A stretch of DNA of 64,000 bases, from the NCBI RefSeq assembly GCF_900104625.1, contig NZ_FNVZ01000004.1:1-64000 (forward strand), in the 5' to 3' direction. The stretch comes from Leptotrichia massiliensis (GTDB lineage Bacteria; Fusobacteriota; Fusobacteriia; Fusobacteriales; Leptotrichiaceae). The notes below the pieces were generated by a model. That model did no database searches and was not told where the DNA came from. It was given only the letters and a program-made list of their open reading frames with translations. Position numbers and translations under genes: made by a program. Of the stretch, positions 1 to 64,000 are shown piece by piece; positions within the stretch are counted from its first letter, which is position 1, and each line of letters opens with the position of its first letter.

Positions 1-29
1 GAAGAAGCAGTGTAATGAATTAACTCCTT

Positions 30-1547
<1,518 letters not shown>

Positions 1548-1697
1548 ATTTTACATATATTTAAATTTCACCTTTATCTTGACGAGAATCTTGTTTTACA
1601 ACAAGAGCTCTTGACTATTATTTATCTTTTACACATTATTGCTTCTTCTATTCTTATCTCAATTGTCCTGCGACACGATTTCGTATCGACAAGATAT
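1548..1697 (-). other. rRNA operon leader region
   Basis: This is the transcribed leader between the rRNA promoter and the 16S 5' end. It contains small inverted repeats: CTTGTTTTACAACAAG at 1590-1605 and the perfect 12-base palindrome CAAGAGCTCTTG at 1602-1613, which overlap and could be alternative folds. A further stem sits near 1671-1690. Such structures are usual in rRNA leaders, for processing or antitermination. No protein gene is seen here. Confidence 0.5.
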
Positions 1698-1726
1698 ATA
1701 TTATCATAACTGAATTTATTTGTCAA
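1698..1726 (-). promoter_or_regulatory. rRNA operon promoter (sigma-70, extended -10)
   Basis: On the minus strand a perfect -35 TTGACA (1726-1721) is followed after 17 bases by TAATAT (1703-1698). TG sits one base before the -10, giving an extended -10. It is correctly oriented and about 150 bases upstream of the 16S gene. A strong promoter is expected for an rRNA operon. Confidence 0.8.
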
Positions 1727-1809
1727 CTACTTTTTTTCAAAAAATTTGTGTTTTTGAATATTTTTATTCGTAGTCTATTTTTTATTTCTTAGAAAGGTAT
1801 TATTTTATA

Positions 1810-2880
1810 TTAGTTTATTTCAAGATATTTATTTATTATTTCAATACTTTTTATATAATTTTCTGTAAGACTACTATTATTTTTGTAATATAATTGTATA
1901 AACTCTTGGTTATTTTGTTCAAGTAAGGATTGTAATATCTTATCATATTCAGAAGTTTTATATTTTGATTTATCTTTTGAGTTTGATTTTTTTTCAATAT
2001 ATAGCAGAATATCAAAATTGCTGTGTTTAATAAAATCTTCTATTACTGGGTTTTTTGTATCATTTTGAATTATTGAAAATGTTTGTAAAGAAGAAAATTC
2101 TGTATCTATAAAAGTTAGTTTATCAGCATTTTTGATAGATTCTAGTATTCTTCTATTGTGTTCATAAGCAATATTGCTGTAATCAGAGTACTGAATGTTT
2201 TCTATGTGATTCTGCATTTCTTCTTTTATATACTCTTTTCGATATTCTTTTACATAAGTTGTGTTATAATAATTTGCTAATTTATGAGTTAAGTTAGTTT
2301 TTCCTGAATATTCCGAACCAATTATTGCTACTTTTAGGACAAAAAATTCTCTTACATATTTTGGAATAAAAAACCAGTTTTTATATGGATTTTTTCTTAT
2401 TTCTGTTGCACTAATATGAAAATTGTTTCTATTTATGTCTATTAATTTAATTTCTAAATTTTTATTGAAAGTTTTTTCAAAATTGGGTAATGTCAAAAAA
2501 TTATTTTTGTAGTTTTCCACATCTTGAGTTTCATTTGTAAAAATTATGTCAACTTTAATTTTATTTTTTAAAAGTGTTTCCTGTACTCTTTCACTCCATA
2601 ATTTCCAGCCATTGGGATAAAATGGTATACCATCTTCCGCAAGATGTATTATTTTTATATTTTTTTGGTGTTTAAAAGTTTTTTCTACAAATCTAATTCT
2701 ATCTTTTACAGTTGGCATTTTTTTCATTTTTGAGTCTTCAAATAATTTTTTATCCCTGTCATCATCAGTGCATACCACAACATATAAATTTTCTACGTAA
2801 CCACTAGCTCTTTGAATAAAATCAACATGTCCAATATGAAGTGGATAAAACTTTCCAAATATTATTCCATTTTTTTGCAT
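1810..2880 (-). CDS. nadR: NadR-type bifunctional NMN adenylyltransferase / ribosylnicotinamide kinase
   Basis: This 356-residue two-domain enzyme acts in NAD salvage: the N-terminal domain would adenylate nicotinamide mononucleotide and the C-terminal domain would phosphorylate ribosylnicotinamide. Residues 9-18 (GKFYPLHIGH) are the nucleotidyltransferase HxGH motif and residues 156-162 (ISATEIR) match the second family motif. A P-loop GSEYSGKT lies at 188-195. The N-terminal DNA-binding domain of enterobacterial NadR is absent, as in many Firmicutes and Fusobacteria, so it is probably only enzymatic. An AAGGAG ribosome site precedes the ATG. It lies 56 bases downstream of rmuC on the same strand and could be the last gene of that transcript. 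The two-domain assignment is clear; the substrates follow from the family. Confidence 0.9.
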   Translation of the reverse strand: MQKNGIIFGKFYPLHIGHVDFIQRASGYVENLYVVVCTDDDRDKKLFEDSKMKKMPTVKDRIRFVEKTFKHQKNIKIIHLAEDGIPFYPNGWKLWSERVQETLLKNKIKVDIIFTNETQDVENYKNNFLTLPNFEKTFNKNLEIKLIDINRNNFHISATEIRKNPYKNWFFIPKYVREFFVLKVAIIGSEYSGKTNLTHKLANYYNTTYVKEYRKEYIKEEMQNHIENIQYSDYSNIAYEHNRRILESIKNADKLTFIDTEFSSLQTFSIIQNDTKNPVIEDFIKHSNFDILLYIEKKSNSKDKSKYKTSEYDKILQSLLEQNNQEFIQLYYKNNSSLTENYIKSIEIINKYLEIN

Positions 2881-2936
2881 TTTTTATTTTATTCTCCTTT
2901 TTGAAGTAAATCTCACTTACTAAATTTTAATAAAAT

Positions 2937-4379
2937 CTATTCTTCCATTTCTAAAATTTTTAAATTTTCAACATTATTATTAACTGTTTTTTCTTCAAAT
3001 TTTGCATTCGAAATTTCTGTAAATCTTTTGCTTATTTTGTTTGAAGTTGTATTGATTTCTTTTACATCTTTAGAAACTTTTTCGATATCTTTTTGTAAAT
3101 TATCCCAACGAGTACGGTATCTTGTAAACTCAACATTCAATTTTTCGAGTTCCTGCTGAATTATATTTGCATATTTATCACGTTCTAAGTTTGTCATCAT
3201 AACTTGAATTACTGTCAATACTGAAATTAAAGTTGTTGGGGATGCTATCCGTACATTTTTTTTGTAGGCATATTCTATTATATCTGTGTGATAAGCATTT
3301 ATTTCAGCAAAAATTGCTTCAGCTGGAAGAAACAATATTGCCTGTTCACTCGTTTCATTTTTTATTATATATTTTGAAGAAATTGCGTCTATATGTTTTT
3401 TCAAATCAGTCACAAAATCTTTCCGAGCATTTTCTCTTTCAATTTGAGATAAATCATTATTATACATTTTTCTATAATTTTCCAACGGAAATTTTGAGTC
3501 AACTGCGATATTTCCAAGTGGTTCTGGCGTGAAAATAATAGAATCAACAATGGTTCCGTTTGAAAGTTTATATTGTTTTTGATAAAGTTTATCATTTTTT
3601 TCTCCAAAAACTGAAGATAATATTTGGTAAAGCTGAATTTCACCAAAAATTCCACGACTTTTTTTATCAGTTAGAATGTCTTGAAGTGAAACCACATTGC
3701 TTGACAATGCTTCAATTTTTTTCTGTGCTTCATCAATTTTACTCAGACGTTCCAACACGTTTCCAAAAGTTTTTGTTGTCTCCTCAAACCCTTTTGATAA
3801 ACGTTCTTCCACTTTCATATTCATTACATCAAGTCTATTTTCAATTTTTTGACTTAATTTTTCAAAATTTTCATTTATATTTTTTGTAAGTCCATCTTTA
3901 AATTCGTTTATATTTTTTGTCAAACTCTGATTATTTTCAGTCATTACGCCTGTCAACGCTGTATTATTTTCATTTAAACGAACTGACAGCTTTTGAATGT
4001 TATTATTCATGCTGGAAGTTAAAAGTTGACTATTTTCAGTATGATTTTTAGATAACAACTGATTATTATCGTTCATTGTACCACTTAAATTTTGTCCCAG
4101 CTGATTAAACCTTAAAAGTAATTTTTCATTATTTTCAGATAATTTATTTTGTAAGTTATTTATGCCTTCAAGCAAGTTATTTTTTGCATTTAGGCTTATT
4201 GTTTTTTCAATTTCATCAAATTTTTTCTTATTTTCCTCAAAATTTTGCTGATTATTTTCGTTAATCTGATTTAACAGCATTTTTTCTTCATTTTCAATGT
4301 TTTTCTTATTAAGAAAAATAATTGTTCCAACAACTGTAACAATGTTTATTATCACGATAATTATTACTACTGTTATCAT
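2937..4379 (-). CDS. rmuC: DNA recombination protein RmuC homologue
   Basis: This 480-residue protein has one N-terminal membrane segment (about residues 1-24). It is followed by a long Asn/Gln/Glu-rich coiled coil to about residue 230, with repeated NNxxL-type blocks. The conserved RmuC core comes next, containing KSRGIFGEIQL and AVDSKFPLENY, the region related to PD-(D/E)XK nuclease folds. RmuC proteins limit rearrangement at inverted repeats and have been linked to DNA-protein crosslink handling; the biochemical role is only partly known. The length matches the family. The gene starts 19 bases after the end of the YihY-type gene and is probably co-transcribed with it. Confidence 0.9.
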   Translation of the reverse strand: MITVVIIIVIINIVTVVGTIIFLNKKNIENEEKMLLNQINENNQQNFEENKKKFDEIEKTISLNAKNNLLEGINNLQNKLSENNEKLLLRFNQLGQNLSGTMNDNNQLLSKNHTENSQLLTSSMNNNIQKLSVRLNENNTALTGVMTENNQSLTKNINEFKDGLTKNINENFEKLSQKIENRLDVMNMKVEERLSKGFEETTKTFGNVLERLSKIDEAQKKIEALSSNVVSLQDILTDKKSRGIFGEIQLYQILSSVFGEKNDKLYQKQYKLSNGTIVDSIIFTPEPLGNIAVDSKFPLENYRKMYNNDLSQIERENARKDFVTDLKKHIDAISSKYIIKNETSEQAILFLPAEAIFAEINAYHTDIIEYAYKKNVRIASPTTLISVLTVIQVMMTNLERDKYANIIQQELEKLNVEFTRYRTRWDNLQKDIEKVSKDVKEINTTSNKISKRFTEISNAKFEEKTVNNNVENLKILEMEE

Positions 4380-4398
4380 TTCTATTCCTCATTTCTAA

Positions 4399-5961
4399 TT
4401 AAAAGAATTTCCAAGTTCCATCTTCGTATCTGACTCTTTTTTGAGTATCTTGAGAATTATTATCTTCTGATTGAGAAGTTTGAACTTCTGATTCACGGTT
4501 AATTCTTTCTTTTCTTATTATTTTTGGAGAATCTTTTATTTGTAAATTTTCATTTTTTTGTTTTGAAATTTGAAAATCTATTGTTAATTCTTCGGGATTT
4601 CTTGGTTTTATTGGATTTTGAAAATTTTCTGGCTGTTCTGATTCTGAAAAATATGTTTCCTCTTTTTCAGGAGTATTTTCAAATTCAGGATCAGGATTTT
4701 CTATTTTTTTCATTGCCAGTTTTTCCCTTATTTTTTCAAGAAGTTTTTTGTCTTCTTCGTTCAAATTATCAAAAATATTTTCATAATGTTCAATATTCTT
4801 TGTATCAAATTTTTTCATAAATTCTCTGATTGTTATGGATTCTGGACTATATGCAACTTGGTATTGACTGTCTGAATTTTTATCATAAAAAACTTCATTA
4901 ATAAATCCCATTTTTTCCAAATCAGATAAAATTTCTTTCACAAAAAAAACTTCCATACCTAGCCTATCAGTTAATTTTTGATACGTAAATGACTCTTTTT
5001 TTTCAACAAAATTTTTGATAATTAAGGATAAAATTAAAATTCCAGCTTCCCTTTTTACTTTGATTGGCATTTCAATTTTTTCGCTGTATAAGAACTCATC
5101 CGATGTTTGAATTGAAAAAGCTATTTGCGCTCCAAGCAAAATTGTTACCCAAACATATTGTACCCATATTAGGAAAATAGGAATTAGAGCCAAACTTCCA
5201 TAAATTATATTGTATCTTGTAATTGACGACTGTAATAATAAGAACAGCAATTTCCATCCAAAAGTAAGTAATGTCGTTACAATTCCTGCATAAACTGCTG
5301 GTTTTATTTTTACATTTGTGTTTGGAATCACATAAAATAGATAACTGAACAAAATAATGTATGTCGCAGGCCCGAACAATCCAATAAATAAGTTCATAAT
5401 TACTGCATTCCCTGAAAAATGTTTGGATATTTCCTCAACTGCAACAGAATTTAAGGCTGATAGCAAAACAAAAAATATTGGTCCTAAAAATATAATTGCA
5501 ATATAGTCAATAACTCTTCTTGTAATTGATCTTTTCTTATTAATTTTCCATATTTTATTAAAGGAATTTTCAAGCATTATTAAAACTTTTACTGCTGAAT
5601 AAATTAAAATAACAATTCCTACTCCAGTTAATATACTACTTTCTGTAGATAAAAGAAGCCTTTGAGCAACATCCACAATTACCCTTAAAAAACTATTATT
5701 TCCTGGCCATAATTCAAAAAACTTCTGTATGAATATTTTATCCAGCCCAAATCCCTTTGTGATTCCTAATACAAGAGCAACTACTGGAAAAATGGCAAGA
5801 AGTGAGTAGTAAGTTAAAGAAATCGCAAGTATTTGCGTTTCACCATCACGATAATTTCGGTAAATTAAGTAAATCATTCTTTTTATTTCAGATATTTTTC
5901 TTTTAAATCCGTTTTCTTTTACTTCTTTTTTTTGTTTTTGAAAATTTTTCTTTTCTTTCAT
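4399..5961 (-). CDS. YihY/RbnA-family inner-membrane protein with C-terminal cytoplasmic extension
   Basis: This 520-residue protein has the YihY (formerly 'RNase BN') fold. A basic N-terminus is followed by the family sequence ALSLTYYSLLAIFPV-like (here ILAISLTYYSLLAIFPVVAL) and about six transmembrane helices to about residue 290. A winged-helix-like segment follows (about 300-380, with FTYQKLTDRLGM and LEKMGFI). The protein ends in a charged, low-complexity Glu/Asn/Ser tail and RYEDGTWKFF. Typical bacterial members are about 280-420 residues, so the tail is long. The function of the family is not settled; the RNase name was based on a misassignment. The ATG follows a GGAGAAAG ribosome site. 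It probably forms an operon with rmuC and nadR. Confidence 0.85.
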   Translation of the reverse strand: MKEKKNFQKQKKEVKENGFKRKISEIKRMIYLIYRNYRDGETQILAISLTYYSLLAIFPVVALVLGITKGFGLDKIFIQKFFELWPGNNSFLRVIVDVAQRLLLSTESSILTGVGIVILIYSAVKVLIMLENSFNKIWKINKKRSITRRVIDYIAIIFLGPIFFVLLSALNSVAVEEISKHFSGNAVIMNLFIGLFGPATYIILFSYLFYVIPNTNVKIKPAVYAGIVTTLLTFGWKLLFLLLQSSITRYNIIYGSLALIPIFLIWVQYVWVTILLGAQIAFSIQTSDEFLYSEKIEMPIKVKREAGILILSLIIKNFVEKKESFTYQKLTDRLGMEVFFVKEILSDLEKMGFINEVFYDKNSDSQYQVAYSPESITIREFMKKFDTKNIEHYENIFDNLNEEDKKLLEKIREKLAMKKIENPDPEFENTPEKEETYFSESEQPENFQNPIKPRNPEELTIDFQISKQKNENLQIKDSPKIIRKERINRESEVQTSQSEDNNSQDTQKRVRYEDGTWKFF

Positions 5962-6053
5962 AAACTTTCTCCATTTTCTTTTTTATTTTTTATTAAATGT
6001 ATCTAAATAGTACAAACAAATATATTTATGCATACTCTTTTTATAAAATAAAT

Positions 6054-7244
6054 TTATCCAAAATTAAAATATTCACGTTCTTCAAAAATTTCATTCATAA
6101 TTTCATCATAGTTTTCAATTTTTGCCTCTTCTTCAAGTACATCTTCCATCTTTGGATTTGTAACTGGATGTTTTGGAGCAAAAATTACACATGAATCTTC
6201 ATACGGTTCAATAGATTTTTCATAAGTTTCTATTTCCTTTGCAATTTCAATTATTTCTGTCTTGTCCATTCCGATAAGAGGCCTAAATACTGGCAATTTT
6301 TCTACAGAAGCATTTGTACATGTAAGCCCTCCCATTGTTTGAGACGCCACTTGTCCAAGGCTTTCTCCTGTAATTAATGCCTGATACTGCATTGTATTTG
6401 ACAATCTTTCAGCTAGACGCATCATAGCACGTCTTGTCAAAATTGTTGCTAAATCTTTTTTTGTCTGAGTATTTATTGCTTCCTGAATTTTTAGTATATT
6501 TAACGAATAAAGTCTTGTTTTTCCAACATAAAGTGATAAAATATCTGTCAGTTCCTTTACTTTTTCAAGAGCCTGCTGGCTTGTAAATGGGAAACTGTGG
6601 AATGTTATAAAATTTAGACGCATTCCTCTTTTTGCCATCATAAACGAAGCAACTGGGCTGTCTATTCCACCAGATAAAAGTACAAGTCCCTTTCCCGTTG
6701 AACCAAGCGGAAGTCCGCCATAAGTTTTTATTCTATCCGTATAAATATAAGCATTTTTTCTAATGTCAACATTTATCATAACATCAGGATCTTTCATTTT
6801 AACTTTTTCAAAAGAACTGTTTACCAGTACATGTCCTCCGAGTTCACGTGCATAGTCCATAGATTTCTTCTCAAATCCTTTGTTACTACGATTAACTGTT
6901 ATTTTAAAAGTTCTAGCTCCATTTTCATAAGCATACTTTGCAAAGTCTAATACTTTTTCCTTTATAAATTCATCATTTCTTTCAACTTTTGCCGATTGAT
7001 TAAGACCTACTATTCCAAAAACTTTTTTTAGCTTGTCTGTAACTTCATCCAAATTTTCAGGATTTATTAAGACATATAATTTTGATAAATCATCAAATAA
7101 CTGATAATCAAATCCTTTTAACACCTTATTAATCTTATTTTTCAATTTCTTTTCAAATTGACCCCTGTTTTTACCTTTTAGTGACAACTCTCCATAAGAA
7201 AGCCCTATTGAATTCAATAAATTTTTATCAGTATAACTGCTCAT
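6054..7244 (-). CDS. thiI: tRNA 4-thiouridine synthase ThiI
   Basis: ThiI adenylates U8 of tRNA and inserts sulfur to make 4-thiouridine; it can also supply sulfur for thiazole. An NFLD-like region and THUMP domain occupy about residues 1-170. The PP-loop SGGIDSP at 191-197 marks the adenylation domain. The protein is 396 residues and lacks the C-terminal rhodanese domain of the E. coli enzyme, as in Bacillus, where a dedicated cysteine desulfurase gene is adjacent. That is exactly the arrangement here (7277-8425, 32 bases upstream). The AAAGGAAAAAG ribosome site fits this ATG. Confidence 0.95.
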   Translation of the reverse strand: MSSYTDKNLLNSIGLSYGELSLKGKNRGQFEKKLKNKINKVLKGFDYQLFDDLSKLYVLINPENLDEVTDKLKKVFGIVGLNQSAKVERNDEFIKEKVLDFAKYAYENGARTFKITVNRSNKGFEKKSMDYARELGGHVLVNSSFEKVKMKDPDVMINVDIRKNAYIYTDRIKTYGGLPLGSTGKGLVLLSGGIDSPVASFMMAKRGMRLNFITFHSFPFTSQQALEKVKELTDILSLYVGKTRLYSLNILKIQEAINTQTKKDLATILTRRAMMRLAERLSNTMQYQALITGESLGQVASQTMGGLTCTNASVEKLPVFRPLIGMDKTEIIEIAKEIETYEKSIEPYEDSCVIFAPKHPVTNPKMEDVLEEEAKIENYDEIMNEIFEEREYFNFG

Positions 7245-7276
7245 CTTTTTCCTTTCTGTTTTTTATTTAAAAAATA

Positions 7277-8425
7277 TTATCTCATTTTCCTAATTCTTTC
7301 CACACTTTCCTTCAGTCGCTTCACAACTTCATCAATTTCCTTTTCTGTATTATCCTTTGAAAAACTGAACCTTATTGCTCCATCTAGTTCTGATTGAGTA
7401 AGTCCCATAACTTCAAGTATTCTGCTATTCCCTTTTTTTGATGAACAGGCTGAGCCTGTAGAAACATAAATTTGATACATTCCTAGAAAATGTGTCAGAA
7501 CCTCACCTTTTGTGCCGTTAAATGATACATTCAATACTTTAGGACTTGATTTTTCAATGCTAAGCAGGGAATTAAATTTTATATTTGTAATTTCCTCAGA
7601 GATTTTATTTGCAAGCATTTCTTTTAACTTTTGTGAATGCTCCATTTCGTTTTTTTCTTCTTTTATCAAAATCTCTACAGCTTTTGTAAAAGCCAAAATT
7701 AATTCTGTCGGCATTGTTCTTTTTACAATTCCATTTTCAGCATTTGAACCATAAATTATATTTGCAATTTTGACACGTTTATTTATATAGATGGCTCCAA
7801 TTCCCTTTGGTGCATGAATTTTATGTCCACTTATTGTTATTGCATCCACAGGAATTTTATCAAACTTTATATTCGTACATCCAAGTCCTTGTACAAAATC
7901 AGTATGAAAATATGTATCTCTGTTTTTCATTTTAATAATTTTTGAAATTTGCTCCAAATCTTGAATCGCCCCAGTTTCACTATTGACTGCTCCAACTGAA
8001 ACTATTACAGTGTCTTCCCTAATCATATTTTCAAGTTCTTCAATATCTATAAAACCATCTTTATCCACATTTAGATAATCCACTTTAAAGCCCAAGTTTT
8101 CATAATGCTTAAACACTTCATAGACTGACGGATGTTCAATCTTTGTTGTAATCAGATGTTTTTTTATTCGTGAATTTGCATTGATAATTCCTTGTAATAC
8201 AAGGTTATTTCCATCTCCGCCACCTGCTGTAAAGTAAATTCTGTCAGCTTCAACTTTTAAGTAATCAGACACTATCTTTTTAGCATTTTTTATCTTTAAT
8301 AAAGTTTTATGAGAAAAATCATGAATTGCATCGGGATTTGCATAATTTTCTTCCATTGTTTCAACTAACACATTTATAACTTCTTTACGTGGCTTTGTAC
8401 TGGCTGAATTATCCAAATAAATCAT
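7277..8425 (-). CDS. Cysteine desulfurase (NifS/IscS family), ThiI partner
   Basis: This PLP enzyme takes sulfur from cysteine and passes it on as persulfide. The PLP lysine lies in SGHKIHAP (about K202) and the sulfur-carrying cysteine in STGSACSSKKG (about C327). The N-terminus MIYLDNSASTKP is typical. The ATG at 8425 is chosen over a TTG six codons upstream, because that TTG lies inside the AAGGAGG ribosome site that serves the ATG. The gene is first in a two-gene operon with thiI, like nifZ-thiI in Bacillus, so tRNA thiolation is the likely job. A wider role in Fe-S assembly cannot be excluded. Confidence 0.92.
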   Translation of the reverse strand: MIYLDNSASTKPRKEVINVLVETMEENYANPDAIHDFSHKTLLKIKNAKKIVSDYLKVEADRIYFTAGGGDGNNLVLQGIINANSRIKKHLITTKIEHPSVYEVFKHYENLGFKVDYLNVDKDGFIDIEELENMIREDTVIVSVGAVNSETGAIQDLEQISKIIKMKNRDTYFHTDFVQGLGCTNIKFDKIPVDAITISGHKIHAPKGIGAIYINKRVKIANIIYGSNAENGIVKRTMPTELILAFTKAVEILIKEEKNEMEHSQKLKEMLANKISEEITNIKFNSLLSIEKSSPKVLNVSFNGTKGEVLTHFLGMYQIYVSTGSACSSKKGNSRILEVMGLTQSELDGAIRFSFSKDNTEKEIDEVVKRLKESVERIRKMR

Positions 8426-8576
8426 TTTTCCTCCTTGTTTCAAATTATATTATAGCCTTTGAAATAGAAACTATTAAAAAAATAATTTTACTATCTCTAA
8501 TGAAAATTAAATTATTATAAACTCTTGTTTTTATTATACTATATTTTATAAAATTTATCAAAACTAAATAAGCAAA

Positions 8577-8635
8577 AAACGGAGTTTTTTAATAAAAACT
8601 ATCTTTAAAAAACAATTTTTATTTTTGCTCCGTTT
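8577..8635 (-). terminator. Terminator downstream of sppA
   Basis: On the minus strand AAACGGAG (8635-8628) pairs with CTCCGTTT (8584-8577) across a loop of about 43 bases that can itself fold through A/T runs. The descending arm runs into a T-run (CTCCGTTTTTTG). It lies a few bases after the sppA stop. The long loop makes it less canonical than the other terminators here. Confidence 0.55.
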
Positions 8636-8640
8636 GATTT

Positions 8641-10425
8641 TTAATATAAATTTAATTTGTATGTTAAATAATATAGAGGTTTATTTTGATTTTGAACTGC
8701 AAAATCATATTCATTAAACACTTTTTTAGCTTCTGGGATATTTTTTTTCAATTGTGTAGTTAAACTAAATTTTTCTGTAACCATTCTTGTGAGTGATTTT
8801 AACTTGTGAGAAAAATCTTCTTCCAGATAAATACTTTCTACAGCATAATTGTTATGTAAATTTAAGTCTTTTGCCATTATTTTTATAACTTCATCAAGAC
8901 TCGCAATTCCATCAATTAAGTTTATATTTTTTGCTTCATCCCCTAGCCATATTTTACCTTGTGCATAGCCTTCAAGAGTATTTTCATCTATTTTACGATT
9001 TTTAGAAACACGTGATTTGAACTCCTTGTATGTTTCCTGCATAGATTGACTGATTTTCGCACGAGATTCTTCAGATAATGGTTCAAAGCTATCATAAATT
9101 TCTGAATATTTACCTTTTGATACTGAATTAGAATGAACTCCATATTTATTTTGTGCATTGTTAAATTTTGGGAGCATTGAAACTACGCCTATTGACCCTG
9201 TTATTGTGGCATTGTTTGCAAATACTTTATTTCCTGCCATTGAAATATAGTAACCTCCAGAGGCTGTTGTATCAGACATTGAAACATAAATTGGAATATT
9301 CAGTTTTGTAAGTTCTTGATAAATTATTTCAGAAGCAAGTGCTGAACCTCCACCTGAATTTACCCGAAGTACAATTCCCTTTAAATTTTTAGTTTTCATA
9401 GCTTTTTCAATTTTTTGTAAAATATTATCTGGAGTAATTACACCTTCAGTAACATCAGTTGGATCATATAAAATCGAACCTTCGGCATAAATTACAGCTA
9501 TTGTTCCATTTCTTGGATTTCCTATTTTACCATCTTCTACTCTTTTTTCATAATAATCATAAATATCGGCAACATTGTCTTCCCTTATGTTTAGACGTTT
9601 TGTAAAATCAGAAAAATGCTCAAGTTTATCAACAAAATTTTTATCACGTGCAGCAAATGGAGTCAAATTAATATTATTTCCATTTACAATATCATTATTT
9701 AAAACATTTTTGTCAATTTTACGATTTTTGGAAATTTCTGTCACAAATTTATCATATCGATTTTCCAAAATTCTAGTTAATTCTGAACGCAATTCGGGAG
9801 TCATCTCATTTCCAGTATAGTTTTCTCCATAAGATTTGTAATTTCCTATACGGACTACTTCCATATTTACCCCAAGTTTATCAAAAAGCCCTTTATAATA
9901 TAAATCTGAATAATGATATCCTGTCAAATCAAGACTTGCTGATGTTGATGGAACCATAACTACTTCATTGGCAATAGAAGCTAATTTATAATTGGCATTG
10001 GTAATATAAGCACCAAAAGCATATATTTTTTTATTATTTGCTTTTAATTCTTCAAATTTTTTAGACAATTCCTCTATTTTTGCAGATGATAAATTTATAG
10101 TGTCTAAAGAAATAATCACTCCTTTTACTTGATTATTATTTTTAATATCATCCAAACTATTTAAAATATCCATATACGATAATTTTTCATCTGATAGAAA
10201 ATTTGAACCGATAATTTTATCTTCTGTAACGTCAGAAACATTAAAAAGTATATATTCATAGCTTTTTTTAATTTTTTCATTCTTATCTTTGGAACTAAAA
10301 ATTGCAATTGTAGAAATTCCAATAATAAAAATTACAAATATCAATAACGACAGTTTTAGAAAAAACGAATATATTTCTTTTAATGTAAATATCAAAAATC
10401 TTTTGAAAAAATTCAAAAATTTCAT
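8641..10425 (-). CDS. sppA: Signal peptide peptidase SppA, 67K type
   Basis: SppA is a membrane-anchored serine/lysine protease that degrades signal-peptide remnants. It has 594 residues with one N-terminal membrane segment (about 17-42), then the duplicated ClpP-like fold of the long (67K) form. The N-terminal half carries the catalytic lysine motif GNYKSYGE. The C-terminal half carries the nucleophile motif TTASGGYYISM, preceded by the glycine-rich SGGGSALASE strand. A near-consensus promoter lies upstream (10474-10502) and a hairpin terminator downstream, so it is probably transcribed alone. Family assignment is firm. Confidence 0.93.
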   Translation of the reverse strand: MKFLNFFKRFLIFTLKEIYSFFLKLSLLIFVIFIIGISTIAIFSSKDKNEKIKKSYEYILFNVSDVTEDKIIGSNFLSDEKLSYMDILNSLDDIKNNNQVKGVIISLDTINLSSAKIEELSKKFEELKANNKKIYAFGAYITNANYKLASIANEVVMVPSTSASLDLTGYHYSDLYYKGLFDKLGVNMEVVRIGNYKSYGENYTGNEMTPELRSELTRILENRYDKFVTEISKNRKIDKNVLNNDIVNGNNINLTPFAARDKNFVDKLEHFSDFTKRLNIREDNVADIYDYYEKRVEDGKIGNPRNGTIAVIYAEGSILYDPTDVTEGVITPDNILQKIEKAMKTKNLKGIVLRVNSGGGSALASEIIYQELTKLNIPIYVSMSDTTASGGYYISMAGNKVFANNATITGSIGVVSMLPKFNNAQNKYGVHSNSVSKGKYSEIYDSFEPLSEESRAKISQSMQETYKEFKSRVSKNRKIDENTLEGYAQGKIWLGDEAKNINLIDGIASLDEVIKIMAKDLNLHNNYAVESIYLEEDFSHKLKSLTRMVTEKFSLTTQLKKNIPEAKKVFNEYDFAVQNQNKPLYYLTYKLNLY

Positions 10426-10473
10426 TTTTTATTTTCCTCCTTGTATGATTTTATGCAAATCTAATTTTTTCAA

Positions 10474-10502
10474 ATTATATCACTTTAATCTACAAATATC
10501 AA
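10474..10502 (-). promoter_or_regulatory. sppA promoter
   Basis: On the minus strand TTGATA (10502-10497) is followed by a 17-base spacer and a perfect TATAAT (10479-10474). TG one base before gives an extended -10. It is about 50 bases upstream of the sppA ATG. Confidence 0.7.
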
Positions 10503-10564
10503 TAAATAAAATATTTTTTCTATACTTTTAATTAATATCTAAACTCATACTTTTGATTAAATTA

Positions 10565-10594
10565 TTGACAAAAATAAAAAGTAATGTATATAAT
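10565..10594 (+). promoter_or_regulatory. Promoter for exported TPR protein gene
   Basis: TTGACA at 10565-10570 and TATAAT at 10589-10594 are both perfect hexamers, with an 18-base spacer. They sit 57 bases before the ATG at 10651, which has a GAGGAGA ribosome site. Confidence 0.75.
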
Positions 10595-10650
10595 TAATGT
10601 AACTAAATTATAGTTTACATAGTAAAAAACAACAGAGGAGACAAATTAAA

Positions 10651-11040
10651 ATGAAAAAACTTGCTATATTAGGAATTATTGCTTTAGCACATACAGCACA
10701 AGCTGGATACTTAGAGGATGGGAATTCGTATTTTAAGAATAATAATTATCCAAAAGCTGAACAGATGTACTTGAAAGCCATTAAAGAAAATGATGGTGAA
10801 ATTGAAACTATGTATAATTTAGGAACTTTATACTATGAACAAAATAAATTTGACAAAGCCAAAGAAATGTTTTTAAAAGCTATACAAAAAGGACATGTTA
10901 AAGCTATGTATAATTTAGGAATCTTGTATTACAACCAAAATGACCGTATCAATGCAAAAAAATATGTAAAACAAGCATCTGATTTAGACTATGAAGAAGC
11001 TCAGGAAGTTTATAAAAAAATGTTACAAGCTGGATATTAA
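10651..11040 (+). CDS. Small exported TPR/Sel1-like repeat protein
   Basis: This 129-residue protein has an N-terminal signal peptide (about residues 1-18, with a likely cut after AQA). About three 34-36-residue helical repeats follow, with TPR/Sel1 spacing (GNSYFKNNNYPKAEQMYLKAI, then two similar units beginning MYNLGTLYYEQN and MYNLGILYYNQN). Such repeats mediate protein-protein contacts; the partner is unknown. It is predicted to be periplasmic. It stands alone, with its own promoter and no operon partner before the ACT gene 186 bases on. Confidence 0.8.
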   Translation: MKKLAILGIIALAHTAQAGYLEDGNSYFKNNNYPKAEQMYLKAIKENDGEIETMYNLGTLYYEQNKFDKAKEMFLKAIQKGHVKAMYNLGILYYNQNDRINAKKYVKQASDLDYEEAQEVYKKMLQAGY

Positions 11041-11150
11041 TAATCAAAAAAGTTGCAATAAAGAGAGTGTTGTTTACTTGTATATTTTTTTTAATCCAAA
11101 TTATTTCACATCCTAAGTTTTTTATAAAATATAAAATAAAACTTCCCGCT

Positions 11151-11179
11151 TGCTAAATACCTAAATTTATGCGATAATT
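11151..11179 (+). promoter_or_regulatory. Promoter for ACT-domain/UPF0210 operon
   Basis: TTGCTA (11151-11156), a 17-base spacer and GATAAT (11174-11179), with TG one base before the -10 (extended -10). It lies about 47 bases before the ATG at 11227. Confidence 0.6.
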
Positions 11180-11226
11180 TAACATATTAAGAAGAGTTTT
11201 AATTTAATTTGTCAGGAGGTATCAGA

Positions 11227-11502
11227 ATGAACGATAGAATTGTTATTACGGTTATTGGAACGGATAAAACGGGAATTGTTGCGAATGTATCAACAAAATT
11301 AAGCGAACTTAGCTTAAATATTATTGACATCACACAAAAGGTGTTTGAAAACGATATTTTTGCCATGATTATGCTTGTAGAAGCAGAAAAAAATACAGAT
11401 ATAAAAGGTTTGCAGGAGAAATTTAAAGATGTTGAGGAAAAAATTGGGGTAAGAATTTACTTGCAGCATGAAAATATTTTTAAGGCAATGCATAGAATAT
11501 AG
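11227..11502 (+). CDS. ACT-domain protein (UPF0237 family)
   Basis: This 91-residue protein is a single ACT domain followed by a short tail. It begins MNDRIVITVIGTDKTGIVA, the usual ligand-binding start of UPF0237 proteins. The ATG at 11227 is chosen over a TTG six codons upstream, because that TTG overlaps the CAGGAGG ribosome site. ACT domains usually sense small molecules, often amino acids. It lies 48 bases before the UPF0210 gene, and this pairing is widely conserved, which suggests the two work together. The ligand is unknown. Confidence 0.88.
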   Translation: MNDRIVITVIGTDKTGIVANVSTKLSELSLNIIDITQKVFENDIFAMIMLVEAEKNTDIKGLQEKFKDVEEKIGVRIYLQHENIFKAMHRI

Positions 11503-11550
11503 TTTTTTAAAATTTTTTAAGCAATTATTTAAGAATTTTAGGAGGGAAAA

Positions 11551-12915
11551 ATGAATTTATTACCTGATGAAATACTGGAAACGATAGGTATGGTTGAAAT
11601 GCAGAATCTTGATGTAAGAACTGTTACAATGGGAATAAGCCTGCTTGACTGCATTGATGCAGATGCCGAAAAAACAGCAGAAAATATTTATAACAAAATT
11701 ACAGAAAATGGAAAAGATTTGGTAAAAATCGCTGATGAAGTAGCAAGCAAATATAATATGCCAATTATTAACAAAAGAGTTTCAGTTACTCCAATTTCAA
11801 TAATTGGAAATGCAACTAATGCCGAAGATTACACAATTTTTGCAAAAGCACTTGATAGAGCGGCGAAAACAATAGGAATTGACTTTATTGGAGGATTTTC
11901 GACACTTGTGGACAAAGGTTTTACAAAAGGGGATGTTAAGCTGATAAACAGTATTCCGAAGGCGCTTTCTGAAACAGACAGAGTTTGCTCTTCTGTAAAT
12001 GTAGGGTCTACAAAGTCAGGAATCAACTTGGATGCTGTAAAAATGATGGGAAAAACTGTAAAGGAACTGGCTGAACTTTCCAAAGATGCAGACGGATTGG
12101 CAGCCGCCAAATTTGTCGTATTTACAAATGCTGTTCCTGATAATCCGTTTATGGCAGGTGCATTTCATGGGGTAGAAAATCCAGATGTTGTGCTAAACGT
12201 TGGAATTAGTGGTCCAGGGGTTGTAAGACACACACTTGCTAACATTTCAAAAACGGCAAAAATTGATGAAATAACAGAAGCAATAAAAAAAGTAAGTTTT
12301 AAAATCACAAGAATGGGAGAATTAATTGGAAAAGAAGTTGCTGAAAGACTTGGGGTTGAATTTGGAATAATTGACTTGTCACTTGCACCAACTCCAGCAG
12401 TAGGCGATAGTGTTGGAAATGTACTGGAAGAATTTGGGCTGGAAGCAGTCGGAGCTTATGGAACAACACTTGCACTTGCAATATTGAATGACGCTGTAAA
12501 AAAAGGCGGAGCAATGGCTGCAACTCGTGTCGGAGGCTTAACAGGGGCATTTATCCCAGTAAGTGAAGATCAGGGAATGATAGAAGCAACAAGCAAAGGA
12601 TATTTGACACTTGAAAAACTGGAGGCAATGACTTGTGTATGTTCTGTTGGACTTGATATGATAGCTATTCCAGGTGATACTTCTGAAGCTGTAATTTCTG
12701 GAATAATAGCAGATGAAATGGCAATTGGAATGGTAAACAGTAAAACTACCGCAGTTAGAATAATCCCAGTTCCTGGAAAAAAAGCTGGCGATAGAGTAGT
12801 GTTTGGAGGACTTCTAGGAGAAGCGGATATTATAAGCATAAATAATTTAGATTGTTCTGTCTTAATAAATCGTGGTGGAAAAGTAGCTCCTCCAATTCAG
12901 GCGTTGAAAAATTAA
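11551..12915 (+). CDS. UPF0210 / PFL-family (DUF711) protein
   Basis: This 454-residue protein matches the UPF0210 family in length and sequence, with conserved stretches such as [36 protein letters not shown] and [13 protein letters not shown]. Structural relatives resemble glycyl-radical-enzyme folds (hence 'PFL family'), but the family has no radical glycine motif and its reaction is unknown. It follows the ACT-domain gene, its conserved partner, with an AGGAGGG ribosome site. Base composition and codon use look like the surrounding genes. Confidence 0.9.
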
Positions 12916-12926
12916 TTTAAAAATAT

Positions 12927-13025
12927 ACTCGAACCCATTTAAAACCGAACTATTGAAAATTATATAAATTTAGGGTTTGAGTAAAATAGCCATAGCTTTT
13001 GAGTTCGGCTTTAAAGCAGTTTTAC
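12927..13025 (+). other. Intergenic region with interleaved inverted repeats
   Basis: Between the UPF0210 gene and the CbiT-like gene, ACTCGAACCC (12927-12936) can pair with GGGTTTGAGT (12973-12982), one G-U. CCGAACT (12945-12951) can pair with AGTTCGG (13002-13008). The two stems interleave (1-2-1'-2'), as in a pseudoknot. A competing nested hairpin is AGTAAAA/TTTTACT (12980-13025) with GCTTT/AAAGC inside. It may be a 3' structure of UPF0210 mRNA or a leader of the next gene. It does not match any riboswitch I recognise. Confidence 0.4.
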
Positions 13026-13107
13026 TATACAACAAATAAAAAATGGAAAGTTAGGATTTACTCTTGGCTTTCTTTTTAAACTATAATTTAAAATAAGGAG
13101 TGGTAAA

Positions 13108-13677
13108 ATGTATCATATAAAAGATGAAGAATTTTTAAGAGGAAAAGTTCCTATGACAAAAGAGGAAATCCGTTTTGTAAGTCTTGGGAAAATGGAGATG
13201 AAAGATGATGATATTTGTCTTGACATTGGTGGCGGAACTGGTTCTGTAAGTATGGAAATGGCGAGATTTGCACGAAACGGAAAAGTTTTTGTAATTGAGA
13301 GAAATGATGAGGCAGTTGAGCTGATTCATAAAAACAAGGAAAAGTTAGGATTGGAAAATATTACTGTAATTAAAGGAATGGCTCCAGATGGACTAAAAGA
13401 CTTAAATACAAAGTTTAATAAAATTTTTATTGGAGGTTCTGCTGGAAATCTGGTGGAAATTATAAAATATTCTTATGATAACCTTGTTGACGATGGAATT
13501 TTAGTACTAAACTTTATCGTGCTGGAAAATATTTTTACGGCTGTTGAGGAATTGAAAAAATACGACTTTAAAGATGTGGATATTTGTCAGTTAATTGTGA
13601 GTAAAAATAGAAAAGTTAAAGATTTTAATATGATGATGGCAGAAAATCCGATTTATGTGATTACTGCCAAGAAATAA
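13108..13677 (+). CDS. CbiT-like SAM-dependent methyltransferase (precorrin-6Y C15-methyltransferase family)
   Basis: This 189-residue protein is a class I methyltransferase. It begins with the CbiT-type IKDEEFLRGKVPMTKEEIRF segment, which is diagnostic of the decarboxylating C15-methyltransferase branch of corrin synthesis. The SAM-binding loop is DIGGGTGS (39-46), followed by VFVIERND, the acidic strand-2 end. No other cobalamin gene is nearby, and a terminator follows, so the gene is isolated. It may act on a corrin precursor or have been recruited to another substrate. The family is clear; the substrate is open. Confidence 0.8.
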   Translation: MYHIKDEEFLRGKVPMTKEEIRFVSLGKMEMKDDDICLDIGGGTGSVSMEMARFARNGKVFVIERNDEAVELIHKNKEKLGLENITVIKGMAPDGLKDLNTKFNKIFIGGSAGNLVEIIKYSYDNLVDDGILVLNFIVLENIFTAVEELKKYDFKDVDICQLIVSKNRKVKDFNMMMAENPIYVITAKK

Positions 13678-13706
13678 TAAATAAAAATAAAAATAATAAT
13701 TTAAAT

Positions 13707-13749
13707 TTGTGTAAAACTCTAAAATTTAGAGAATTACACAATTTTTTTT
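13707..13749 (+). terminator. Rho-independent terminator after the CbiT-like gene
   Basis: TTGTGTAA (13707-13714) pairs with TTACACAA (13734-13741), and the inner CTCTAAA pairs with TTTAGAG. An unbroken run of eight T follows. It starts 30 bases after the stop codon. Confidence 0.88.
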
Positions 13750-13814
13750 AGACAGACAAAATATGTCCTTTATAAAAAGTATAATGTAAAAAATATTATA
13801 AGGAGATAATTATT

Positions 13815-14915
13815 ATGAGTAATTTAAAATTAACTGAAAATGATGCTTTTTACAATATGAAATTTGATAATGATATTTTTTTGTATTGGATGTTAAAATG
13901 GTTAAAAGTCGATACTACAAATAATAGTAATAAAAAAGCTTTAAAAAATATGGCAAAAAAATTCGTTGAGGAAATTTTAGGACAGAAACTGAATACGAAA
14001 GATATTGAAATATGTTATTCTAATTTTTATATTGGGAATGACTATGAGGATTTTATTAATAGAATTCTAAATGAATACACACTTTTATTTATTGTGAATA
14101 AAAAGAAAAAGAGCAATAGAAAATATATATTTTTCAAATGTTTTGACTACGACGAATTTTCACCATATTTTTTTGAATATAATCAAGAACTAGTTCAATT
14201 ACTTAAAATATATGAAAATTTAGGAAATAATGAGACAGATAAAATAAAAATCGTATATATTACTCCTGATAAAATTTCTAGATATGAAAAAGAAGAAATA
14301 GGAGAAAAAATTATGATGTATGACGGAGAAAGACTTTTAGAATTTTTCAAAACTTTTAAAAAAGACATTGATGACAGTATTTTTGATAGTTATTATAACC
14401 AGCTCATGCGAGAAGTAAGTGAAGAAGATTATGACTCTTTTAATGTTTCAGCACTATACAGTATTTTGGAGTGGTATTTTGATAAAAAAAGAAAAAACTA
14501 TGATGTATATAGAAATGATTACTGTATAAAGTGGATAAAAGATGAATTTTTTGTAGAATGTATATATAAAAAAAATAGAAATAGAGAATTTGATATACTG
14601 TTTGTGTTAAATTGGTTTCATCTTGATGAATTGCAAGAAGATATGTTTGAATCAGTTCAACGTGAATTAAAAAATATATTTCCAGATTTTCAAAAAATTT
14701 ATTTGGAAGAAGTTGACTTAAAAGAGAAAGAAGTTCCATTATTTTATTTAAAAGTAGATAAAGATGCTTCGGTGAGTAAAATAAAGAAAATTTTGGATGA
14801 GATAACAGAAAAAATAGAAAAATTTAATGAGGCGAGAGGTAGTTTAGATATAAAAGATGAATACGATAAATATATTAAAGATGAAAGGCGAAAAGGTGGT
14901 ATTCGGTTTTGGTAA
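13815..14915 (+). CDS. Degenerate paralogue of the PD-(D/E)XK protein at 16722 (function unknown)
   Basis: This 366-residue protein has no family I recognise directly, but it lines up with the nuclease-like protein at 16722-17873. Both begin with a D-x-F-x-x-W-x-x-x-W block, then a basic helix ending in MAKKFVEEILGQKL (AIDFIEKMSGEKL in the other). Later, IVYITPDK...LLEFFKTF...YYNQL parallels VVYYKIYD...LLEKYKNS...YYNYL. Where the paralogue has the catalytic IIEDK, this one reads FIVNKKKK, so the acidic E-x-K residues appear lost. It has a good AAGGAG ribosome site and is uninterrupted, so it is not an obvious pseudogene. It could be a structural partner, an inhibitor or simply a diverged copy. 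Confidence 0.6.
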   Translation: MSNLKLTENDAFYNMKFDNDIFLYWMLKWLKVDTTNNSNKKALKNMAKKFVEEILGQKLNTKDIEICYSNFYIGNDYEDFINRILNEYTLLFIVNKKKKSNRKYIFFKCFDYDEFSPYFFEYNQELVQLLKIYENLGNNETDKIKIVYITPDKISRYEKEEIGEKIMMYDGERLLEFFKTFKKDIDDSIFDSYYNQLMREVSEEDYDSFNVSALYSILEWYFDKKRKNYDVYRNDYCIKWIKDEFFVECIYKKNRNREFDILFVLNWFHLDELQEDMFESVQRELKNIFPDFQKIYLEEVDLKEKEVPLFYLKVDKDASVSKIKKILDEITEKIEKFNEARGSLDIKDEYDKYIKDERRKGGIRFW

Positions 14916-14942
14916 AAGATTAGAAAAGAAAATTTTGATTAT

Positions 14943-14970
14943 TTGACAAAATAAGAAATAAAGTTATAAT
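14943..14970 (+). promoter_or_regulatory. Consensus promoter for the WYL / FtsZ-like / nuclease operon
   Basis: TTGACA (14943-14948) and TATAAT (14965-14970), both perfect, with a 16-base spacer, 38 bases before the WYL gene start. It begins 27 bases after the preceding gene's stop and would drive the next three genes. A regulator at the start of the operon suggests autoregulation. Confidence 0.8.
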
Positions 14971-15008
14971 TAAAGCATAGAATAAAAAAATGTACGAAAG
15001 GCTTGATT

Positions 15009-15956
15009 ATGGCGGAAAAAAATCAAAATTCTGAAGAAAAATCAATTAGAATACTAAAAATAATAAAAAGGTTGTATCAGAAGGAAATACTAAATGGAAC
15101 TGATTTAGCTAACGAATTTAATGTTGATATAAAGACTATACAAAGAGATATAGAAACTTTGAGAGCCTATTTTTTGGAAGAAAATGGAGCAGAAATAAAG
15201 TATTCAAAATCTAAAAAAGGGTATTATCTTGAAGAAAACAGCGAAACGTCTTTTACCAATGAAGAGCTTTTAGCAATAAGTAAAATTATACTTGAAAGCA
15301 GGGCATTTAACAAAAATGAAACTGAAACATTAATAAATAAGTTAATTAATCACTCATCAGGAAATGACAGAGAAACAATAAAAGGTCTTATCAATAGCGA
15401 AAAATCCAATTATATCCCTTTACAGCACGGACAAAATCTGCTTACAGTTATCTGGAATTTAGCACAGAATATAAAAAATCAGGAATTAATAAATATAAAT
15501 TACACTACAAAAGATAAACAAGGTAAAAATTACAATATAAAGCCTTTGTCCATAATGTTTTCAGAATATTATTTTTATTTAATTGCATACATCGAGAACA
15601 AAGAAGAGTACCCTGCAATTTTAAGGATTGATAGAATTACTGAAATCGAAAATACTGGCAAGAAATTTAAGATTTTGAATTATTCTGAAAAATTTAAAGA
15701 TGGTGAATTTAGAAAATATATACATTTTATGCACTCAGGGCCTCTTACAAGAATAGAATTTAAATATAGAGGCTATATCGAGTATGTGCTTGATAAATTT
15801 CCAACTGCAGAAATACTGGATGAAAAAATAGTTAAAGAAAATAATAGGAAAATTACAGTTTATACTGTGAGAATCGAAGTTTATGGAAGTTTTGGAGCAG
15901 AAATGTGGCTACGAAGTCAGGGAAATTATGTTATTGAATACAAAATTTTAAAATAA
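15009..15956 (+). CDS. WYL-domain transcriptional regulator
   Basis: This protein of about 315 residues has an N-terminal DeoR/HTH_11-type winged helix (KSIRILKIIKRLYQKEIL, then LANEFNVDIKTIQRDIETLR as the recognition helix) and a middle/C-terminal WYL domain, here with FYLIAY at the signature and the usual LRIDRI strand. WYL regulators bind nucleic-acid or nucleotide-like ligands and often control defence or DNA-damage genes. The ATG at 15009 is preferred to a TTG two codons earlier because the GAAAGG ribosome site is then well spaced. It is first gene after a consensus promoter, with the FtsZ-like gene 24 bases downstream. Confidence 0.9.
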   Translation: MAEKNQNSEEKSIRILKIIKRLYQKEILNGTDLANEFNVDIKTIQRDIETLRAYFLEENGAEIKYSKSKKGYYLEENSETSFTNEELLAISKIILESRAFNKNETETLINKLINHSSGNDRETIKGLINSEKSNYIPLQHGQNLLTVIWNLAQNIKNQELININYTTKDKQGKNYNIKPLSIMFSEYYFYLIAYIENKEEYPAILRIDRITEIENTGKKFKILNYSEKFKDGEFRKYIHFMHSGPLTRIEFKYRGYIEYVLDKFPTAEILDEKIVKENNRKITVYTVRIEVYGSFGAEMWLRSQGNYVIEYKILK

Positions 15957-15980
15957 ATTTCTATAAAAAGGAGAAAATTC

Positions 15981-16688
15981 ATGGAAAAAATACCAAAAAT
16001 AAAAATTATAAGTTTAGGAGAAACAGCTCTAAGCACTATTGAGAAAGAAATAATTACACATGAAAATATAAGCATTATTACAATTAAAAATGACTACAAA
16101 GATTTAAAAATAAATTTTCAAGATACAGATGTAATTTTGATAATTTTAAACACATATTTTGAAAATGATAAAAATTTTGCCTTAGATATAATTAGAAGCA
16201 CTGAAAAAAACGATATTTTTACTGGAATTTACGATATTGGAAATGGCTATACCGACCTATTTGATTCAAAAACAAACTTTATCATAAAATGCAAATCTGC
16301 CGAAGATTTAAAAAATGGAATCAACGGAATAACAAAAACTTTAACAGTAAAAGGAATGGTTACTCTTGATTTAGCTGACTTAAAAACTGTATTTCAAAAA
16401 ACCTCAAAATCTTTTGTAATTTTTGAAAAAGGAAATTTAGAAACTTTTGATGATTTCCTGCAAAATCTAAAACTAAAGCTGGAAACTTTTGATAAAAATA
16501 AAACTTATAAAATATTTTTGAACATAACAGCAGGAAAAAATATCGAATTGACTCAGATAAAAAATGTCGCTAAAATAATGTCTGATATTCTTAATGAGCA
16601 ATCATTTCTTTGGGGACTGCAAATATATCCAGAAAATGAAAATTTCATAAATATTATTGCTTACATTGTGGAAGATTCAGTTAAATAA
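15981..16688 (+). CDS. Truncated FtsZ-like protein lacking the GTP-binding motif
   Basis: This 235-residue protein's second half follows FtsZ closely. VKGMVTLDLADLKTVF (123-138) matches the FtsZ T7 (synergy) loop and helix GLxNxDFADVxTVM; D130 and D133 stand at the two catalytic aspartates and T128 replaces the usual Asn. IFLNITAGKNIEL (178-190) matches VLVNITAGxDLxL of the C-terminal domain. The N-terminal part begins KIKIISLG like FtsZ's first strand but is only about 120 residues. It has no GGGTGTG signature: the matching place reads IILNTYFENDK. So it could contact FtsZ through the T7 face but not bind GTP. The remote similarity is my reading and needs a profile search. Ribosome site AAGGAG; 33 bases before the nuclease gene. 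Confidence 0.7.
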   Translation: MEKIPKIKIISLGETALSTIEKEIITHENISIITIKNDYKDLKINFQDTDVILIILNTYFENDKNFALDIIRSTEKNDIFTGIYDIGNGYTDLFDSKTNFIIKCKSAEDLKNGINGITKTLTVKGMVTLDLADLKTVFQKTSKSFVIFEKGNLETFDDFLQNLKLKLETFDKNKTYKIFLNITAGKNIELTQIKNVAKIMSDILNEQSFLWGLQIYPENENFINIIAYIVEDSVK

Positions 16689-16721
16689 ATTAATTAATAT
16701 TATAGAAAGAAGGGATTTAGA

Positions 16722-17873
16722 ATGGAAAGAAATAATATTTTTAATTTTGCAACATCAGAATTGTCACAAGATGCTTTTATATGTTGGTTATGCAACTGGG
16801 TAAATTTTGATGATAATGATTTATCAGAAGATGAGAAAAAATTAAAAGAGCTTGCAATTGACTTTATTGAAAAAATGTCAGGTGAAAAACTTGGAGATAG
16901 AAAAGTAAATATAAAAAGACAATATCAGAAAATAGATGTATTATTGGAAATTCAAAACAAAACAGAATTTATAACTAAGGAAGATAAGAAAGATAAGAAA
17001 ATTCCTGTAGTAGACATGTATGTAATAATAGAAGATAAAGTGGGAACAGGTTTACATAGTAATCAGCAGAAAACATATAGAGATATAATATCTGAAAAAA
17101 ATGAAAGTAGGGCTAAAATAAAAGTAGTTTATTATAAAATATACGATGAAGATAATATGGAAAGATTAAAAGAGGATGGTATAGATATAATATTTGAAAG
17201 AAAAGATATGCTAGCATTATTAGAAAAATATAAAAATAGTTTTAATAATATTCTAGTTGAAGATTATTATAATTATTTAAACAATATAGAAAAAGATGTA
17301 AATTCATATATAGATAAAAAATTAGAAGACTGGAATTCAAACTGTTATATCGGATTTTTTAAAGAATTAAAAAACGAAAAAAATTTATTAGAACATGCTA
17401 TTGGAAGACAAAAAGATTGTAGTTGGGGTTATGTGAATAACTCATCAGGTGGATTTATGGGAATGTGGTGGTTTCCTTTAAAAATGGATGAAATATCTCA
17501 AGTAACTAAAAAATTTCAATTATGGCAAAATCAGATAGAACTTAATAATGACTTGTATCTTCAAATTGAACAATTTTATAAAAAAGAAAAAGAGATATAT
17601 AATAAGAAAAATATAATTGCTGTAAAATATTCATTGGGAGATAAAGATGATGAAAAATATGATGAAAAAGTAAAAATTTCTTCTGAAATTAGAAATAAAA
17701 TTTATGAAGAATTAAAAGGAAAATTGAAAGAAAAAGGATTTGAGTTTTACAAAAAGAGATTTGTAGCAGGTCGGTATATGACAGTAGGATATTTCGAATT
17801 TGAAAATATTGATGATTGTAAAGATAAAATAAAAATCCTTCAATATGCTTTAAATCTTTTGTTAAAAATTTAG
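16722..17873 (+). CDS. PD-(D/E)XK nuclease superfamily protein (PDDEXK_4-like)
   Basis: This 383-residue protein has a leading D-A-F-x-x-W-L-x-x-W block (about 17-26). The nuclease core follows: KIDVLLEI (about 70-77, D72 as first acidic residue), MYVIIEDKVGTG (99-110, E104 and K106 as the E-x-K pair) and Q115 followed by KTY. This is the arrangement of the PDDEXK_4 family found in defence-associated and orphan nucleases. The C-terminal half (about 190-383) has no recognised domain and includes a Trp/Gly-rich patch, MGMWWFPLKM. It is last in the WYL operon, 33 bases after the FtsZ-like gene, and a MITE-like repeat starts 10 bases after its stop. DNA or RNA as substrate is unknown. Confidence 0.75.
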   Translation: MERNNIFNFATSELSQDAFICWLCNWVNFDDNDLSEDEKKLKELAIDFIEKMSGEKLGDRKVNIKRQYQKIDVLLEIQNKTEFITKEDKKDKKIPVVDMYVIIEDKVGTGLHSNQQKTYRDIISEKNESRAKIKVVYYKIYDEDNMERLKEDGIDIIFERKDMLALLEKYKNSFNNILVEDYYNYLNNIEKDVNSYIDKKLEDWNSNCYIGFFKELKNEKNLLEHAIGRQKDCSWGYVNNSSGGFMGMWWFPLKMDEISQVTKKFQLWQNQIELNNDLYLQIEQFYKKEKEIYNKKNIIAVKYSLGDKDDEKYDEKVKISSEIRNKIYEELKGKLKEKGFEFYKKRFVAGRYMTVGYFEFENIDDCKDKIKILQYALNLLLKI

Positions 17874-17882
17874 ACAAATAGT

Positions 17883-18194
17883 TTATACTAAACCTCATTT
17901 AAATAACGAATTTATTACAAATTTTTCTAATTAAAGGATAAAACTTAATATTCTCAAATAATTAAAATATAATTTTTACTTTTTAAATAGACTAGCCATA
18001 GGTTGTAGGATTTGCGGCAATGAGCAATCCTACAAAAATAAAAAGAAAAAACATAACAATATGAAAAAATATTTATTAATCAAAATATCTAAAAAATAAT
18101 AAAAAACAATTTAATTGAATGATTATAAATTAGTTATCAAACAACCTTATTATAAAAATTCATTCTTATTTTTAAACGGGGGTTAGTATTAAAT
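17883..18194. repeat. MITE-like element, copy A (complete)
   Basis: This element of about 312 bp has imperfect terminal inverted repeats: the left end TTATACTAAACCTCATTTAAA and the complement of the right end, TTAATACTAACCCCCGTTTAAA, agree at most positions. The hairpin core at 18005-18033 (GTAGGATTTGC, loop, GCAATCCTAC) recurs in four other intergenic regions. The stretch 17988-18180 is nearly identical to 54287-54482. There is no coding capacity. It fills most of the gap between the nuclease gene and the transporter. Confidence 0.75.
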
Positions 18195-18218
18195 TAAATA
18201 ATCTAATACTAAATAAAA

Positions 18219-18273
18219 AGAGGAAACTCCCTCTAATACAATTGACAAATCATGTTATAGGATAGTTTCCTCT
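18219..18273 (-). terminator. Terminator of the NRAMP-like transporter gene
   Basis: On the minus strand AGAGGAAACT (18273-18264) pairs perfectly with AGTTTCCTCT (18228-18219), followed by TTTTTATTT. The loop is about 35 bases. It lies 15 bases after the transporter stop. The end of the MITE-like element is adjacent. Confidence 0.8.
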
Positions 18274-18287
18274 ATAAACTAACGATA

Positions 18288-19562
18288 TTATTTCAAAATT
18301 CCAGACAAATAAACAAGGAAAAATATTGTAAACCCTGCTAAATATATAATTCCTGCCACTGATAAGAACCACAGCCAAACAGGCAGCTTGTTATTGTCTT
18401 TAACAAGTGAAAAATTAAGATATGAATATACTGGAGCTGAAACAAATGAGAATATCATGGCAAAATTCATCATTGCGGCGACATTTCCAGCAAAAAAGAA
18501 TACGATAACCATTGCCACAGCTACTGTTACTATCATCCATATATTAAAATGTGAGGTTTTAACTTCTTTCTGTTTCATAATTAATCTAAGACATTCAGCA
18601 TTAGCACGTGAATAACCATCTACAACTGTAATTGTTGTACCAAAAATACACATAAATGCGATAAATGCAATAAGAAGCCCTGACCAGCTTCCAATAACGC
18701 TTGAATACATTTGAATAAACTGGGCGATATAAGCTGCACTTGCTCCTTTAATCGCTGTTCCCGTTCCATATTGAATTAATGCTCCAAGTGCCAAAAATAC
18801 AAAGGCTAGAATTGTTGTAACCCAGTAACCTACATTAAAATCCAACATTGCAAGTTTGTGGGGAACTTTCATATTTTGCTGTTTTTCAACAGTCCACATC
18901 GAATTAATTGCCGAAATTTCAATTGGAGCAGGCATCCATCCCATTAATGATACAATAAATGGCAATGCTGTCAGTTTCCAAGGCGATTGGATAACAAAAT
19001 CAGGTGCCATTGGATGTTGCTTGAATAACGCAATAACAACTGCGATAATTGTTGCAACTGTCAATGAAATAACAATAAATTTTGAAGAACTGTCCAACAG
19101 TTTATAACCTCCAAATACCAGCATTGCAAGTGAACCTACAAGAACAATTGTAGTAAGCATGTTAATCATTGAAGCCATCGCCGCAGGAGTAAGACTGCTT
19201 AAAAATGTCAATTTTAAGATATTTGCTAAAATTGCCGCTGTCAAAATACCAATTGCCGCCACGTTAATAACTGCAGAAAATATATTCATAATAAAGAATA
19301 CCCAAAGATAAATTTTCCCCTTTTCTTCATATCCTTCTATTAACGAATGTTTACGTTCCAGCGTATATTGTGTCCCGAAACGGAAAAATGGATATTTGAA
19401 AATATTGACTAAAATAACTATAATTGCCAATTGCCATCCATATAATGCACCTGCCTGCGTAGATGCTACGATATGGGAACCTCCAATAGCTGCTGAAGCC
19501 ATAAGGATACCAGGTCCAAAGGCTTTAAACTTGTGATACCATCTTGAGTGAGTAGCTGCCAT
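18288..19562 (-). CDS. Divergent NRAMP-family transporter
   Basis: This membrane protein of about 424 residues has 11 or so hydrophobic segments and the NRAMP opening FGPGILMASAAIGGSHIVAS. In classical Mn/Fe transporters the unwound part of helix 1 reads DPGN; here it is GGSH. The helix-6 metal motif MPH is replaced by MPAPIEIS. The canonical metal ligands (Asp, Asn, Met-Pro-His) are therefore largely missing, so the substrate may not be Mn2+ or Fe2+. The ATG at 19562 is preferred: GGAAGG sits seven bases before it, while the TTG 11 codons upstream has no ribosome site. It is transcribed alone and ends at a clear terminator. Confidence 0.8.
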   Translation of the reverse strand: MAATHSRWYHKFKAFGPGILMASAAIGGSHIVASTQAGALYGWQLAIIVILVNIFKYPFFRFGTQYTLERKHSLIEGYEEKGKIYLWVFFIMNIFSAVINVAAIGILTAAILANILKLTFLSSLTPAAMASMINMLTTIVLVGSLAMLVFGGYKLLDSSSKFIVISLTVATIIAVVIALFKQHPMAPDFVIQSPWKLTALPFIVSLMGWMPAPIEISAINSMWTVEKQQNMKVPHKLAMLDFNVGYWVTTILAFVFLALGALIQYGTGTAIKGASAAYIAQFIQMYSSVIGSWSGLLIAFIAFMCIFGTTITVVDGYSRANAECLRLIMKQKEVKTSHFNIWMIVTVAVAMVIVFFFAGNVAAMMNFAMIFSFVSAPVYSYLNFSLVKDNNKLPVWLWFLSVAGIIYLAGFTIFFLVYLSGILK

Positions 19563-19731
19563 AAAAATACCTTCCTTTTCTCTTAGTCTTTCCAAAAATT
19601 ATAACAAATCATTTGATAGTCAAATTTTTGAAATTATAGGGATATTATAACATTTTGTAATGAATATTCAAAATTTTTTTAGTATTTTTATCAATATTTT
19701 TAATTTTCATTAGATTATTGTTAATGTTTTT

Positions 19732-20544
19732 CTATCCTAATTTAAATACTTCCTCTTCAAAATGCCTTATCATTTCTCCATCAAAAAATTTTGACATTTC
19801 TTTTTCCATCATATCCACAAACAAATATTCACTTTCAAAATGTCCTACATCTACGAGAATCTTTCCATCTTCCAGAGCATCCAAAGCTTCATGATATCTC
19901 AAATCTCCAGTCAAGAAAACATCAATTTTATCTGCAATATCATGTAAAAATGAGCTTCCACCACCTGTAACAAGTCCAATTTTACGTACATAAGCATTTT
20001 TATCTCCAACATATCTTACATAGCTTATTCCAAGCGAATCCTTTATTCTTTCAAGCAGATCTCCCAGTTTCATTGTTTTGTTCAATACTTTTATTCTGGC
20101 AAGCCCGCCATGTACATGCTCCATTTTACGTTTTATTGGGTTATAATCATCAAATTTTTGCTCGTTATAAATTATTTTTTCTCCATTTAAATTTAATTTG
20201 TCCATTATAAAGTCATTCAAACCATTAATAGCAAAGTCAGCATTTGTATGAATTGAGTAAACTGCTATTCTATTTTCCATCAATTTTAAAAGTTTTCTTC
20301 CATGTGAAGTTTCATTTGTAATTCGTTTCAAGCCAGAAAAAATTACTGGATGATGTGAAATTATCAAATCTATATTTTTATCTATCGCCTTTTGTACAAC
20401 TTTTTCAGTAACATCTAGACAAAACAATACTTTGTTTACTTCTCTTGTGTTATCTCCTATCAAAAGCCCCACGTTGTCCCAGTCTTCTGCAATTCTTGGA
20501 CTAAAAATTGTATGTAGTTCTCCCATTATTTCCCAAAGTTTCAT
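19732..20544 (-). CDS. Nif3-like dinuclear metal-centre protein (YbgI/YqfO family)
   Basis: This 270-residue protein is a Nif3-family member, a hexameric protein with a two-metal site of uncertain reaction (annotated in places as GTP cyclohydrolase type 2). The metal ligands are visible: HHPVIFSGLK with the two histidines, and GHFESEYLF near the C-terminus with H and E. The length is that of the short form without the inserted PII-like domain. It follows the sigma-like gene by 26 bases and belongs to the dnaG-rpoD gene neighbourhood, as in Firmicutes. Confidence 0.9.
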   Translation of the reverse strand: MKLWEIMGELHTIFSPRIAEDWDNVGLLIGDNTREVNKVLFCLDVTEKVVQKAIDKNIDLIISHHPVIFSGLKRITNETSHGRKLLKLMENRIAVYSIHTNADFAINGLNDFIMDKLNLNGEKIIYNEQKFDDYNPIKRKMEHVHGGLARIKVLNKTMKLGDLLERIKDSLGISYVRYVGDKNAYVRKIGLVTGGGSSFLHDIADKIDVFLTGDLRYHEALDALEDGKILVDVGHFESEYLFVDMMEKEMSKFFDGEMIRHFEEEVFKLG

Positions 20545-20570
20545 AATTATTTTTCCCTTTCGTAATTTAA

Positions 20571-21521
20571 TTAATTTATTGTATAATCCGTTGCTTCACT
20601 ATTTTCCACAAAATCATTTCTCATTAAATCAATTGACAATTTGTTAAGAGCCTTTTCCTTTAAAATCTTCACATTGTGACTTGCTATATTTAGTGATTTT
20701 GCAATTTCCTTTTCTGTATACACTTTATCATCTAGTCCATAAGTCATTACCAAAATCTGTTCATCTAGATAATTCAATTTTTTTGGAATATTTTCTAAGA
20801 TATACATTTGTGTAATTTTATCGGCTTTCTCCAATATTTGTGTATTTCCGATTAACTCTTCAGGCTCTACTTCGTCAAACAATTTTTCAAGCTGTTCAAT
20901 ATATTCTGTTGAAACATTCATTTGCTTACTAATTTCATCCATTGAAAATCCCATACTTCTATCAACTTTTACTTTTAAATATAATATATACGATAATTCA
21001 GACGATTTAATATCCTTTAAAAGATTTTTCTGAAATTCTAAAATATACTTTACAGCAAAATTTTTCACAAAAAATTCAGGCTCTTTTGTAATTTCCATAA
21101 TTTTATTATAATAATTCAAGCCTGACATAATCCCAAGTGTAGCTTCCTGAACTGTATCCAAAAATGAAAATCCATATTTTGAGTAAAGCAAGCTTTCTTT
21201 TACTGCAATTTTTAAATATTTATCAATTAATTCTTCCTTTTCTTCCCCAGTTTCACTTTTTTTCTCAAGATCTTCGTATTTTTCCTTTATGTTTTCCAAA
21301 TACAATTTTATTGTATCTTTTTCTTCAATAAATATATTTTCATCTTCTAAAACAATAAAATCACTTCCATCAGTTGAAGTCCTAACTTCTGGAATGTTTT
21401 CCAAATGAATAAATTTTAAAAACTCAAAAAAATCATCATCGTTCATTGTATAATTTTCTATAATTTTTTCAAAGCTAAAACTTCCTTTTTTTCTAATATC
21501 TTCAAAAATATCTTTTAACAT
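20571..21521 (-). CDS. RpoD-like sigma-70 paralogue with a degenerate region 2
   Basis: This 316-residue protein resembles the neighbouring RpoD in outline. A region-1-like N-terminus is followed by LIDKYLKIAVKE...GFSFLDTVQEATLGIMSGLNYY, which parallels Rpo[13 protein letters not shown]...[22 protein letters not shown] (region 2.1-2.2). Near the C-terminus, LNYLDEQILVMTYGLDD...TEKEIAKSLNIASHNVKILKEKALNKL parallels region 4. The region 2.3-2.4 aromatic block [13 protein letters not shown], which melts and reads the -10, is replaced by EFFVKNFAVKYILEFQKNL. It may bind RNA polymerase without normal -10 use, or have its own promoters. It takes the place that trmK holds between rpoD and nif3 in Firmicutes. 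Confidence 0.7.
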   Translation of the reverse strand: MLKDIFEDIRKKGSFSFEKIIENYTMNDDDFFEFLKFIHLENIPEVRTSTDGSDFIVLEDENIFIEEKDTIKLYLENIKEKYEDLEKKSETGEEKEELIDKYLKIAVKESLLYSKYGFSFLDTVQEATLGIMSGLNYYNKIMEITKEPEFFVKNFAVKYILEFQKNLLKDIKSSELSYILYLKVKVDRSMGFSMDEISKQMNVSTEYIEQLEKLFDEVEPEELIGNTQILEKADKITQMYILENIPKKLNYLDEQILVMTYGLDDKVYTEKEIAKSLNIASHNVKILKEKALNKLSIDLMRNDFVENSEATDYTIN

Positions 21522-21573
21522 CCTTTTCTTTCTCCCGTTAGTCTTAATATCTAAAAAGAGCTAAATAATACCT

Positions 21574-22752
21574 TTAGCTCCTGTAATCTTCCAATTTTTT
21601 TCTTCTACTTGGGTGTCTTAATTTTCTTAATGCTTTTACCTCAATCTGTCTGATTCGCTCTCTTGTAACATTAAATATTTTTCCAACTTCCTCCAGTGTT
21701 TTTTGAGAACCGTCATCCAATCCATATCTATATCTGAGTACCATCTCTTCTCGCTCATTTAATGTTTTTAAAACTTCGTCAAGCTGCTCTTTTAACAAAA
21801 CTCTTGTTGTTGCATCATAAGGATTTGCAAATTTGTCATCTTCTACAAAATCTCCAAGTTCGCTGTCTTCTTCACTTCCAACTGGTGTTTCAAGTGAAAT
21901 TGGATCCTGATTCATTTCCAAAATACTTTTTACCTTTTCTACTGGTAATTCTAGTTTTTCAGCCAGTTCCTCAGCTGTTGGCTCTTTTCCAGTTTCCTGT
22001 AAAATAATACGGCTTTCCTTTTTGATTTTGTTAATTGTTTCAATCATATGAACAGGTATTCTTATTGTTCTTCCCTGATCTGCAATTGCACGTGTTATAG
22101 CCTGTCTAATCCACCAAGTTGCATAAGTTGAAAATTTGAATCCTTTTTCATATTCAAATTTTTCTACGGCTTTCATAAGACCCATATTTCCCTCTTGAAT
22201 TAAATCCAGCATTTTTAAACCACGATTTGTATGCTTTTTAGCAATACTTACAACAAGTCTTAAATTTGATTCAATTAATTTTTGTTTTGCCTCCTCTTCT
22301 CCATTTAAAACTCTTTGAGCGTAGTCAATTTCCTCTTCATAGCTAAGTAATGGAATTTGTCCAATTTCACGCAAGTACATTTTAATCGGCTCATCCACAT
22401 CCATACTTTCTGCCATTTTCAATAGATCTGTCTGTAATAATTTATCCACTTCCGAATCGTCGATTTCACTCTCTACAAATTCATCATGCGAATCTTCAAA
22501 ATCTGATATTTCTAGTTTTTCAATATCCTCTAAAGAATCAGGGACTTTTAATAAGTCTTCTTTTTCTTTTTTAGTATCGACAATTTGAATACCATCATCA
22601 GTTAATTTTTTTATTAACTGCTCGATTTTCTCTGTTGAAAATCCAATAGATAAAACAGAATTTATTTCTTCGTAACTTACAATTTTTTGTTCTCGTGCCT
22701 GTTTTATAAAATTTGCGAGACTATTTTTTAAATTTTGTTTTTTATCAGACAT
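21574..22752 (-). CDS. rpoD: Primary sigma factor RpoD (sigma-70/SigA)
   Basis: RpoD directs RNA polymerase to housekeeping promoters. The 392-residue protein has a short region 1, region 1.2-2.1 at [19 protein letters not shown], the region 2 hallmark [22 protein letters not shown] (cited here only as [13 protein letters not shown]), region 3 at [13 protein letters not shown] and region 4 with [20 protein letters not shown]. It starts with an AAGGAGA ribosome site located inside the 3' end of dnaG, overlapping it by eight bases. This is the classical dnaG-rpoD macromolecular-synthesis arrangement. Certain assignment. Confidence 0.98.
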
Positions 22753-24568
22753 ACCCCTGTCTCCTTATCAATATAAATTCATCATATACTTTTTCAATTT
22801 CATCAATTTTACTAATATTTTCTAACTTTGCTAATATTTTTTTTAATTTAAGTTTCTTTATTTTATCATTCTTTTCATCAATTTTTTTTCTTTCCTCATC
22901 TATTTCACGTTTAAGCCAACCAGAATAAATTTCTTTAAAATAACTCTCCTCATCGTTAATATCATTATCTCCCCGTAATTTCAACTTTGTAATAATTTCT
23001 CTTTTTTCTTCAGAAATATCTGTTTTATCAAGCTGTATTATATCAAAATTTATTCTTTTTAATTTTTCTATCAGTTCGCTAAATATTGAATAACTAAACT
23101 TTTTATTTAGTAATTCTTCACACTTTTCTCTTTCAGAATTGTAAAACTCCAAAATATAAGTGAGTGTCTGTTCTTCCAGCTCAATATCTAAGTCTTTTTT
23201 CTCCTTTTTATATTGAACTTTCTGGTTTTCGTAATTTATTCTTTTTTTTCGTTTTGGAGTTTCTTTTGATAAATCCTTTAACTCCTCTTTTACAATAAAT
23301 TCATTAATATTAAAATTGGTTGATAATTTTTGTAAATAGAGATTTTTAGTAAGATTGTTTGTAACATTGGAAAAAAATGGCTTTAATCTTTCAATAAATT
23401 TTCTTTCACCACTTATATCTTCCAAATCCAAATCCTTTGAAGCCTCTTTAGTTAAAAAATCAAATACTTCCTCCGATTTTTTTACAACTTCTATAAACGC
23501 TTTTTTCCCATTTTTTCTCAAGAATTCATCAGGATCCTTTTCATTACCATCCATAACAAGACATTTTACATCAAAATCATATTTTTTCAAAATATAGCTT
23601 GCCTTTATGACTGCGTTTTTCCCAGCTTCATCATTATCATATGAAATCAAAATTTTATCTGTGTACTTTTTTAAAAGCTGTGCCTGCTCTTCAGTAAATG
23701 ATGTACCAAGACTTGCTACGGCATTCTCAAAGCCATTTTTCTGAGCTGTCAATACATCTAGATAACCTTCCATCAACATTGCAAAACCTTTTTTTTTAAT
23801 ATTTTCTCCTTGGTACTTTATTCCGAAAAGCTCATTTCCTTTTTTAAAAATAGGCGAATCTGGTGAATTTAGATATTTAGGCAAATTAGTATTTTTGTCA
23901 ATTATACGCCCACCAAATCCTACAATTTGAGAATCAGTATTATAAATAGGAAAAATTATCCTGTTTCTAAAGGTATCATAAATTTCGCCATTTTCATTTC
24001 TTTTGACAAGTCCTAGATCCATTATTTTTATTTCAGAAAATTCCTTTTTTAACAAATATTGAAACAAGTCATCACGAGTATTTGAAGCAAATCCAATTCC
24101 AAACTTTTTTATATCTTCAATAGAAAAATTACGTTCTTTCATATATTCTAATGCTTCGTTGGCTTTTTCAATGTTTTCCTTAAAAAATACCAAGGCTTCG
24201 TTCATTATGTCAAAATATTCTTTATTAGCCGATTTTCTTCTAATAATTTCTTGATTAATTGTCTGATATGCTCTATTTTTTTTTAGTGGAATATTATACT
24301 TTCTTGACAATTCATCCACTGCCTGCACAAAACTGATATCATTAATTTTCATATAAAATGAAATTACATTTCCGCCAATCTGTGTACTAAAATCTTTAAA
24401 AATATTTTTTACTGGACTAACTGTAAATGATGGGGTCTTTTCATCTTTAAAAGGAGATAGCCCTTTATAATTTGAACCTGTCTTTTTTAAATTTACATAT
24501 TCTCCAATCACTTGAACAATATCCAAATTATCAATTAATTTTTGTATCTCTTTTTCATCATAAATCAT
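22745..24568 (-). CDS. dnaG: DNA primase DnaG
   Basis: DnaG lays the RNA primers for replication. The 607-residue protein has the expected order: an N-terminal zinc-finger region, the catalytic core with [23 protein letters not shown] (motif EGYLD-x-L) and [12 protein letters not shown], the TOPRIM acidic residues, then a helicase-binding C-terminal domain rich in Lys/Glu. In the zinc region only the [14 protein letters not shown] part is typical; the CHC2 cysteines are not apparent (residues 36-45 read [10 protein letters not shown]), unlike E. coli. It starts from its own promoter (24622-24649) and overlaps rpoD by eight bases. Confidence 0.95.
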
Positions 24569-24621
24569 TATTTTTTATTCCTCCATCAAAAAACAGCTTT
24601 ATAAAAAATATTTACACTATT

Positions 24622-24649
24622 AGTATAATTTGTTTTTCTAAATAGTCAA
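24622..24649 (-). promoter_or_regulatory. dnaG-rpoD operon promoter
   Basis: On the minus strand TTGACT (24649-24644) is followed after 16 bases by TATACT (24627-24622), about 55 bases before the dnaG ATG, which has a TGGAGGA ribosome site. Confidence 0.65.
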
Positions 24650-24668
24650 TACTTTGTAAATAAATTTT

Positions 24669-24875
24669 TTAATTTTCTGTATGTTCTTCATCAATTTCAC
24701 GAATAACTTCTACTTCGTCATCCATTATGTCCTTAAAAACTTCATCCATTATTTCCGATTTTTGTTTCCCTTTAGCAAATTCCTTTTTTGCAATTTTTCC
24801 TGAAACAATTGCAAGTTCGTATTTATTAGGTATTTTAGTCAATAGTTCATCTATTGTTATTTTTTCTTTTTTCAT
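24669..24875 (-). CDS. rpoZ: RNA polymerase omega subunit
   Basis: This 68-residue protein is the omega subunit, which helps beta-prime fold and joins the polymerase. TIDELLTKIPNKYELAIVSGKIAKK is the conserved core that contacts beta-prime, followed by an acidic tail. It lies 91 bases downstream of gmk on the same strand; the gmk-rpoZ pair is conserved in many bacteria. An AGGAGAA ribosome site supports the ATG. Confidence 0.9.
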   Translation of the reverse strand: MKKEKITIDELLTKIPNKYELAIVSGKIAKKEFAKGKQKSEIMDEVFKDIMDDEVEVIREIDEEHTEN

Positions 24876-24966
24876 TTTAAATTCTCCTCTTATATAATAA
24901 AACCACTTTAAAACAACATCTACGATTGTTAATTATATGTTTAATTTTAAAAGATTTCGAGTATAC

Positions 24967-25512
24967 TTATGAATTAATAATGTTTATCAATTCTTGACAA
25001 GACATTTCAATATCATCATTTATTATAGTGTAATCATATTTTGGTTCATATTCTAGCTCTTTTGCTGCATTTTTTAGGCGGAGTTGAATAACTTCTTCGC
25101 TGTCAGTCTTCCTATTGCGAAGTCTATTTTCCAACGTTTCCATATCTCTTGTACGAAAAAACACAAGAATAGCATCCTTTTTCTTTTCTTTCGCAATTAA
25201 TGCTCCTTGTACATCAATTTCCAGAATTACATTTAAACCTTTATTCAGATTACTCTCTACTACTTCCTTCAGTGTACCGTAATAATTACCATGAACATTT
25301 GCATATTCATAAAATTCATCATTATTTATTTTTTGTTCAAATATTTCCTTGGTTAAAAAAAAGTAGTCTTTTCCGTCGATTTCTCCGACTCTTGGCTGTC
25401 GAGTTGTAGCTGATATTGATAATGGGATATTTAGTCTATCTTTTACTAATTTTGTGACTGTTGATTTTCCTGAGCCAGATGGCCCTGAAACGATGATTAG
25501 TTTTCCTTTCAT
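24967..25512 (-). CDS. gmk: Guanylate kinase
   Basis: This enzyme converts GMP to GDP with ATP. The 181-residue protein has the P-loop SGPSGSGKST (9-18), the GMP-binding SISATTRQPRVGEIDGKDYFF segment (SATTRxPRxGE is diagnostic) and the NVILEIDVQGA strand. Length and motifs are standard. It is first in a pair with rpoZ. Confidence 0.97.
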   Translation of the reverse strand: MKGKLIIVSGPSGSGKSTVTKLVKDRLNIPLSISATTRQPRVGEIDGKDYFFLTKEIFEQKINNDEFYEYANVHGNYYGTLKEVVESNLNKGLNVILEIDVQGALIAKEKKKDAILVFFRTRDMETLENRLRNRKTDSEEVIQLRLKNAAKELEYEPKYDYTIINDDIEMSCQELINIINS

Positions 25513-25540
25513 TAAAAACCGCCTTTTATTTTTTACGCGA

Positions 25541-25575
25541 ATAAGGGAAATTCATATTCATAAATCTCCCTATTC
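25541..25575 (-). terminator. Hairpin after rpoC
   Basis: GAATAAGGGA and TCCCTATTC (25541-25575) can form a stem with further AAT/ATT pairing inside. It lies about 105 bases after the rpoC stop and upstream of gmk. There is no clean T-run, so it may be a weak terminator or a processing site. The rest of 25513-25681 shows nothing else. Confidence 0.4.
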
Positions 25576-25681
25576 ACAATATTTATACCGATAATCTAAT
25601 CCTAAAAATTTATTAGAATATCATACTCTAACATTTACTGTAAGTATTTTTTACAACAATTAAGCTATTTATCTAACTTAA

Positions 25682-28600
25682 TTATTCAACTTCTACTGTT
25701 TCTATAGTTTCATTGGAATTGTCTTTCAAAGCATCCAAAGTTTCTGTAGTTTCAACTTCTTCTCCGTTCGCTTCACTTTCAGTTCCTGTTGTTTCTTCTT
25801 CCACAATGTCATTTTTTAAGACTGCATCCAAATATTTATAGTCCTTAAATCCAGTTCCACCTGGTATTTTCTTACCAATAATTACATTTTCCTTAAGTCC
25901 TTCAAGTCTGTCTGTTTTACCTTCAACAGCAGCATTTGCAAGTACTTTTGTTGTTTCTTGGAATGATGATGCCGAAATGAAACTTTCTGTATTTACTGCG
26001 GCTTTTGTAATACCTTGAATTACTGGCTCATAAGTTGCTGGACGTTTCCCTTTTGAAATTAATATTTCATTTTCACGTTCTACAACTTTCTTATCAATTA
26101 ATTCGTCTTCTAGGAATAATGAATCTCCAGCTTCCTTAATCTTGATCTTTTGGAACATTTGTTTTACGATTATTTCAATATGCTTGTCATTAACCGCAAC
26201 CCCTTGCTCCCTATATACTTGCTGTACTGACTCAAGAATAAATTGCTGTGCTTCTACAAGCCCTTTTATTTTCAAAATATCATGTGGTGAAACAGGTCCA
26301 TCTGTTATTTTTGTACCTTTTTCGATTAACATTTCATTAGTTACAACTAAATGTTCTCCCACTGGAACTGTATATTCTTGGATCAGTTCCCCATTTTCAG
26401 GGTCTTCTATCAAGATTAATCTCATACCCTTTTTCTTTTTATCCGAGAAAACTACACGCCCTGCGACTTCTGATAAAATGGCTTTTCCTTTAGGATTTCT
26501 TGCCTCAAACAACTCTTGGACACGAGGAAGACCTCCTGTGATATCCTTATTTCCTTCTCCAGTTTTCAAGATTTTTGTAATAATTTGTCCTTTTTTTACT
26601 GTGTCTCCTTCATTTACCATCAAATATGCTCCATAAGGAACTGCATATTCCACTTTCTTGTCACCTTTTGTATAAATTATAATTCTAGGGTTGACATCAT
26701 TACTTTCTACAGGTTTTATTGCTACTTTTTCAGTAACCCCATATTTTACATCAATATTTTCTCTCACGTAAATATCTCTAAATTCTACTTTTCCTGCCAC
26801 AGAAGTAATAATCGGTATTTGATAAGGATCAAATTCTACCAGCACTTGCCCTTTCTTAACTGAATCTCCATCTTTCACATGCAAAGTTGAGCCTGATGGC
26901 ACTTCATATCTGTGTTTTCCTATTATCACACGTCCATTTTGTGAAACAACAATTTCTTTTCCTTCATCATTTACAAGTATGGAAATATCCTTAAGTTTAA
27001 CTTTTCCAGAAACATCAGCTTTGTAATCAGATTGAACAGACGCTGCCGTTGCTACCCCTCCAGTATGGAAAGTACGCATTGTAAGTTGTGTACCTGGCTC
27101 TCCAATTGATTGAGCCGCAATAACTCCAACTGCTTCACCTTTTAGGATTTCCTTATGGTTAGAAAGGTCTAATCCATAACATTTTTTACAAACTCCTTTT
27201 TCCAGTTTACAAGTTAAAGGCGTTCTTATTTCAACTTCACGAATATCTAATTCTTCAATCTTCTTAATTAAATCATCAGTTATCAAAGTATTTCTCTCAG
27301 CAATAACTTTTCCTTCATGAATCAAGTCTGTTGCCAAGTTTCTTCCATAAATTCTTTCACTTAATTTCTCGATTACTTCTCCAGCATCCATCAAATCTGA
27401 TACCACAATTCCGTGTTCGCATCCACAATCATCATGATTTACAATCACTTCGTGTGAAATATCAACAAGCCTTCTTGTTAAATATCCCGAATCCGCAGTT
27501 CTCAATGCTGTATCCGCAAGTCCTTTTCTTGCTCCGTGTGATGACATAAAGAATTCAAGAATATTAAGTCCTTCTCTAAAGTTAGCTTTGATTGGCATTT
27601 CGATAATACGACCTTGCGTATCTGCCATAAGTCCACGCATTCCACCAAGTTGACGCATTTGTGCAATTGATCCTCTGGCTCCAGAGTTTGCCATCATATA
27701 AACTGGATTAAATTCATCTAGATTATCCATCATTGCCTTAGTTACCTTTGAAACAGCTTCATCCCATATAGCAACTGTTCTTCTGTATCTTTCTGCATCG
27801 ATAATTTCACCAGATTTATACTGTTCTTCAATTTCGGCCACTTCATTTTCAGCTTTTTCCAAAATAGTTTTTTTACTTTCTGGAATTTCCAAATCCTCAA
27901 TTCCAACAGTAATCCCCGCAAGTGTTCCATAATGGAATCCAAATGCTTTAATTTTATCCAATAATTCTGATGTTTTTTCAAATCCAAATTTTTTATATAA
28001 TTCAGCGATTAATTTTCCTAATTCACCTTTACCAAAAGTCTTTGTGTAATCTCTCACTTCTTTTGGAAGCATTGTATTAAACATAAGACGTCCTGGTGTA
28101 GTTTGAACTATTTCTCCATCAATTCTCACATTTACAAGTGCGTGAACTGCAACTTGCCCATTTTGATAGGCTGTGATTAACTGATTTTTGTTAGAGAACG
28201 ATTTCCCTTCTCCCTTAACACCTTTTCTTTCCTTTGTCATATAATAACATCCCATTACCATATCTTGTGATGGAACCGCTATTGGTCTACCACTTGATGG
28301 TGCAATAATGTTATTTGTTGCGAGCATCAATAATTTTGCTTCCATTTGTGCTTCTTGTGACAATACTAAATGCACTGCCATTTGGTCTCCATCAAAATCT
28401 GCATTAAAAGCAGAACATACAAGTGGATGAAGTCTTATAGCTTTTCCTTCAATCAATGTTGGCTCAAAGGCTTGAATTGAAAGTCTATGTAATGTTGGTG
28501 CCCTATTTAAAAGAACTGGGTGATTTTTAATAATTTCTTCAATTAATTCCCATACATTTTCGTCTTCTTCTTCAACCATTTTCTTAGCCACTTTTATATT

Positions 28601-29743
28601 TGAGGCAAGTTCCCTTTTTACAAGTTCTCTCATTAAAAATGGTTTATACAACTCAAGTGCCATTTTTTTAGGAAGTCCACATTGATTCATTTTCAAGTTT
28701 GGTCCAACGACGATAACCGATCTTCCTGAATAATCAACACGTTTTCCCAAAAGATTTTGTCTGAAACGCCCTTGTTTACCTTTTAACATATCAGAAAGCG
28801 ATTTTAATTCCCTGTTATTTTGTGTAACAACTGGTTTCCCACGTCTACCATTGTCAATTAATGCATCAACTGCTTCCTGAAGCATTCTTTTTTCATTTTT
28901 TATTACAATTTCAGGTGCTTTTATTGACATTAATTTTTTAAGTCTTATATTTCTGTTGATTACTCTTCTGTATAAATCATTCAAGTCAGAAGTGGCAAAT
29001 CTTCCACCATCTAACTGAACCATTGGACGTAAATCCGCAGGAATTACAGGCAGTACAGTCATAATCATCCATTCTGGTCTATTTCCAGCTTCTATCAAAT
29101 CTCTTACTACTTTTAATCTTTTTATAACTTTTCTTCTTTTTTGAGTAGAATGTTCTGTATCCATCTCATCTTGAAGTTTTTTCTCTAATTCAAGTAAATC
29201 AATTTCTTCAAGCAAAGCTAGAACTCCTTCAGCTCCCATTTTTGCTGTAAATTCATTTTTAAATTGACTTTCTTGCATTTTAAATTCACGTTCAGTTAAA
29301 ATTTCGCCTTTTTGAAGTCCAGTTTCTCCTGGATCAGTTACAATGTATCTTGAAAAATACAGAACTGACTCAAGTTCCTTCGTACTGATTCCCAATAAAA
29401 GGCTCATTTTATTAGGCGTACCTTTAGAATACCAGATATGTGCAATTGGTGTAGCAAGTTTAATATGTCCCATTCTTTCACGTCTAACTTTTGAAGTTGT
29501 CACTTCAACACCACATTTTTCACATACCATGCCTTTGTAACGCATTCTCTTGTACTTCCCGCAGGCACACTCATAATCTTTAGACGGCCCAAATATTCTC
29601 TCACAGAATAATCCGTCCATTTCAGGTTTTAAAGTTCTATAATTTATTGTTTCGGCTTTTGTAATTTCACCATACGACCATTCCAAAATCTTTTCTGGCG
29701 ATGCCAATTTTATTTGAATACTGTCAAAATCTCTTATACTCAT
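25682..29743 (-). CDS. rpoC: RNA polymerase beta-prime subunit
   Basis: This 1353-residue protein is the catalytic beta-prime subunit. The N-terminal zinc ribbon [21 protein letters not shown] and the absolutely conserved active-site motif NADFDGDQM, which holds the catalytic Mg, are both present. The second zinc site (CGCEHG...[13 protein letters not shown]) and the trigger-loop region ending in [19 protein letters not shown] are also seen. An acidic tail of about 45 residues ends the protein. It starts with a GAGGAGG ribosome site 109 bases after rpoB and is co-transcribed with it. Confidence 0.99.
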
Positions 29744-29852
29744 TCGTTAAGAGCCTCCTCTATTCTTTAATTCCACTTTTTTTGGAAAGTAAAGTGGGAA
29801 AACTTTTTATATTCCAATTTTAAATTTAAAAATCTGTTTTAATCATTTTTTT

Positions 29853-32800
29853 CTAAGCATCTACATTCTTATCTAATTCAATTTGTTCCCCATCTTTATC
29901 ATAAAGAGCCACATCTAGTCCAAGTGACTGGAATTCCTTAATTAACACTCTAAATGATTCTGGAGCATCTGCTTCTGGCATTGCCTGTCCTTTTACGATA
30001 GCTTCGTAAGTTTTTGTTCTTCCGCTAATGTCGTCTGATTTAACTGTAAGCATTTCTTGAAGGATATTTGACGCACCATAAGCTTCCAATGCCCAAACTT
30101 CCATTTCCCCAAGTCTTTGTCCACCAAATTGGGCCTTTCCTCCAAGTGGCTGTTGAGTAACAAGTGAATACGGTCCAATTGCTCTGGCGTGCATTTTGTC
30201 TTCTACCAAGTGGTGAAGTTTTAGCATATACATACGTCCAACTGTTACTGGATTGTCAAATGGCTGTCCAGTTCTTCCGTCAATAAGTTTTACTTTACCA
30301 GTTCTGCTGTATCCAGCTTCTTCCAAGTAATTTTTAACATCTTCTTCACTTGCCCCATCAAATACTGGCGTCGCAATATATTTGTCAATATCTCCGATTG
30401 CAAGTCCCAAATGCACTTCCAGAACCTGTCCAATATTCATACGTGATGGTACTCCAAGCGGGTTAAGACACACATCAATTGGTGTTCCATTTTCTAAATG
30501 CGGCATATCTTCAACTGGCAATACTCTTGAAATTACCCCTTTGTTTCCATGACGTCCAGACATTTTATCCCCAACCATTATTTTTCTTTTTTCTGCAATA
30601 TAAATTCTGATTAGTTTGTTTACTCCAGCTTTCAAGTCATCTCCATTTTCCTTAGATAATTCAAGCACATCTACAACAGTACCTTTTACCCCATGTGGAA
30701 GTCTTAATGAAGTATCTCTTACATCTTTTGCCTTTTCTCCAAAGATTGCACGTAGTAATTTTTCTTCTGCTGGTGGTTCAGTTTCCCCTTTAGGAGTTAC
30801 TTTTCCAACAAGAATATCATCAGGAGTTACGTGAGCCCCTATTCTTATAATTCCATTTTCATCAAGATTTCTCAAGGCTTCCTCAGAAACATTAGGAATT
30901 TCTCTTGTAATTTCCTCATCACCTAATTTTGTAGTTCTTGCCTCAATGTCAAATTCCTCAATATGAATTGATGTGAACACATCATCTTTTCTAAGTCTTT
31001 CAGAAATAAGGATTCCATCCTCAAAGTTATATCCTTCCCAAGGCATAAATGCCAGCAGGATATTTTTACCTAATGCCAAATCTCCACCTGCAGTAGATGG
31101 TCCATCTGCAATAATATCGCCTTTTTTAACTTTATCTCCCAAGTCAATAATCGGTTTTTGATGTAAACACATTGACTGGTTAGACTTTTCAAAGTTTAGT
31201 AATCTATGGTAATGTTCTTTTCCTTCTTTATCAGTTACAATAATTTTTCTTGCATCCACAAAAGTTACAGTTCCTGCTGCTTTTGAAGTAATAACTGCCC
31301 CTGAATCCACAGCAACTTTTCTTTCAAGCCCAGTTCCTACATAAGGAGCCTGGGTTTTTAATAACGGTACAGCTTGACGCTGCATATTTGAACCCATCAA
31401 TGCACGGTTGGCATCATCATGTTCCAAGAATGGAATTAATCCCGCTGAAACAGATACTAACTGCTTAGGCGACACATCCAGAATATCAACTTTTGATTTG
31501 TCAATATGTACGATTTCATCTCCGTAACGGCACACAACTTCATCAGTCAGGAAGTTTCCGTCTTTATCAATAGGAGTATCAGCCTGTGCGATAAACAGAC
31601 CTTCCTCTTCATCAGCCGCTAAATATCTAATATCATTAAAATCAGCTTTTCCATCGTTTATTTTTACAAACGGAGTTTCAATAAATCCGTATTTATTAAC
31701 TTTTCCATAAGTCGAAAGTGAAGCAATAAGTCCGATATTTGGTCCCTCTGGAGTTTCTATTGGACAAATTCTTCCGTAATGCGAGTTATGAACGTCACGA
31801 ACCTCAAATCCTGCTCTGTCTCTAGAAAGCCCTCCTGGTCCTAATGCTGAAATTCTTCTCTTATGAGTCAATTCTGACAATGGATTAGACTGATCCATAA
31901 ATTGTGATAGCTGTCCACTTCCAAAAAACTCAAGAATTAAAGCATTTAATGGTTTTGTATTTAATAAACTTTGCGGAGTCAATGTTGTAATATCTTGAAT
32001 TGTCATTTTTTCTCTGACCATTTTAGACATTTTAAGCATTCCACCTTTTATTTGGATAGAAAGCAACTCTCCAACACCTCTTACACGTCTGTTTGACAAG
32101 TTATCAATATCATCTGTAAATCCTTCTCCGCTTACAAGATTTTTTACATACTCAATAGTTTGCAAAACATCCTCTTTTGTCAATACGATTACATCCGCTG
32201 GAACATCCAGTTTCAATCTTTTGTTAACTTTATATCTTCCAACATCTGCCAAATCGTATCTTTGAGGATTAAAGAACATCTGTTTAACAAGCGATCTGGC
32301 ACTGTCCACAGTTACCAAGTCTCCTGGACGTAATTTTCTAAACACTTCTATAACAGCTTCATCACTGTTTTTGGTACTATCGTGAACCAAAGCATTAGCA
32401 ATAATTCTATCTTCAGGTTTTACTTCCCAAATACTTAGTACAGGTACTTTTGCATCAATTATTTTTTGAATAACTGGCATGTCAATAATTTCTTCAGTTT
32501 CTGCTACGAATTCTCCAGTTTCTTCATCTAAAATATCCTCTTTTACAAAACTTCCTTCTAATCTTGAACGTAGAACTTCTTCTAACTCAGTATCTCTATA
32601 TTTTTCATAAAGTTCTGACAATTCAACTTCTTTTTCTTCAAAAAAGTGATCCATAATTTCGGTATTATTTTGGAAAAAATCTACTGCTTTTAAAAATACA
32701 GGTAATAAAACTTTCTTTCTTCTATCAATTTTTACATTTAAAATATCATTTTTATCAGTTTCAAATTCAAGCCATGTTCCTTTATAAGGGATAATTTTCC

Positions 32801-33299
32801 CAATAAACACATCTTTTCCTGTCTGAATATTTAATTCTTTGTTAAAAGTGATTCCTGGTGATCTGTGTAATTGAGAAATAACGACTCTTTCAGCACCATT
32901 TATAATAAATGTAGCTTTATCAGTCATAAGTGGTATATCTCCGAAATGAACTAATGTTTCTTGAATTTCTCCTGTTCTTTTGTTAGTTAATTTTAGTCTA
33001 ACTTTTAATTGACCAGAATATGTTTTACCTCTTTTTTTACACTCTAATTCATCGTTTAAAGGTTCGTCATTATCGTGAATTTCATACCATAAGTATTCTA
33101 ATTTTAATAATCCGTTGCTAGATTCGATTGGAAAAATTTCATTAAAGATTGCTTCAAAACCTTTATTTTCACGTTTTTGAGGTGGCACTTTTGTCTGTAA
33201 AAAATCTTCATAAGAATTTAATTGAAATTCTAAAAAGTGCGGCATTTCCCCTCTGTCTACTATTTTTCCGAAACTATATCTTTCAATAAGTTTGTTCAT
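29853..33299 (-). CDS. rpoB: RNA polymerase beta subunit
   Basis: This 1148-residue beta subunit has the expected landmarks in order: the fork and rifampicin-binding region ([33 protein letters not shown]), [11 protein letters not shown] near the active site, and the C-terminal [25 protein letters not shown]. In the rifampicin region the residues at the usual resistance sites look wild type. The ATG has a GGGAGGA ribosome site. A 620-base gap with a terminator-like hairpin separates it from rplL, so rpoBC expression may depend on readthrough or on an unseen promoter. Confidence 0.99.
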
Positions 33300-33863
33300 T
33301 TAAAAAATTCCTCCCTATAAAGAACATATTCTGTTTTAATTCAAAAATTAAACTTTTATCAAAAAAATGTTCTCATAATTTCGATTTGTTATTACATATT
33401 ACTCAAACAATAATCCAATTACAAAAAATTTAATTATCTCAATAAGCAATCTAAAAAATATTTGATTATTCATCTTTACATCATATCTTCAAACTATTTA
33501 CTGTAAATCTTTTTATTTTTACAAAGTCTTAAATTCTACTGTTTATTTTATAATTCACATTATATAGCATTGAATAATTTTAAGAATTCCAAAAATATTT
33601 TACTATATAAAAAACTAAAAAATAGACTAAAAATACCGTTTTTTTGAAAATTTAAACTTTCATATTTAGTCTTAAAATGAATTATTATGTGCCTAAACTT
33701 CTTAAAATAGGCTAAAATTAAATTTTTTAACGCATGCAGGCATGTAAAAATATTTTAATTTTATGTCTAAATTTAAAGTGTTTTACTGTAATTATGAATA
33801 ATCTATATTGACTTTTTATAAAAATTAATACAAAAAAGAAAAATTTCTTTTTTCCAAGTTTTA
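33300..33863. other. Non-coding gap between rplL and rpoB
   Basis: About 560 very AT-rich bases upstream of rpoB with no credible gene on either strand. It holds several short related pieces (AGACTAAAAATA, TTTAGTCTTAAAA, GCCTAAACTTCTTAAAATAGGCTAAAA near 33718) and GCATGCAGGCATG at 33733-33745. I could not place a convincing promoter. In many bacteria the rplL-rpoB gap carries attenuation or RNase processing signals. Confidence 0.5.
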
Positions 33864-33907
33864 TAGTGGAAAAAGACACTCTCTATATTTTAAGAGTGCC
33901 TCCACTA
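33864..33907 (-). terminator. Terminator/attenuator after rplL
   Basis: On the minus strand AGTGGA and GGCACTCT pair with AGAGTGTC and TCCACT (33864-33907) to give a stem of about 14 pairs, with a T-run (TCTTTTT) lying inside the descending arm. It lies 16 bases after the rplL stop. A partial terminator here would set the ratio of ribosomal protein to RNA polymerase transcripts. Confidence 0.75.
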
Positions 33908-33922
33908 TTAATCTGTTTTTTA

Positions 33923-34294
33923 CTATTTTAATTCTACAGTTGCTCCTGCACCTTCTAATTGAGCTTTTAATGCTTCAGCTTCATCTTTAGAAATTCCTTC
34001 TTTGATTGCTTTTCCACCAGCTTCAACTAATTCTTTAGCTTCTTTAAGTCCTAATCCAGTAATTCCTCTTACTTCTTTAATTACTGCTAATTTAGCTGCT
34101 CCTGCTGATACTAAGATTACATCAAATTCAGTTTTTTCTTCTGCTGCTGCACCTCCTGCTGCTGCACCTCCTGCAACTGCTACTGGTTGAGCTGATACTC
34201 CAAATGTTTCTTCAATAGCTTCAACTACTTCTTTTAATTCTAATACAGACATAGCTTTTAAATCTTCTATAAATTGTTCTTTATTAAATGCCAT
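33923..34294 (-). CDS. rplL: 50S ribosomal protein L7/L12
   Basis: This 123-residue stalk protein has the N-terminal dimerisation domain ([22 protein letters not shown]), an Ala/Gly-rich hinge ([14 protein letters not shown]) and the factor-binding C-terminal domain [24 protein letters not shown]...[12 protein letters not shown]. Its codon use is biased, as expected for a highly expressed gene. An AGGAGGA ribosome site precedes the ATG. It lies 69 bases after rplJ. Confidence 0.98.
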
Positions 34295-34363
34295 TATTTT
34301 ATTTCCTCCTAATTTTTTCTTGATTTTATTTTATTATTTTAAGTTTATTTATAATTTTAAAAA

Positions 34364-34879
34364 TTACTCTGCTGCTACTGCTGGTTCTCCAGTTTCTTTT
34401 TGTTCTGCAACATTTGTTAATGCAACAGCCAACATTCTAACTGGCGACAACAATCCGTAAGCAATTTGACCAAGTAATTCGTCTCTTGATGGTAATTTAG
34501 CCAATGCTTCCACAGTTGACACGTCAACTCTTTCAGATTCTAGCAATCCACCTTTAATTCTTAATTTATCTTTTAATTTTTTTCCAAAATCAAAAATTAA
34601 CTTAGATGGTGCAACTCCATCTTCATATCCTAACGCAAATGATGTAGTACCTTCTAATAAATCATCAACATTTGTATCAAAACCTGCTTCTTTCAACGCT
34701 ATTTTAAACAATCTGTTTTTAGCAACAAAGTACTCTACTCCAGATTCTCTAGCTGTTTTACGAAGTTCAGTATCTTCATTAACGCTGATCCCTTTATAAT
34801 CAACAAATACTACTGCTTTAGCTTCTTTTAATTTTTCAACTAAACCTTTTACCGCTTCTAATTTTGCTTGTGCTGGCAA
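34364..34879 (-). CDS. rplJ: 50S ribosomal protein L10
   Basis: This 171-residue protein anchors the L7/L12 stalk to 23S rRNA and represses its own operon through the leader upstream. FVDYKGISVNEDTELR and EYFVAKNRLFKIALKEAG are typical of L10; the C-terminal helix that binds L12 is present. AAGGAGG lies directly before the ATG, close to the leader hairpin. Confidence 0.98.
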   Translation of the reverse strand: MPAQAKLEAVKGLVEKLKEAKAVVFVDYKGISVNEDTELRKTARESGVEYFVAKNRLFKIALKEAGFDTNVDDLLEGTTSFALGYEDGVAPSKLIFDFGKKLKDKLRIKGGLLESERVDVSTVEALAKLPSRDELLGQIAYGLLSPVRMLAVALTNVAEQKETGEPAVAAE

Positions 34880-34904
34880 TTTGTTTCACCTCCTTATAAT
34901 AAAA

Positions 34905-35040
34905 ACCTCTGAAACAAAAACAATAAGCCCAGAGGTATCATACTATAAAAATATCTATTATTTAATTTTAATATCTATTTATAATAATACTTACCTCGGT
35001 AGGGTTTAAAGAAATTTTATTCTACCTACTGTCTTTGGTT
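34905..35040 (-). promoter_or_regulatory. L10 leader (autoregulatory RNA upstream of rplJ)
   Basis: On the minus strand ACAGTAGGT (near 35032-35024) pairs with the segment ACCCTACCGAGGTAAG (around 35004-34989). This is the CAGUAGGU...CCUACCGAGGUAA signature of L10-binding leaders. Further down, ACCTCTG (34934-34928) pairs with CAGAGGT (34914-34908) followed by TTTTTATT, a terminator-like stem just before the rplJ ribosome site. This fits repression by L10/L12 through attenuation or occlusion of the ribosome site. The rest of 35041-35220 is AT-rich, with no gene seen. Confidence 0.85.
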
Positions 35041-35220
35041 ATATTACATTTGATTTATATAGTTATAAACCAATATATAGTATTATACTACAATTTTAAC
35101 AAAATTGCAAGTGTTTTTCATTTTTTTATTAATTTATTGAAAAAACACCTTTAAATTATGGTATAAATTACCGAATAGAAAAATCTACTCGGTAATAAAA
35201 ATTATTATTAAGATTGTTTA

Positions 35221-35928
35221 CTATTTAGCTACAAATGCTCCAGCTAATAATGGATCTACTTTAATTCCAGGTCCCATTGTTAATGAGATTGCAACTGTTC
35301 TTAAATATTGTCCTTTTGAAGCAGCTGGTTTTAATTTAATAATTTGATCTAATGCAACTTTAAAGTTTTCTACAATAGCTTCTTTTGTAAAGTCAACTTT
35401 TCCGATCGGCAAATGAATTGATCCTAATTTATCAACTTTAAACGCAACTTTTCCTTTTTTAAATTCTTGAACTGTTTGTTCAACATTTGTTGTAACTGTT
35501 CCTGATTTAGGGTTAGGCATTAATCCTTTTGTTCCTAAGATTCTTCCTAATCTTCCTAATTTAGGCATCATATCAGGTGTAGCGATTACTAAATCAAAAT
35601 CTAACCATCCATTTTGGATTTTATTAATGTATTCGTCATCTCCAGCAAAATCTGCTCCTGCAGCTAATGCCTTATCAATATTTTCTCCACTTGTGATAAC
35701 TAAGATTCTTACAGTTTTACCTGTACCATTTGGTAATGAAACTGTACCTCTTACTTGTTGATCAGCATGTCTTGGATCTACCCCCAATCTTACTGCTAAT
35801 TCTACTGTTTCCACAAATTTAGCACTTTTAGTATCAAAGACTAATTCTAATGCTTCTTCTGGTGTATAAACTTTCATTTTATCTACTTTTTGAGAAATGT
35901 CATTATATCTTTTTCCTCTTTTTGCCAT
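35221..35928 (-). CDS. rplA: 50S ribosomal protein L1
   Basis: This 235-residue protein forms the L1 stalk that helps the deacylated tRNA leave the ribosome, and in many bacteria also represses its own mRNA. The conserved [26 protein letters not shown] block and [12 protein letters not shown] are present. It is preceded by an L1-type operator (35946-35974) and a GAGGAGG ribosome site. Confidence 0.98.
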
Positions 35929-35945
35929 TTATTATTTCCTCCTCT

Positions 35946-35974
35946 GTGGTAATTGAATTTACTAAATCTCCCAC
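35946..35974 (-). promoter_or_regulatory. L1-type translational operator before rplA
   Basis: On the minus strand GTGGGAGATTTA...TTACCAC forms a GTGG/CCAC stem-loop directly before the rplA ribosome site. An almost identical block precedes rplK (36477-36505). Position, sequence and the link to the L1 gene match the known L1 mRNA-binding mimic of 23S rRNA. Confidence 0.75.
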
Positions 35975-36038
35975 TTATTCTAAATCATTTAAATTTTATT
36001 TTTCATTTATTCAATCTTTAAAACTTGAATAATTTTTA

Positions 36039-36464
36039 TTATTCAGAAATTTTAATTCCCATACTTCTTGCAGTTCCTGCAATAATATTCATAGCTGCTT
36101 CAACTGATCCAGCATTCAAATCTGGTAATTTAGTTTCTGCAATTTCTTGTAATTGACCTTTAGTTATAGTCCCAGCAACTTCTTTTATAGAATTTCCAGC
36201 ACCTTTTTGAACTTTAGCTGCTTTTTTTAACAAGTCTGATGCAGGTGGTGTTTTTAAAACAAATGTAAAACTTCTATCTGCATAAACAGTGATTTCTACA
36301 GGAATTACAAATCCCATTTTATCTTGTGTTTGTGCATTAAATGATTTACAAAATTCTGCAATATTTACCCCGTGTTGTCCTAATGCAGGTCCTACTGGTG
36401 GTGCAGGATTCGCTTTCCCTGCTTCTAATTGTAATTTAATCTTTCCGATTACTTCTTTAGCCAT
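36039..36464 (-). CDS. rplK: 50S ribosomal protein L11
   Basis: This 141-residue protein of the GTPase-associated centre has the conserved N-terminus [24 protein letters not shown] and the rRNA-binding C-terminal domain ([25 protein letters not shown]). Length and sequence are standard. An L1-type operator and an AGGAGG ribosome site precede it. Confidence 0.98.
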
Positions 36465-36476
36465 TTTTCCTCCTTT

Positions 36477-36505
36477 GTGGTAATTGAATTTGTTAAATCT
36501 CCCAC
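36477..36505 (-). promoter_or_regulatory. L1-type translational operator before rplK
   Basis: On the minus strand GTGGGAGATTTAACAAATTC leads to TTACCAC, forming the GTGG/CCAC stem directly upstream of AAGGAGG. It is nearly the same as the block before rplA, which points to one repressor (L1) acting on both genes. Confidence 0.75.
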
Positions 36506-36582
36506 TTTTCTTTCAAATTAAAATTTCGCTAATTATTATTCTTTAATAATACTTCTTGATTTATTTTCTTTGTATTTGACTT

Positions 36583-37209
36583 TTAGTAGTCTATTTTTGT
36601 TATTTCGGTATGTTCAACTTCTACTGGAGTTAAACGACCCAAAACTTCAAGCATCACTTTTACTTTACCGTGTTCATAGTCAATTTCTGCAATTTCACCT
36701 TGTTGCCCATCAAAAGAGCCACCTTTTACTTCAACAACTTCACCAACTTTAAAATCAATATCAATTCTCGGAGCATGTCCGTTTCCATCAACATCAATTC
36801 CAATTTTAGCCAGCAAGTCTGAAGCTTCTTCATCAGATAATGGGATTGGATCACTTCCAATTCCTACAAATCCAGTCACTCCGTTTGTATTTCTAATTAC
36901 GTACCAAGCATCACTATCAACACGATATCCCAATCCCAGCTCATTTTCTTCCTTAACAGAAAGCATTTCTATCATCACATAACTTGGAAAAAGTTTTCTT
37001 GAAACTTTTACTTGTTTTCCACGTTTTTCTTCCAAAACTTCTTCTTCTGGAACTAAAATTCTAAAAACTCTGTCTGTTAAATCCAGCGACTCAATTCTTT
37101 TTTCAAGATCCGCCGCTACTTTTTTCTCATAACCAGAATAAGTGTGAATTATATACCATTTTTTTTCGTATACAATCTCATCTTCAAGTTTTTCATTTGC
37201 TTCAGTCAC
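36583..37209 (-). CDS. nusG: Transcription elongation/antitermination factor NusG
   Basis: This 208-residue protein binds RNA polymerase and couples it to Rho or ribosomes. The NGN domain has WYIIHTYSGYEKKVAADLEKRI and the FPSYVMIEM strand. The KOW domain near the end reads FKVGEVVEVKGGSFDGQQGEI. It begins one base after the secE stop, the usual secE-nusG arrangement, and is followed by rplK. Confidence 0.98.
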   Translation of the reverse strand: MTEANEKLEDEIVYEKKWYIIHTYSGYEKKVAADLEKRIESLDLTDRVFRILVPEEEVLEEKRGKQVKVSRKLFPSYVMIEMLSVKEENELGLGYRVDSDAWYVIRNTNGVTGFVGIGSDPIPLSDEEASDLLAKIGIDVDGNGHAPRIDIDFKVGEVVEVKGGSFDGQQGEIAEIDYEHGKVKVMLEVLGRLTPVEVEHTEITKIDY

Positions 37210-37210
37210 T

Positions 37211-37426
37211 TTACGCGCCTCCTATAAGATTTCTCAATATTTCACTTATTTTTGCCAATATAAAATTAAATGCTGTATCAAAAAGAAGTGTATATATAGC
37301 TATAAACGCTGTCATCAAAATTACAATTATAGTAACATGATAAACTTCGATTTTATTAGGCCAATATATTTTTTTATATTCTTCACGCAAATTTCCAAAA
37401 GCCTCTTTTAAATTAAATTTACCCAT
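37211..37426 (-). CDS. secE: Preprotein translocase subunit SecE
   Basis: This 71-residue single-span membrane subunit of the SecYEG channel has the amphipathic region REEYKKIYWPNKIEV (the conserved W-P-x-K motif) followed by one hydrophobic helix. Length is typical of short bacterial SecE. It lies between tRNA-Trp and nusG, an order conserved across bacteria. Confidence 0.95.
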   Translation of the reverse strand: MGKFNLKEAFGNLREEYKKIYWPNKIEVYHVTIIVILMTAFIAIYTLLFDTAFNFILAKISEILRNLIGGA

Positions 37427-37587
37427 GATTTTCTCCTAGAATCCTTCAAGATTTTTGTTTAGTTATTCTATTACAAAATCTCAAACTTCTATTTTATTTT
37501 TAAATTGTGTAATCATAAAAAAATTGTTTGCTAACTTTTAAATTTAACAAAACTAAATTTTTAAAAAAAAATTCCCATAAAATAAAA

Positions 37588-37663
37588 TGGCAGGCCAGGC
37601 AGGAATCGAACCCGCAACTTTCGGTTTTGGAGACCGACGCTCTACCAATTGAACTACTGACCT
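37588..37663 (-). tRNA. trnW: tRNA-Trp (anticodon CCA)
   Basis: This 76-base tRNA reads 5'-AGGTCAG...CTGGCCTGCCA-3' on the minus strand. Acceptor, D, anticodon and T arms all fold, the anticodon loop is CTCCAAA (CCA, Trp), and the T loop is GGTTCGATTCC. The 3' CCA is encoded. It lies between rpmG and secE and is probably co-transcribed with them. Confidence 0.96.
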
Positions 37664-37679
37664 ATTTATTTTTATGAGA

Positions 37680-37829
37680 TTATTTAACTTCTCTATAAAG
37701 AGAATGTCTTTTAAGCACTGGATTGTATTTTCTCATCTCTAATCTTTCGGGATGAGTTTTTTTGTTTTTAGTTGTAACATAATGTCTCAACTTAGTTTCA
37801 GTGCATTCTAAAATAACTTGTACTCTCAT
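37680..37829 (-). CDS. rpmG: 50S ribosomal protein L33
   Basis: This 49-residue protein reads [20 protein letters not shown] and continues with [17 protein letters not shown], the L33 signature. Only one cysteine is present, so it is the zinc-independent (C-minus) type. A GGGAGGG ribosome site precedes the ATG. It opens the rpmG-tRNA-Trp-secE-nusG cluster and has a near-consensus promoter upstream. Confidence 0.96.
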
Positions 37830-37885
37830 TGTTTTCTATCCCTCCCAATAAAATATTGGTATTACCAGAATAAACTAGCTTATTA

Positions 37886-37914
37886 ATAATATCATATTCC
37901 TCTTTTTTTGTCAA
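37886..37914 (-). promoter_or_regulatory. rpmG-tRNA-secE-nusG promoter
   Basis: On the minus strand TTGACA (37914-37909), a 17-base spacer and TATTAT (37891-37886) with TG one base before (extended -10). It is 57 bases upstream of rpmG and likely drives the whole cluster. Confidence 0.75.
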
Positions 37915-38059
37915 TACTATTTTCTTTACTTTTTTTTAAACTTTTCTATTTTTTTATTCTAAAATTATTTTTGAGTAATAATTGTTTTTTATTTTATTTA
38001 CTATATTTAATTTATTTTAACACAGAGGTATCAAACGCCATACCTCTGTACTCATGCTC

Positions 38060-38180
38060 TCAAATTTTAATTATTAGGATAATTTTTTACTCCAAGATAA
38101 GGATTTGAAGCAATGAGCAATCCTATGAAATAAAAAAAGAAAGAAAATTCTAAAAATTTTACTTCAAACACAGCAAATCA
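38060..38180. repeat. MITE-like repeat, copy E (partial)
   Basis: ATTATTAGGATAATTTTTTACTCCAAGATAAGGATTTGAAGCAATGAGCAATCCT-type sequence (not quoted in full) matches the complement of copies B and C through the hairpin core at 38101-38125 and the flanking AAGATAAGGATTTG. No terminal repeats are seen on either side, so it is a remnant. The 37915-38059 part of this gap has nothing else I can name. Confidence 0.6.
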
Positions 38181-38198
38181 TTTCTCTAAAATTTTAGA

Positions 38199-38372
38199 CT
38201 AATAAATTCGATTTCCATCTTTATCTTCACAATGTACATTTCCATATTGTCTATAACACCCCACTCCTCTTTCTTCCCTTCTTTCATTATATTCTCCCCA
38301 TTCTTTTGGACTAAATAATTCACAACTTACTGTAATTATTATAAGTATTACAATTAAAAATATTTTTTTCAT
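38199..38372 (-). CDS. Small predicted lipoprotein
   Basis: This 57-residue protein begins MKKIFLIVILIIITVSC: a short basic start, a hydrophobic stretch and a cysteine at 17 in a lipobox-like TVSC, so it is probably lipidated. The remainder is charged, with two more cysteines (GCYRQYGNVHC) and an end DKDGNRIY. It resembles small entericidin/Lpp-like lipoproteins only in design. The ATG at 38372 has an AAGGAAG site; an ATG three codons upstream does not. Function unknown. A 16-base T-run lies upstream of it (38459-38474). Confidence 0.65.
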   Translation of the reverse strand: MKKIFLIVILIIITVSCELFSPKEWGEYNERREERGVGCYRQYGNVHCEDKDGNRIY

Positions 38373-38516
38373 AAATATCAACTTCCTTACAATTTTTTGT
38401 TTTATTGTAACAAATGTTTATAATATTACAATTTCAATTTTGTTATTTTTTATTTTTTATTTTTTTTTTTTTTTGATTAGAGTTTACTTTGTAATCTAGA
38501 TTTTTGTAAATTTAAA

Positions 38517-38537
38517 ACGAGGATATTAAATCCCCGT
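38517..38537 (-). terminator. Terminator after glgP
   Basis: On the minus strand ACGGGGAT (38537-38530) pairs with ATCCTCGT (38524-38517), with one G-T pair and a five-base loop, followed by TTTAAATTT. It begins 11 bases after the glgP stop. Confidence 0.75.
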
Positions 38538-38547
38538 CTTATAAAAT

Positions 38548-40812
38548 TTATTTAGTTTTCCAAATTTCATTTTCATATTGTGCGATTGTTCTATCTGATG
38601 AGAAGAATCCTGCTTTTGCTATGTTATTTATTACTTGTTTGTACCACAAGTCTTTGTTTTCATAATCTTTAAACATTCTTTCTTTTGTGTTGTAATAATC
38701 TTCAAAGTCGATTAACGTCATGAACCAGTCTTTGTTTATTAATTCATTTTGAAGTCTTTCTAATCTTTCTTTGTTTCCTACTTTTATTAATTCATCAGAA
38801 GTTATGAAATCAACTACTTCTTTTATTCCATCTTGAATGTAGTAATCTTTTGAAACATAACCAGAAGTTTCGTATAATTCTATTATATCATCACTATGTT
38901 TTCCGAAAATATAGATATTATCGTCACCTACAAGTTCATGAATTTCCACATTTGCTCCATCCATCGTTCCAAGAGTTAATGCTCCATTTAGCATAAATTT
39001 CATATTTCCAGTTCCACTGGCTTCTTTTGAAGCAAGCGAGATTTGCTCAGAAATATCTGTTGCTGGAATAATTTTTTCAGCTAATCCTACATTGTAGTTT
39101 TCAACTAGGTAAACATTTAAGTATTTGTTTACTTCTGGGTCGTTGTTTATTATTTCTGATAGGCAAAGTATTAAGTGGATTATGTCTTGAGCAATGATAT
39201 AAGCTGGTGCAGCTTTTCCACCGAATAATACTGTTATCTTTCTTTCTGGTAATTTTCCATTTTTAATGTCTAAGTATTTTTTAATTACATACAAAGCATT
39301 CATTTGTTGACGTTTGTATTCATGGAATCTCTTAATTTGAGTATCAATGATACTGTTTTCATCAATAACAATTCCTTGCGTATGCTGTAAATATTTTTTC
39401 AATTTAATTTTATTTTCATGTTTAATTTGTGATAATTTTTCATAAACATTCTTATCATCAACATATTTTAAAAGTTCTTTTAGATTTTCAGCATCTGTCA
39501 AGTATCCTGTGCCAATTAATTCTTTCAAGTAGTCTGCCAAGTCTTCGTTACAGCTTTCAAGCCATCTTCTGAATGTAATCCCGTTTGTCTTGTTATTAAA
39601 TTTATCAGGATAAATTTCATAAAATTCCTTAAGTTCACTATTTTTCAAGATTTCAGTATGCAAGTAAGCAACTCCGTTTACACTTGAAGAAAAATGAATA
39701 TCCATATTTGCCATGTGAACTCTGTTTTGCTCATCTATAATTTGTACTTTTTCATCTGAATATTTACCTTTAATAACTTCATCCAGTTTTTTTATAATTT
39801 CAACAATGTTCGGCACAACTTCTTCTAGATAGTCTAAAGGCCATTTTTCCAATGCTTCTGCTAAAATTGTATGATTTGTATATCCTGTCATTTTTGTTAC
39901 AATTTCTGTTGCTTCTTCAAAAGAAATATTATGCTCTTCTGTCATAATACGAATTAATTCAGGAATTACCATACTTGGGTGTGTATCGTTAATTTGAACG
40001 AAGGCATAGTCTGCTAAATCGTGAATATTGCTTCCTTTTTCAGTTGCTTCAGCAATAATCAATCTTGCTGCATTTGATACCATGAAATATTGTTGATAAA
40101 TACGTAACAATTCCCCTTTTTTTGTACTGTCGTCAGGATATAGGAATAATGTTAGATTTTTTTCAATATTTTCTTCATCGAATGATATTCCATTTTCTAT
40201 CAAATTGTAGTCAATGCTCTCAATATCAAACAAATTCAAATAATTTTTTGTATCTTTTTCATATCCTAAAATATCAATTCTTTTTAATTTTGAATGTAAA
40301 CTGAAGTTTTTGAATTTAATTTCATATCCAATGTTTGTATCTCTTAGCCAACTTTGGTCTTCTATCCAGTAGTTTGCCTCAGCTTTTTGCTCATTGTTCT
40401 TGAAAACTTGCTTAAACAGTCCGCAGTGATAGTTAAGTCCGACTCCTTCTCCATTAATTCCTAAAGTTGACATCGAATCAACAAAGCATGAAGCAAGTCT
40501 TCCAAGTCCACCGTTTCCTAATGAAGGTTCAGTTTCTACTTCTTCAATATGGCTCAAGTTTTTTCCTGCAGCTTTCAATTCTTCCCTTACTTCCTTATAA
40601 ATTCCTAAATTAATCAAATTATTTGATAATAATTTTCCAATTAAGAATTCTGCAGAAATATAATATATTTTCTTTTTAGATTTGTTTGCAGTTTTTTCAT
40701 CTGCTCTTTCTTTAACATATTCAAGTAATTTATAGTAAATTTCTTGATTTGTCATTTCACTTATTTGTTTTTCATTTCTTTTTTGTAAAAAATCTGTAAA
40801 ATTGTAGTTCAC
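38548..40812 (-). CDS. glgP: Glycogen/maltodextrin phosphorylase
   Basis: This PLP enzyme releases glucose-1-phosphate from alpha-1,4-glucans. The 754-residue protein has [16 protein letters not shown], the substrate-site motif, and [20 protein letters not shown], where the lysine of GNMKF binds PLP. It is shorter than animal phosphorylases, lacking the allosteric N-terminal extension, as usual in bacteria. The start codon is GTG with GAAAGGA upstream. No other glycogen gene is adjacent. Its promoter is perfect consensus and has a palindrome just upstream. Confidence 0.95.
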
Positions 40813-40964
40813 TATTTTAATTGTTTCCTTTCAAATTTGTTTTATAATTTTTGTTATTAAACTACTTCAAAATTGGAATACTAAAAGCATTAAACTTAAT
40901 AACTCAAATAGAATAGTTTTAATTTTTTGTATCCAATTTTAAAGTTGTTTTACTATGCGGGCAT

Positions 40965-40993
40965 ATTATATAACTATTTTTTTAATTTGTCAA
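40965..40993 (-). promoter_or_regulatory. glgP promoter (perfect consensus)
   Basis: On the minus strand TTGACA (40993-40988), 17 bases, TATAAT (40970-40965). Both hexamers and the spacing are ideal. It is 153 bases upstream of the GTG start, leaving a long leader. Confidence 0.85.
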
Positions 40994-40995
40994 GA

Positions 40996-41009
40996 CATTT
41001 ACGTAAATG
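40996..41009. promoter_or_regulatory. Palindromic operator-like site upstream of glgP promoter
   Basis: CATTTACGTAAATG is a perfect 14-base palindrome whose edge lies two bases from the -35 box. Size and symmetry suit a dimeric regulator such as a LacI-family protein. The regulator is not identifiable here. Confidence 0.55.
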
Positions 41010-41042
41010 CTTTTAAAACCCACAAAGAATGAAATTAATACG

Positions 41043-41352
41043 GTTCTCTGTTTAAATATCAAATGTTTAATAAATTTTGAACTACATACTATTTAGTAAG
41101 AAATTAAAACTTTTGGTTCTTAACATAGTTTCTATTTTATAATGGGATTTAATATTGGATTATTTTATTTAATATCATTTTTTACTATTTTTATTCGTTT
41201 TTTTCTTTTTTTCGCAGGATTGCTCATTGCCACAAATCCTTATCTTGCAGTAAAGGTTTATACTGATAATTAAAACAAAAAATTATATCTTAATTATTTT
41301 GAAATACTAGATTCTTTAATAAATTCATTATTTAAATGGAGTTTAGTATGAG
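41043..41352. repeat. MITE-like element, copy B (complete)
   Basis: This copy of about 310 bp is inverted relative to copy A. Its right end TTTAAATGGAGTTTAGTATGA is the complement of the copy A left end, and its left end begins TCTCTGTTTAAATATCA. The core hairpin is at 41216-41240. TCTTAATTATTTTGA near 41288 also matches the inner left arm of copy A. It fills the glgP-rnpB gap together with the glgP promoter. Confidence 0.75.
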
Positions 41353-41386
41353 ATTCACTTAAAAATAGAACTTTTTCAAAACAAAA

Positions 41387-41410
41387 AAACTCAGAAAATT
41401 TTCTGAGTTT
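41387..41410 (-). terminator. rnpB terminator
   Basis: On the minus strand AAACTCAGAAAA pairs perfectly with TTTTCTGAGTTT and runs into TTTTTTTG. It directly follows the 3' end of the RNase P RNA. Confidence 0.88.
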
Positions 41411-41755
41411 GATAGGCTTTGGTATAAGCCGGATTCTGTATTCGTTAATCATTTATCTAAATCAATAATTACTTACGGATTTTAGCGAGCTACCAATCAA
41501 GCCAAGACGGGCCGCCTCTTAACAGCTTTCTGCTTGCCCTTGCTTTGAGAGGGGTTTACCTAGCTAATTTAATTCCTTAAATTACTGGTAGTCTCTTACA
41601 CTACCTTTTCACCCTTACCTGAAAGAACAGGCGGTTTATTTTCTGTGGCACTTTCCTTAAGATTTCTCCCAGCAGCCGTTAGCTGCCTCCCTTGCCCTGC
41701 AAAGTCCAGACTTTCCTCTTAAAAATAAATTTTCAAGCGATTAACTCCAAAACCT
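41410..41755 (-). ncRNA. rnpB: RNase P RNA (bacterial type A)
   Basis: On the minus strand the conserved blocks appear in order: GAGGAAAGTCTGGACT (P4 5' part), GGCAGCTAACGGCTG, AGGGTGAAAAGG, GGTAAACCCC, and AGAATCCGGCTTATA near the 3' end. This RNA cuts the 5' leader from tRNA precursors. The length of about 346 bases is normal. The 5' end is set from the promoter at 41762-41791; the 3' end is set from the terminator hairpin. Confidence 0.93.
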
Positions 41756-41761
41756 GAATTT

Positions 41762-41791
41762 ATAGTATCATTTTTTCTCTATTTTTGTCAA
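41762..41791 (-). promoter_or_regulatory. rnpB promoter
   Basis: On the minus strand TTGACA (41791-41786), an 18-base spacer and TACTAT (41767-41762) with TG one base before (extended -10). The -35 sits within ten bases of the upstream transketolase stop codon. Confidence 0.65.
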
Positions 41792-41797
41792 TTTGAT

Positions 41798-42724
41798 TTA
41801 TAAATTTTTCAAGACAATTTCTGCAATATCCTTCGCTCTAAGCCCGTAATTTGTAAGCATAGTCTCTCCATCCGCACTTTGTCCAAAAACATCCTGTATT
41901 CCATGTTTTACAACTTTTGTTGGATGAACTTCTGACAAGTATTCTGAAACTGCACTTCCAAGCCCTCCAATTACTGAATGTTCTTCACTTGTTACAATAA
42001 ATTTACATTCTTTTGCTGCTTTTAGAACTGTTTCTGTGTCTAAAGGTTTTATCGTAGAAACATTTACCACTCTTGCTTTTACTCCTTTTTCTTCTAGTAA
42101 TTTCGCCGCCTCAAGAGCTTCTGATACCATAAGGCCAGTCGCTAATATTGCTACATCCTTTCCTTCTGTTAAAGTTGCAGCTTTCCCTATTTCAAATTTA
42201 TAGTTTTCATCAAATAATACTGGTATATTTAGTCTTCCAAGCCTTACATATACAGGCCCTTTGTATTCAGCCGCCGCAAAGACCATTTTTTCAGTTTCTA
42301 CTGCATCTGCTGGCGATAGCACTACCATTCCTGGAATTGCACGCATTAAAGCCATATCCTCAACTGACTGGTGCGAACCTCCATCTTCTCCTAACGAAAC
42401 CCCTGCGTGAGTTGGACAAATTTTAACATTCAATTGTGGATACGCCACCGAGTTTCTAATCTGATCAAAAGCACGTCCAGCCGCAAAATGTGCAAAAGTT
42501 GAGGCAAACGGTATTTTTCCAGTCGTTGCAATACCTGCCGCTGTTCCAATCATATCAGCTTCTGCAATCCCCACATTTATATGTTTTTCTGGAAACTCTT
42601 TTTTAAAATACGCAGTCATTGTTGATTTTGACAAGTCTGCTTCCAGCACTACCACATCTTTATTTACTTTTCCCAATTTAACTAACGCTTCTCCATAAGC
42701 CACTCTAGTTGATTTTTTTTCCAT
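41798..42724 (-). CDS. Transketolase C-terminal subunit (split enzyme)
   Basis: This protein of about 308 residues carries the pyrimidine-binding and C-terminal domains of transketolase, including the catalytic glutamate region NVGIAEADMIGTAAGI and the LGEDGGSHQSVEDMALMR block. It works with the N-terminal subunit encoded upstream to move two-carbon units in the pentose phosphate pathway. The second ATG (42724) is preferred because the AGGAG site is eight bases away, against three for the ATG two codons earlier. A 178-base gap with a hairpin (42870-42895) separates it from its partner, unlike the usual near-overlap of split transketolases. Confidence 0.92.
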   Translation of the reverse strand: MEKKSTRVAYGEALVKLGKVNKDVVVLEADLSKSTMTAYFKKEFPEKHINVGIAEADMIGTAAGIATTGKIPFASTFAHFAAGRAFDQIRNSVAYPQLNVKICPTHAGVSLGEDGGSHQSVEDMALMRAIPGMVVLSPADAVETEKMVFAAAEYKGPVYVRLGRLNIPVLFDENYKFEIGKAATLTEGKDVAILATGLMVSEALEAAKLLEEKGVKARVVNVSTIKPLDTETVLKAAKECKFIVTSEEHSVIGGLGSAVSEYLSEVHPTKVVKHGIQDVFGQSADGETMLTNYGLRAKDIAEIVLKNL

Positions 42725-42869
42725 TCTCATATTCTCCTATTTTTTATTTCATTATTTTTAAAAACTTTCTAATACTATTCCACAAGCCAGGGTTAGTGCA
42801 TAGCACTTTCGCGATTCTCTTTAATACTCCATTATTTAAATATGTTAAAATAACTATCATTGCGAAATG

Positions 42870-42895
42870 AAGGGAAATAGCGATTGATTTCCCTT
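42870..42895 (-). terminator. Hairpin between the two transketolase genes
   Basis: AAGGGAAAT and ATTTCCCTT form a perfect nine-pair stem with an eight-base loop, starting eight bases after the N-terminal subunit's stop. No T-run follows on the minus strand, so it is more likely an mRNA-stabilising or processing stem than a full terminator. The nearby TTTAATACTCC and TTATTTAAATATG look like scraps of the MITE-like terminal repeat. Confidence 0.5.
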
Positions 42896-42902
42896 GCTAT
42901 TA

Positions 42903-43721
42903 TTAACTCAACTCTTCCATTGCCTTACTGTATTCTTCATCATTTGGAGCAGCTCCATGGAATCCAGCATTGTTCTCCATGAATGAAACCCCTTTTCCTT
43001 TTACAGTATTCGCAACAATAACTGTTGGTTTTCCTTTTACTGTTCTTGCTGTGTCAAGAGCATTTATGATTTCTTCATAATTGTGTCCGTCAATCTCAAT
43101 TACATTCCATTTGAAAGCCTTAAACTTTTCCCCAACTGGAGCGACATCCATTACATCCGAAACTTTTCCGTCAATCTGCAAATTGTTATAGTCAACTATC
43201 GCAACTAAATTGTCAAGCTTATAATGTGCAGCAGTCATAACCGCTTCCCAAACTTGACCTTCCTGCAATTCTCCATCTCCTAAGATTGTATAGACTCTGA
43301 AATCGTTATTGTAAATTTTTGCGCTCAAAGCCATTCCGTTTGCCGCAGATAATCCTTGTCCAAGTGAGCCTGTTGACATTTCAACTCCAGCCAGTTTTTT
43401 CATATCAGGATGTCCTTGAAGCGGAGAGTGCCATTTTCTAAGTGTCGGAATAAGGCTCTTTCCTTCATCGCCTAAAAATCCTTTTTCAATCAAGGCCGCA
43501 TACAGTGCAGGAGCAGCATGCCCCTTACTAAGAACTAATCTGTCTCTGTTTTCCATTTTTGGATTTTTTGGGTCAATATTCATTTCCTTCCAGTAAAGCA
43601 CAGCCAAAATATCAGCAATTGAAAGTGATCCTCCTGGATGTCCTGATTTTGCCCTGTAAATCATTTCAATAATATCTTTTCTCAATGTTTTTGCCTTTTT
43701 TTGCAAATCTTCAATTTTCAT
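42903..43721 (-). CDS. Transketolase N-terminal subunit (split enzyme)
   Basis: This 272-residue protein is the thiamine-diphosphate-binding half: SGHPGGSLSIADILAVLY, DRLVLSKGHAAPALYAAL and GDGELQEGQVWEA (the ThDP GDG...N motif, with NN following) are all standard. The ATG at 43721 is chosen because GGAGG precedes it; the ATG four codons earlier is part of that site. It lies 45 bases downstream of the GPH transporter gene, so transporter and transketolase may be co-transcribed for use of a pentose-type sugar. Confidence 0.93.
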   Translation of the reverse strand: MKIEDLQKKAKTLRKDIIEMIYRAKSGHPGGSLSIADILAVLYWKEMNIDPKNPKMENRDRLVLSKGHAAPALYAALIEKGFLGDEGKSLIPTLRKWHSPLQGHPDMKKLAGVEMSTGSLGQGLSAANGMALSAKIYNNDFRVYTILGDGELQEGQVWEAVMTAAHYKLDNLVAIVDYNNLQIDGKVSDVMDVAPVGEKFKAFKWNVIEIDGHNYEEIINALDTARTVKGKPTVIVANTVKGKGVSFMENNAGFHGAAPNDEEYSKAMEELS

Positions 43722-43766
43722 AAAAACCTCCATTTTTTATTTATAAATATTAATAATTAACTAAAA

Positions 43767-45095
43767 TTAATCCTCTTTTTTCAAATTATAGAAAAACAGC
43801 GAAACACCAAACAGCACTAACGCCACGACAAGTGTCACTTTTACTCCGATTTCAGTTGCACCTTTCACGCCATTCTGAACATTCTGATTTCCCACAACAA
43901 GTAAAGTTGACTGAACAACTTGCTGCACTAGAAATGCCAATTTTAAAAACATTCCCTGTATTCCAAACATAAAGCCTTCCAAACTTACTTTTTTTGTTTC
44001 TGACAGTTTTGCAGAAATTTCACTAAGCATTGCCTGCGGGAAAATAAACGCCGCACCACTTAATCCTGTTCCACAAATTACAAAAAGTAAATATGCAAAA
44101 ATTGAATTATTTTTATTAATAAACAATAGACCAAAAGTACCGATTATCAAAAGCAGCATATCCAGAATCAATATTTTCTTATACGAATATTTTTTCCCAA
44201 ACTTGTTTGTAATCGGAAAAAACAACCCCGCCATTCCAAACAGCACAACTGATATTACAGTCAAATATTTAATATCCTTTTGCATTACAGCGCTCAAATA
44301 ATATGTCAAATCTCCACGAAGTATGTTAAATCCGCAAAAGAAAAAGAAATATCCTAAAAAGTACAAAATAATTTCCTTATCCTTCAAATGCGAAATTGAT
44401 TTCATAAACCCTAGTGATTCAGTCTTAGGACGGTTTTGTGTAAGCTGCTTCTCCTTTAGGAAAAATATACACGCATAAATCCCCAAAACTGACAATATTG
44501 TAATCAAAATTACTGTTTTACGTATCCCAACTTCTGTATTCAGCACTCCATTTACTACTCCCAATTTTGAAATCAAAATACCTGGAAGAACCATCGCAAT
44601 CCCAGTAAATATAAGTCTAAAAGTCGACTGCATTGTAGAAAGGTTAAGCCTTTCTTCCTTATTTGAAGCCAAATCTGGAATTAGAGCATTATACGGTGCT
44701 GCAACTAAAGTATATGCGGTAAAATACAGTCCCCCAACAACTGATAAATAAATAAGCGTTGCCATCTGCGAACTTTTAATTGGATAAAAATACATAACCG
44801 TAAGAATCCCAAGCGGTAATCCTCCAACTAGCATAAATATTGATCTTCTTCCAAACCGTGATTTTGAGTTATCAGATAAAAATCCCACAACGGGATCTGA
44901 TACTGCATCAATAATCCTCGCAAAAATAAATGCTAGAACTAAATATTGCGGCTTTAACAGCGGAACTAAATTTTTCTCCGTTTCAGGCGGTAAATAGTAA
45001 TACGACAGCCATTGATTATAAATCTGGTCAATCATAAAATATGAAACCCCAAGCCCGTAAATTATGTAACTTTTTTTCGTTAATCTTGAACTCAT
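43767..45095 (-). CDS. GPH-type (MFS_2) sugar:cation symporter
   Basis: This membrane protein of about 442 residues has 12 predicted helices and the glycoside-pentoside-hexuronide signature near the start (YGLGVSYFMIDQIYNQWL, then DAVSDPVVGFLSDNSKSRFGRRS). This group takes up sugars with Na+ or H+. The substrate cannot be read from sequence. The ATG at 45095 is preferred, with AAAGG upstream; an ATG 16 codons earlier has no ribosome site and its upstream sequence overlaps a MITE-like end. It probably leads the operon with the split transketolase. Confidence 0.85.
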   Translation of the reverse strand: MSSRLTKKSYIIYGLGVSYFMIDQIYNQWLSYYYLPPETEKNLVPLLKPQYLVLAFIFARIIDAVSDPVVGFLSDNSKSRFGRRSIFMLVGGLPLGILTVMYFYPIKSSQMATLIYLSVVGGLYFTAYTLVAAPYNALIPDLASNKEERLNLSTMQSTFRLIFTGIAMVLPGILISKLGVVNGVLNTEVGIRKTVILITILSVLGIYACIFFLKEKQLTQNRPKTESLGFMKSISHLKDKEIILYFLGYFFFFCGFNILRGDLTYYLSAVMQKDIKYLTVISVVLFGMAGLFFPITNKFGKKYSYKKILILDMLLLIIGTFGLLFINKNNSIFAYLLFVICGTGLSGAAFIFPQAMLSEISAKLSETKKVSLEGFMFGIQGMFLKLAFLVQQVVQSTLLVVGNQNVQNGVKGATEIGVKVTLVVALVLFGVSLFFYNLKKED

Positions 45096-45135
45096 TAAAT
45101 TTTCTACCTTTCTGTTTTTTATATTGTTTATATTA

Positions 45136-45460
45136 TTCTCCATTTAAATATCAATTATTTAATAAATTTTGAATTATATGCTAAATTAGAACTTCTTATA
45201 TTTAACATAATTTCTAATTTCCAATATTAAATTATTTTGTTTATTTTTCGCAGGATTGCTCATTGCCGCAAATCCTTATCTTGCAGTAAAAGTTTATCCT
45301 GATAATTAAAATTGTTGCAAGATTGCTACGCAATACCTATGACTAGACTTCGAATTTTATTTATCCAACTCCGAAACTCCTCCTTCCAATCGTCAGACAA
45401 TCGTAGTTGAACAAATAAAAGCTCCGTCGATTTATAAAATACATTTTAATTATTTAGAAA
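45136..45460. repeat. MITE-like element, copy C (rearranged)
   Basis: The left end (TCTCCATTTAAATATCA) and the stretch to CTGATAATTAAA at about 45308 follow copy B closely, including the core hairpin near 45250-45276. The right part differs: it has a second related motif (TGCTACGCAATACCTATGACTAGAC, the complement of which resembles the GTCTAGTCATAGG flank of copies A and D) and then an unrelated CTCCGAAACTCCTCC segment. The copy therefore looks recombined. It fills the gap between the transporter and the hydrolase. Confidence 0.6.
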
Positions 45461-45476
45461 CATTTTTTTTATAACT

Positions 45477-46430
45477 TTAATTTGTTAAAAACTCTTTTAC
45501 TGCCTCAGCATATTCATCTTTACATTCAGGATCAGCATAAATTCTTGTGTGTGAACCTTTTTCAAAAACTTTTAGCTTGATATTTTCATTCTGTGCAAGT
45601 TCGTTATACTCTTCCATAAGCATTCCATAAGTTGTAGCCTTGTCATTTTTAGACTGAATTATCAAAGTAGGTATTCTTTTTAGCAAATACGATAATCTAA
45701 GCTTATCAAGATGGCTTCCAACTCTTAAATTAAAAATTCTTACAATAACACTTACAATAAATTTTGGAACACGACGTTTTTTTGCATCTTCCTTAATTCT
45801 CTTTCTTATATTGGAAATCGAACTGTCTAATATAAGCTTATCAATAACTATTCCTTTTTTCCGAAGCGTTTTTATATACATTTTAGACGCAATGGCGGAA
45901 CCTATTCCCCCTTGTGAAAATCCATATAGCGTAAAATTATTTTTCCCAAATTTTTCATTAAGCATTTCCATTGTATGAAAAATATCCTGTCCAAAGCAGT
46001 ATCCCATCTTAGTTTTAGCTACATCAGACTTTCCAGAATTTCTCAAATCTGGAATAAAAAAACTATACTCATTATCAAGACCAATATCCTTAAACATTCC
46101 CAGATATTGCAACGACGATAATCTATTCACACCACGTCCATGCGAGATAATCATAGTTTTTGTAGCTTCCTTGTTCTCAATAATCCATCCATAAAGCTGA
46201 ATTTTTCCTGACTTATACTCAACTTCCTTAAAATTATACCCATAATCATAAGGATTTGCCTTATTATTCTCAATATTATACTTCTGTCTCAATTTTTTAC
46301 TATTATACACCTCTTCAAATGTAATTCTCGGATACTTCTCAATCTGATTAATGAAATACCGTATTGACATATACGCTATCACAAAGAAAAATATCATAAA
46401 CAGCACATTAATTGTTATTAACAATCCCAT
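45477..46430 (-). CDS. Membrane-anchored alpha/beta hydrolase
   Basis: This 317-residue protein has an N-terminal membrane helix (about 2-24) and an alpha/beta hydrolase domain. The nucleophile elbow is GFSQGG (S172), the oxyanion strand reads ISHGRGVNR, and the acid and histidine are likely in QSKNDKATT and KGSHTR near the end. It is similar in layout to YqkD/YfhR-like hydrolases. The substrate is unknown. Ribosome site AGGAGAGG. It stands alone; a copy of the repeat family lies after it. Confidence 0.8.
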   Translation of the reverse strand: MGLLITINVLFMIFFFVIAYMSIRYFINQIEKYPRITFEEVYNSKKLRQKYNIENNKANPYDYGYNFKEVEYKSGKIQLYGWIIENKEATKTMIISHGRGVNRLSSLQYLGMFKDIGLDNEYSFFIPDLRNSGKSDVAKTKMGYCFGQDIFHTMEMLNEKFGKNNFTLYGFSQGGIGSAIASKMYIKTLRKKGIVIDKLILDSSISNIRKRIKEDAKKRRVPKFIVSVIVRIFNLRVGSHLDKLRLSYLLKRIPTLIIQSKNDKATTYGMLMEEYNELAQNENIKLKVFEKGSHTRIYADPECKDEYAEAVKEFLTN

Positions 46431-46595
46431 TTCTATAATCCTCTCCTATTCTTTTTATTTTTTATTTATAAAATTCATTAATACAATATTTTTTAATTTT
46501 AGTCTTCTTTCTAACAAACTGTATTAAATCTTCGTTATACAAAAATTATGGTTATTCATTTTTATAATTTTTTATATTTTATTTGTTAGAATAAT

Positions 46596-48086
46596 TCAAT
46601 CTAAACAAACAATTGGATTTAACTTCTCTTTTTTTTCTAAAATTAATTCTTTTATCAGAAATCCATTCTTTTCAGCTTGTATTTTTTCCAAAAAGTTTTC
46701 TTGATTTTCCAAGTTTTCTGAATTTTCATCCTTTTTAGCAAAATTTCCAGATTTTTCAATATCCTTCCAATTTACAAAGATATTTTTTTTCTGAAACTCA
46801 TTTTCCACATTAAAGTTTTTAATTTTATTATTTTCACGAATTTCTTTCAAATATTCCTGACCTTTTTTATTAAAGCCTAAAATTCTTACATAATTTATTT
46901 CAAAATCCATCATCTTAGCTTTTATATTTAGTAAAATATTCAAAATAATCCGTTCTACACGTTTATTCGATAAATTTCTAGATTTTGTATTTTTCAAAAA
47001 TTCTATATATTTTTGCGAATTCAACATCATTCCGTATATTCTAGCATAAATTTCTTCAGTTATATCATATATTTCCATTATTTTTTCTTTTTCTTCTGTC
47101 AAAATCTTATATTTCACAATTTTAAAGATTTCTTCCTTTATTTTATCCCCATTAATTCGGTTATTTACCTTCCATTCTAAATTTTTAAAAATAATCTCAA
47201 ATGATTTTTCTGGTATAAATTTCTGAATTTCTTCTAGTTTCCAAAAGATTTTTTCTTCTGCTTTTACATTTTTCAAACTTTCTAAACTTATTTTTTCTCC
47301 AATGCTTTGCTTTTTCTCAAAATTATAATTTTTTTTAGCAATTTCTTTTGAATTTTCTACTCCTCTATTTTTTAAAAAACTACATTTTTTTTCAGCAATA
47401 GAATTTTTTATTTTTTCAAAATCAAATTTTTCTTCAGAAAATTTATCCAAAATCTTCTCCAATTCATTTCTCAAAAACGAAGCACTAGCAAACTCTTCCC
47501 TATCCTCGGAAACTTTCTCTTCATTATATTCTGAAATTTCTCTTTTTATAATATATGGTTTTATTTTAAGATTGCTATTTTCTATCTCACGCATATATTC
47601 CAGAGCCAAAATATTATTTGACTTCACAATTTCATCTAGATTATATTCCTTTAATGCCAGTCTTTGAGAAGTGCTGTAACTGTTGCCTTTTTTCATATAT
47701 TCCATAAGCTTGTCCTTATAATCCTGTCTTTTCTGCAGTTCAAGCACCTTTTGCAAAACTTCAATATTTTCCTCTTCCGCTCCAAAAACCTGAATATCTA
47801 TTCCCAAATAATCCAAAATTTTCGTCGCCATCCTTGAAAAAATCTCAGCATTCTGAATCGAATAATAAAGTGGCAACTCCACAACCAAATCTACTCCATA
47901 TTCTAAATTAACATATGTTTTCTCCCACTTATCCAAAAACGAAATTTCTCCCCGCTGAACAAAATCGCCACTTATCACTACCACAACCAAGACATCTTCA
48001 CCAAATATCTCCTTAATTTTCCTGATTTGATACAAATGTCCGTTATGAAACGGATTATATTCAGCCACAATTCCTATTTTCAACAA
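46596..48086 (-). CDS. tmcAL: tRNA(Met) cytidine acetate ligase (YlbM/TmcAL family)
   Basis: TmcAL activates acetate with ATP and acetylates the wobble cytidine of elongator tRNA-Met. The 496-residue protein has IVAEYNPFHNGH (6-17) with the HxGH motif, followed by VVVISGDFVQRGEISFLDKW and LVVELPLYYSIQNAEIF, which are diagnostic. It is longer than the typical 390-430 because of Lys/Glu-rich insertions (about 225-300 and after 430). The start is TTG with an AGGAG site, not ATG. Confidence 0.88.
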   Translation of the reverse strand: MLKIGIVAEYNPFHNGHLYQIRKIKEIFGEDVLVVVVISGDFVQRGEISFLDKWEKTYVNLEYGVDLVVELPLYYSIQNAEIFSRMATKILDYLGIDIQVFGAEEENIEVLQKVLELQKRQDYKDKLMEYMKKGNSYSTSQRLALKEYNLDEIVKSNNILALEYMREIENSNLKIKPYIIKREISEYNEEKVSEDREEFASASFLRNELEKILDKFSEEKFDFEKIKNSIAEKKCSFLKNRGVENSKEIAKKNYNFEKKQSIGEKISLESLKNVKAEEKIFWKLEEIQKFIPEKSFEIIFKNLEWKVNNRINGDKIKEEIFKIVKYKILTEEKEKIMEIYDITEEIYARIYGMMLNSQKYIEFLKNTKSRNLSNKRVERIILNILLNIKAKMMDFEINYVRILGFNKKGQEYLKEIRENNKIKNFNVENEFQKKNIFVNWKDIEKSGNFAKKDENSENLENQENFLEKIQAEKNGFLIKELILEKKEKLNPIVCLD

Positions 48087-48159
48087 TTTTCTCTCCTAAA
48101 AACTTTTCTTACGTTATATATATTATACCATATAATAATCTGATTTTTGTAAAAATGCA

Positions 48160-48187
48160 TTGACTTTTTTTAAAAATATGCTATACT
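48160..48187 (+). promoter_or_regulatory. scr operon promoter
   Basis: TTGACT (48160-48165), a 16-base spacer and TATACT (48182-48187), with TG one base before the -10 (extended -10). The start point falls inside the operator just downstream. Confidence 0.8.
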
Positions 48188-48190
48188 CTA

Positions 48191-48212
48191 AAAAATGAAA
48201 CGTTTCATTTTT
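48191..48212 (+). promoter_or_regulatory. ScrR (LacI-family) operator
   Basis: This is a perfect 22-base palindrome made of AAAAATGAAAC and its complement, with the LacI-family central CG. It begins three bases after the -10 and covers the start point, so a bound repressor would block initiation. ScrR, encoded at the operon's end, is the likely ligand. A half-like site, CTGAAATGAAAG, follows at 48213-48224. Confidence 0.85.
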
Positions 48213-48252
48213 CTGAAATGAAAGTTGAAATAAATTTTTAGGAGGATTTGTT

Positions 48253-49707
48253 ATGGCAGATAAAAATTATGAAAAAACTGCAAAAGAAATATTAGATGCA
48301 ATTGGTGGAAAAGAAAATGTTGTAAGTGGTGCTCACTGTGCCACTAGACTTAGACTTGTACTGAAAGACGATTCAAAAATAAATAAAGCTAAACTTGATA
48401 ATATTGAAATGGTAAAAGGTTCATTCAACAATGCAGGGCAATTCCAGATAATACTTGGAACAGGAATAGTAAATGAAGTATTTAAATTTTTTAGTTAAAC
48501 TGCTGAATTATCCGCTATTGGAAAAGAAGAGTTAAAAGATATCGCCGCTAAAAAAGGTAATGTGCTTCAACGTATGCTAAAATCCCTTGCCGATGTATTT
48601 GTTCCAATTTTGCCGGCTCTAGTTGCTTCAGGATTATTAATGGGAATAAATAATGTACTGACATCAAAAGGACTTTTTGTTCCTGGAAAAACATTGATTG
48701 AAGTATTTCCTCAATTTACAGATTTGGCAAATATGATTAATTTATTTTCAAATGCGGCTTTTGTTTTCCTGCCAGTGTTAATAGGATTTCATGCAGCTAA
48801 AAACTTCGGTGGTACACCTGTATTAGGTGCTGTAATAGGTGCTATAATGATCCATCCTGATTTATTAAATGGTTATGGTTATGGGGAAGCTCTTGCAAAA
48901 CATGCAATTCCATACTGGAATATCTTTGGATTAAACATTGCACAGGTTGGATATCAGGGAACAGTTTTACCGGTAATAGCCTCTTCATTCATTTTAGCGA
49001 AAATTGAAACTTTTACAAGAAAACATGTTCCTGCAATACTTGATATGATAATAACTCCTTTAGTTTCAGTTCTTTTAACTGCATTTATAACTTTTACTGT
49101 AATCGGACCAATTATGAGAGTAATCGGGGATGGAATGACTAATGGAGTATTATGGCTGTTTTTTGACTTAGGTCCTCTTGGTGGTGCAATTTACGGAGTA
49201 GTCTATCCATTGCTTGTAATAACAGGAATGCATCACAGTATGGCTGCTGCTGAAATGCAGATACTGGCTAATATTTCAAAACTTGAAGGTTCACCTACAT
49301 TTGCAGTTGTATCAGCTTCCAATGTTGCTCAAGGTGCCGCCGCTTTAGCTTGTTTCTTCTTTATGAAAAAAGATAAAAAAATCCAAAGTGTTGCTTCAGC
49401 TGCTGGAATATCTGCACTTCTCGGAATTACAGAGCCTGCTGTATTTGGGGTAAATTTAAATCTTAAATTTCCATTTTTAGCAGCATTAATCGGTTCAGCT
49501 GTAGGCTCAGGATATGCAGTATGGATGAAAGTTCTTTCAGTTTCTCAAGGTCCTGCAGGTATTCCTGGTGTAATTGTAATGCGTCCTCAGTCAATGTTAC
49601 AATTTTTGGTATCAATTACAATTTCATTCACTGTAACGTTTATTGTAACATATCTATTTATAAAAATTTTCAGTAAAAAGGAGGGGACAAACAATGGAGT
49701 GGCCTAG
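48253..49707 (+). pseudogene. scrA: Sucrose PTS EIIBC (scrA), interrupted by an in-frame TAA
   Basis: The reading frame 48253-49707 encodes a sucrose-type PTS permease but has a TAA at 48496-48498. The part before it (81 residues) is the EIIB domain with the phosphorylated cysteine in SGAHCATRLRL (C29). After the stop the same frame continues (TAELSAIGKEELKDIAAK) into the full EIIC domain, with LADVFVPILPALVASGL and the GITEPAVFGVNL motif. One base change (for example GAA to TAA) explains it. The first ATG after the stop (48562) has no ribosome site. Without readthrough or internal start, sucrose uptake would fail. The cause could also be a sequencing error, and the domains could work as two proteins. 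Confidence 0.85.
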
Positions 49708-51163
49708 AGAAAAAAGATACGAACGTTTAGAAAATTTACCGGGAGAAGAGTACAGTAAATTAAAAGAAAAAGTAAAAAATTCTCCATACAGACAAAAATT
49801 TCATGTTCAACCTGATACAGGATTATTAAATGACCCAAATGGATTCAGTTATTTTAATGGAAAATATCATTTATTTTATCAATGGTTTCCATTGGGTCCG
49901 GTACATGGTGTTAAATACTGGTATCATCTCTCTTCAAAAGATTTAGTAACTTTTACAGATGAAGGGATTGCAATGAAGCCGGATACTGTTTATGATAGCC
50001 ATGGTGTTTTTTCGGGAACTGCTCTTCCGTCAAAAGATAAACTGTTTTTATTCTATACAGGGAATACAAGAGACGAGAACTGGATCAGAAACTCTTATCA
50101 ATGTATTGCAGCAATGGATAGGGAAGGAAAAATCACAAAAAATGATAAACCGTTTATAAATAAAGTTCCAGATGGATATACAGACAACTTCAGGGATCCA
50201 AAAGTTTTTATAAAAAATGGAAAATATTATTGCTTAGTAGGAGCTGAAACAGATGACAATAAGGGAGCTATAGTTTATTACAGTTCAAATGATTTGAAGG
50301 GATGGGAGTTTCGTGGAAATTTAAAGACTGATTTCAGTGAAAATAGTGGATTTATGTGGGAATGTCCTGATTATTTTGAATTTGAGGATAAAGCTGTTTT
50401 AATGTTTTCTCCACAAGGAATGGAAGCTGTAGGAGAAAAATATAATAATATTTTTCAGTCAGGATATTTAATTGGAGAAAAAATTGATTTTGAAAAAGGC
50501 GAATTTAAACATCAGGAATTTAAAGAATTTGACAGAGGATTTGAATTTTATGCACCTCAAACGATGGAAGATAATAAAGGCAGAAGAATATTAATTGGCT
50601 GGTTTGGCCTTCCGGGAACTGACAGTGTAACTGATAAATATGACTGGGCTCATTGTCTGACAATTCCTAGAGTACTTGAACTGAAAAATAATATTTTATA
50701 TCAGAAACCTTTACCTGAACTTGTTAAGCTTAGAAAATCAGAAGAGGAATTCTCTTTTAAACTGAATAACAATCCTGTCAATTTAAAAAATGAGAAAAGA
50801 ACTTATGAACTGGATGTAAATTTTGAAAATATAAAAGCTGAGAAAGTTGGAATAAAATTTAAAGTTGGAAATAACGAAGAAACTGTCTTCTTCTACGATT
50901 TGAAAAATAATGAACTTGTATTTGATAGAACTCGTTCCGGTGAATTAACAGAAAATTTTGAAGGAGGAGACATCAGAAAATCTAAATTTAAAGAAAAAAA
51001 TCTGAAATTACATTTATTTTTAGACGAATCCTCAGCTGAAATTTTTGTAAACGATGGACTTGAAGTTTTTAGTTCAAGATTATATAATAACATTGAAAAT
51101 AATGAAATTTTCTTTTTTACAGATGGAGAAGCTGATATAGACGGTAAATTATGGGAAATTTAA
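49694..51163 (+). CDS. scrB: Sucrose-6-phosphate hydrolase (GH32)
   Basis: This enzyme splits sucrose-6-phosphate from the PTS into glucose-6-phosphate and fructose. The 489-residue protein has the GH32 nucleophile motif LLNDPNGF, the RDPKV block (FRDPKVF) and the acid/base ECPD motif (MWECPDYF) in order, then a C-terminal beta-sandwich. It overlaps the end of scrA by 14 bases, with AAGGAGGGG as ribosome site, indicating coupled translation. Confidence 0.96.
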   Translation: MEWPREKRYERLENLPGEEYSKLKEKVKNSPYRQKFHVQPDTGLLNDPNGFSYFNGKYHLFYQWFPLGPVHGVKYWYHLSSKDLVTFTDEGIAMKPDTVYDSHGVFSGTALPSKDKLFLFYTGNTRDENWIRNSYQCIAAMDREGKITKNDKPFINKVPDGYTDNFRDPKVFIKNGKYYCLVGAETDDNKGAIVYYSSNDLKGWEFRGNLKTDFSENSGFMWECPDYFEFEDKAVLMFSPQGMEAVGEKYNNIFQSGYLIGEKIDFEKGEFKHQEFKEFDRGFEFYAPQTMEDNKGRRILIGWFGLPGTDSVTDKYDWAHCLTIPRVLELKNNILYQKPLPELVKLRKSEEEFSFKLNNNPVNLKNEKRTYELDVNFENIKAEKVGIKFKVGNNEETVFFYDLKNNELVFDRTRSGELTENFEGGDIRKSKFKEKNLKLHLFLDESSAEIFVNDGLEVFSSRLYNNIENNEIFFFTDGEADIDGKLWEI

Positions 51164-51181
51164 TAATTTAAGGGGGAAAAT

Positions 51182-52180
51182 ATGCCAACTATGAAAGATG
51201 TTGCAAAATTAGCAGACGTTTCCGTTGGAAGTGTATCTAAATATTTTAACGGTATCGCTTTAAAGGAAAAAACTAAACTTGCAATTGAAAAAGCAGTAAA
51301 GGAATTAAATTATGAACCAAACATATATGCTAAAGGACTAAAAATTAACAGGACCAATACTATTGTCCTTATAATTCCCAGCATTTGGAATCCCTTTTTT
51401 AGTGAATTGACTTTTCACATTGAAAAAGAATTACGTAAACATGAAATAAAACTGATTTTATATAATTCTGAAAATAACATTGAGAAGGAAATCCAGTTCA
51501 TAACAATGTCAAGACAGAACAAAGTAGACGGAATAATAGCCGTGACATATAGCAATATAGATGAATATATATCCGAAAGTCTTCCATTTGTAAGTATAGA
51601 TAGATTTTTTTCAAATAAAACCAATTTTGTAAGTAGTGATAATTATTCAGGTGGAAGATTAGCTACAGAAATGTTAATAAAACATGGTAGTAAAAATTTA
51701 GCCTACATTGGTCATGGCTCAAAATATTCAAATGACACTATTTCAAGATTAAACGGTTTCAAGGACTATTGCAGTGAACATAATATTTTCAATCAAATAT
51801 GCTACAATACTGGAACAAGGGAAGAATTTGAAATGGAAGTAGATAATTTTATAAAAAAATTTATTATAACTAAAAAAATTGACGGTATTTTTTTTTCAAC
51901 AGATGCACATGCTTTCTATATTTTAGAAAAACTGGAAGATTTGAATATTTCTGTGCCTGAAGATATCCAAATAATAGGCTTTGATGGAGCAAAATCTTCA
52001 AAAAGAGAAAAAAATTATTTATCTACAATTAGGCAAAATATTGAAGAAATTGCTATACAATCTGTTAAAATATTAGTTGACACAATAGAAAATAAGGAAA
52101 ATATAGAAAATAAAATAAACATAAAAATTCCTGTAACATTTTTATCTGGAAAAACAACTAAACCTATAAAGGATTTATAA
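51182..52180 (+). CDS. scrR: LacI-family sucrose operon repressor
   Basis: This 332-residue protein has an N-terminal LacI helix-turn-helix (MPTMKDVAKLADVSVGSVS, then hinge LNYEPNIYAKGLK) and a periplasmic-binding-protein-like effector domain. It lies 18 bases after scrB with an AGGGGG site. It most likely binds the palindrome at 48191-48212 and releases it when sucrose-6-phosphate or fructose is present. No clear terminator follows. The effector is inferred from family. Confidence 0.9.
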   Translation: MPTMKDVAKLADVSVGSVSKYFNGIALKEKTKLAIEKAVKELNYEPNIYAKGLKINRTNTIVLIIPSIWNPFFSELTFHIEKELRKHEIKLILYNSENNIEKEIQFITMSRQNKVDGIIAVTYSNIDEYISESLPFVSIDRFFSNKTNFVSSDNYSGGRLATEMLIKHGSKNLAYIGHGSKYSNDTISRLNGFKDYCSEHNIFNQICYNTGTREEFEMEVDNFIKKFIITKKIDGIFFSTDAHAFYILEKLEDLNISVPEDIQIIGFDGAKSSKREKNYLSTIRQNIEEIAIQSVKILVDTIENKENIENKINIKIPVTFLSGKTTKPIKDL

Positions 52181-52236
52181 ATAAAGAATAAATATGTGAA
52201 AAATATCTAAACTTAAATTAAAATACTTTCTAAATC

Positions 52237-52264
52237 TTGTTTTTAAAATATTTTAAGGTATAAT
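52237..52264 (+). promoter_or_regulatory. Promoter for 2H-phosphoesterase/thioredoxin pair
   Basis: TTGTTT (52237-52242), 16 bases, TATAAT (52259-52264), about 43 bases before the ATG, which has an AGGAGG site. Confidence 0.65.
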
Positions 52265-52307
52265 GTAGTAAAAGTAATCTAAAATAAAAAATTTAGGAGG
52301 TTTTATT

Positions 52308-52961
52308 ATGAAAAAATTATTTTTTTCAATTTTTTTAATGTTTTGTCTAAACATTTTTTCCAATGTAAATTACAATGTTTTTGTAATTATGGATAACAAC
52401 GCAACTAGAAATGTGGAAAATATTTCAAAAGGGCTTAAAGAGGCAGGAATTGAAAGCCTTTATTCCAAAGGATATGCAGTTCATCTAACTCTTTACCTTA
52501 CAGAATATAAGCCTGAAGCACTAAAAACAATAAAAGATACTGTCAATAAGATTGCAAATCAGACAAAATCCTTTGATATAGAATTTTACAGATTAAGAAA
52601 AACTGGCGGAAACTGGTTTATGCTTGATGCTCAAAATAATGAAACTATACAACAGCTTGCAGATGAAATCACAGTCAGCTTAAACAAATCTCGCGCAAAG
52701 GACGCACAAGTTCCTGACTGGGCAAAATCTATTCCTGAAAAAGTAAAATCCTTTAATTTGTACGGCTCTCCAAATGTATTTACAAATTTTGATCCGCACA
52801 TAACTTTACTTACTCCAGAAGATTCAGCAAAAATAGATGCATTTACTTCAAAGTATGATTTTAAACCTTTCAAATCTAAAGTTATTGGTATCGGAATCGC
52901 TCAAGTTGACGATTTAGGGCAAGCAAAAAATATAATTTATTCGGTAAAATTTAAAAAATAA
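52308..52961 (+). CDS. Exported 2H phosphoesterase-like protein
   Basis: This 217-residue protein has an N-terminal signal peptide (MKKLFFSIFLMFCLNIFS, cut near 18-20) and two H-x-T-x motifs, HLTL at 59-62 and HITL at 164-167, spaced as in the 2H phosphoesterase superfamily (LigT/2'-5' RNA ligase and cyclic phosphodiesterases). The second sits in FDPHITLLTP, typical of the family. Most relatives are cytosolic and act on 2',3'-cyclic phosphates or 2'-5' bonds; export is unusual. A cysteine in the signal region does not make a clear lipobox. It is probably co-transcribed with the thioredoxin-like gene 16 bases downstream. The substrate is unknown. Confidence 0.75.
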   Translation: MKKLFFSIFLMFCLNIFSNVNYNVFVIMDNNATRNVENISKGLKEAGIESLYSKGYAVHLTLYLTEYKPEALKTIKDTVNKIANQTKSFDIEFYRLRKTGGNWFMLDAQNNETIQQLADEITVSLNKSRAKDAQVPDWAKSIPEKVKSFNLYGSPNVFTNFDPHITLLTPEDSAKIDAFTSKYDFKPFKSKVIGIGIAQVDDLGQAKNIIYSVKFKK

Positions 52962-52977
52962 AAAAGGAAAAAATTAT

Positions 52978-53295
52978 ATGAAAAAACTTGAAAATTATGA
53001 ACAAATACTTAATAAAATAAAAGAAGAAAAATATTTTTTATTATACGTTTCAATGAATAATTGCAGCGTCTGTCACTCTGATATGCCAAAAGTTGAGAAA
53101 ATTGTTAATGAGAAAAATTTTACCGCTTATCATATCGAAGCATCTGAAATTCCTAAAGCTGTTGGGCAATTAAGTCTATTTTCAGTCCCAGTAGTTATTC
53201 TATTTTATGAAGGCAGAGAGATACACAGACAAGCTAAAATTATTGATTTTGACGAATTAAATTATAGAATTGAACAAATAAGTGAAAATAAATAA
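52978..53295 (+). CDS. Thioredoxin-family protein
   Basis: This 105-residue protein has one thioredoxin fold with the redox motif CSVC (C29, C32) in MNNCSVCHSDMPKVE, and the cis-proline region FSVPVVILFYEG. No signal peptide, so it is cytosolic. The motif differs from the CGPC of housekeeping thioredoxin, so it is a specialised reductase or a dedicated partner. It follows the exported 2H protein by 16 bases with an AAAGGAAA site. Confidence 0.85.
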   Translation: MKKLENYEQILNKIKEEKYFLLYVSMNNCSVCHSDMPKVEKIVNEKNFTAYHIEASEIPKAVGQLSLFSVPVVILFYEGREIHRQAKIIDFDELNYRIEQISENK

Positions 53296-53302
53296 ACACC
53301 AA

Positions 53303-53342
53303 AAGGGAACTGATTCTAAGTAAAGCTAGAACCAATTCCCTT
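53303..53342. terminator. Bidirectional terminator between the thioredoxin gene and pflA
   Basis: AAGGGAA...TTCTA pairs with TAGAA...TTCCCTT across an eight-base loop with two small mismatches. T-rich runs (TTAATTTTATTT) follow on the plus strand and TTTTGG on the minus side. It serves convergent genes. Confidence 0.75.
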
Positions 53343-53346
53343 AATT

Positions 53347-54081
53347 TTATTTACCCAGCAATTTTAATCCATAAGACTTAAAAATTTCTTCAGCTTTTTC
53401 AACTAATTCTCTCGTTGGTGTCGGTGTATCTTTTAATTTATATTCTTTTCCAACCTTTTCCCATTTATACTGCCCCATTTGGTGAAATGGTAAAACATCC
53501 ACTCTTTCCACATTCGTTAACTGAGAAGTAAACTTTGCCCACTCATGCAAATCATTTTCATCGTCAGAATACCCTGGAACTAGTACATATCTTAACCAAG
53601 TCGGCTTATTAATTTCATTCAAATACTTTGCAAATTTTAATGTATTGTCAAGTTCTACTGAGGTTAATATTTTATATTTTTCAGGATTTATATGCTTAAT
53701 ATCAAGCAGAACCATATCAACAAGCTCAAGCACCTGTTTCGCCTTATCAGAAAAAATATATCCAGATGTATCAAGTGCCGTTTGAATACCATTTTCACGA
53801 CAAAGCTTAAACAGCTCCATCAAAAATTCAGGCTGCATCAAAGGCTCACCCCCAGAAACTGTAACTCCTCCAGTCTTTATGAATCCTTTTACTTTCAGAA
53901 TCTCCTTCATGACTTCCTGTGCAGTCATCACCATCTTTTTATCTTTAATTTCCCAAGTATCAACATTATGGCAATACAGACATCTAAGCGGACACCCCTG
54001 TAAAAATAACACAAATCTAATTCCTGGTCCATCTTTAGTCCCAAATGATTCAAACGAATGTATATACCCTTTCACTTCCAT
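53347..54081 (-). CDS. pflA: Pyruvate formate-lyase activating enzyme
   Basis: This radical-SAM enzyme installs the glycyl radical on PflB. The 244-residue protein has the iron-sulfur motif C-x3-C-x2-C in QGCPLRCLYCHN (C30, C34, C37) and GGVTVSGGEPLMQ, the SAM-binding GGE motif. The ATG at 54081 (MEVKGYIHSFES) is the family start; an upstream ATG would add ten basic residues. It is separated from pflB by about 500 bases containing a repeat, so it may be transcribed apart from it. Confidence 0.95.
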   Translation of the reverse strand: MEVKGYIHSFESFGTKDGPGIRFVLFLQGCPLRCLYCHNVDTWEIKDKKMVMTAQEVMKEILKVKGFIKTGGVTVSGGEPLMQPEFLMELFKLCRENGIQTALDTSGYIFSDKAKQVLELVDMVLLDIKHINPEKYKILTSVELDNTLKFAKYLNEINKPTWLRYVLVPGYSDDENDLHEWAKFTSQLTNVERVDVLPFHQMGQYKWEKVGKEYKLKDTPTPTRELVEKAEEIFKSYGLKLLGK

Positions 54082-54212
54082 ATTAATTTCTCTCTTTCTT
54101 TTTTTATTCAATAAATTATTCGATAACTTAAATTTTATTTTATACTATTTCCTAGTGGAATTTAATACTATATTATTTTCATTTTTTTAAACATAGTCTA
54201 GTATAAACTAAT

Positions 54213-54288
54213 CTGTCGGAGCATTTTTCTGTGCTGACAAAACTGTTTGAGCATAGCGAGTTTTTTGTCAGTACAGAGAAATGTCGTA
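54213..54288. repeat. Long imperfect hairpin next to MITE-like copy D
   Basis: AGCATTTTTCTGTGCTGACAAAA...AGT is complementary over about 25-30 positions to ACT...TTTTGTCAGTACAGAGAAATGTCG, with a loop GTTTGAGCATAGCG. It replaces the left arm expected for copy D, suggesting a second repeat inserted or recombined there. No coding potential. Confidence 0.6.
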
Positions 54289-54493
54289 GACTAGCCATAG
54301 GTTGTAGGATTTGCGGCAATGAGCAATCCTACGAAAATAAAAATGAAAAAACATAGTAATATGAAAAAATATTTATTAATCAAAATATCTAAAAAATAAT
54401 AAAAAATAATTTAGTTAAATGCTTATGAATTGACTATCAAACAACCCTATTATAAAAATTTATTCCCATTTTTAAATGGAGTTTAATATAAAT
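54287..54493. repeat. MITE-like element, copy D (left-truncated)
   Basis: From TAGACTAGCCATAGG through the core hairpin (54304-54332) to the right end (TTTTTAAATGGAGTTTAATAT), this matches 17988-18190 of copy A at almost every position, in the same orientation. The left terminal repeat is missing. It sits in the pflB-pflA intergenic region. Confidence 0.75.
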
Positions 54494-54510
54494 TATCATA
54501 CAATAGAAAA

Positions 54511-54551
54511 GAATGCCGCATAACTCATATTTTATGAAACTATGCGACATT
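54511..54551 (-). terminator. Terminator after pflB
   Basis: On the minus strand ATGTCGCATA...TCAT pairs with ATGA...TATGCGGCAT across a short AT loop (one G-T), followed by TCTTTTC. It lies about 55 bases after the pflB stop. Confidence 0.7.
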
Positions 54552-54605
54552 GCTCATATTAGTTGAAAATTACCAGTTAATTTTCAGATTTTTATCAATT
54601 TTCAA

Positions 54606-56837
54606 TTACATTTTACTTGAGATTGTTCTGTTAATTACATCTAATTGTTGTTCTTTAGTCAATTTAACAAAGTTTACTGCATATCCAGAAACTCTGATTG
54701 TTAATTGAGGATAATTTTCAGGATGTTCCATTGCATCTTCCAGCAATTCTCTTCCAAATACGTTTACATTCAAGTGATGTCCTGTTTGATTGAAGTATCC
54801 ATCCATTAATCCAACTAGGTTAGTTTGTTTTTCATTTGAATTTTTACCTAATGTTTCTGGTGTAATTGCAAATGTGTAAGAAATTCCATCGTTTGCATCT
54901 TCAAACGGAATTTTAGCTACTGAGGCAAGTGAAGCAACAGCTCCTCTTGTATCTCTTCCGTGCATAGGGTTTGCTCCTGGCCCAAATGGTGCTCCAGCTC
55001 TTCTTCCATCAGGAGTATTTCCTGTTTTCTTACCATATACTACGTTTGAAGTAATTGTTAACACAGATTGTGTTGGAGTTGCATCTCTGTACATTTTATG
55101 AGTTCTTAATTTGTTCATAAATCTTCTTGTAATGTCTACTGCAAACTGATCTGTCGCATCGTCATTATTTCCGAATGGAACATAGTCTTTTTCATTGATA
55201 TAGTCAACTGCGTCCCCTTCTTCATCTCTTACAACTTTTACTTTACCATATTTGATAGCTGCCAATGAATCTGCAATGATTGATAACCCTGCAATTCCAA
55301 ATGCTTCTGTTCTTCTGATATGAACATCATGCAATGCCATTTCTAATGCTTCATAAGAATATTTATCATGCATATAGTGAATAATATTCAATGATTTAAC
55401 ATAAGTTGAAGCTAACCAGTCTAATACTTTATCAAGTTTTTCCCATACTTCATCAAATTCAAGATATTCGCTCTTAATTGGCTCAAATTGCCCTTCTGGA
55501 GTTACTTGTATTTTTAATTTTTCATCTTTTCCACCATTAATTGCATACAATAATGCTTTTGGCAAGTTTACTCTCGCTCCAAAGAATTGCATTTGGTGTC
55601 CAATAGTCATTGGAGATACGCAACAAGCGATTCCATAGTCATTACCAAATTGTGGTCTCATAATATCGTCATTTTCATATTGTACTGATGATGTATCAAT
55701 TGATACTTTAGCACAGAATTTTTTCCAAGTTTCAGGTAATTGTTCACTCCATAAAACTGTTAAGTTTGGTTCAGGCGAAGTTCCCATGTTGTACAATGTA
55801 TGTAAAATTCTGAATGAGTTTTTAGTAACTAATGATCTTCCGTCTTCTCCAATACCACCGATTGATTCAGTTACCCAAACTGGATCTCCTGAGAATAATG
55901 CATCATATTCAGGTGTTCTTAAGAATCTGATTATTCTTAATTTCATAACAAAGTGATCCATAATTTCTTGAGCTTCTTTTTCAGTCAAAGTTCCTTCTTG
56001 CAAATCTCTTTCCAAGAAAATATCTAAGAATGTAGAAGTTCTTCCGATACTCATTGCAGCTCCATTTTGATCTTTTGTAGCAGCTAAGTATGCAAAATAT
56101 AACCATTGTACTGCTTCCTTACCATTAGTTGCAGGTTGTGAAATGTCAAATCCATAAGCTTCAGCCATTCTTTTTAGTGCATGTAATGCTTTAATTTGTT
56201 CAAAAATTTCTTCTCTAAGTCTTATTACATCTTCTGTCATTTCAGCTGGATCCATATTTTTCAATTGATTTTGTCTATCAGCAATTAGTCTGTCCACTCC
56301 ATAAAGTACAACTCTTCTATAATCTCCAATAATTCTTCCACGTCCGTAAGCATCTGGAAGTCCAGTTATAATTCCTGTTTTTCTTGCTTTTCTGATTTGA
56401 TCAGTATATGCTGAGAAAACTCCATCATTATGAGTTTTTCTATATTTAGTAAAAATTTCTTCAGTTTGGGGATCTAGTTCATATCCAAATGCTTCCAAAC
56501 TGTTTTTTACCATTCTCAATCCACCATTTGGGAAAATTGCTCTTTTTAAAGGAGCGTCAGTTTGCAATCCTACGATTTGTTCCAAATCCTTATTGATGTA
56601 TCCTGCTCCATAAGCGTCAATTTGTGAAGGTATTTTAGTTTCTGCATCATAAATACCTTTTTCCCTTTCTACCTTGAATTTTTCTGAAAGACTTTTCCAC
56701 AATTCAGTAGTAGCTTCTGTTGGTCCTTCCAAAAAGCTGTCGTCTCCCAAGTACTCAGTGTAATTCAATCTGATAAATTCTGTAACATCAATGTTGTCTT
56801 TCCAGTTTCCTTCTTTAAATCCTCTCCATGCGTTCAT
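54606..56837 (-). CDS. pflB: Pyruvate formate-lyase (formate C-acetyltransferase)
   Basis: This glycyl-radical enzyme converts pyruvate and CoA to acetyl-CoA and formate, a main step of anaerobic sugar fermentation. The 743-residue protein has the active-site cysteine pair in GIACCVSPM and the radical glycine in RVSGYAVNF (G718). Length and start ([14 protein letters not shown]) match the family. Ribosome site AAAGGA. Promoter at 56921-56949. Activation by the PflA encoded downstream is expected. Confidence 0.98.
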
Positions 56838-56920
56838 TATTTAACAACACATCCTTTCAATTTTTTTATTTATTTGCTTTGTTTTGTAATCATTATAATA
56901 TTGTTCTCACTCTATGTCTT

Positions 56921-56949
56921 ATTATACCTCAAAAAATTTTTAAAAGCAA
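56921..56949 (-). promoter_or_regulatory. pflB promoter
   Basis: On the minus strand TTGCTT (56949-56944), 17 bases, TATAAT (56926-56921), leaving a leader of about 77 bases. A second TATAAT-like box lies at 56892-56900 but lacks a -35. Confidence 0.65.
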
Positions 56950-57103
56950 ATATATTTTATAAAATTTTTTAATATTTTTTTTCTAACAAAAATCTATAAA
57001 ACTTCTGTTCTATAGTGAAAAAAATAACTTGTTATTTTTAGAAGGTTTATTACTATTTTTTATTCTTTTTTTTCAAATGCACCCAATTATTTTAATTTTA
57101 TTT

Positions 57104-58543
57104 TTAATTTTTAATCTTTTTAGGAAATATTTTTCTTTCTTTTTTAAATTCTAGATGTTGTAACATCATTGTTCTCAAATATATCATTTGTTTTAGAAAA
57201 TGAATCCGATTTTTCAGTGCTCCTTTTTCTTTTTCTATTTCAAAATGATAAATTGGTATATCTGAAAAATTTTTTATTGTATTCACAAATTTTGAACTCG
57301 AAATTAAGAGAATTTGTTCATAATCATTGCTGATTTTAGAAATTATTTTTTTAAATGATACTAAATGTTCTACTTTTACTATATTTATAAAATTAAAAAG
57401 TTTTTTTATTTTATTATATGTTCTTAAAATTTCTTTTTCTTCCAAGTCTATTAATACTAATGTTGAGATTTTAGGAATTTTGTCAGACTGAATATACTGT
57501 TTTATTATTTGTTTATTCAATAAATTTTCATTTTCAAAATGTACTGATGATTCTGCAATGTTATAAATTTTTATTTTATCTTGATTATTTATTTTTTCAA
57601 TATTTTTATTTTCAAAATTTATATTTTTTATTTTTACAGTTTCATCAAATGACAATTCACCATTAATTTCATACATCACTTTTTTATAATTTTCTCTTTT
57701 TTTATGTAACTTTTTATAAAACATTGTTGCAAATTTTAGATTCATTTCTATTTTTTCTTTTTTAAAAATTTTATTTAGTATAAAAAAATATTCTTCATTT
57801 TCCTTATTTCTTTTTATATTGAATCTACTTTTTAGATTATCATTTTTTATATTAGAAATTAAATATGTTAACATACTGTATTTTTCATCTGTTGAAATTA
57901 TATTGGTATATGTTTCTATGTATGAAAAAAGTACTTTTTTGATGTACTTGATATTTTTAAGACCCAAAATGTCATTAAGTAATTTAAAATAAAAATTTTC
58001 TTGATACGTACTTTTTCCAAGATAAATTTTTTCTAATCTTTTAGATAAAATTTCCTTCAAATAACCTTCACCTATTTCTTTTATATTATAATTTTTTTCT
58101 TTAAATAATTTTTCAATACTTTCGCATTTCATATATTCTGAATATTTGATATTAAAATTTTTTAATATCTGCTTCAAATCATTTTGTATATTTTTTGTAT
58201 TTTCCTGTGTTCGATTTATTTGTTTATTAAATTGATAAATATTTAATTTTTCTTTTTTAAATAATACAATAATTGAAATAAGTTCCCTTCTAAACAACAT
58301 TTTCATGTTTATGTTTCTATCTTCTATTTTAAATATTTTTTCATCATATTTTCCAAAATAATATAAATAGTGTTTAGTTTTGTGTATTATTCCATTATTG
58401 TTGTTTCTTAAAAAATCATTTATATTTTCAATAGTATAATCCAATCTTTTAAATCCATATTTTTCTTCCAAATACTTTCTACTTGCAATTTTAAAATTTA
58501 AAACTTCTTTTAACAAATCACTCTCATTAAAGTCAATTTCCAC
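57104..58543 (-). CDS. Probable BglG/Mga-like transcriptional regulator
   Basis: This 479-residue protein is rich in Lys, Asn and Ile. An N-terminal helix-turn-helix-like segment (LLKEVLNFKIASRKYLEEKYGF...IENINDFL) is followed by a second one (YQFNKQINRTQENTKNIQNDLKQILKNF). The last 130 residues (KISTLVLIDLEEKEILRTYNKI...EQILLISSSKF) resemble the EIIB-like domain of BglG/Mga regulators. The clear PRD histidines are not visible in the middle. The GTG start has only a weak ribosome site. I am confident it is a real gene and moderately so of the class; target unknown. Confidence 0.5.
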   Translation of the reverse strand: MEIDFNESDLLKEVLNFKIASRKYLEEKYGFKRLDYTIENINDFLRNNNNGIIHKTKHYLYYFGKYDEKIFKIEDRNINMKMLFRRELISIIVLFKKEKLNIYQFNKQINRTQENTKNIQNDLKQILKNFNIKYSEYMKCESIEKLFKEKNYNIKEIGEGYLKEILSKRLEKIYLGKSTYQENFYFKLLNDILGLKNIKYIKKVLFSYIETYTNIISTDEKYSMLTYLISNIKNDNLKSRFNIKRNKENEEYFFILNKIFKKEKIEMNLKFATMFYKKLHKKRENYKKVMYEINGELSFDETVKIKNINFENKNIEKINNQDKIKIYNIAESSVHFENENLLNKQIIKQYIQSDKIPKISTLVLIDLEEKEILRTYNKIKKLFNFINIVKVEHLVSFKKIISKISNDYEQILLISSSKFVNTIKNFSDIPIYHFEIEKEKGALKNRIHFLKQMIYLRTMMLQHLEFKKERKIFPKKIKN

Positions 58544-58842
58544 TGCCTACTTTCACCCCATAATTCTTAACTTTGTAGCAATAATAATAACTACAAACAT
58601 TTCCATAATAACAATTATGAGTTCATTTTTTTAGACGACATTTTTTGTTTTTTTACTTTTCAAAAGTAACCCGTAAACATTGACTTTTATTAATTTCATA
58701 TATATTAATTTAAAATTAAATGAATTTAAAATATATTATGAAATATTATCTATAAACCCCTATTATTTAAAGAAAAATAGATACTAATAAATTTCAAAAT
58801 GTTCAATTATTTTTGTATCTTATAATATTTCAAAATAAAAAA
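58544..58842. other. AT-rich gap upstream of the regulator
   Basis: About 300 bases with no gene on either strand. ATTTCATATATATTAATTTAAA at 58693-58714 is largely complementary to the segment ending TATTATGAAAT at 58744, giving a stem of about 20 AT pairs. A promoter for the regulator must lie here but none stands out. Confidence 0.4.
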
Positions 58843-58870
58843 AGAGAAAACTGTTATCGTTCTCTCTTTA
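58843..58870 (-). terminator. Terminator after hemZ
   Basis: On the minus strand AAAGAGAGAAC pairs with GTTTTCTCTTT (one mismatch) around a seven-base loop, followed by a T-run. It lies about eight bases after the hemZ stop. Confidence 0.8.
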
Positions 58871-58878
58871 AAAAATAT

Positions 58879-60402
58879 TTATTTTTCAAATAACTTCTGA
58901 ATTTCAGATTTTTTATGTTCCAGCCGATCTTCCAGTTCATTCATCCACACGAGTGGATCTTTGGGATTTACAAGTCTTTTTATATTATCTCGATTTTTTT
59001 CTTTGTCAAACCAGATAAGTTTTGTAATCGCTCCCGCCCCAATTCCAATAATCGTCTTATTTTCCTCAATCATTTCGATGTTGTAAATTGATTCACTTCC
59101 ATTTAAAGAATAACCTAGATTTTCTCCCCATTGAAAGCTATTTTTCTGACGATACATATAATATGGAAAAAGCCCTTTATTTTGAGTTATATTTTCAATT
59201 TTCTCGTAAATTTTTTCATAATTCAGTATGTCTTCATGAGCATAATTTTCTTTGTTAAGACGGCTGGAATTTTTTATTGCCAAATTGTGAATTGTCAGAT
59301 TTTCCATATCGTATTTGGAAATTTCTTCCATTGTGTACAAAATATCTTCTGTAGTTTCACGTGGCAAGCCTAAAATCAAGTCCATATTTATTTCCAATCC
59401 AAAATTTTTAGCAAATTTGTAAACATTATCAAATTGCTCCCTATCGTGATAACGATTTACAAGTTTTAAAGTTTTTTCATTAAAAGACTGCGGATTTATA
59501 CTAATTTTATTTATTCCATAGCTTTTGATAATAGCTAATTTTTCTTCATCCAGCGTATCAATTCTTCCAGCTTCAAATGTAAATTCCTTTAAATAATCTA
59601 AATTATAGTTTTCTTTTACTGTTTTTAGCAATTTGTCAATTTCTTTCGCCGTTAAAATTGAAGGCGTTCCTCCACCAATATAAATCGTATTAATTTTTAA
59701 GCCTAATTCCTGTGTTAATTGACCAATTTCACGGATTTCGTGATAAATAGACCCTATGTATTCATCATATCGCTCTGCATATTTTCCACGTAGCAGATAG
59801 GCTGGGAATGAACAGTATGAACATTTTGTAGGGCAAAAAGCGATTCCGATATAAATTCCTATTGTTTCTTTGTCCAGATATGGCTCTTGACGTTTTACAA
59901 TGTCTAGCAGAAGTTTTCTTTTTTCATTGCTTACAAGATATATTTTTTCCAATATTTCGTTAATTTCATTATAAGATAATCCCATCTTTAAAAAACGCCC
60001 TACAATCTTTGTAGGACGTACTCCTATTAAAATACCCCATTTATATTCATTTTTTTTATCAAAAAGTTTCATTAAGGAACTTTTTGCCATAACTTCTGCC
60101 TGATCAAAATATTCTTCATTGACTTTCTTATGTGAAAATGTTACTTCTTTTAAAATTTTTCCATTTTTATTATCAATTAATGCTGTATTTACAGTAATTG
60201 TTTCTGTATTATCCCTTTCTGAATCTTTTAGTTTTCCACAATCATTGTCAAAGTTTTCCACATCTTGATTTTTTCTAAAATTAACACTAATTTCCACATC
60301 ATTTTCACTATTTTCAAAAAGAATATCATAGTGCTTAGGTAAAAGCACACGCATAAATTCCTCAAGTTTGTTCTGATTAATCTCAATATTCGCTCTTATC
60401 AT
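58879..60402 (-). CDS. hemZ: HemZ-type radical-SAM coproporphyrinogen III oxidase family protein
   Basis: This 507-residue protein has the HemN/HemZ radical-SAM core, with GIAFCPTKCSYCSFPAYLLRG holding the cluster cysteines C190, C194 and C197, and IYIGGGTPSILT after it. The long N-terminal domain (about 1-180, with GVRPTKIV) is that of HemZ rather than HemN. HemZ proteins occur widely and only some are proven coproporphyrinogen oxidases; no other haem gene is in the window. The ATG follows directly on the uppP stop (TAGATG), with GGGAG inside uppP, so the two are translationally linked. Confidence 0.88.
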   Translation of the reverse strand: MIRANIEINQNKLEEFMRVLLPKHYDILFENSENDVEISVNFRKNQDVENFDNDCGKLKDSERDNTETITVNTALIDNKNGKILKEVTFSHKKVNEEYFDQAEVMAKSSLMKLFDKKNEYKWGILIGVRPTKIVGRFLKMGLSYNEINEILEKIYLVSNEKRKLLLDIVKRQEPYLDKETIGIYIGIAFCPTKCSYCSFPAYLLRGKYAERYDEYIGSIYHEIREIGQLTQELGLKINTIYIGGGTPSILTAKEIDKLLKTVKENYNLDYLKEFTFEAGRIDTLDEEKLAIIKSYGINKISINPQSFNEKTLKLVNRYHDREQFDNVYKFAKNFGLEINMDLILGLPRETTEDILYTMEEISKYDMENLTIHNLAIKNSSRLNKENYAHEDILNYEKIYEKIENITQNKGLFPYYMYRQKNSFQWGENLGYSLNGSESIYNIEMIEENKTIIGIGAGAITKLIWFDKEKNRDNIKRLVNPKDPLVWMNELEDRLEHKKSEIQKLFEK

Positions 60403-61227
60403 CTATTTTATAACTCCCATAAAGTATAATAACAGCACAACTATCCCAAGAACAATCCGATAATATCCAAATATCTTGAAATCGTGCTTTTTAATGTAAT
60501 TCATAAATACTTTTATCACAGCATACGCAAATACAAACGACAGCACAAAACCTAATGCAATTAAAAACCATTCATATCCGCTTAAAGCTGTACCAAGTTT
60601 CACTAGTTTCAAAAGTGTCGCCCCAAGCATTGTCGGAATCGCAAGAAAAAATGAAAATTCCGTTGCTAAAACTCTATTTAATCCAAGCAAAACTCCACCA
60701 ATAATTGTAGCAGCCGATCTCGAAGTTCCAGGAATCATCGCAAGACATTGAAACAGCCCTACTCCAATTGCAGTTTTTACTGACATCTGAGTAATTGAAG
60801 TAATTCCGCCTTTCTTTTTCTCCCTAGATTCAAGCCAAATAAGTATAACTCCATAAATAACCAGCATTATTGCCACAACTACCGAATTAAACAGCACTTT
60901 ATCAATAATATCGTCAAACAAAAGTCCCAGCACAACTGCAGGAAGCACTGCAATTACTATTTTTATCCACATCTGAATAATATCAGCCCTCTGACTCTTG
61001 CTAAGCCCTTTTGCAAATGGAACAATTCTTTTCCAATAATATACAACTACCGATAAAATCGCCCCCAGCTGTATAATTATCTTAAATGCATTGGCAAACT
61101 CCTCATTTTGTGAAAGCTGCAAAAACTGATCCACAATAATCATATGCCCTGTGCTGCTGACAGGTATAAATTCTGTAAGCCCTTCCACAAGGCTTAAAAT
61201 AAATACTTTAATAATATCTGCAAACAT
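60403..61227 (-). CDS. uppP: Undecaprenyl-diphosphatase
   Basis: This enzyme regenerates the lipid carrier for peptidoglycan synthesis and gives bacitracin tolerance. The 274-residue membrane protein has the two family motifs: LVEGLTEFIPVSSTGH near the N-terminus and PGTSRSAATIIGG in the second half, with about eight helices. Ribosome site AAAGGAAA. First gene of a pair with hemZ. Confidence 0.97.
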   Translation of the reverse strand: MFADIIKVFILSLVEGLTEFIPVSSTGHMIIVDQFLQLSQNEEFANAFKIIIQLGAILSVVVYYWKRIVPFAKGLSKSQRADIIQMWIKIVIAVLPAVVLGLLFDDIIDKVLFNSVVVAIMLVIYGVILIWLESREKKKGGITSITQMSVKTAIGVGLFQCLAMIPGTSRSAATIIGGVLLGLNRVLATEFSFFLAIPTMLGATLLKLVKLGTALSGYEWFLIALGFVLSFVFAYAVIKVFMNYIKKHDFKIFGYYRIVLGIVVLLLYFMGVIK

Positions 61228-61319
61228 AATATTTTCCTTTCTTTTTATTAAACCTATTTTTTAAATTATCATTTATTATATCACATATTTTTTACTTTAT
61301 TAATAGTCATAAAATTTTC

Positions 61320-61348
61320 TTGTTTATTTATTTTAAATGTGATATTCT
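61320..61348 (+). promoter_or_regulatory. sfsA promoter
   Basis: TTGTTT (61320-61325), 17 bases, TATTCT (61343-61348), with TG one base before the -10 (extended -10). It lies about 32 bases upstream of the sfsA ATG, in the divergent uppP-sfsA gap. Confidence 0.55.
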
Positions 61349-61379
61349 AAAATCATAACTACTTAAAGAGGAAAGATAA

Positions 61380-62120
61380 ATGAAAAAAAATAAAATTCTT
61401 TATACAATAAATTATGATAAAATTGTAAATTTTAAAGAAAGGGTTACCCGATTTACAGTCAGATTTGAATTTAAAAGCAACTGTAAAAATGAAGACTATT
61501 CTGGGGAAGATTTTGCACATCTGCATGATACAGGCAGGCTAACAGAATTATTGATTGACAGGGCTGAACTGCTTATAAAAAAGGCTAATAATGAGAATCG
61601 AAAAACTAGATGGGATGTTATCGCAGTAAAGGTTCATGGAGAAATTATACTTATTAATACAGCCTTTCATCGCTATATTACAGAATCTATATTTAACAAT
61701 GCACAAATTTCCCCATTTGGAAAGCTTTTGTATATAAAGCCCGAAATTAAGCATAATAACAGCAAGCTGGATTTTTATCTGGAAACTGAAAAGGATAAAA
61801 TTTATGTCGAAGTAAAAGGCTGTACTTTGGTAAATGTAAAAACTGCTCAATTTCCTGGCTCTCCTTCTGTGCGTGCCTTAAAACATCTGAAGGAACTCAT
61901 AGAACTTAAAAAAGAGGGATTTAGGACGGCTGTCTTTATTTTAATTTTTAGAAAATCAGAAATTTTTGCACCTGAACATATCATCGATAGTGACTTCTCA
62001 GAAACTTTTTACGAAGCGATAAAAAATGGAGTGGAAATTTATCCAATGCTTTTGGAATATAAAGAAGATGGGAAGGTGTGTTTTGTAAAAAATATAGAAG
62101 TGGCAGAAAAACTGTTTTAA
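61380..62120 (+). CDS. sfsA: SfsA-family DNA/RNA nuclease
   Basis: This 246-residue protein matches SfsA over its full length: an N-terminal OB-like domain with HLHDTGRLTELL, then a PD-(D/E)XK-type core with VEVKGCTLV as the E-x-K site and FPGSPSVRALKHLKEL. SfsA proteins bind DNA and some have nuclease activity; the old name 'sugar fermentation stimulation' came from maltose genetics in E. coli. Ribosome site AGAGGAAAG. Alone, ending at a clear terminator. Confidence 0.93.
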   Translation: MKKNKILYTINYDKIVNFKERVTRFTVRFEFKSNCKNEDYSGEDFAHLHDTGRLTELLIDRAELLIKKANNENRKTRWDVIAVKVHGEIILINTAFHRYITESIFNNAQISPFGKLLYIKPEIKHNNSKLDFYLETEKDKIYVEVKGCTLVNVKTAQFPGSPSVRALKHLKELIELKKEGFRTAVFILIFRKSEIFAPEHIIDSDFSETFYEAIKNGVEIYPMLLEYKEDGKVCFVKNIEVAEKLF

Positions 62121-62171
62121 TATTCAAATAAAAAAAATCATAACATAGTTAAAAATATTTAAATCAACAAA

Positions 62172-62210
62172 AAATCGGAATTAATCAATATTTTGAATAT
62201 ATTCCGATTT
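62172..62210. terminator. Bidirectional terminator between sfsA and the TPR gene
   Basis: AAATCGGAAT pairs perfectly with ATTCCGATTT across a 19-base loop. TATTTTTTT follows on the plus strand and TTTGTTGA on the minus. It serves convergent genes. Confidence 0.85.
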
Positions 62211-62222
62211 ATTTTTTTATAC

Positions 62223-63008
62223 TTACATTTTATTCAACTTTTCTTTTGCCTCTTCTACAATATATAACTTATTCCCATTTTTGATAACTTCTTCATATAA
62301 TTTTCTTGCTTCTTCTATCTCTCCTGCTTTTGACTTATGATTTGCCAATAAATGTTTAATTACTAAAACCTGACGTTTAACACTTAATTTTTTTAATGTT
62401 TCTGATAAAATTTCTATCATTTTTGTGGTATCATTTTCATAAAATAAAATTCCATTTAAGAATTCAATCATAGCATTTGTTTCATCAAGTCCTTTTTTAG
62501 TTTTAAATTTCTCCATCATTTTTAAAACTTTTTCTTTGTAAATCACTATTGCCTCTTCTTTTCTTTCGAGTCCATGCAATAACAGCGCTTCGTTATAGTA
62601 ATACAGGATTTTATCCTGTTCCCTGAATAATGATTTTTTAGATAAATCTATATCTTTTAAATTTTGATACGCTTCTTCTACTTTTCCTAGTGAAGAATAT
62701 CCAGCACAAAGATTCAGTTTCATATAATTTCTATACCGTCTATTTTTATTTCTGTCATATTCATTTTGCGTAATTTCTATAAATTTTTCAGGATCAAGTT
62801 CTTCATTTAATATATTCATATATTTTTGATAAAAGTACATATACATTCTTTTGTCTATTTTCAGAAATTCAAATACCAAGATTAATGAAATAATCAATAA
62901 ATAGTTAAAAATTGAGTGTTGCATTCGTAACCACAAAATAAATACAATTAATAATACAAATATTGTAACAGAAAAATTTATTAATATAAACTTTTTTCTC
63001 AGTGTCAT
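62223..63008 (-). CDS. Membrane-anchored TPR-repeat protein
   Basis: This 261-residue protein begins with two close membrane helices (about 8-26 and 34-48), then helical repeats of TPR type from about residue 80 to the end (for example YSSLGKVEEAYQNLKDI, ALLLHGLERKEEAIVIYKEKV, GEIEEARKLYEEVI). This probably puts a protein-binding domain in the cytoplasm. Function unknown. Good AAGGAGA site. It follows the DUF4153 gene by about 100 bases on the same strand. Confidence 0.75.
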   Translation of the reverse strand: MTLRKKFILINFSVTIFVLLIVFILWLRMQHSIFNYLLIISLILVFEFLKIDKRMYMYFYQKYMNILNEELDPEKFIEITQNEYDRNKNRRYRNYMKLNLCAGYSSLGKVEEAYQNLKDIDLSKKSLFREQDKILYYYNEALLLHGLERKEEAIVIYKEKVLKMMEKFKTKKGLDETNAMIEFLNGILFYENDTTKMIEILSETLKKLSVKRQVLVIKHLLANHKSKAGEIEEARKLYEEVIKNGNKLYIVEEAKEKLNKM

Positions 63009-63110
63009 TTTTCTCCTTTCACAAAAACCGAAATCAAACTTATAACTTTTAAATCAACTTTGGCTTTATTTTCAATAGGATTCTGATTTTCTACTTTCAT
63101 TCTTTAGTAA

Positions 63111-64000
63111 TTATTTTTTCTCAGAAAACATAAAATCAAATTCTTCATAATACAAATCTTTTGGTTTTCCATTTATTATTTCCTCATTAATACTTCTTAA
63201 AGAAATCTTATAATTAATTTTTCCTATTGTTCCAATATATTCCAAATCCTTTTGTGGAACTTCGTATACTGTATCATTTGTAACTGGTAATTTTGAAGTT
63301 CTTAATTTGGATGCTATTTGTTTTACTGCATCTTCGTAGTTTATTTTAGCAAGTTCTGCTCCATCTTTACTGTTTATTGTGATTGTTTTATTTTTTAAAA
63401 TAATTTTATATTTTTCAGATTCATTTTCCTGATTTATCGGATCTTCATTATAAACATTCTTGTAAGATATAAAATTATCGTAACCTGCTATATCAGATAT
63501 AATTTCAGCATTTTCACTATTTTTTACTTTATATGTGACAACTTTCCGTTCTTCATAATTTCCTTCATCATCACTTCTGTAATAATAATCTTTCCATGAC
63601 TCTTTCACATCCAGCCCTTTTTCCAAATCTCCAAGAGTCGAATAAACTTCACCTTTTTCATTTTTGAAATTTAATTTTGCAATAGTGCTGTTGTCAGATA
63701 TATATTGAAGCGTTGTATAAATTTGACTTCCTTCACTATTATTCAATTTTTGTGTAATTTTAGAAATTTTTCCATCTTTTAAAGCTCCGTATTTTACAAG
63801 CATTCTTTTTAATCTTTGACTTTGACTAAAATTACTTATATTTTTGGCACTAAGCGGAGTATAAACCGAAATGACTAAACAGGTAATTAAGCTTATGAAA
63901 ATTCCTGTAATATTCATTTTTCTAATATATAAAATCATGCAGAAAAGTAGCCAGAATATTGAAATTAGTACATAATACCGATTCTCTGTAATTCCATATT
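63111..64000 (-). CDS. DUF4153-family membrane protein, C-terminal part (runs off the window)
   Basis: This is the 3' part of a larger gene. The reading frame has no stop from 63110 to the right edge. Upstream of the first ATG (63938) it continues as YGITENRYYVLISIFWLLFC, the signature before the last membrane helices of DUF4153 proteins, so that ATG is internal and the true start lies past 64000. After one more helix (about MNITGIFISLITCLVISVYTPLSA) comes a soluble domain of about 230 residues (NISNFSQSQRLKRMLVKYGAL onward). DUF4153 proteins are of unknown function and usually have a dozen helices at the N-terminus. Confidence 0.75.
   Translation of the reverse strand, partial: YGITENRYYVLISIFWLLFCMILYIRKMNITGIFISLITCLVISVYTPLSAKNISNFSQSQRLKRMLVKYGALKDGKISKITQKLNNSEGSQIYTTLQYISDNSTIAKLNFKNEKGEVYSTLGDLEKGLDVKESWKDYYYRSDDEGNYEERKVVTYKVKNSENAEIISDIAGYDNFISYKNVYNEDPINQENESEKYKIILKNKTITINSKDGAELAKINYEDAVKQIASKLRTSKLPVTNDTVYEVPQKDLEYIGTIGKINYKISLRSINEEIINGKPKDLYYEEFDFMFSEKK

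Follow-up and report, generated by a model that had tools for sequence, protein, structure and literature searches.

An FtsZ paralogue without a nucleotide site in a horizontally exchanged WYL-nuclease cassette of Leptotrichia

In Leptotrichia, a horizontally exchanged nuclease cassette under a WYL regulator carries an accessory gene for a protein of 235 amino acids (Z235), a rapidly diverged FtsZ paralogue without a nucleotide site. The gene was found in a 64,000-nucleotide stretch of Leptotrichia massiliensis DNA, referred to here as the window. A first-pass annotation had described the protein as a truncated relative of FtsZ and proposed that it could cap the end of FtsZ filaments. Membership of a mobile WYL-nuclease cassette alters the likely biology of Z235 compared with that proposal, and the function of the protein is discussed below in this light.

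Homology to FtsZ and predicted fold

The open reading frame had been placed correctly (15981-16688, forward strand), and its likeness to FtsZ is borne out by several searches. A profile search, named beforehand as a check, gave a significant match of the NCBIfam model TIGR00065 (ftsZ) to residues 109-226 (E=5.6e-9), while FtsZ chains in the PDB match residues 90-228 (E=2e-7) and phmmer pairs Z235 with the FtsZ of its own genome (E ~1e-12). With PDB, phmmer and TIGR00065 matches well above chance, chance similarity can be ruled out. The divergence is nevertheless large: at 35.8 bits the protein stays below the TIGR00065 equivalog cut-off of 295.2, and the Pfam FtsZ_C match is sub-threshold (16.8 versus 27 bits). 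In a tree of the C-terminal domain, Z235 forms a long-branch clade among FtsZ paralogues, and its origin within them is not resolved by the tree.

Like FtsZ (TIGR00065; Pfam Tubulin and FtsZ_C), Z235 has a two-domain fold, the T7 aspartates, the H10 NITAG region and the profile match. Residues D130 and D133 align with both catalytic aspartates of FtsZ, as the first-pass annotation had it; among 31 aligned FtsZ-family rows, D133 never varies and D130 hardly does. Unlike FtsZ, Z235 lacks the GGGTGTG signature, whose absence had been noted and whose aligned columns read YFENDKN. In the alignment the nucleotide loops T3, T5 and T6 are missing as well, T4 is lost and T1 is down to one glycine. A complete GTP site, whose presence had been named beforehand as something that would refute the proposal, is found nowhere in the protein. 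The C-terminus falls just past the last strand, leaving neither the C-terminal linker nor the conserved peptide, while the host FtsZ ends in DFVLPPFFEE. A further departure concerns the T7 asparagine (N208 in Staphylococcus aureus), which is Thr128 in Z235 of the window type and Asn in the version of genome G004, which is 48% identical.

An AlphaFold2 model of Z235 (pLDDT 85.7, pTM 0.84) was built from an alignment with related Leptotrichia proteins that contained true FtsZ rows, which may favour the FtsZ fold. Foldseek aligns the model to whole solved FtsZ structures (E=9e-13; TM normalised by query length, ~0.72-0.82), so that the predicted fold, a second check named in advance, agrees with that of FtsZ rather than differing from it. 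Since the alignment spans the whole of FtsZ, the N-terminal domain is shrunken and not absent; in the model it is Rossmann-like, without a nucleotide site. The earlier description of a protein with the T7 side only must be amended accordingly: the T7-side surface is kept and the nucleotide site is lost, but both FtsZ domains are matched. With both domains present in the AlphaFold2 model and the Foldseek match, a truncated FtsZ C-terminal domain alone is ruled out.

The face of FtsZ that is retained

In FtsZ filaments, H10, S9, H8 and T7 of the upper subunit contact H6-H7, T5, T3 and H1/H2 of the lower subunit (PMC8936486). The upper-subunit, or T7-side, elements of Z235 were counted as H7-T7-H8-S8-H10-S9. 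Over these elements the protein is identical to the host FtsZ at 31/77 positions (40%). Identity is 14-17% elsewhere, with 7/50 positions over the remainder of the C-terminal domain (Fisher p=0.0015 against the T7-side elements) and 17/99 over the N-terminal part, where the alignment is uncertain. True FtsZ orthologues show the opposite order, with the T7-side elements least conserved (68-71% versus 84-98%). The remaining likeness to FtsZ is concentrated on the T7-side face, and this retention is the strongest indication that the face still matters in Z235. Within the Z235 family the picture is different. Between the versions of the host genome (G000) and G004, the N-terminal part is best conserved (51/93) and the T7-side elements are identical at 31/77 positions, while the host FtsZs of the two genomes are 92% identical.

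Other FtsZ-family proteins of Leptotrichia

Z235 is one of five FtsZ-family proteins in the host genome. The canonical FtsZ has 373 residues, and the other three paralogues have 325, 282 and 305, with GEKTGTP, SEKKNNE and GGATGSG, respectively, at the signature. All except the canonical protein are without linker and tail. The four loci other than that of Z235 lie at G000 C1:38987, C3:83134, C3:84317 and C5:880543 (L060, L061, L062), and the genes of the 325-residue and 282-residue paralogues are adjacent. Across Leptotrichia, three to five FtsZ-family proteins are found per genome, all copies counted. A search of the literature for Leptotrichia FtsZ, or for multiple FtsZ-family proteins in the genus, returned no publication.

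Additional FtsZ copies are documented in other bacteria. Agrobacterium has three FtsZ homologues, only one of which carries the linker and C-terminal peptide (PMC13170164). Z235 resembles these truncated paralogues in that it accompanies a full-length FtsZ and itself has neither linker nor C-terminal peptide; it differs from them in lacking the GTP site too and in its location in a mobile WYL-nuclease cassette. FtsZl1 and FtsZl2 keep the nucleotide-binding core with the T1 and T4 loops, and FtsZl1 has no recognisable T6-H7 region or FtsZ-type C-terminal domain (PMC2875224). Like these two, Z235 is a divergent member of the FtsZ superfamily beside a normal FtsZ, but with the opposite pattern, as it is the nucleotide core that has been lost.

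Organisation of the cassette

The cassette consists of four genes on the same strand in the order nuc366, WYL regulator, Z235 and nuclease (Table 1).

Table 1. Positions of the cassette genes, control elements and Z235 motifs in the window.
Feature	Position	Strand	Remarks
Palindrome GACA-N5-TGTC (GACAAAATATGTC), candidate WYL operator	13755..13767	+	Directly upstream of TATAAT box; putative function
Gene 1, nuc366, degenerate PDDEXK_4 nuclease paralogue (pseudo-nuclease)	13815..14915	+	BLASTP and motif loss
Sigma-70 promoter TTGACA-16-TATAAT	14943..14970	+	Upstream of WYL gene; 12/12 match, best of scan
Gene 2, HTH_11 + WYL transcription regulator, 317 aa, TTG start	15003..15956	+	Pfam, PADLOC
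Gene 3, Z235, 235 aa FtsZ paralogue	15981..16688	+	T7-side face, shrunken N-terminal domain
T7 loop and helix H8, residues 123-138 (VKGMVTLDLADLKTVF)	16347..16394	+	D130, D133 at catalytic positions; Thr128 replaces T7 Asn
NITAG strand S8 and start of H10, residues 178-190	16512..16550	+	Alignment
Gene 4, PDDEXK_4-like nuclease with IIEDK motif	16722..17873	+	Pfam PDDEXK_4 0.0097

The WYL regulator that had been reported beside the 235-residue frame is confirmed by Pfam (HTH_11, 2.4e-8; WYL, 9.6e-9) and PADLOC (WYL, 1.1e-22), and has no sequence match to any solved structure, CapW and BrxR included. The TATAAT box of its promoter is kept in all cassettes, and the -35 element is variable. The upstream palindrome may be the WYL operator of the cassette. 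Its pattern occurs twice in the 64 kb (0.39 expected) and is kept in the aligned cassettes that retain the region, including that of G019, which has no Z235; it is lost in G005, and the G004 cassette does not cover it. Three further regulators, 46-49% identical to this one, lie beside other multi-gene clusters (L132 7949-8881, L134 8365-9312 and L133 8605-9576), which include putative dynamin-type GTPases, judged by their P-loop sequence alone. Far downstream in the window (34891-35056, reverse strand), an Rfam L10 leader match barely exceeds the gathering score (45.7 versus 44 bits).

Of the two outer genes, nuc366 is related to gene 4 (BLASTP E=5e-6) and has lost the IIEDK motif in the alignment. 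The structural model of nuc366 is poor and a structure search with it returned nothing, so the label of pseudo-nuclease rests on sequence. Among 98 Fusobacteriota genomes the gene is essentially limited to these cassettes; it is broken in G003 and G008 and was not found in G004. The fourth position is occupied by a PDDEXK_4-like gene in G000, G003, G005, G010 and G022 (373-402 residues where intact) and, as a two-ORF version, in G007, and by an Mrr_cat gene in G002, G006 and G008 and, in shortened form, in G004. The Pfam matches to PDDEXK_4 (0.00043 in G022) lie below the cut-off, while Mrr_cat exceeds it in G008 (2.7e-5). DNA similarity between the two types ends at the start of gene 4, and the nuclease slot is exchangeable between a PDDEXK_4 and an Mrr type. 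Z235 itself is always flanked by the WYL gene on one side and the nuclease on the other, tightly spaced and on the same strand, and most copies keep its own ribosome-binding site.

With an HTH and WYL regulator beside restriction-type nucleases, and with a conserved upstream palindrome as candidate operator, the cassette resembles the CapW-CBASS and BrxR-BREX operons; unlike these, it contains no CBASS or BREX genes. PADLOC found no known defence system in it, only the WYL protein and weak matches to PDC-S26, PDC-S02 and AbiEii. In the literature, no FtsZ-like component was found among reports of WYL-regulated defence operons, and a search for FtsZ-like defence proteins found none.

Distribution, transfer and selection

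Among the 98 Fusobacteriota genomes, Z235 is carried only by Leptotrichia and one neighbouring genus, in nine intact copies of the WYL-Z235-nuclease cassette and one broken copy. The broken gene is that of L. hongkongensis, and Z235 is absent from G001, G009, G011 and G012. The G019 cassette (L130 5975-9221) has nuc366-like, WYL and Mrr genes without Z235, and retains the ribosome-binding site before gene 4. In the window, the cassette is preceded by a gene at 13108-13677. In G006 only 78 bp from the 3' end of this gene remain beside the cassette (G006:C1:488921-488998, L094) and the full gene lies elsewhere, which marks a rearrangement scar.

Z235 is 100% identical in nucleotides (rounded) between G022 and G002, G003 and G007, while the host FtsZs of G022 and G007, which belong to two genera, are 68% identical in amino acids and 78% in nucleotides. 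Such identity of Z235 against 68% for the host FtsZ indicates recent transfer. Eight cassettes carry Z235 genes that are 92-100% identical, paired with two unrelated nuclease types. When cassettes of the two types are compared, most genomes show 92-99% identity over the stretch that runs from the C-terminal half of the WYL gene to the end of Z235, compared with ~61-82% for nuc366, and this far higher identity points to recombination centred on Z235. Closely related pairs show purifying selection on the gene (dN/dS 0.06-0.35), which is weaker in comparison with G004 (~0.5). Searches of 50,697 phage records, of 72,556 plasmids and of IMG/VR gave no match to Z235, which rules out that it is a phage or plasmid gene of these collections.

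Possible functions of Z235

We favour, tentatively, the view that Z235 is an induced, SulA-like brake on division that acts via its T7-side face. WYL proteins repress defence operons, as documented for CapW (PMC9122588) and BrxR (PMC9122601), and the WYL protein here would likewise keep the cassette low until DNA damage or infection induces it. Z235 would then be made together with the nuclease and would dock, by its T7-side face, on the nucleotide face of FtsZ subunits. Lacking a nucleotide face itself, it would take the FtsZ monomers out of use, perhaps also capping the non-growing end of filaments, and division would pause while the nuclease acts. Such a brake would be made from FtsZ itself and would bind the face opposite to that bound by SulA. 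SulA and MciZ attach to FtsZ at its T7-side surface, and the Gp0.4 protein of phage T7 does likewise in an AlphaFold3 prediction (PMC13423816). The proposed output, reduced FtsZ assembly, is the same as theirs; in contrast to them, Z235 carries this surface, and its target would be either the other face of FtsZ or the inhibitors.

The proposed brake is supported by the homology and fold, by the loss of the nucleotide loops alongside both kept aspartates and the kept T7-side face, and by the presence in that face of the H10, S9, H8 and T7 elements that the upper filament subunit uses (PMC8936486). The cassette context with its swappable nuclease, the recent transfer, the purifying selection, the promoter and the conserved palindrome support it as well. 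Several observations stand against it. FtsZ mutations of the bottom (T7) interface are reported to be toxic and to prevent division, while those of the top interface are reported to be non-toxic (PMC8936486). The Thr in place of the T7 Asn also counts against it, as the N208L substitution abolishes assembly of S. aureus FtsZ (PMC8936486). The divergence of the T7-side face between Z235 versions whose host FtsZs are 92% identical would be odd if the partner were the host FtsZ. The G019 cassette without Z235, the missing PADLOC system match and the weaker constraint relative to G004 speak against it too.

A close rival, although itself rather unlikely, is that Z235 is a decoy which shows a copied T7-side surface to phage FtsZ inhibitors; these would bind it in place of FtsZ or in addition to it, and in this manner Z235 would spare FtsZ or signal infection to the regulator or nuclease of the cassette. 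Z235 has kept the face to which SulA and MciZ bind and Gp0.4 is predicted to bind, and immune sensing of Gp0.4 and FtsZ has a precedent in CapRel-Ebc (PMC13423816). A decoy could dispense with the GTP site, which is what Z235 has lost; the setting of a WYL regulator with exchangeable nucleases is suitable, and the divergence of the face between Z235 versions would fit an arms race. However, with this face 40% identical to that of the host FtsZ, an inhibitor would have to accept both. We know of no FtsZ inhibitor from a Leptotrichia phage, and a coupling to the nuclease or WYL protein is hypothetical. In its fuller form, which we also consider improbable, Z235 would be an FtsZ pared to the surface that inhibitors of phage and of the SulA type grip, placed in a mobile immune cassette, where it would detect or soak up phage attack on cell division and be coupled to swappable nucleases under WYL control.

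It is similarly unlikely that the fold has been repurposed altogether, so that Z235 no longer acts on FtsZ or its inhibitors but assists the nuclease or pseudo-nuclease of the cassette as a partner, scaffold or antitoxin, for the most part by way of its remodelled N-terminal domain. The high conservation of the N-terminal part within the family and the constant, tight position between the WYL gene and the nuclease would be accounted for. This would, however, leave the excess retention of the T7 side unexplained, and near-identical Z235 proteins accompany two unrelated nuclease types while G019 keeps a nuclease without Z235. These last two observations make a dedicated nuclease antitoxin unlikely. 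The end-capper of the first-pass annotation, which would halt the growth of FtsZ filaments, is possible but weakened, and we regard it as improbable. It agrees with the kept T7-side face and aspartates and the lost nucleotide face, but FtsZ growth has been assigned to the T7-exposing end, so that a subunit with the T7 side only would occupy the nucleotide-exposing, non-growing end and would resemble the non-toxic top-defective mutants (PMC8936486). The divergence of the T7-side face despite closely similar host FtsZs is a further difficulty. Just as doubtful is a decaying FtsZ duplicate that hitchhikes in a recombining cassette: the broken gene of L. hongkongensis, the four genomes without it and the dN/dS relative to G004 would be expected, whereas nine intact reading frames, the purifying selection seen among close pairs, the conservation of the catalytic aspartates and a ribosome-binding site kept in most copies would not.

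Implications

The setting of Z235, an FtsZ without a GTP site in an exchanged WYL-nuclease cassette, is more interesting than the capping originally proposed for it. Leptotrichia genomes emerge as carriers of up to five FtsZ-family proteins each, among which loss of the GTP site is graded. As a natural FtsZ that has the T7-side surface and no nucleotide site, Z235 would be a tool for the debate on filament polarity and capping. The cassette suggests a link between antiviral-type defence and the control of cell division, and FtsZ paralogues of this kind within a nuclease cassette would tie DNA-targeting defence to the control of division, whether they serve as an inbuilt checkpoint or as a lure for phage FtsZ inhibitors.
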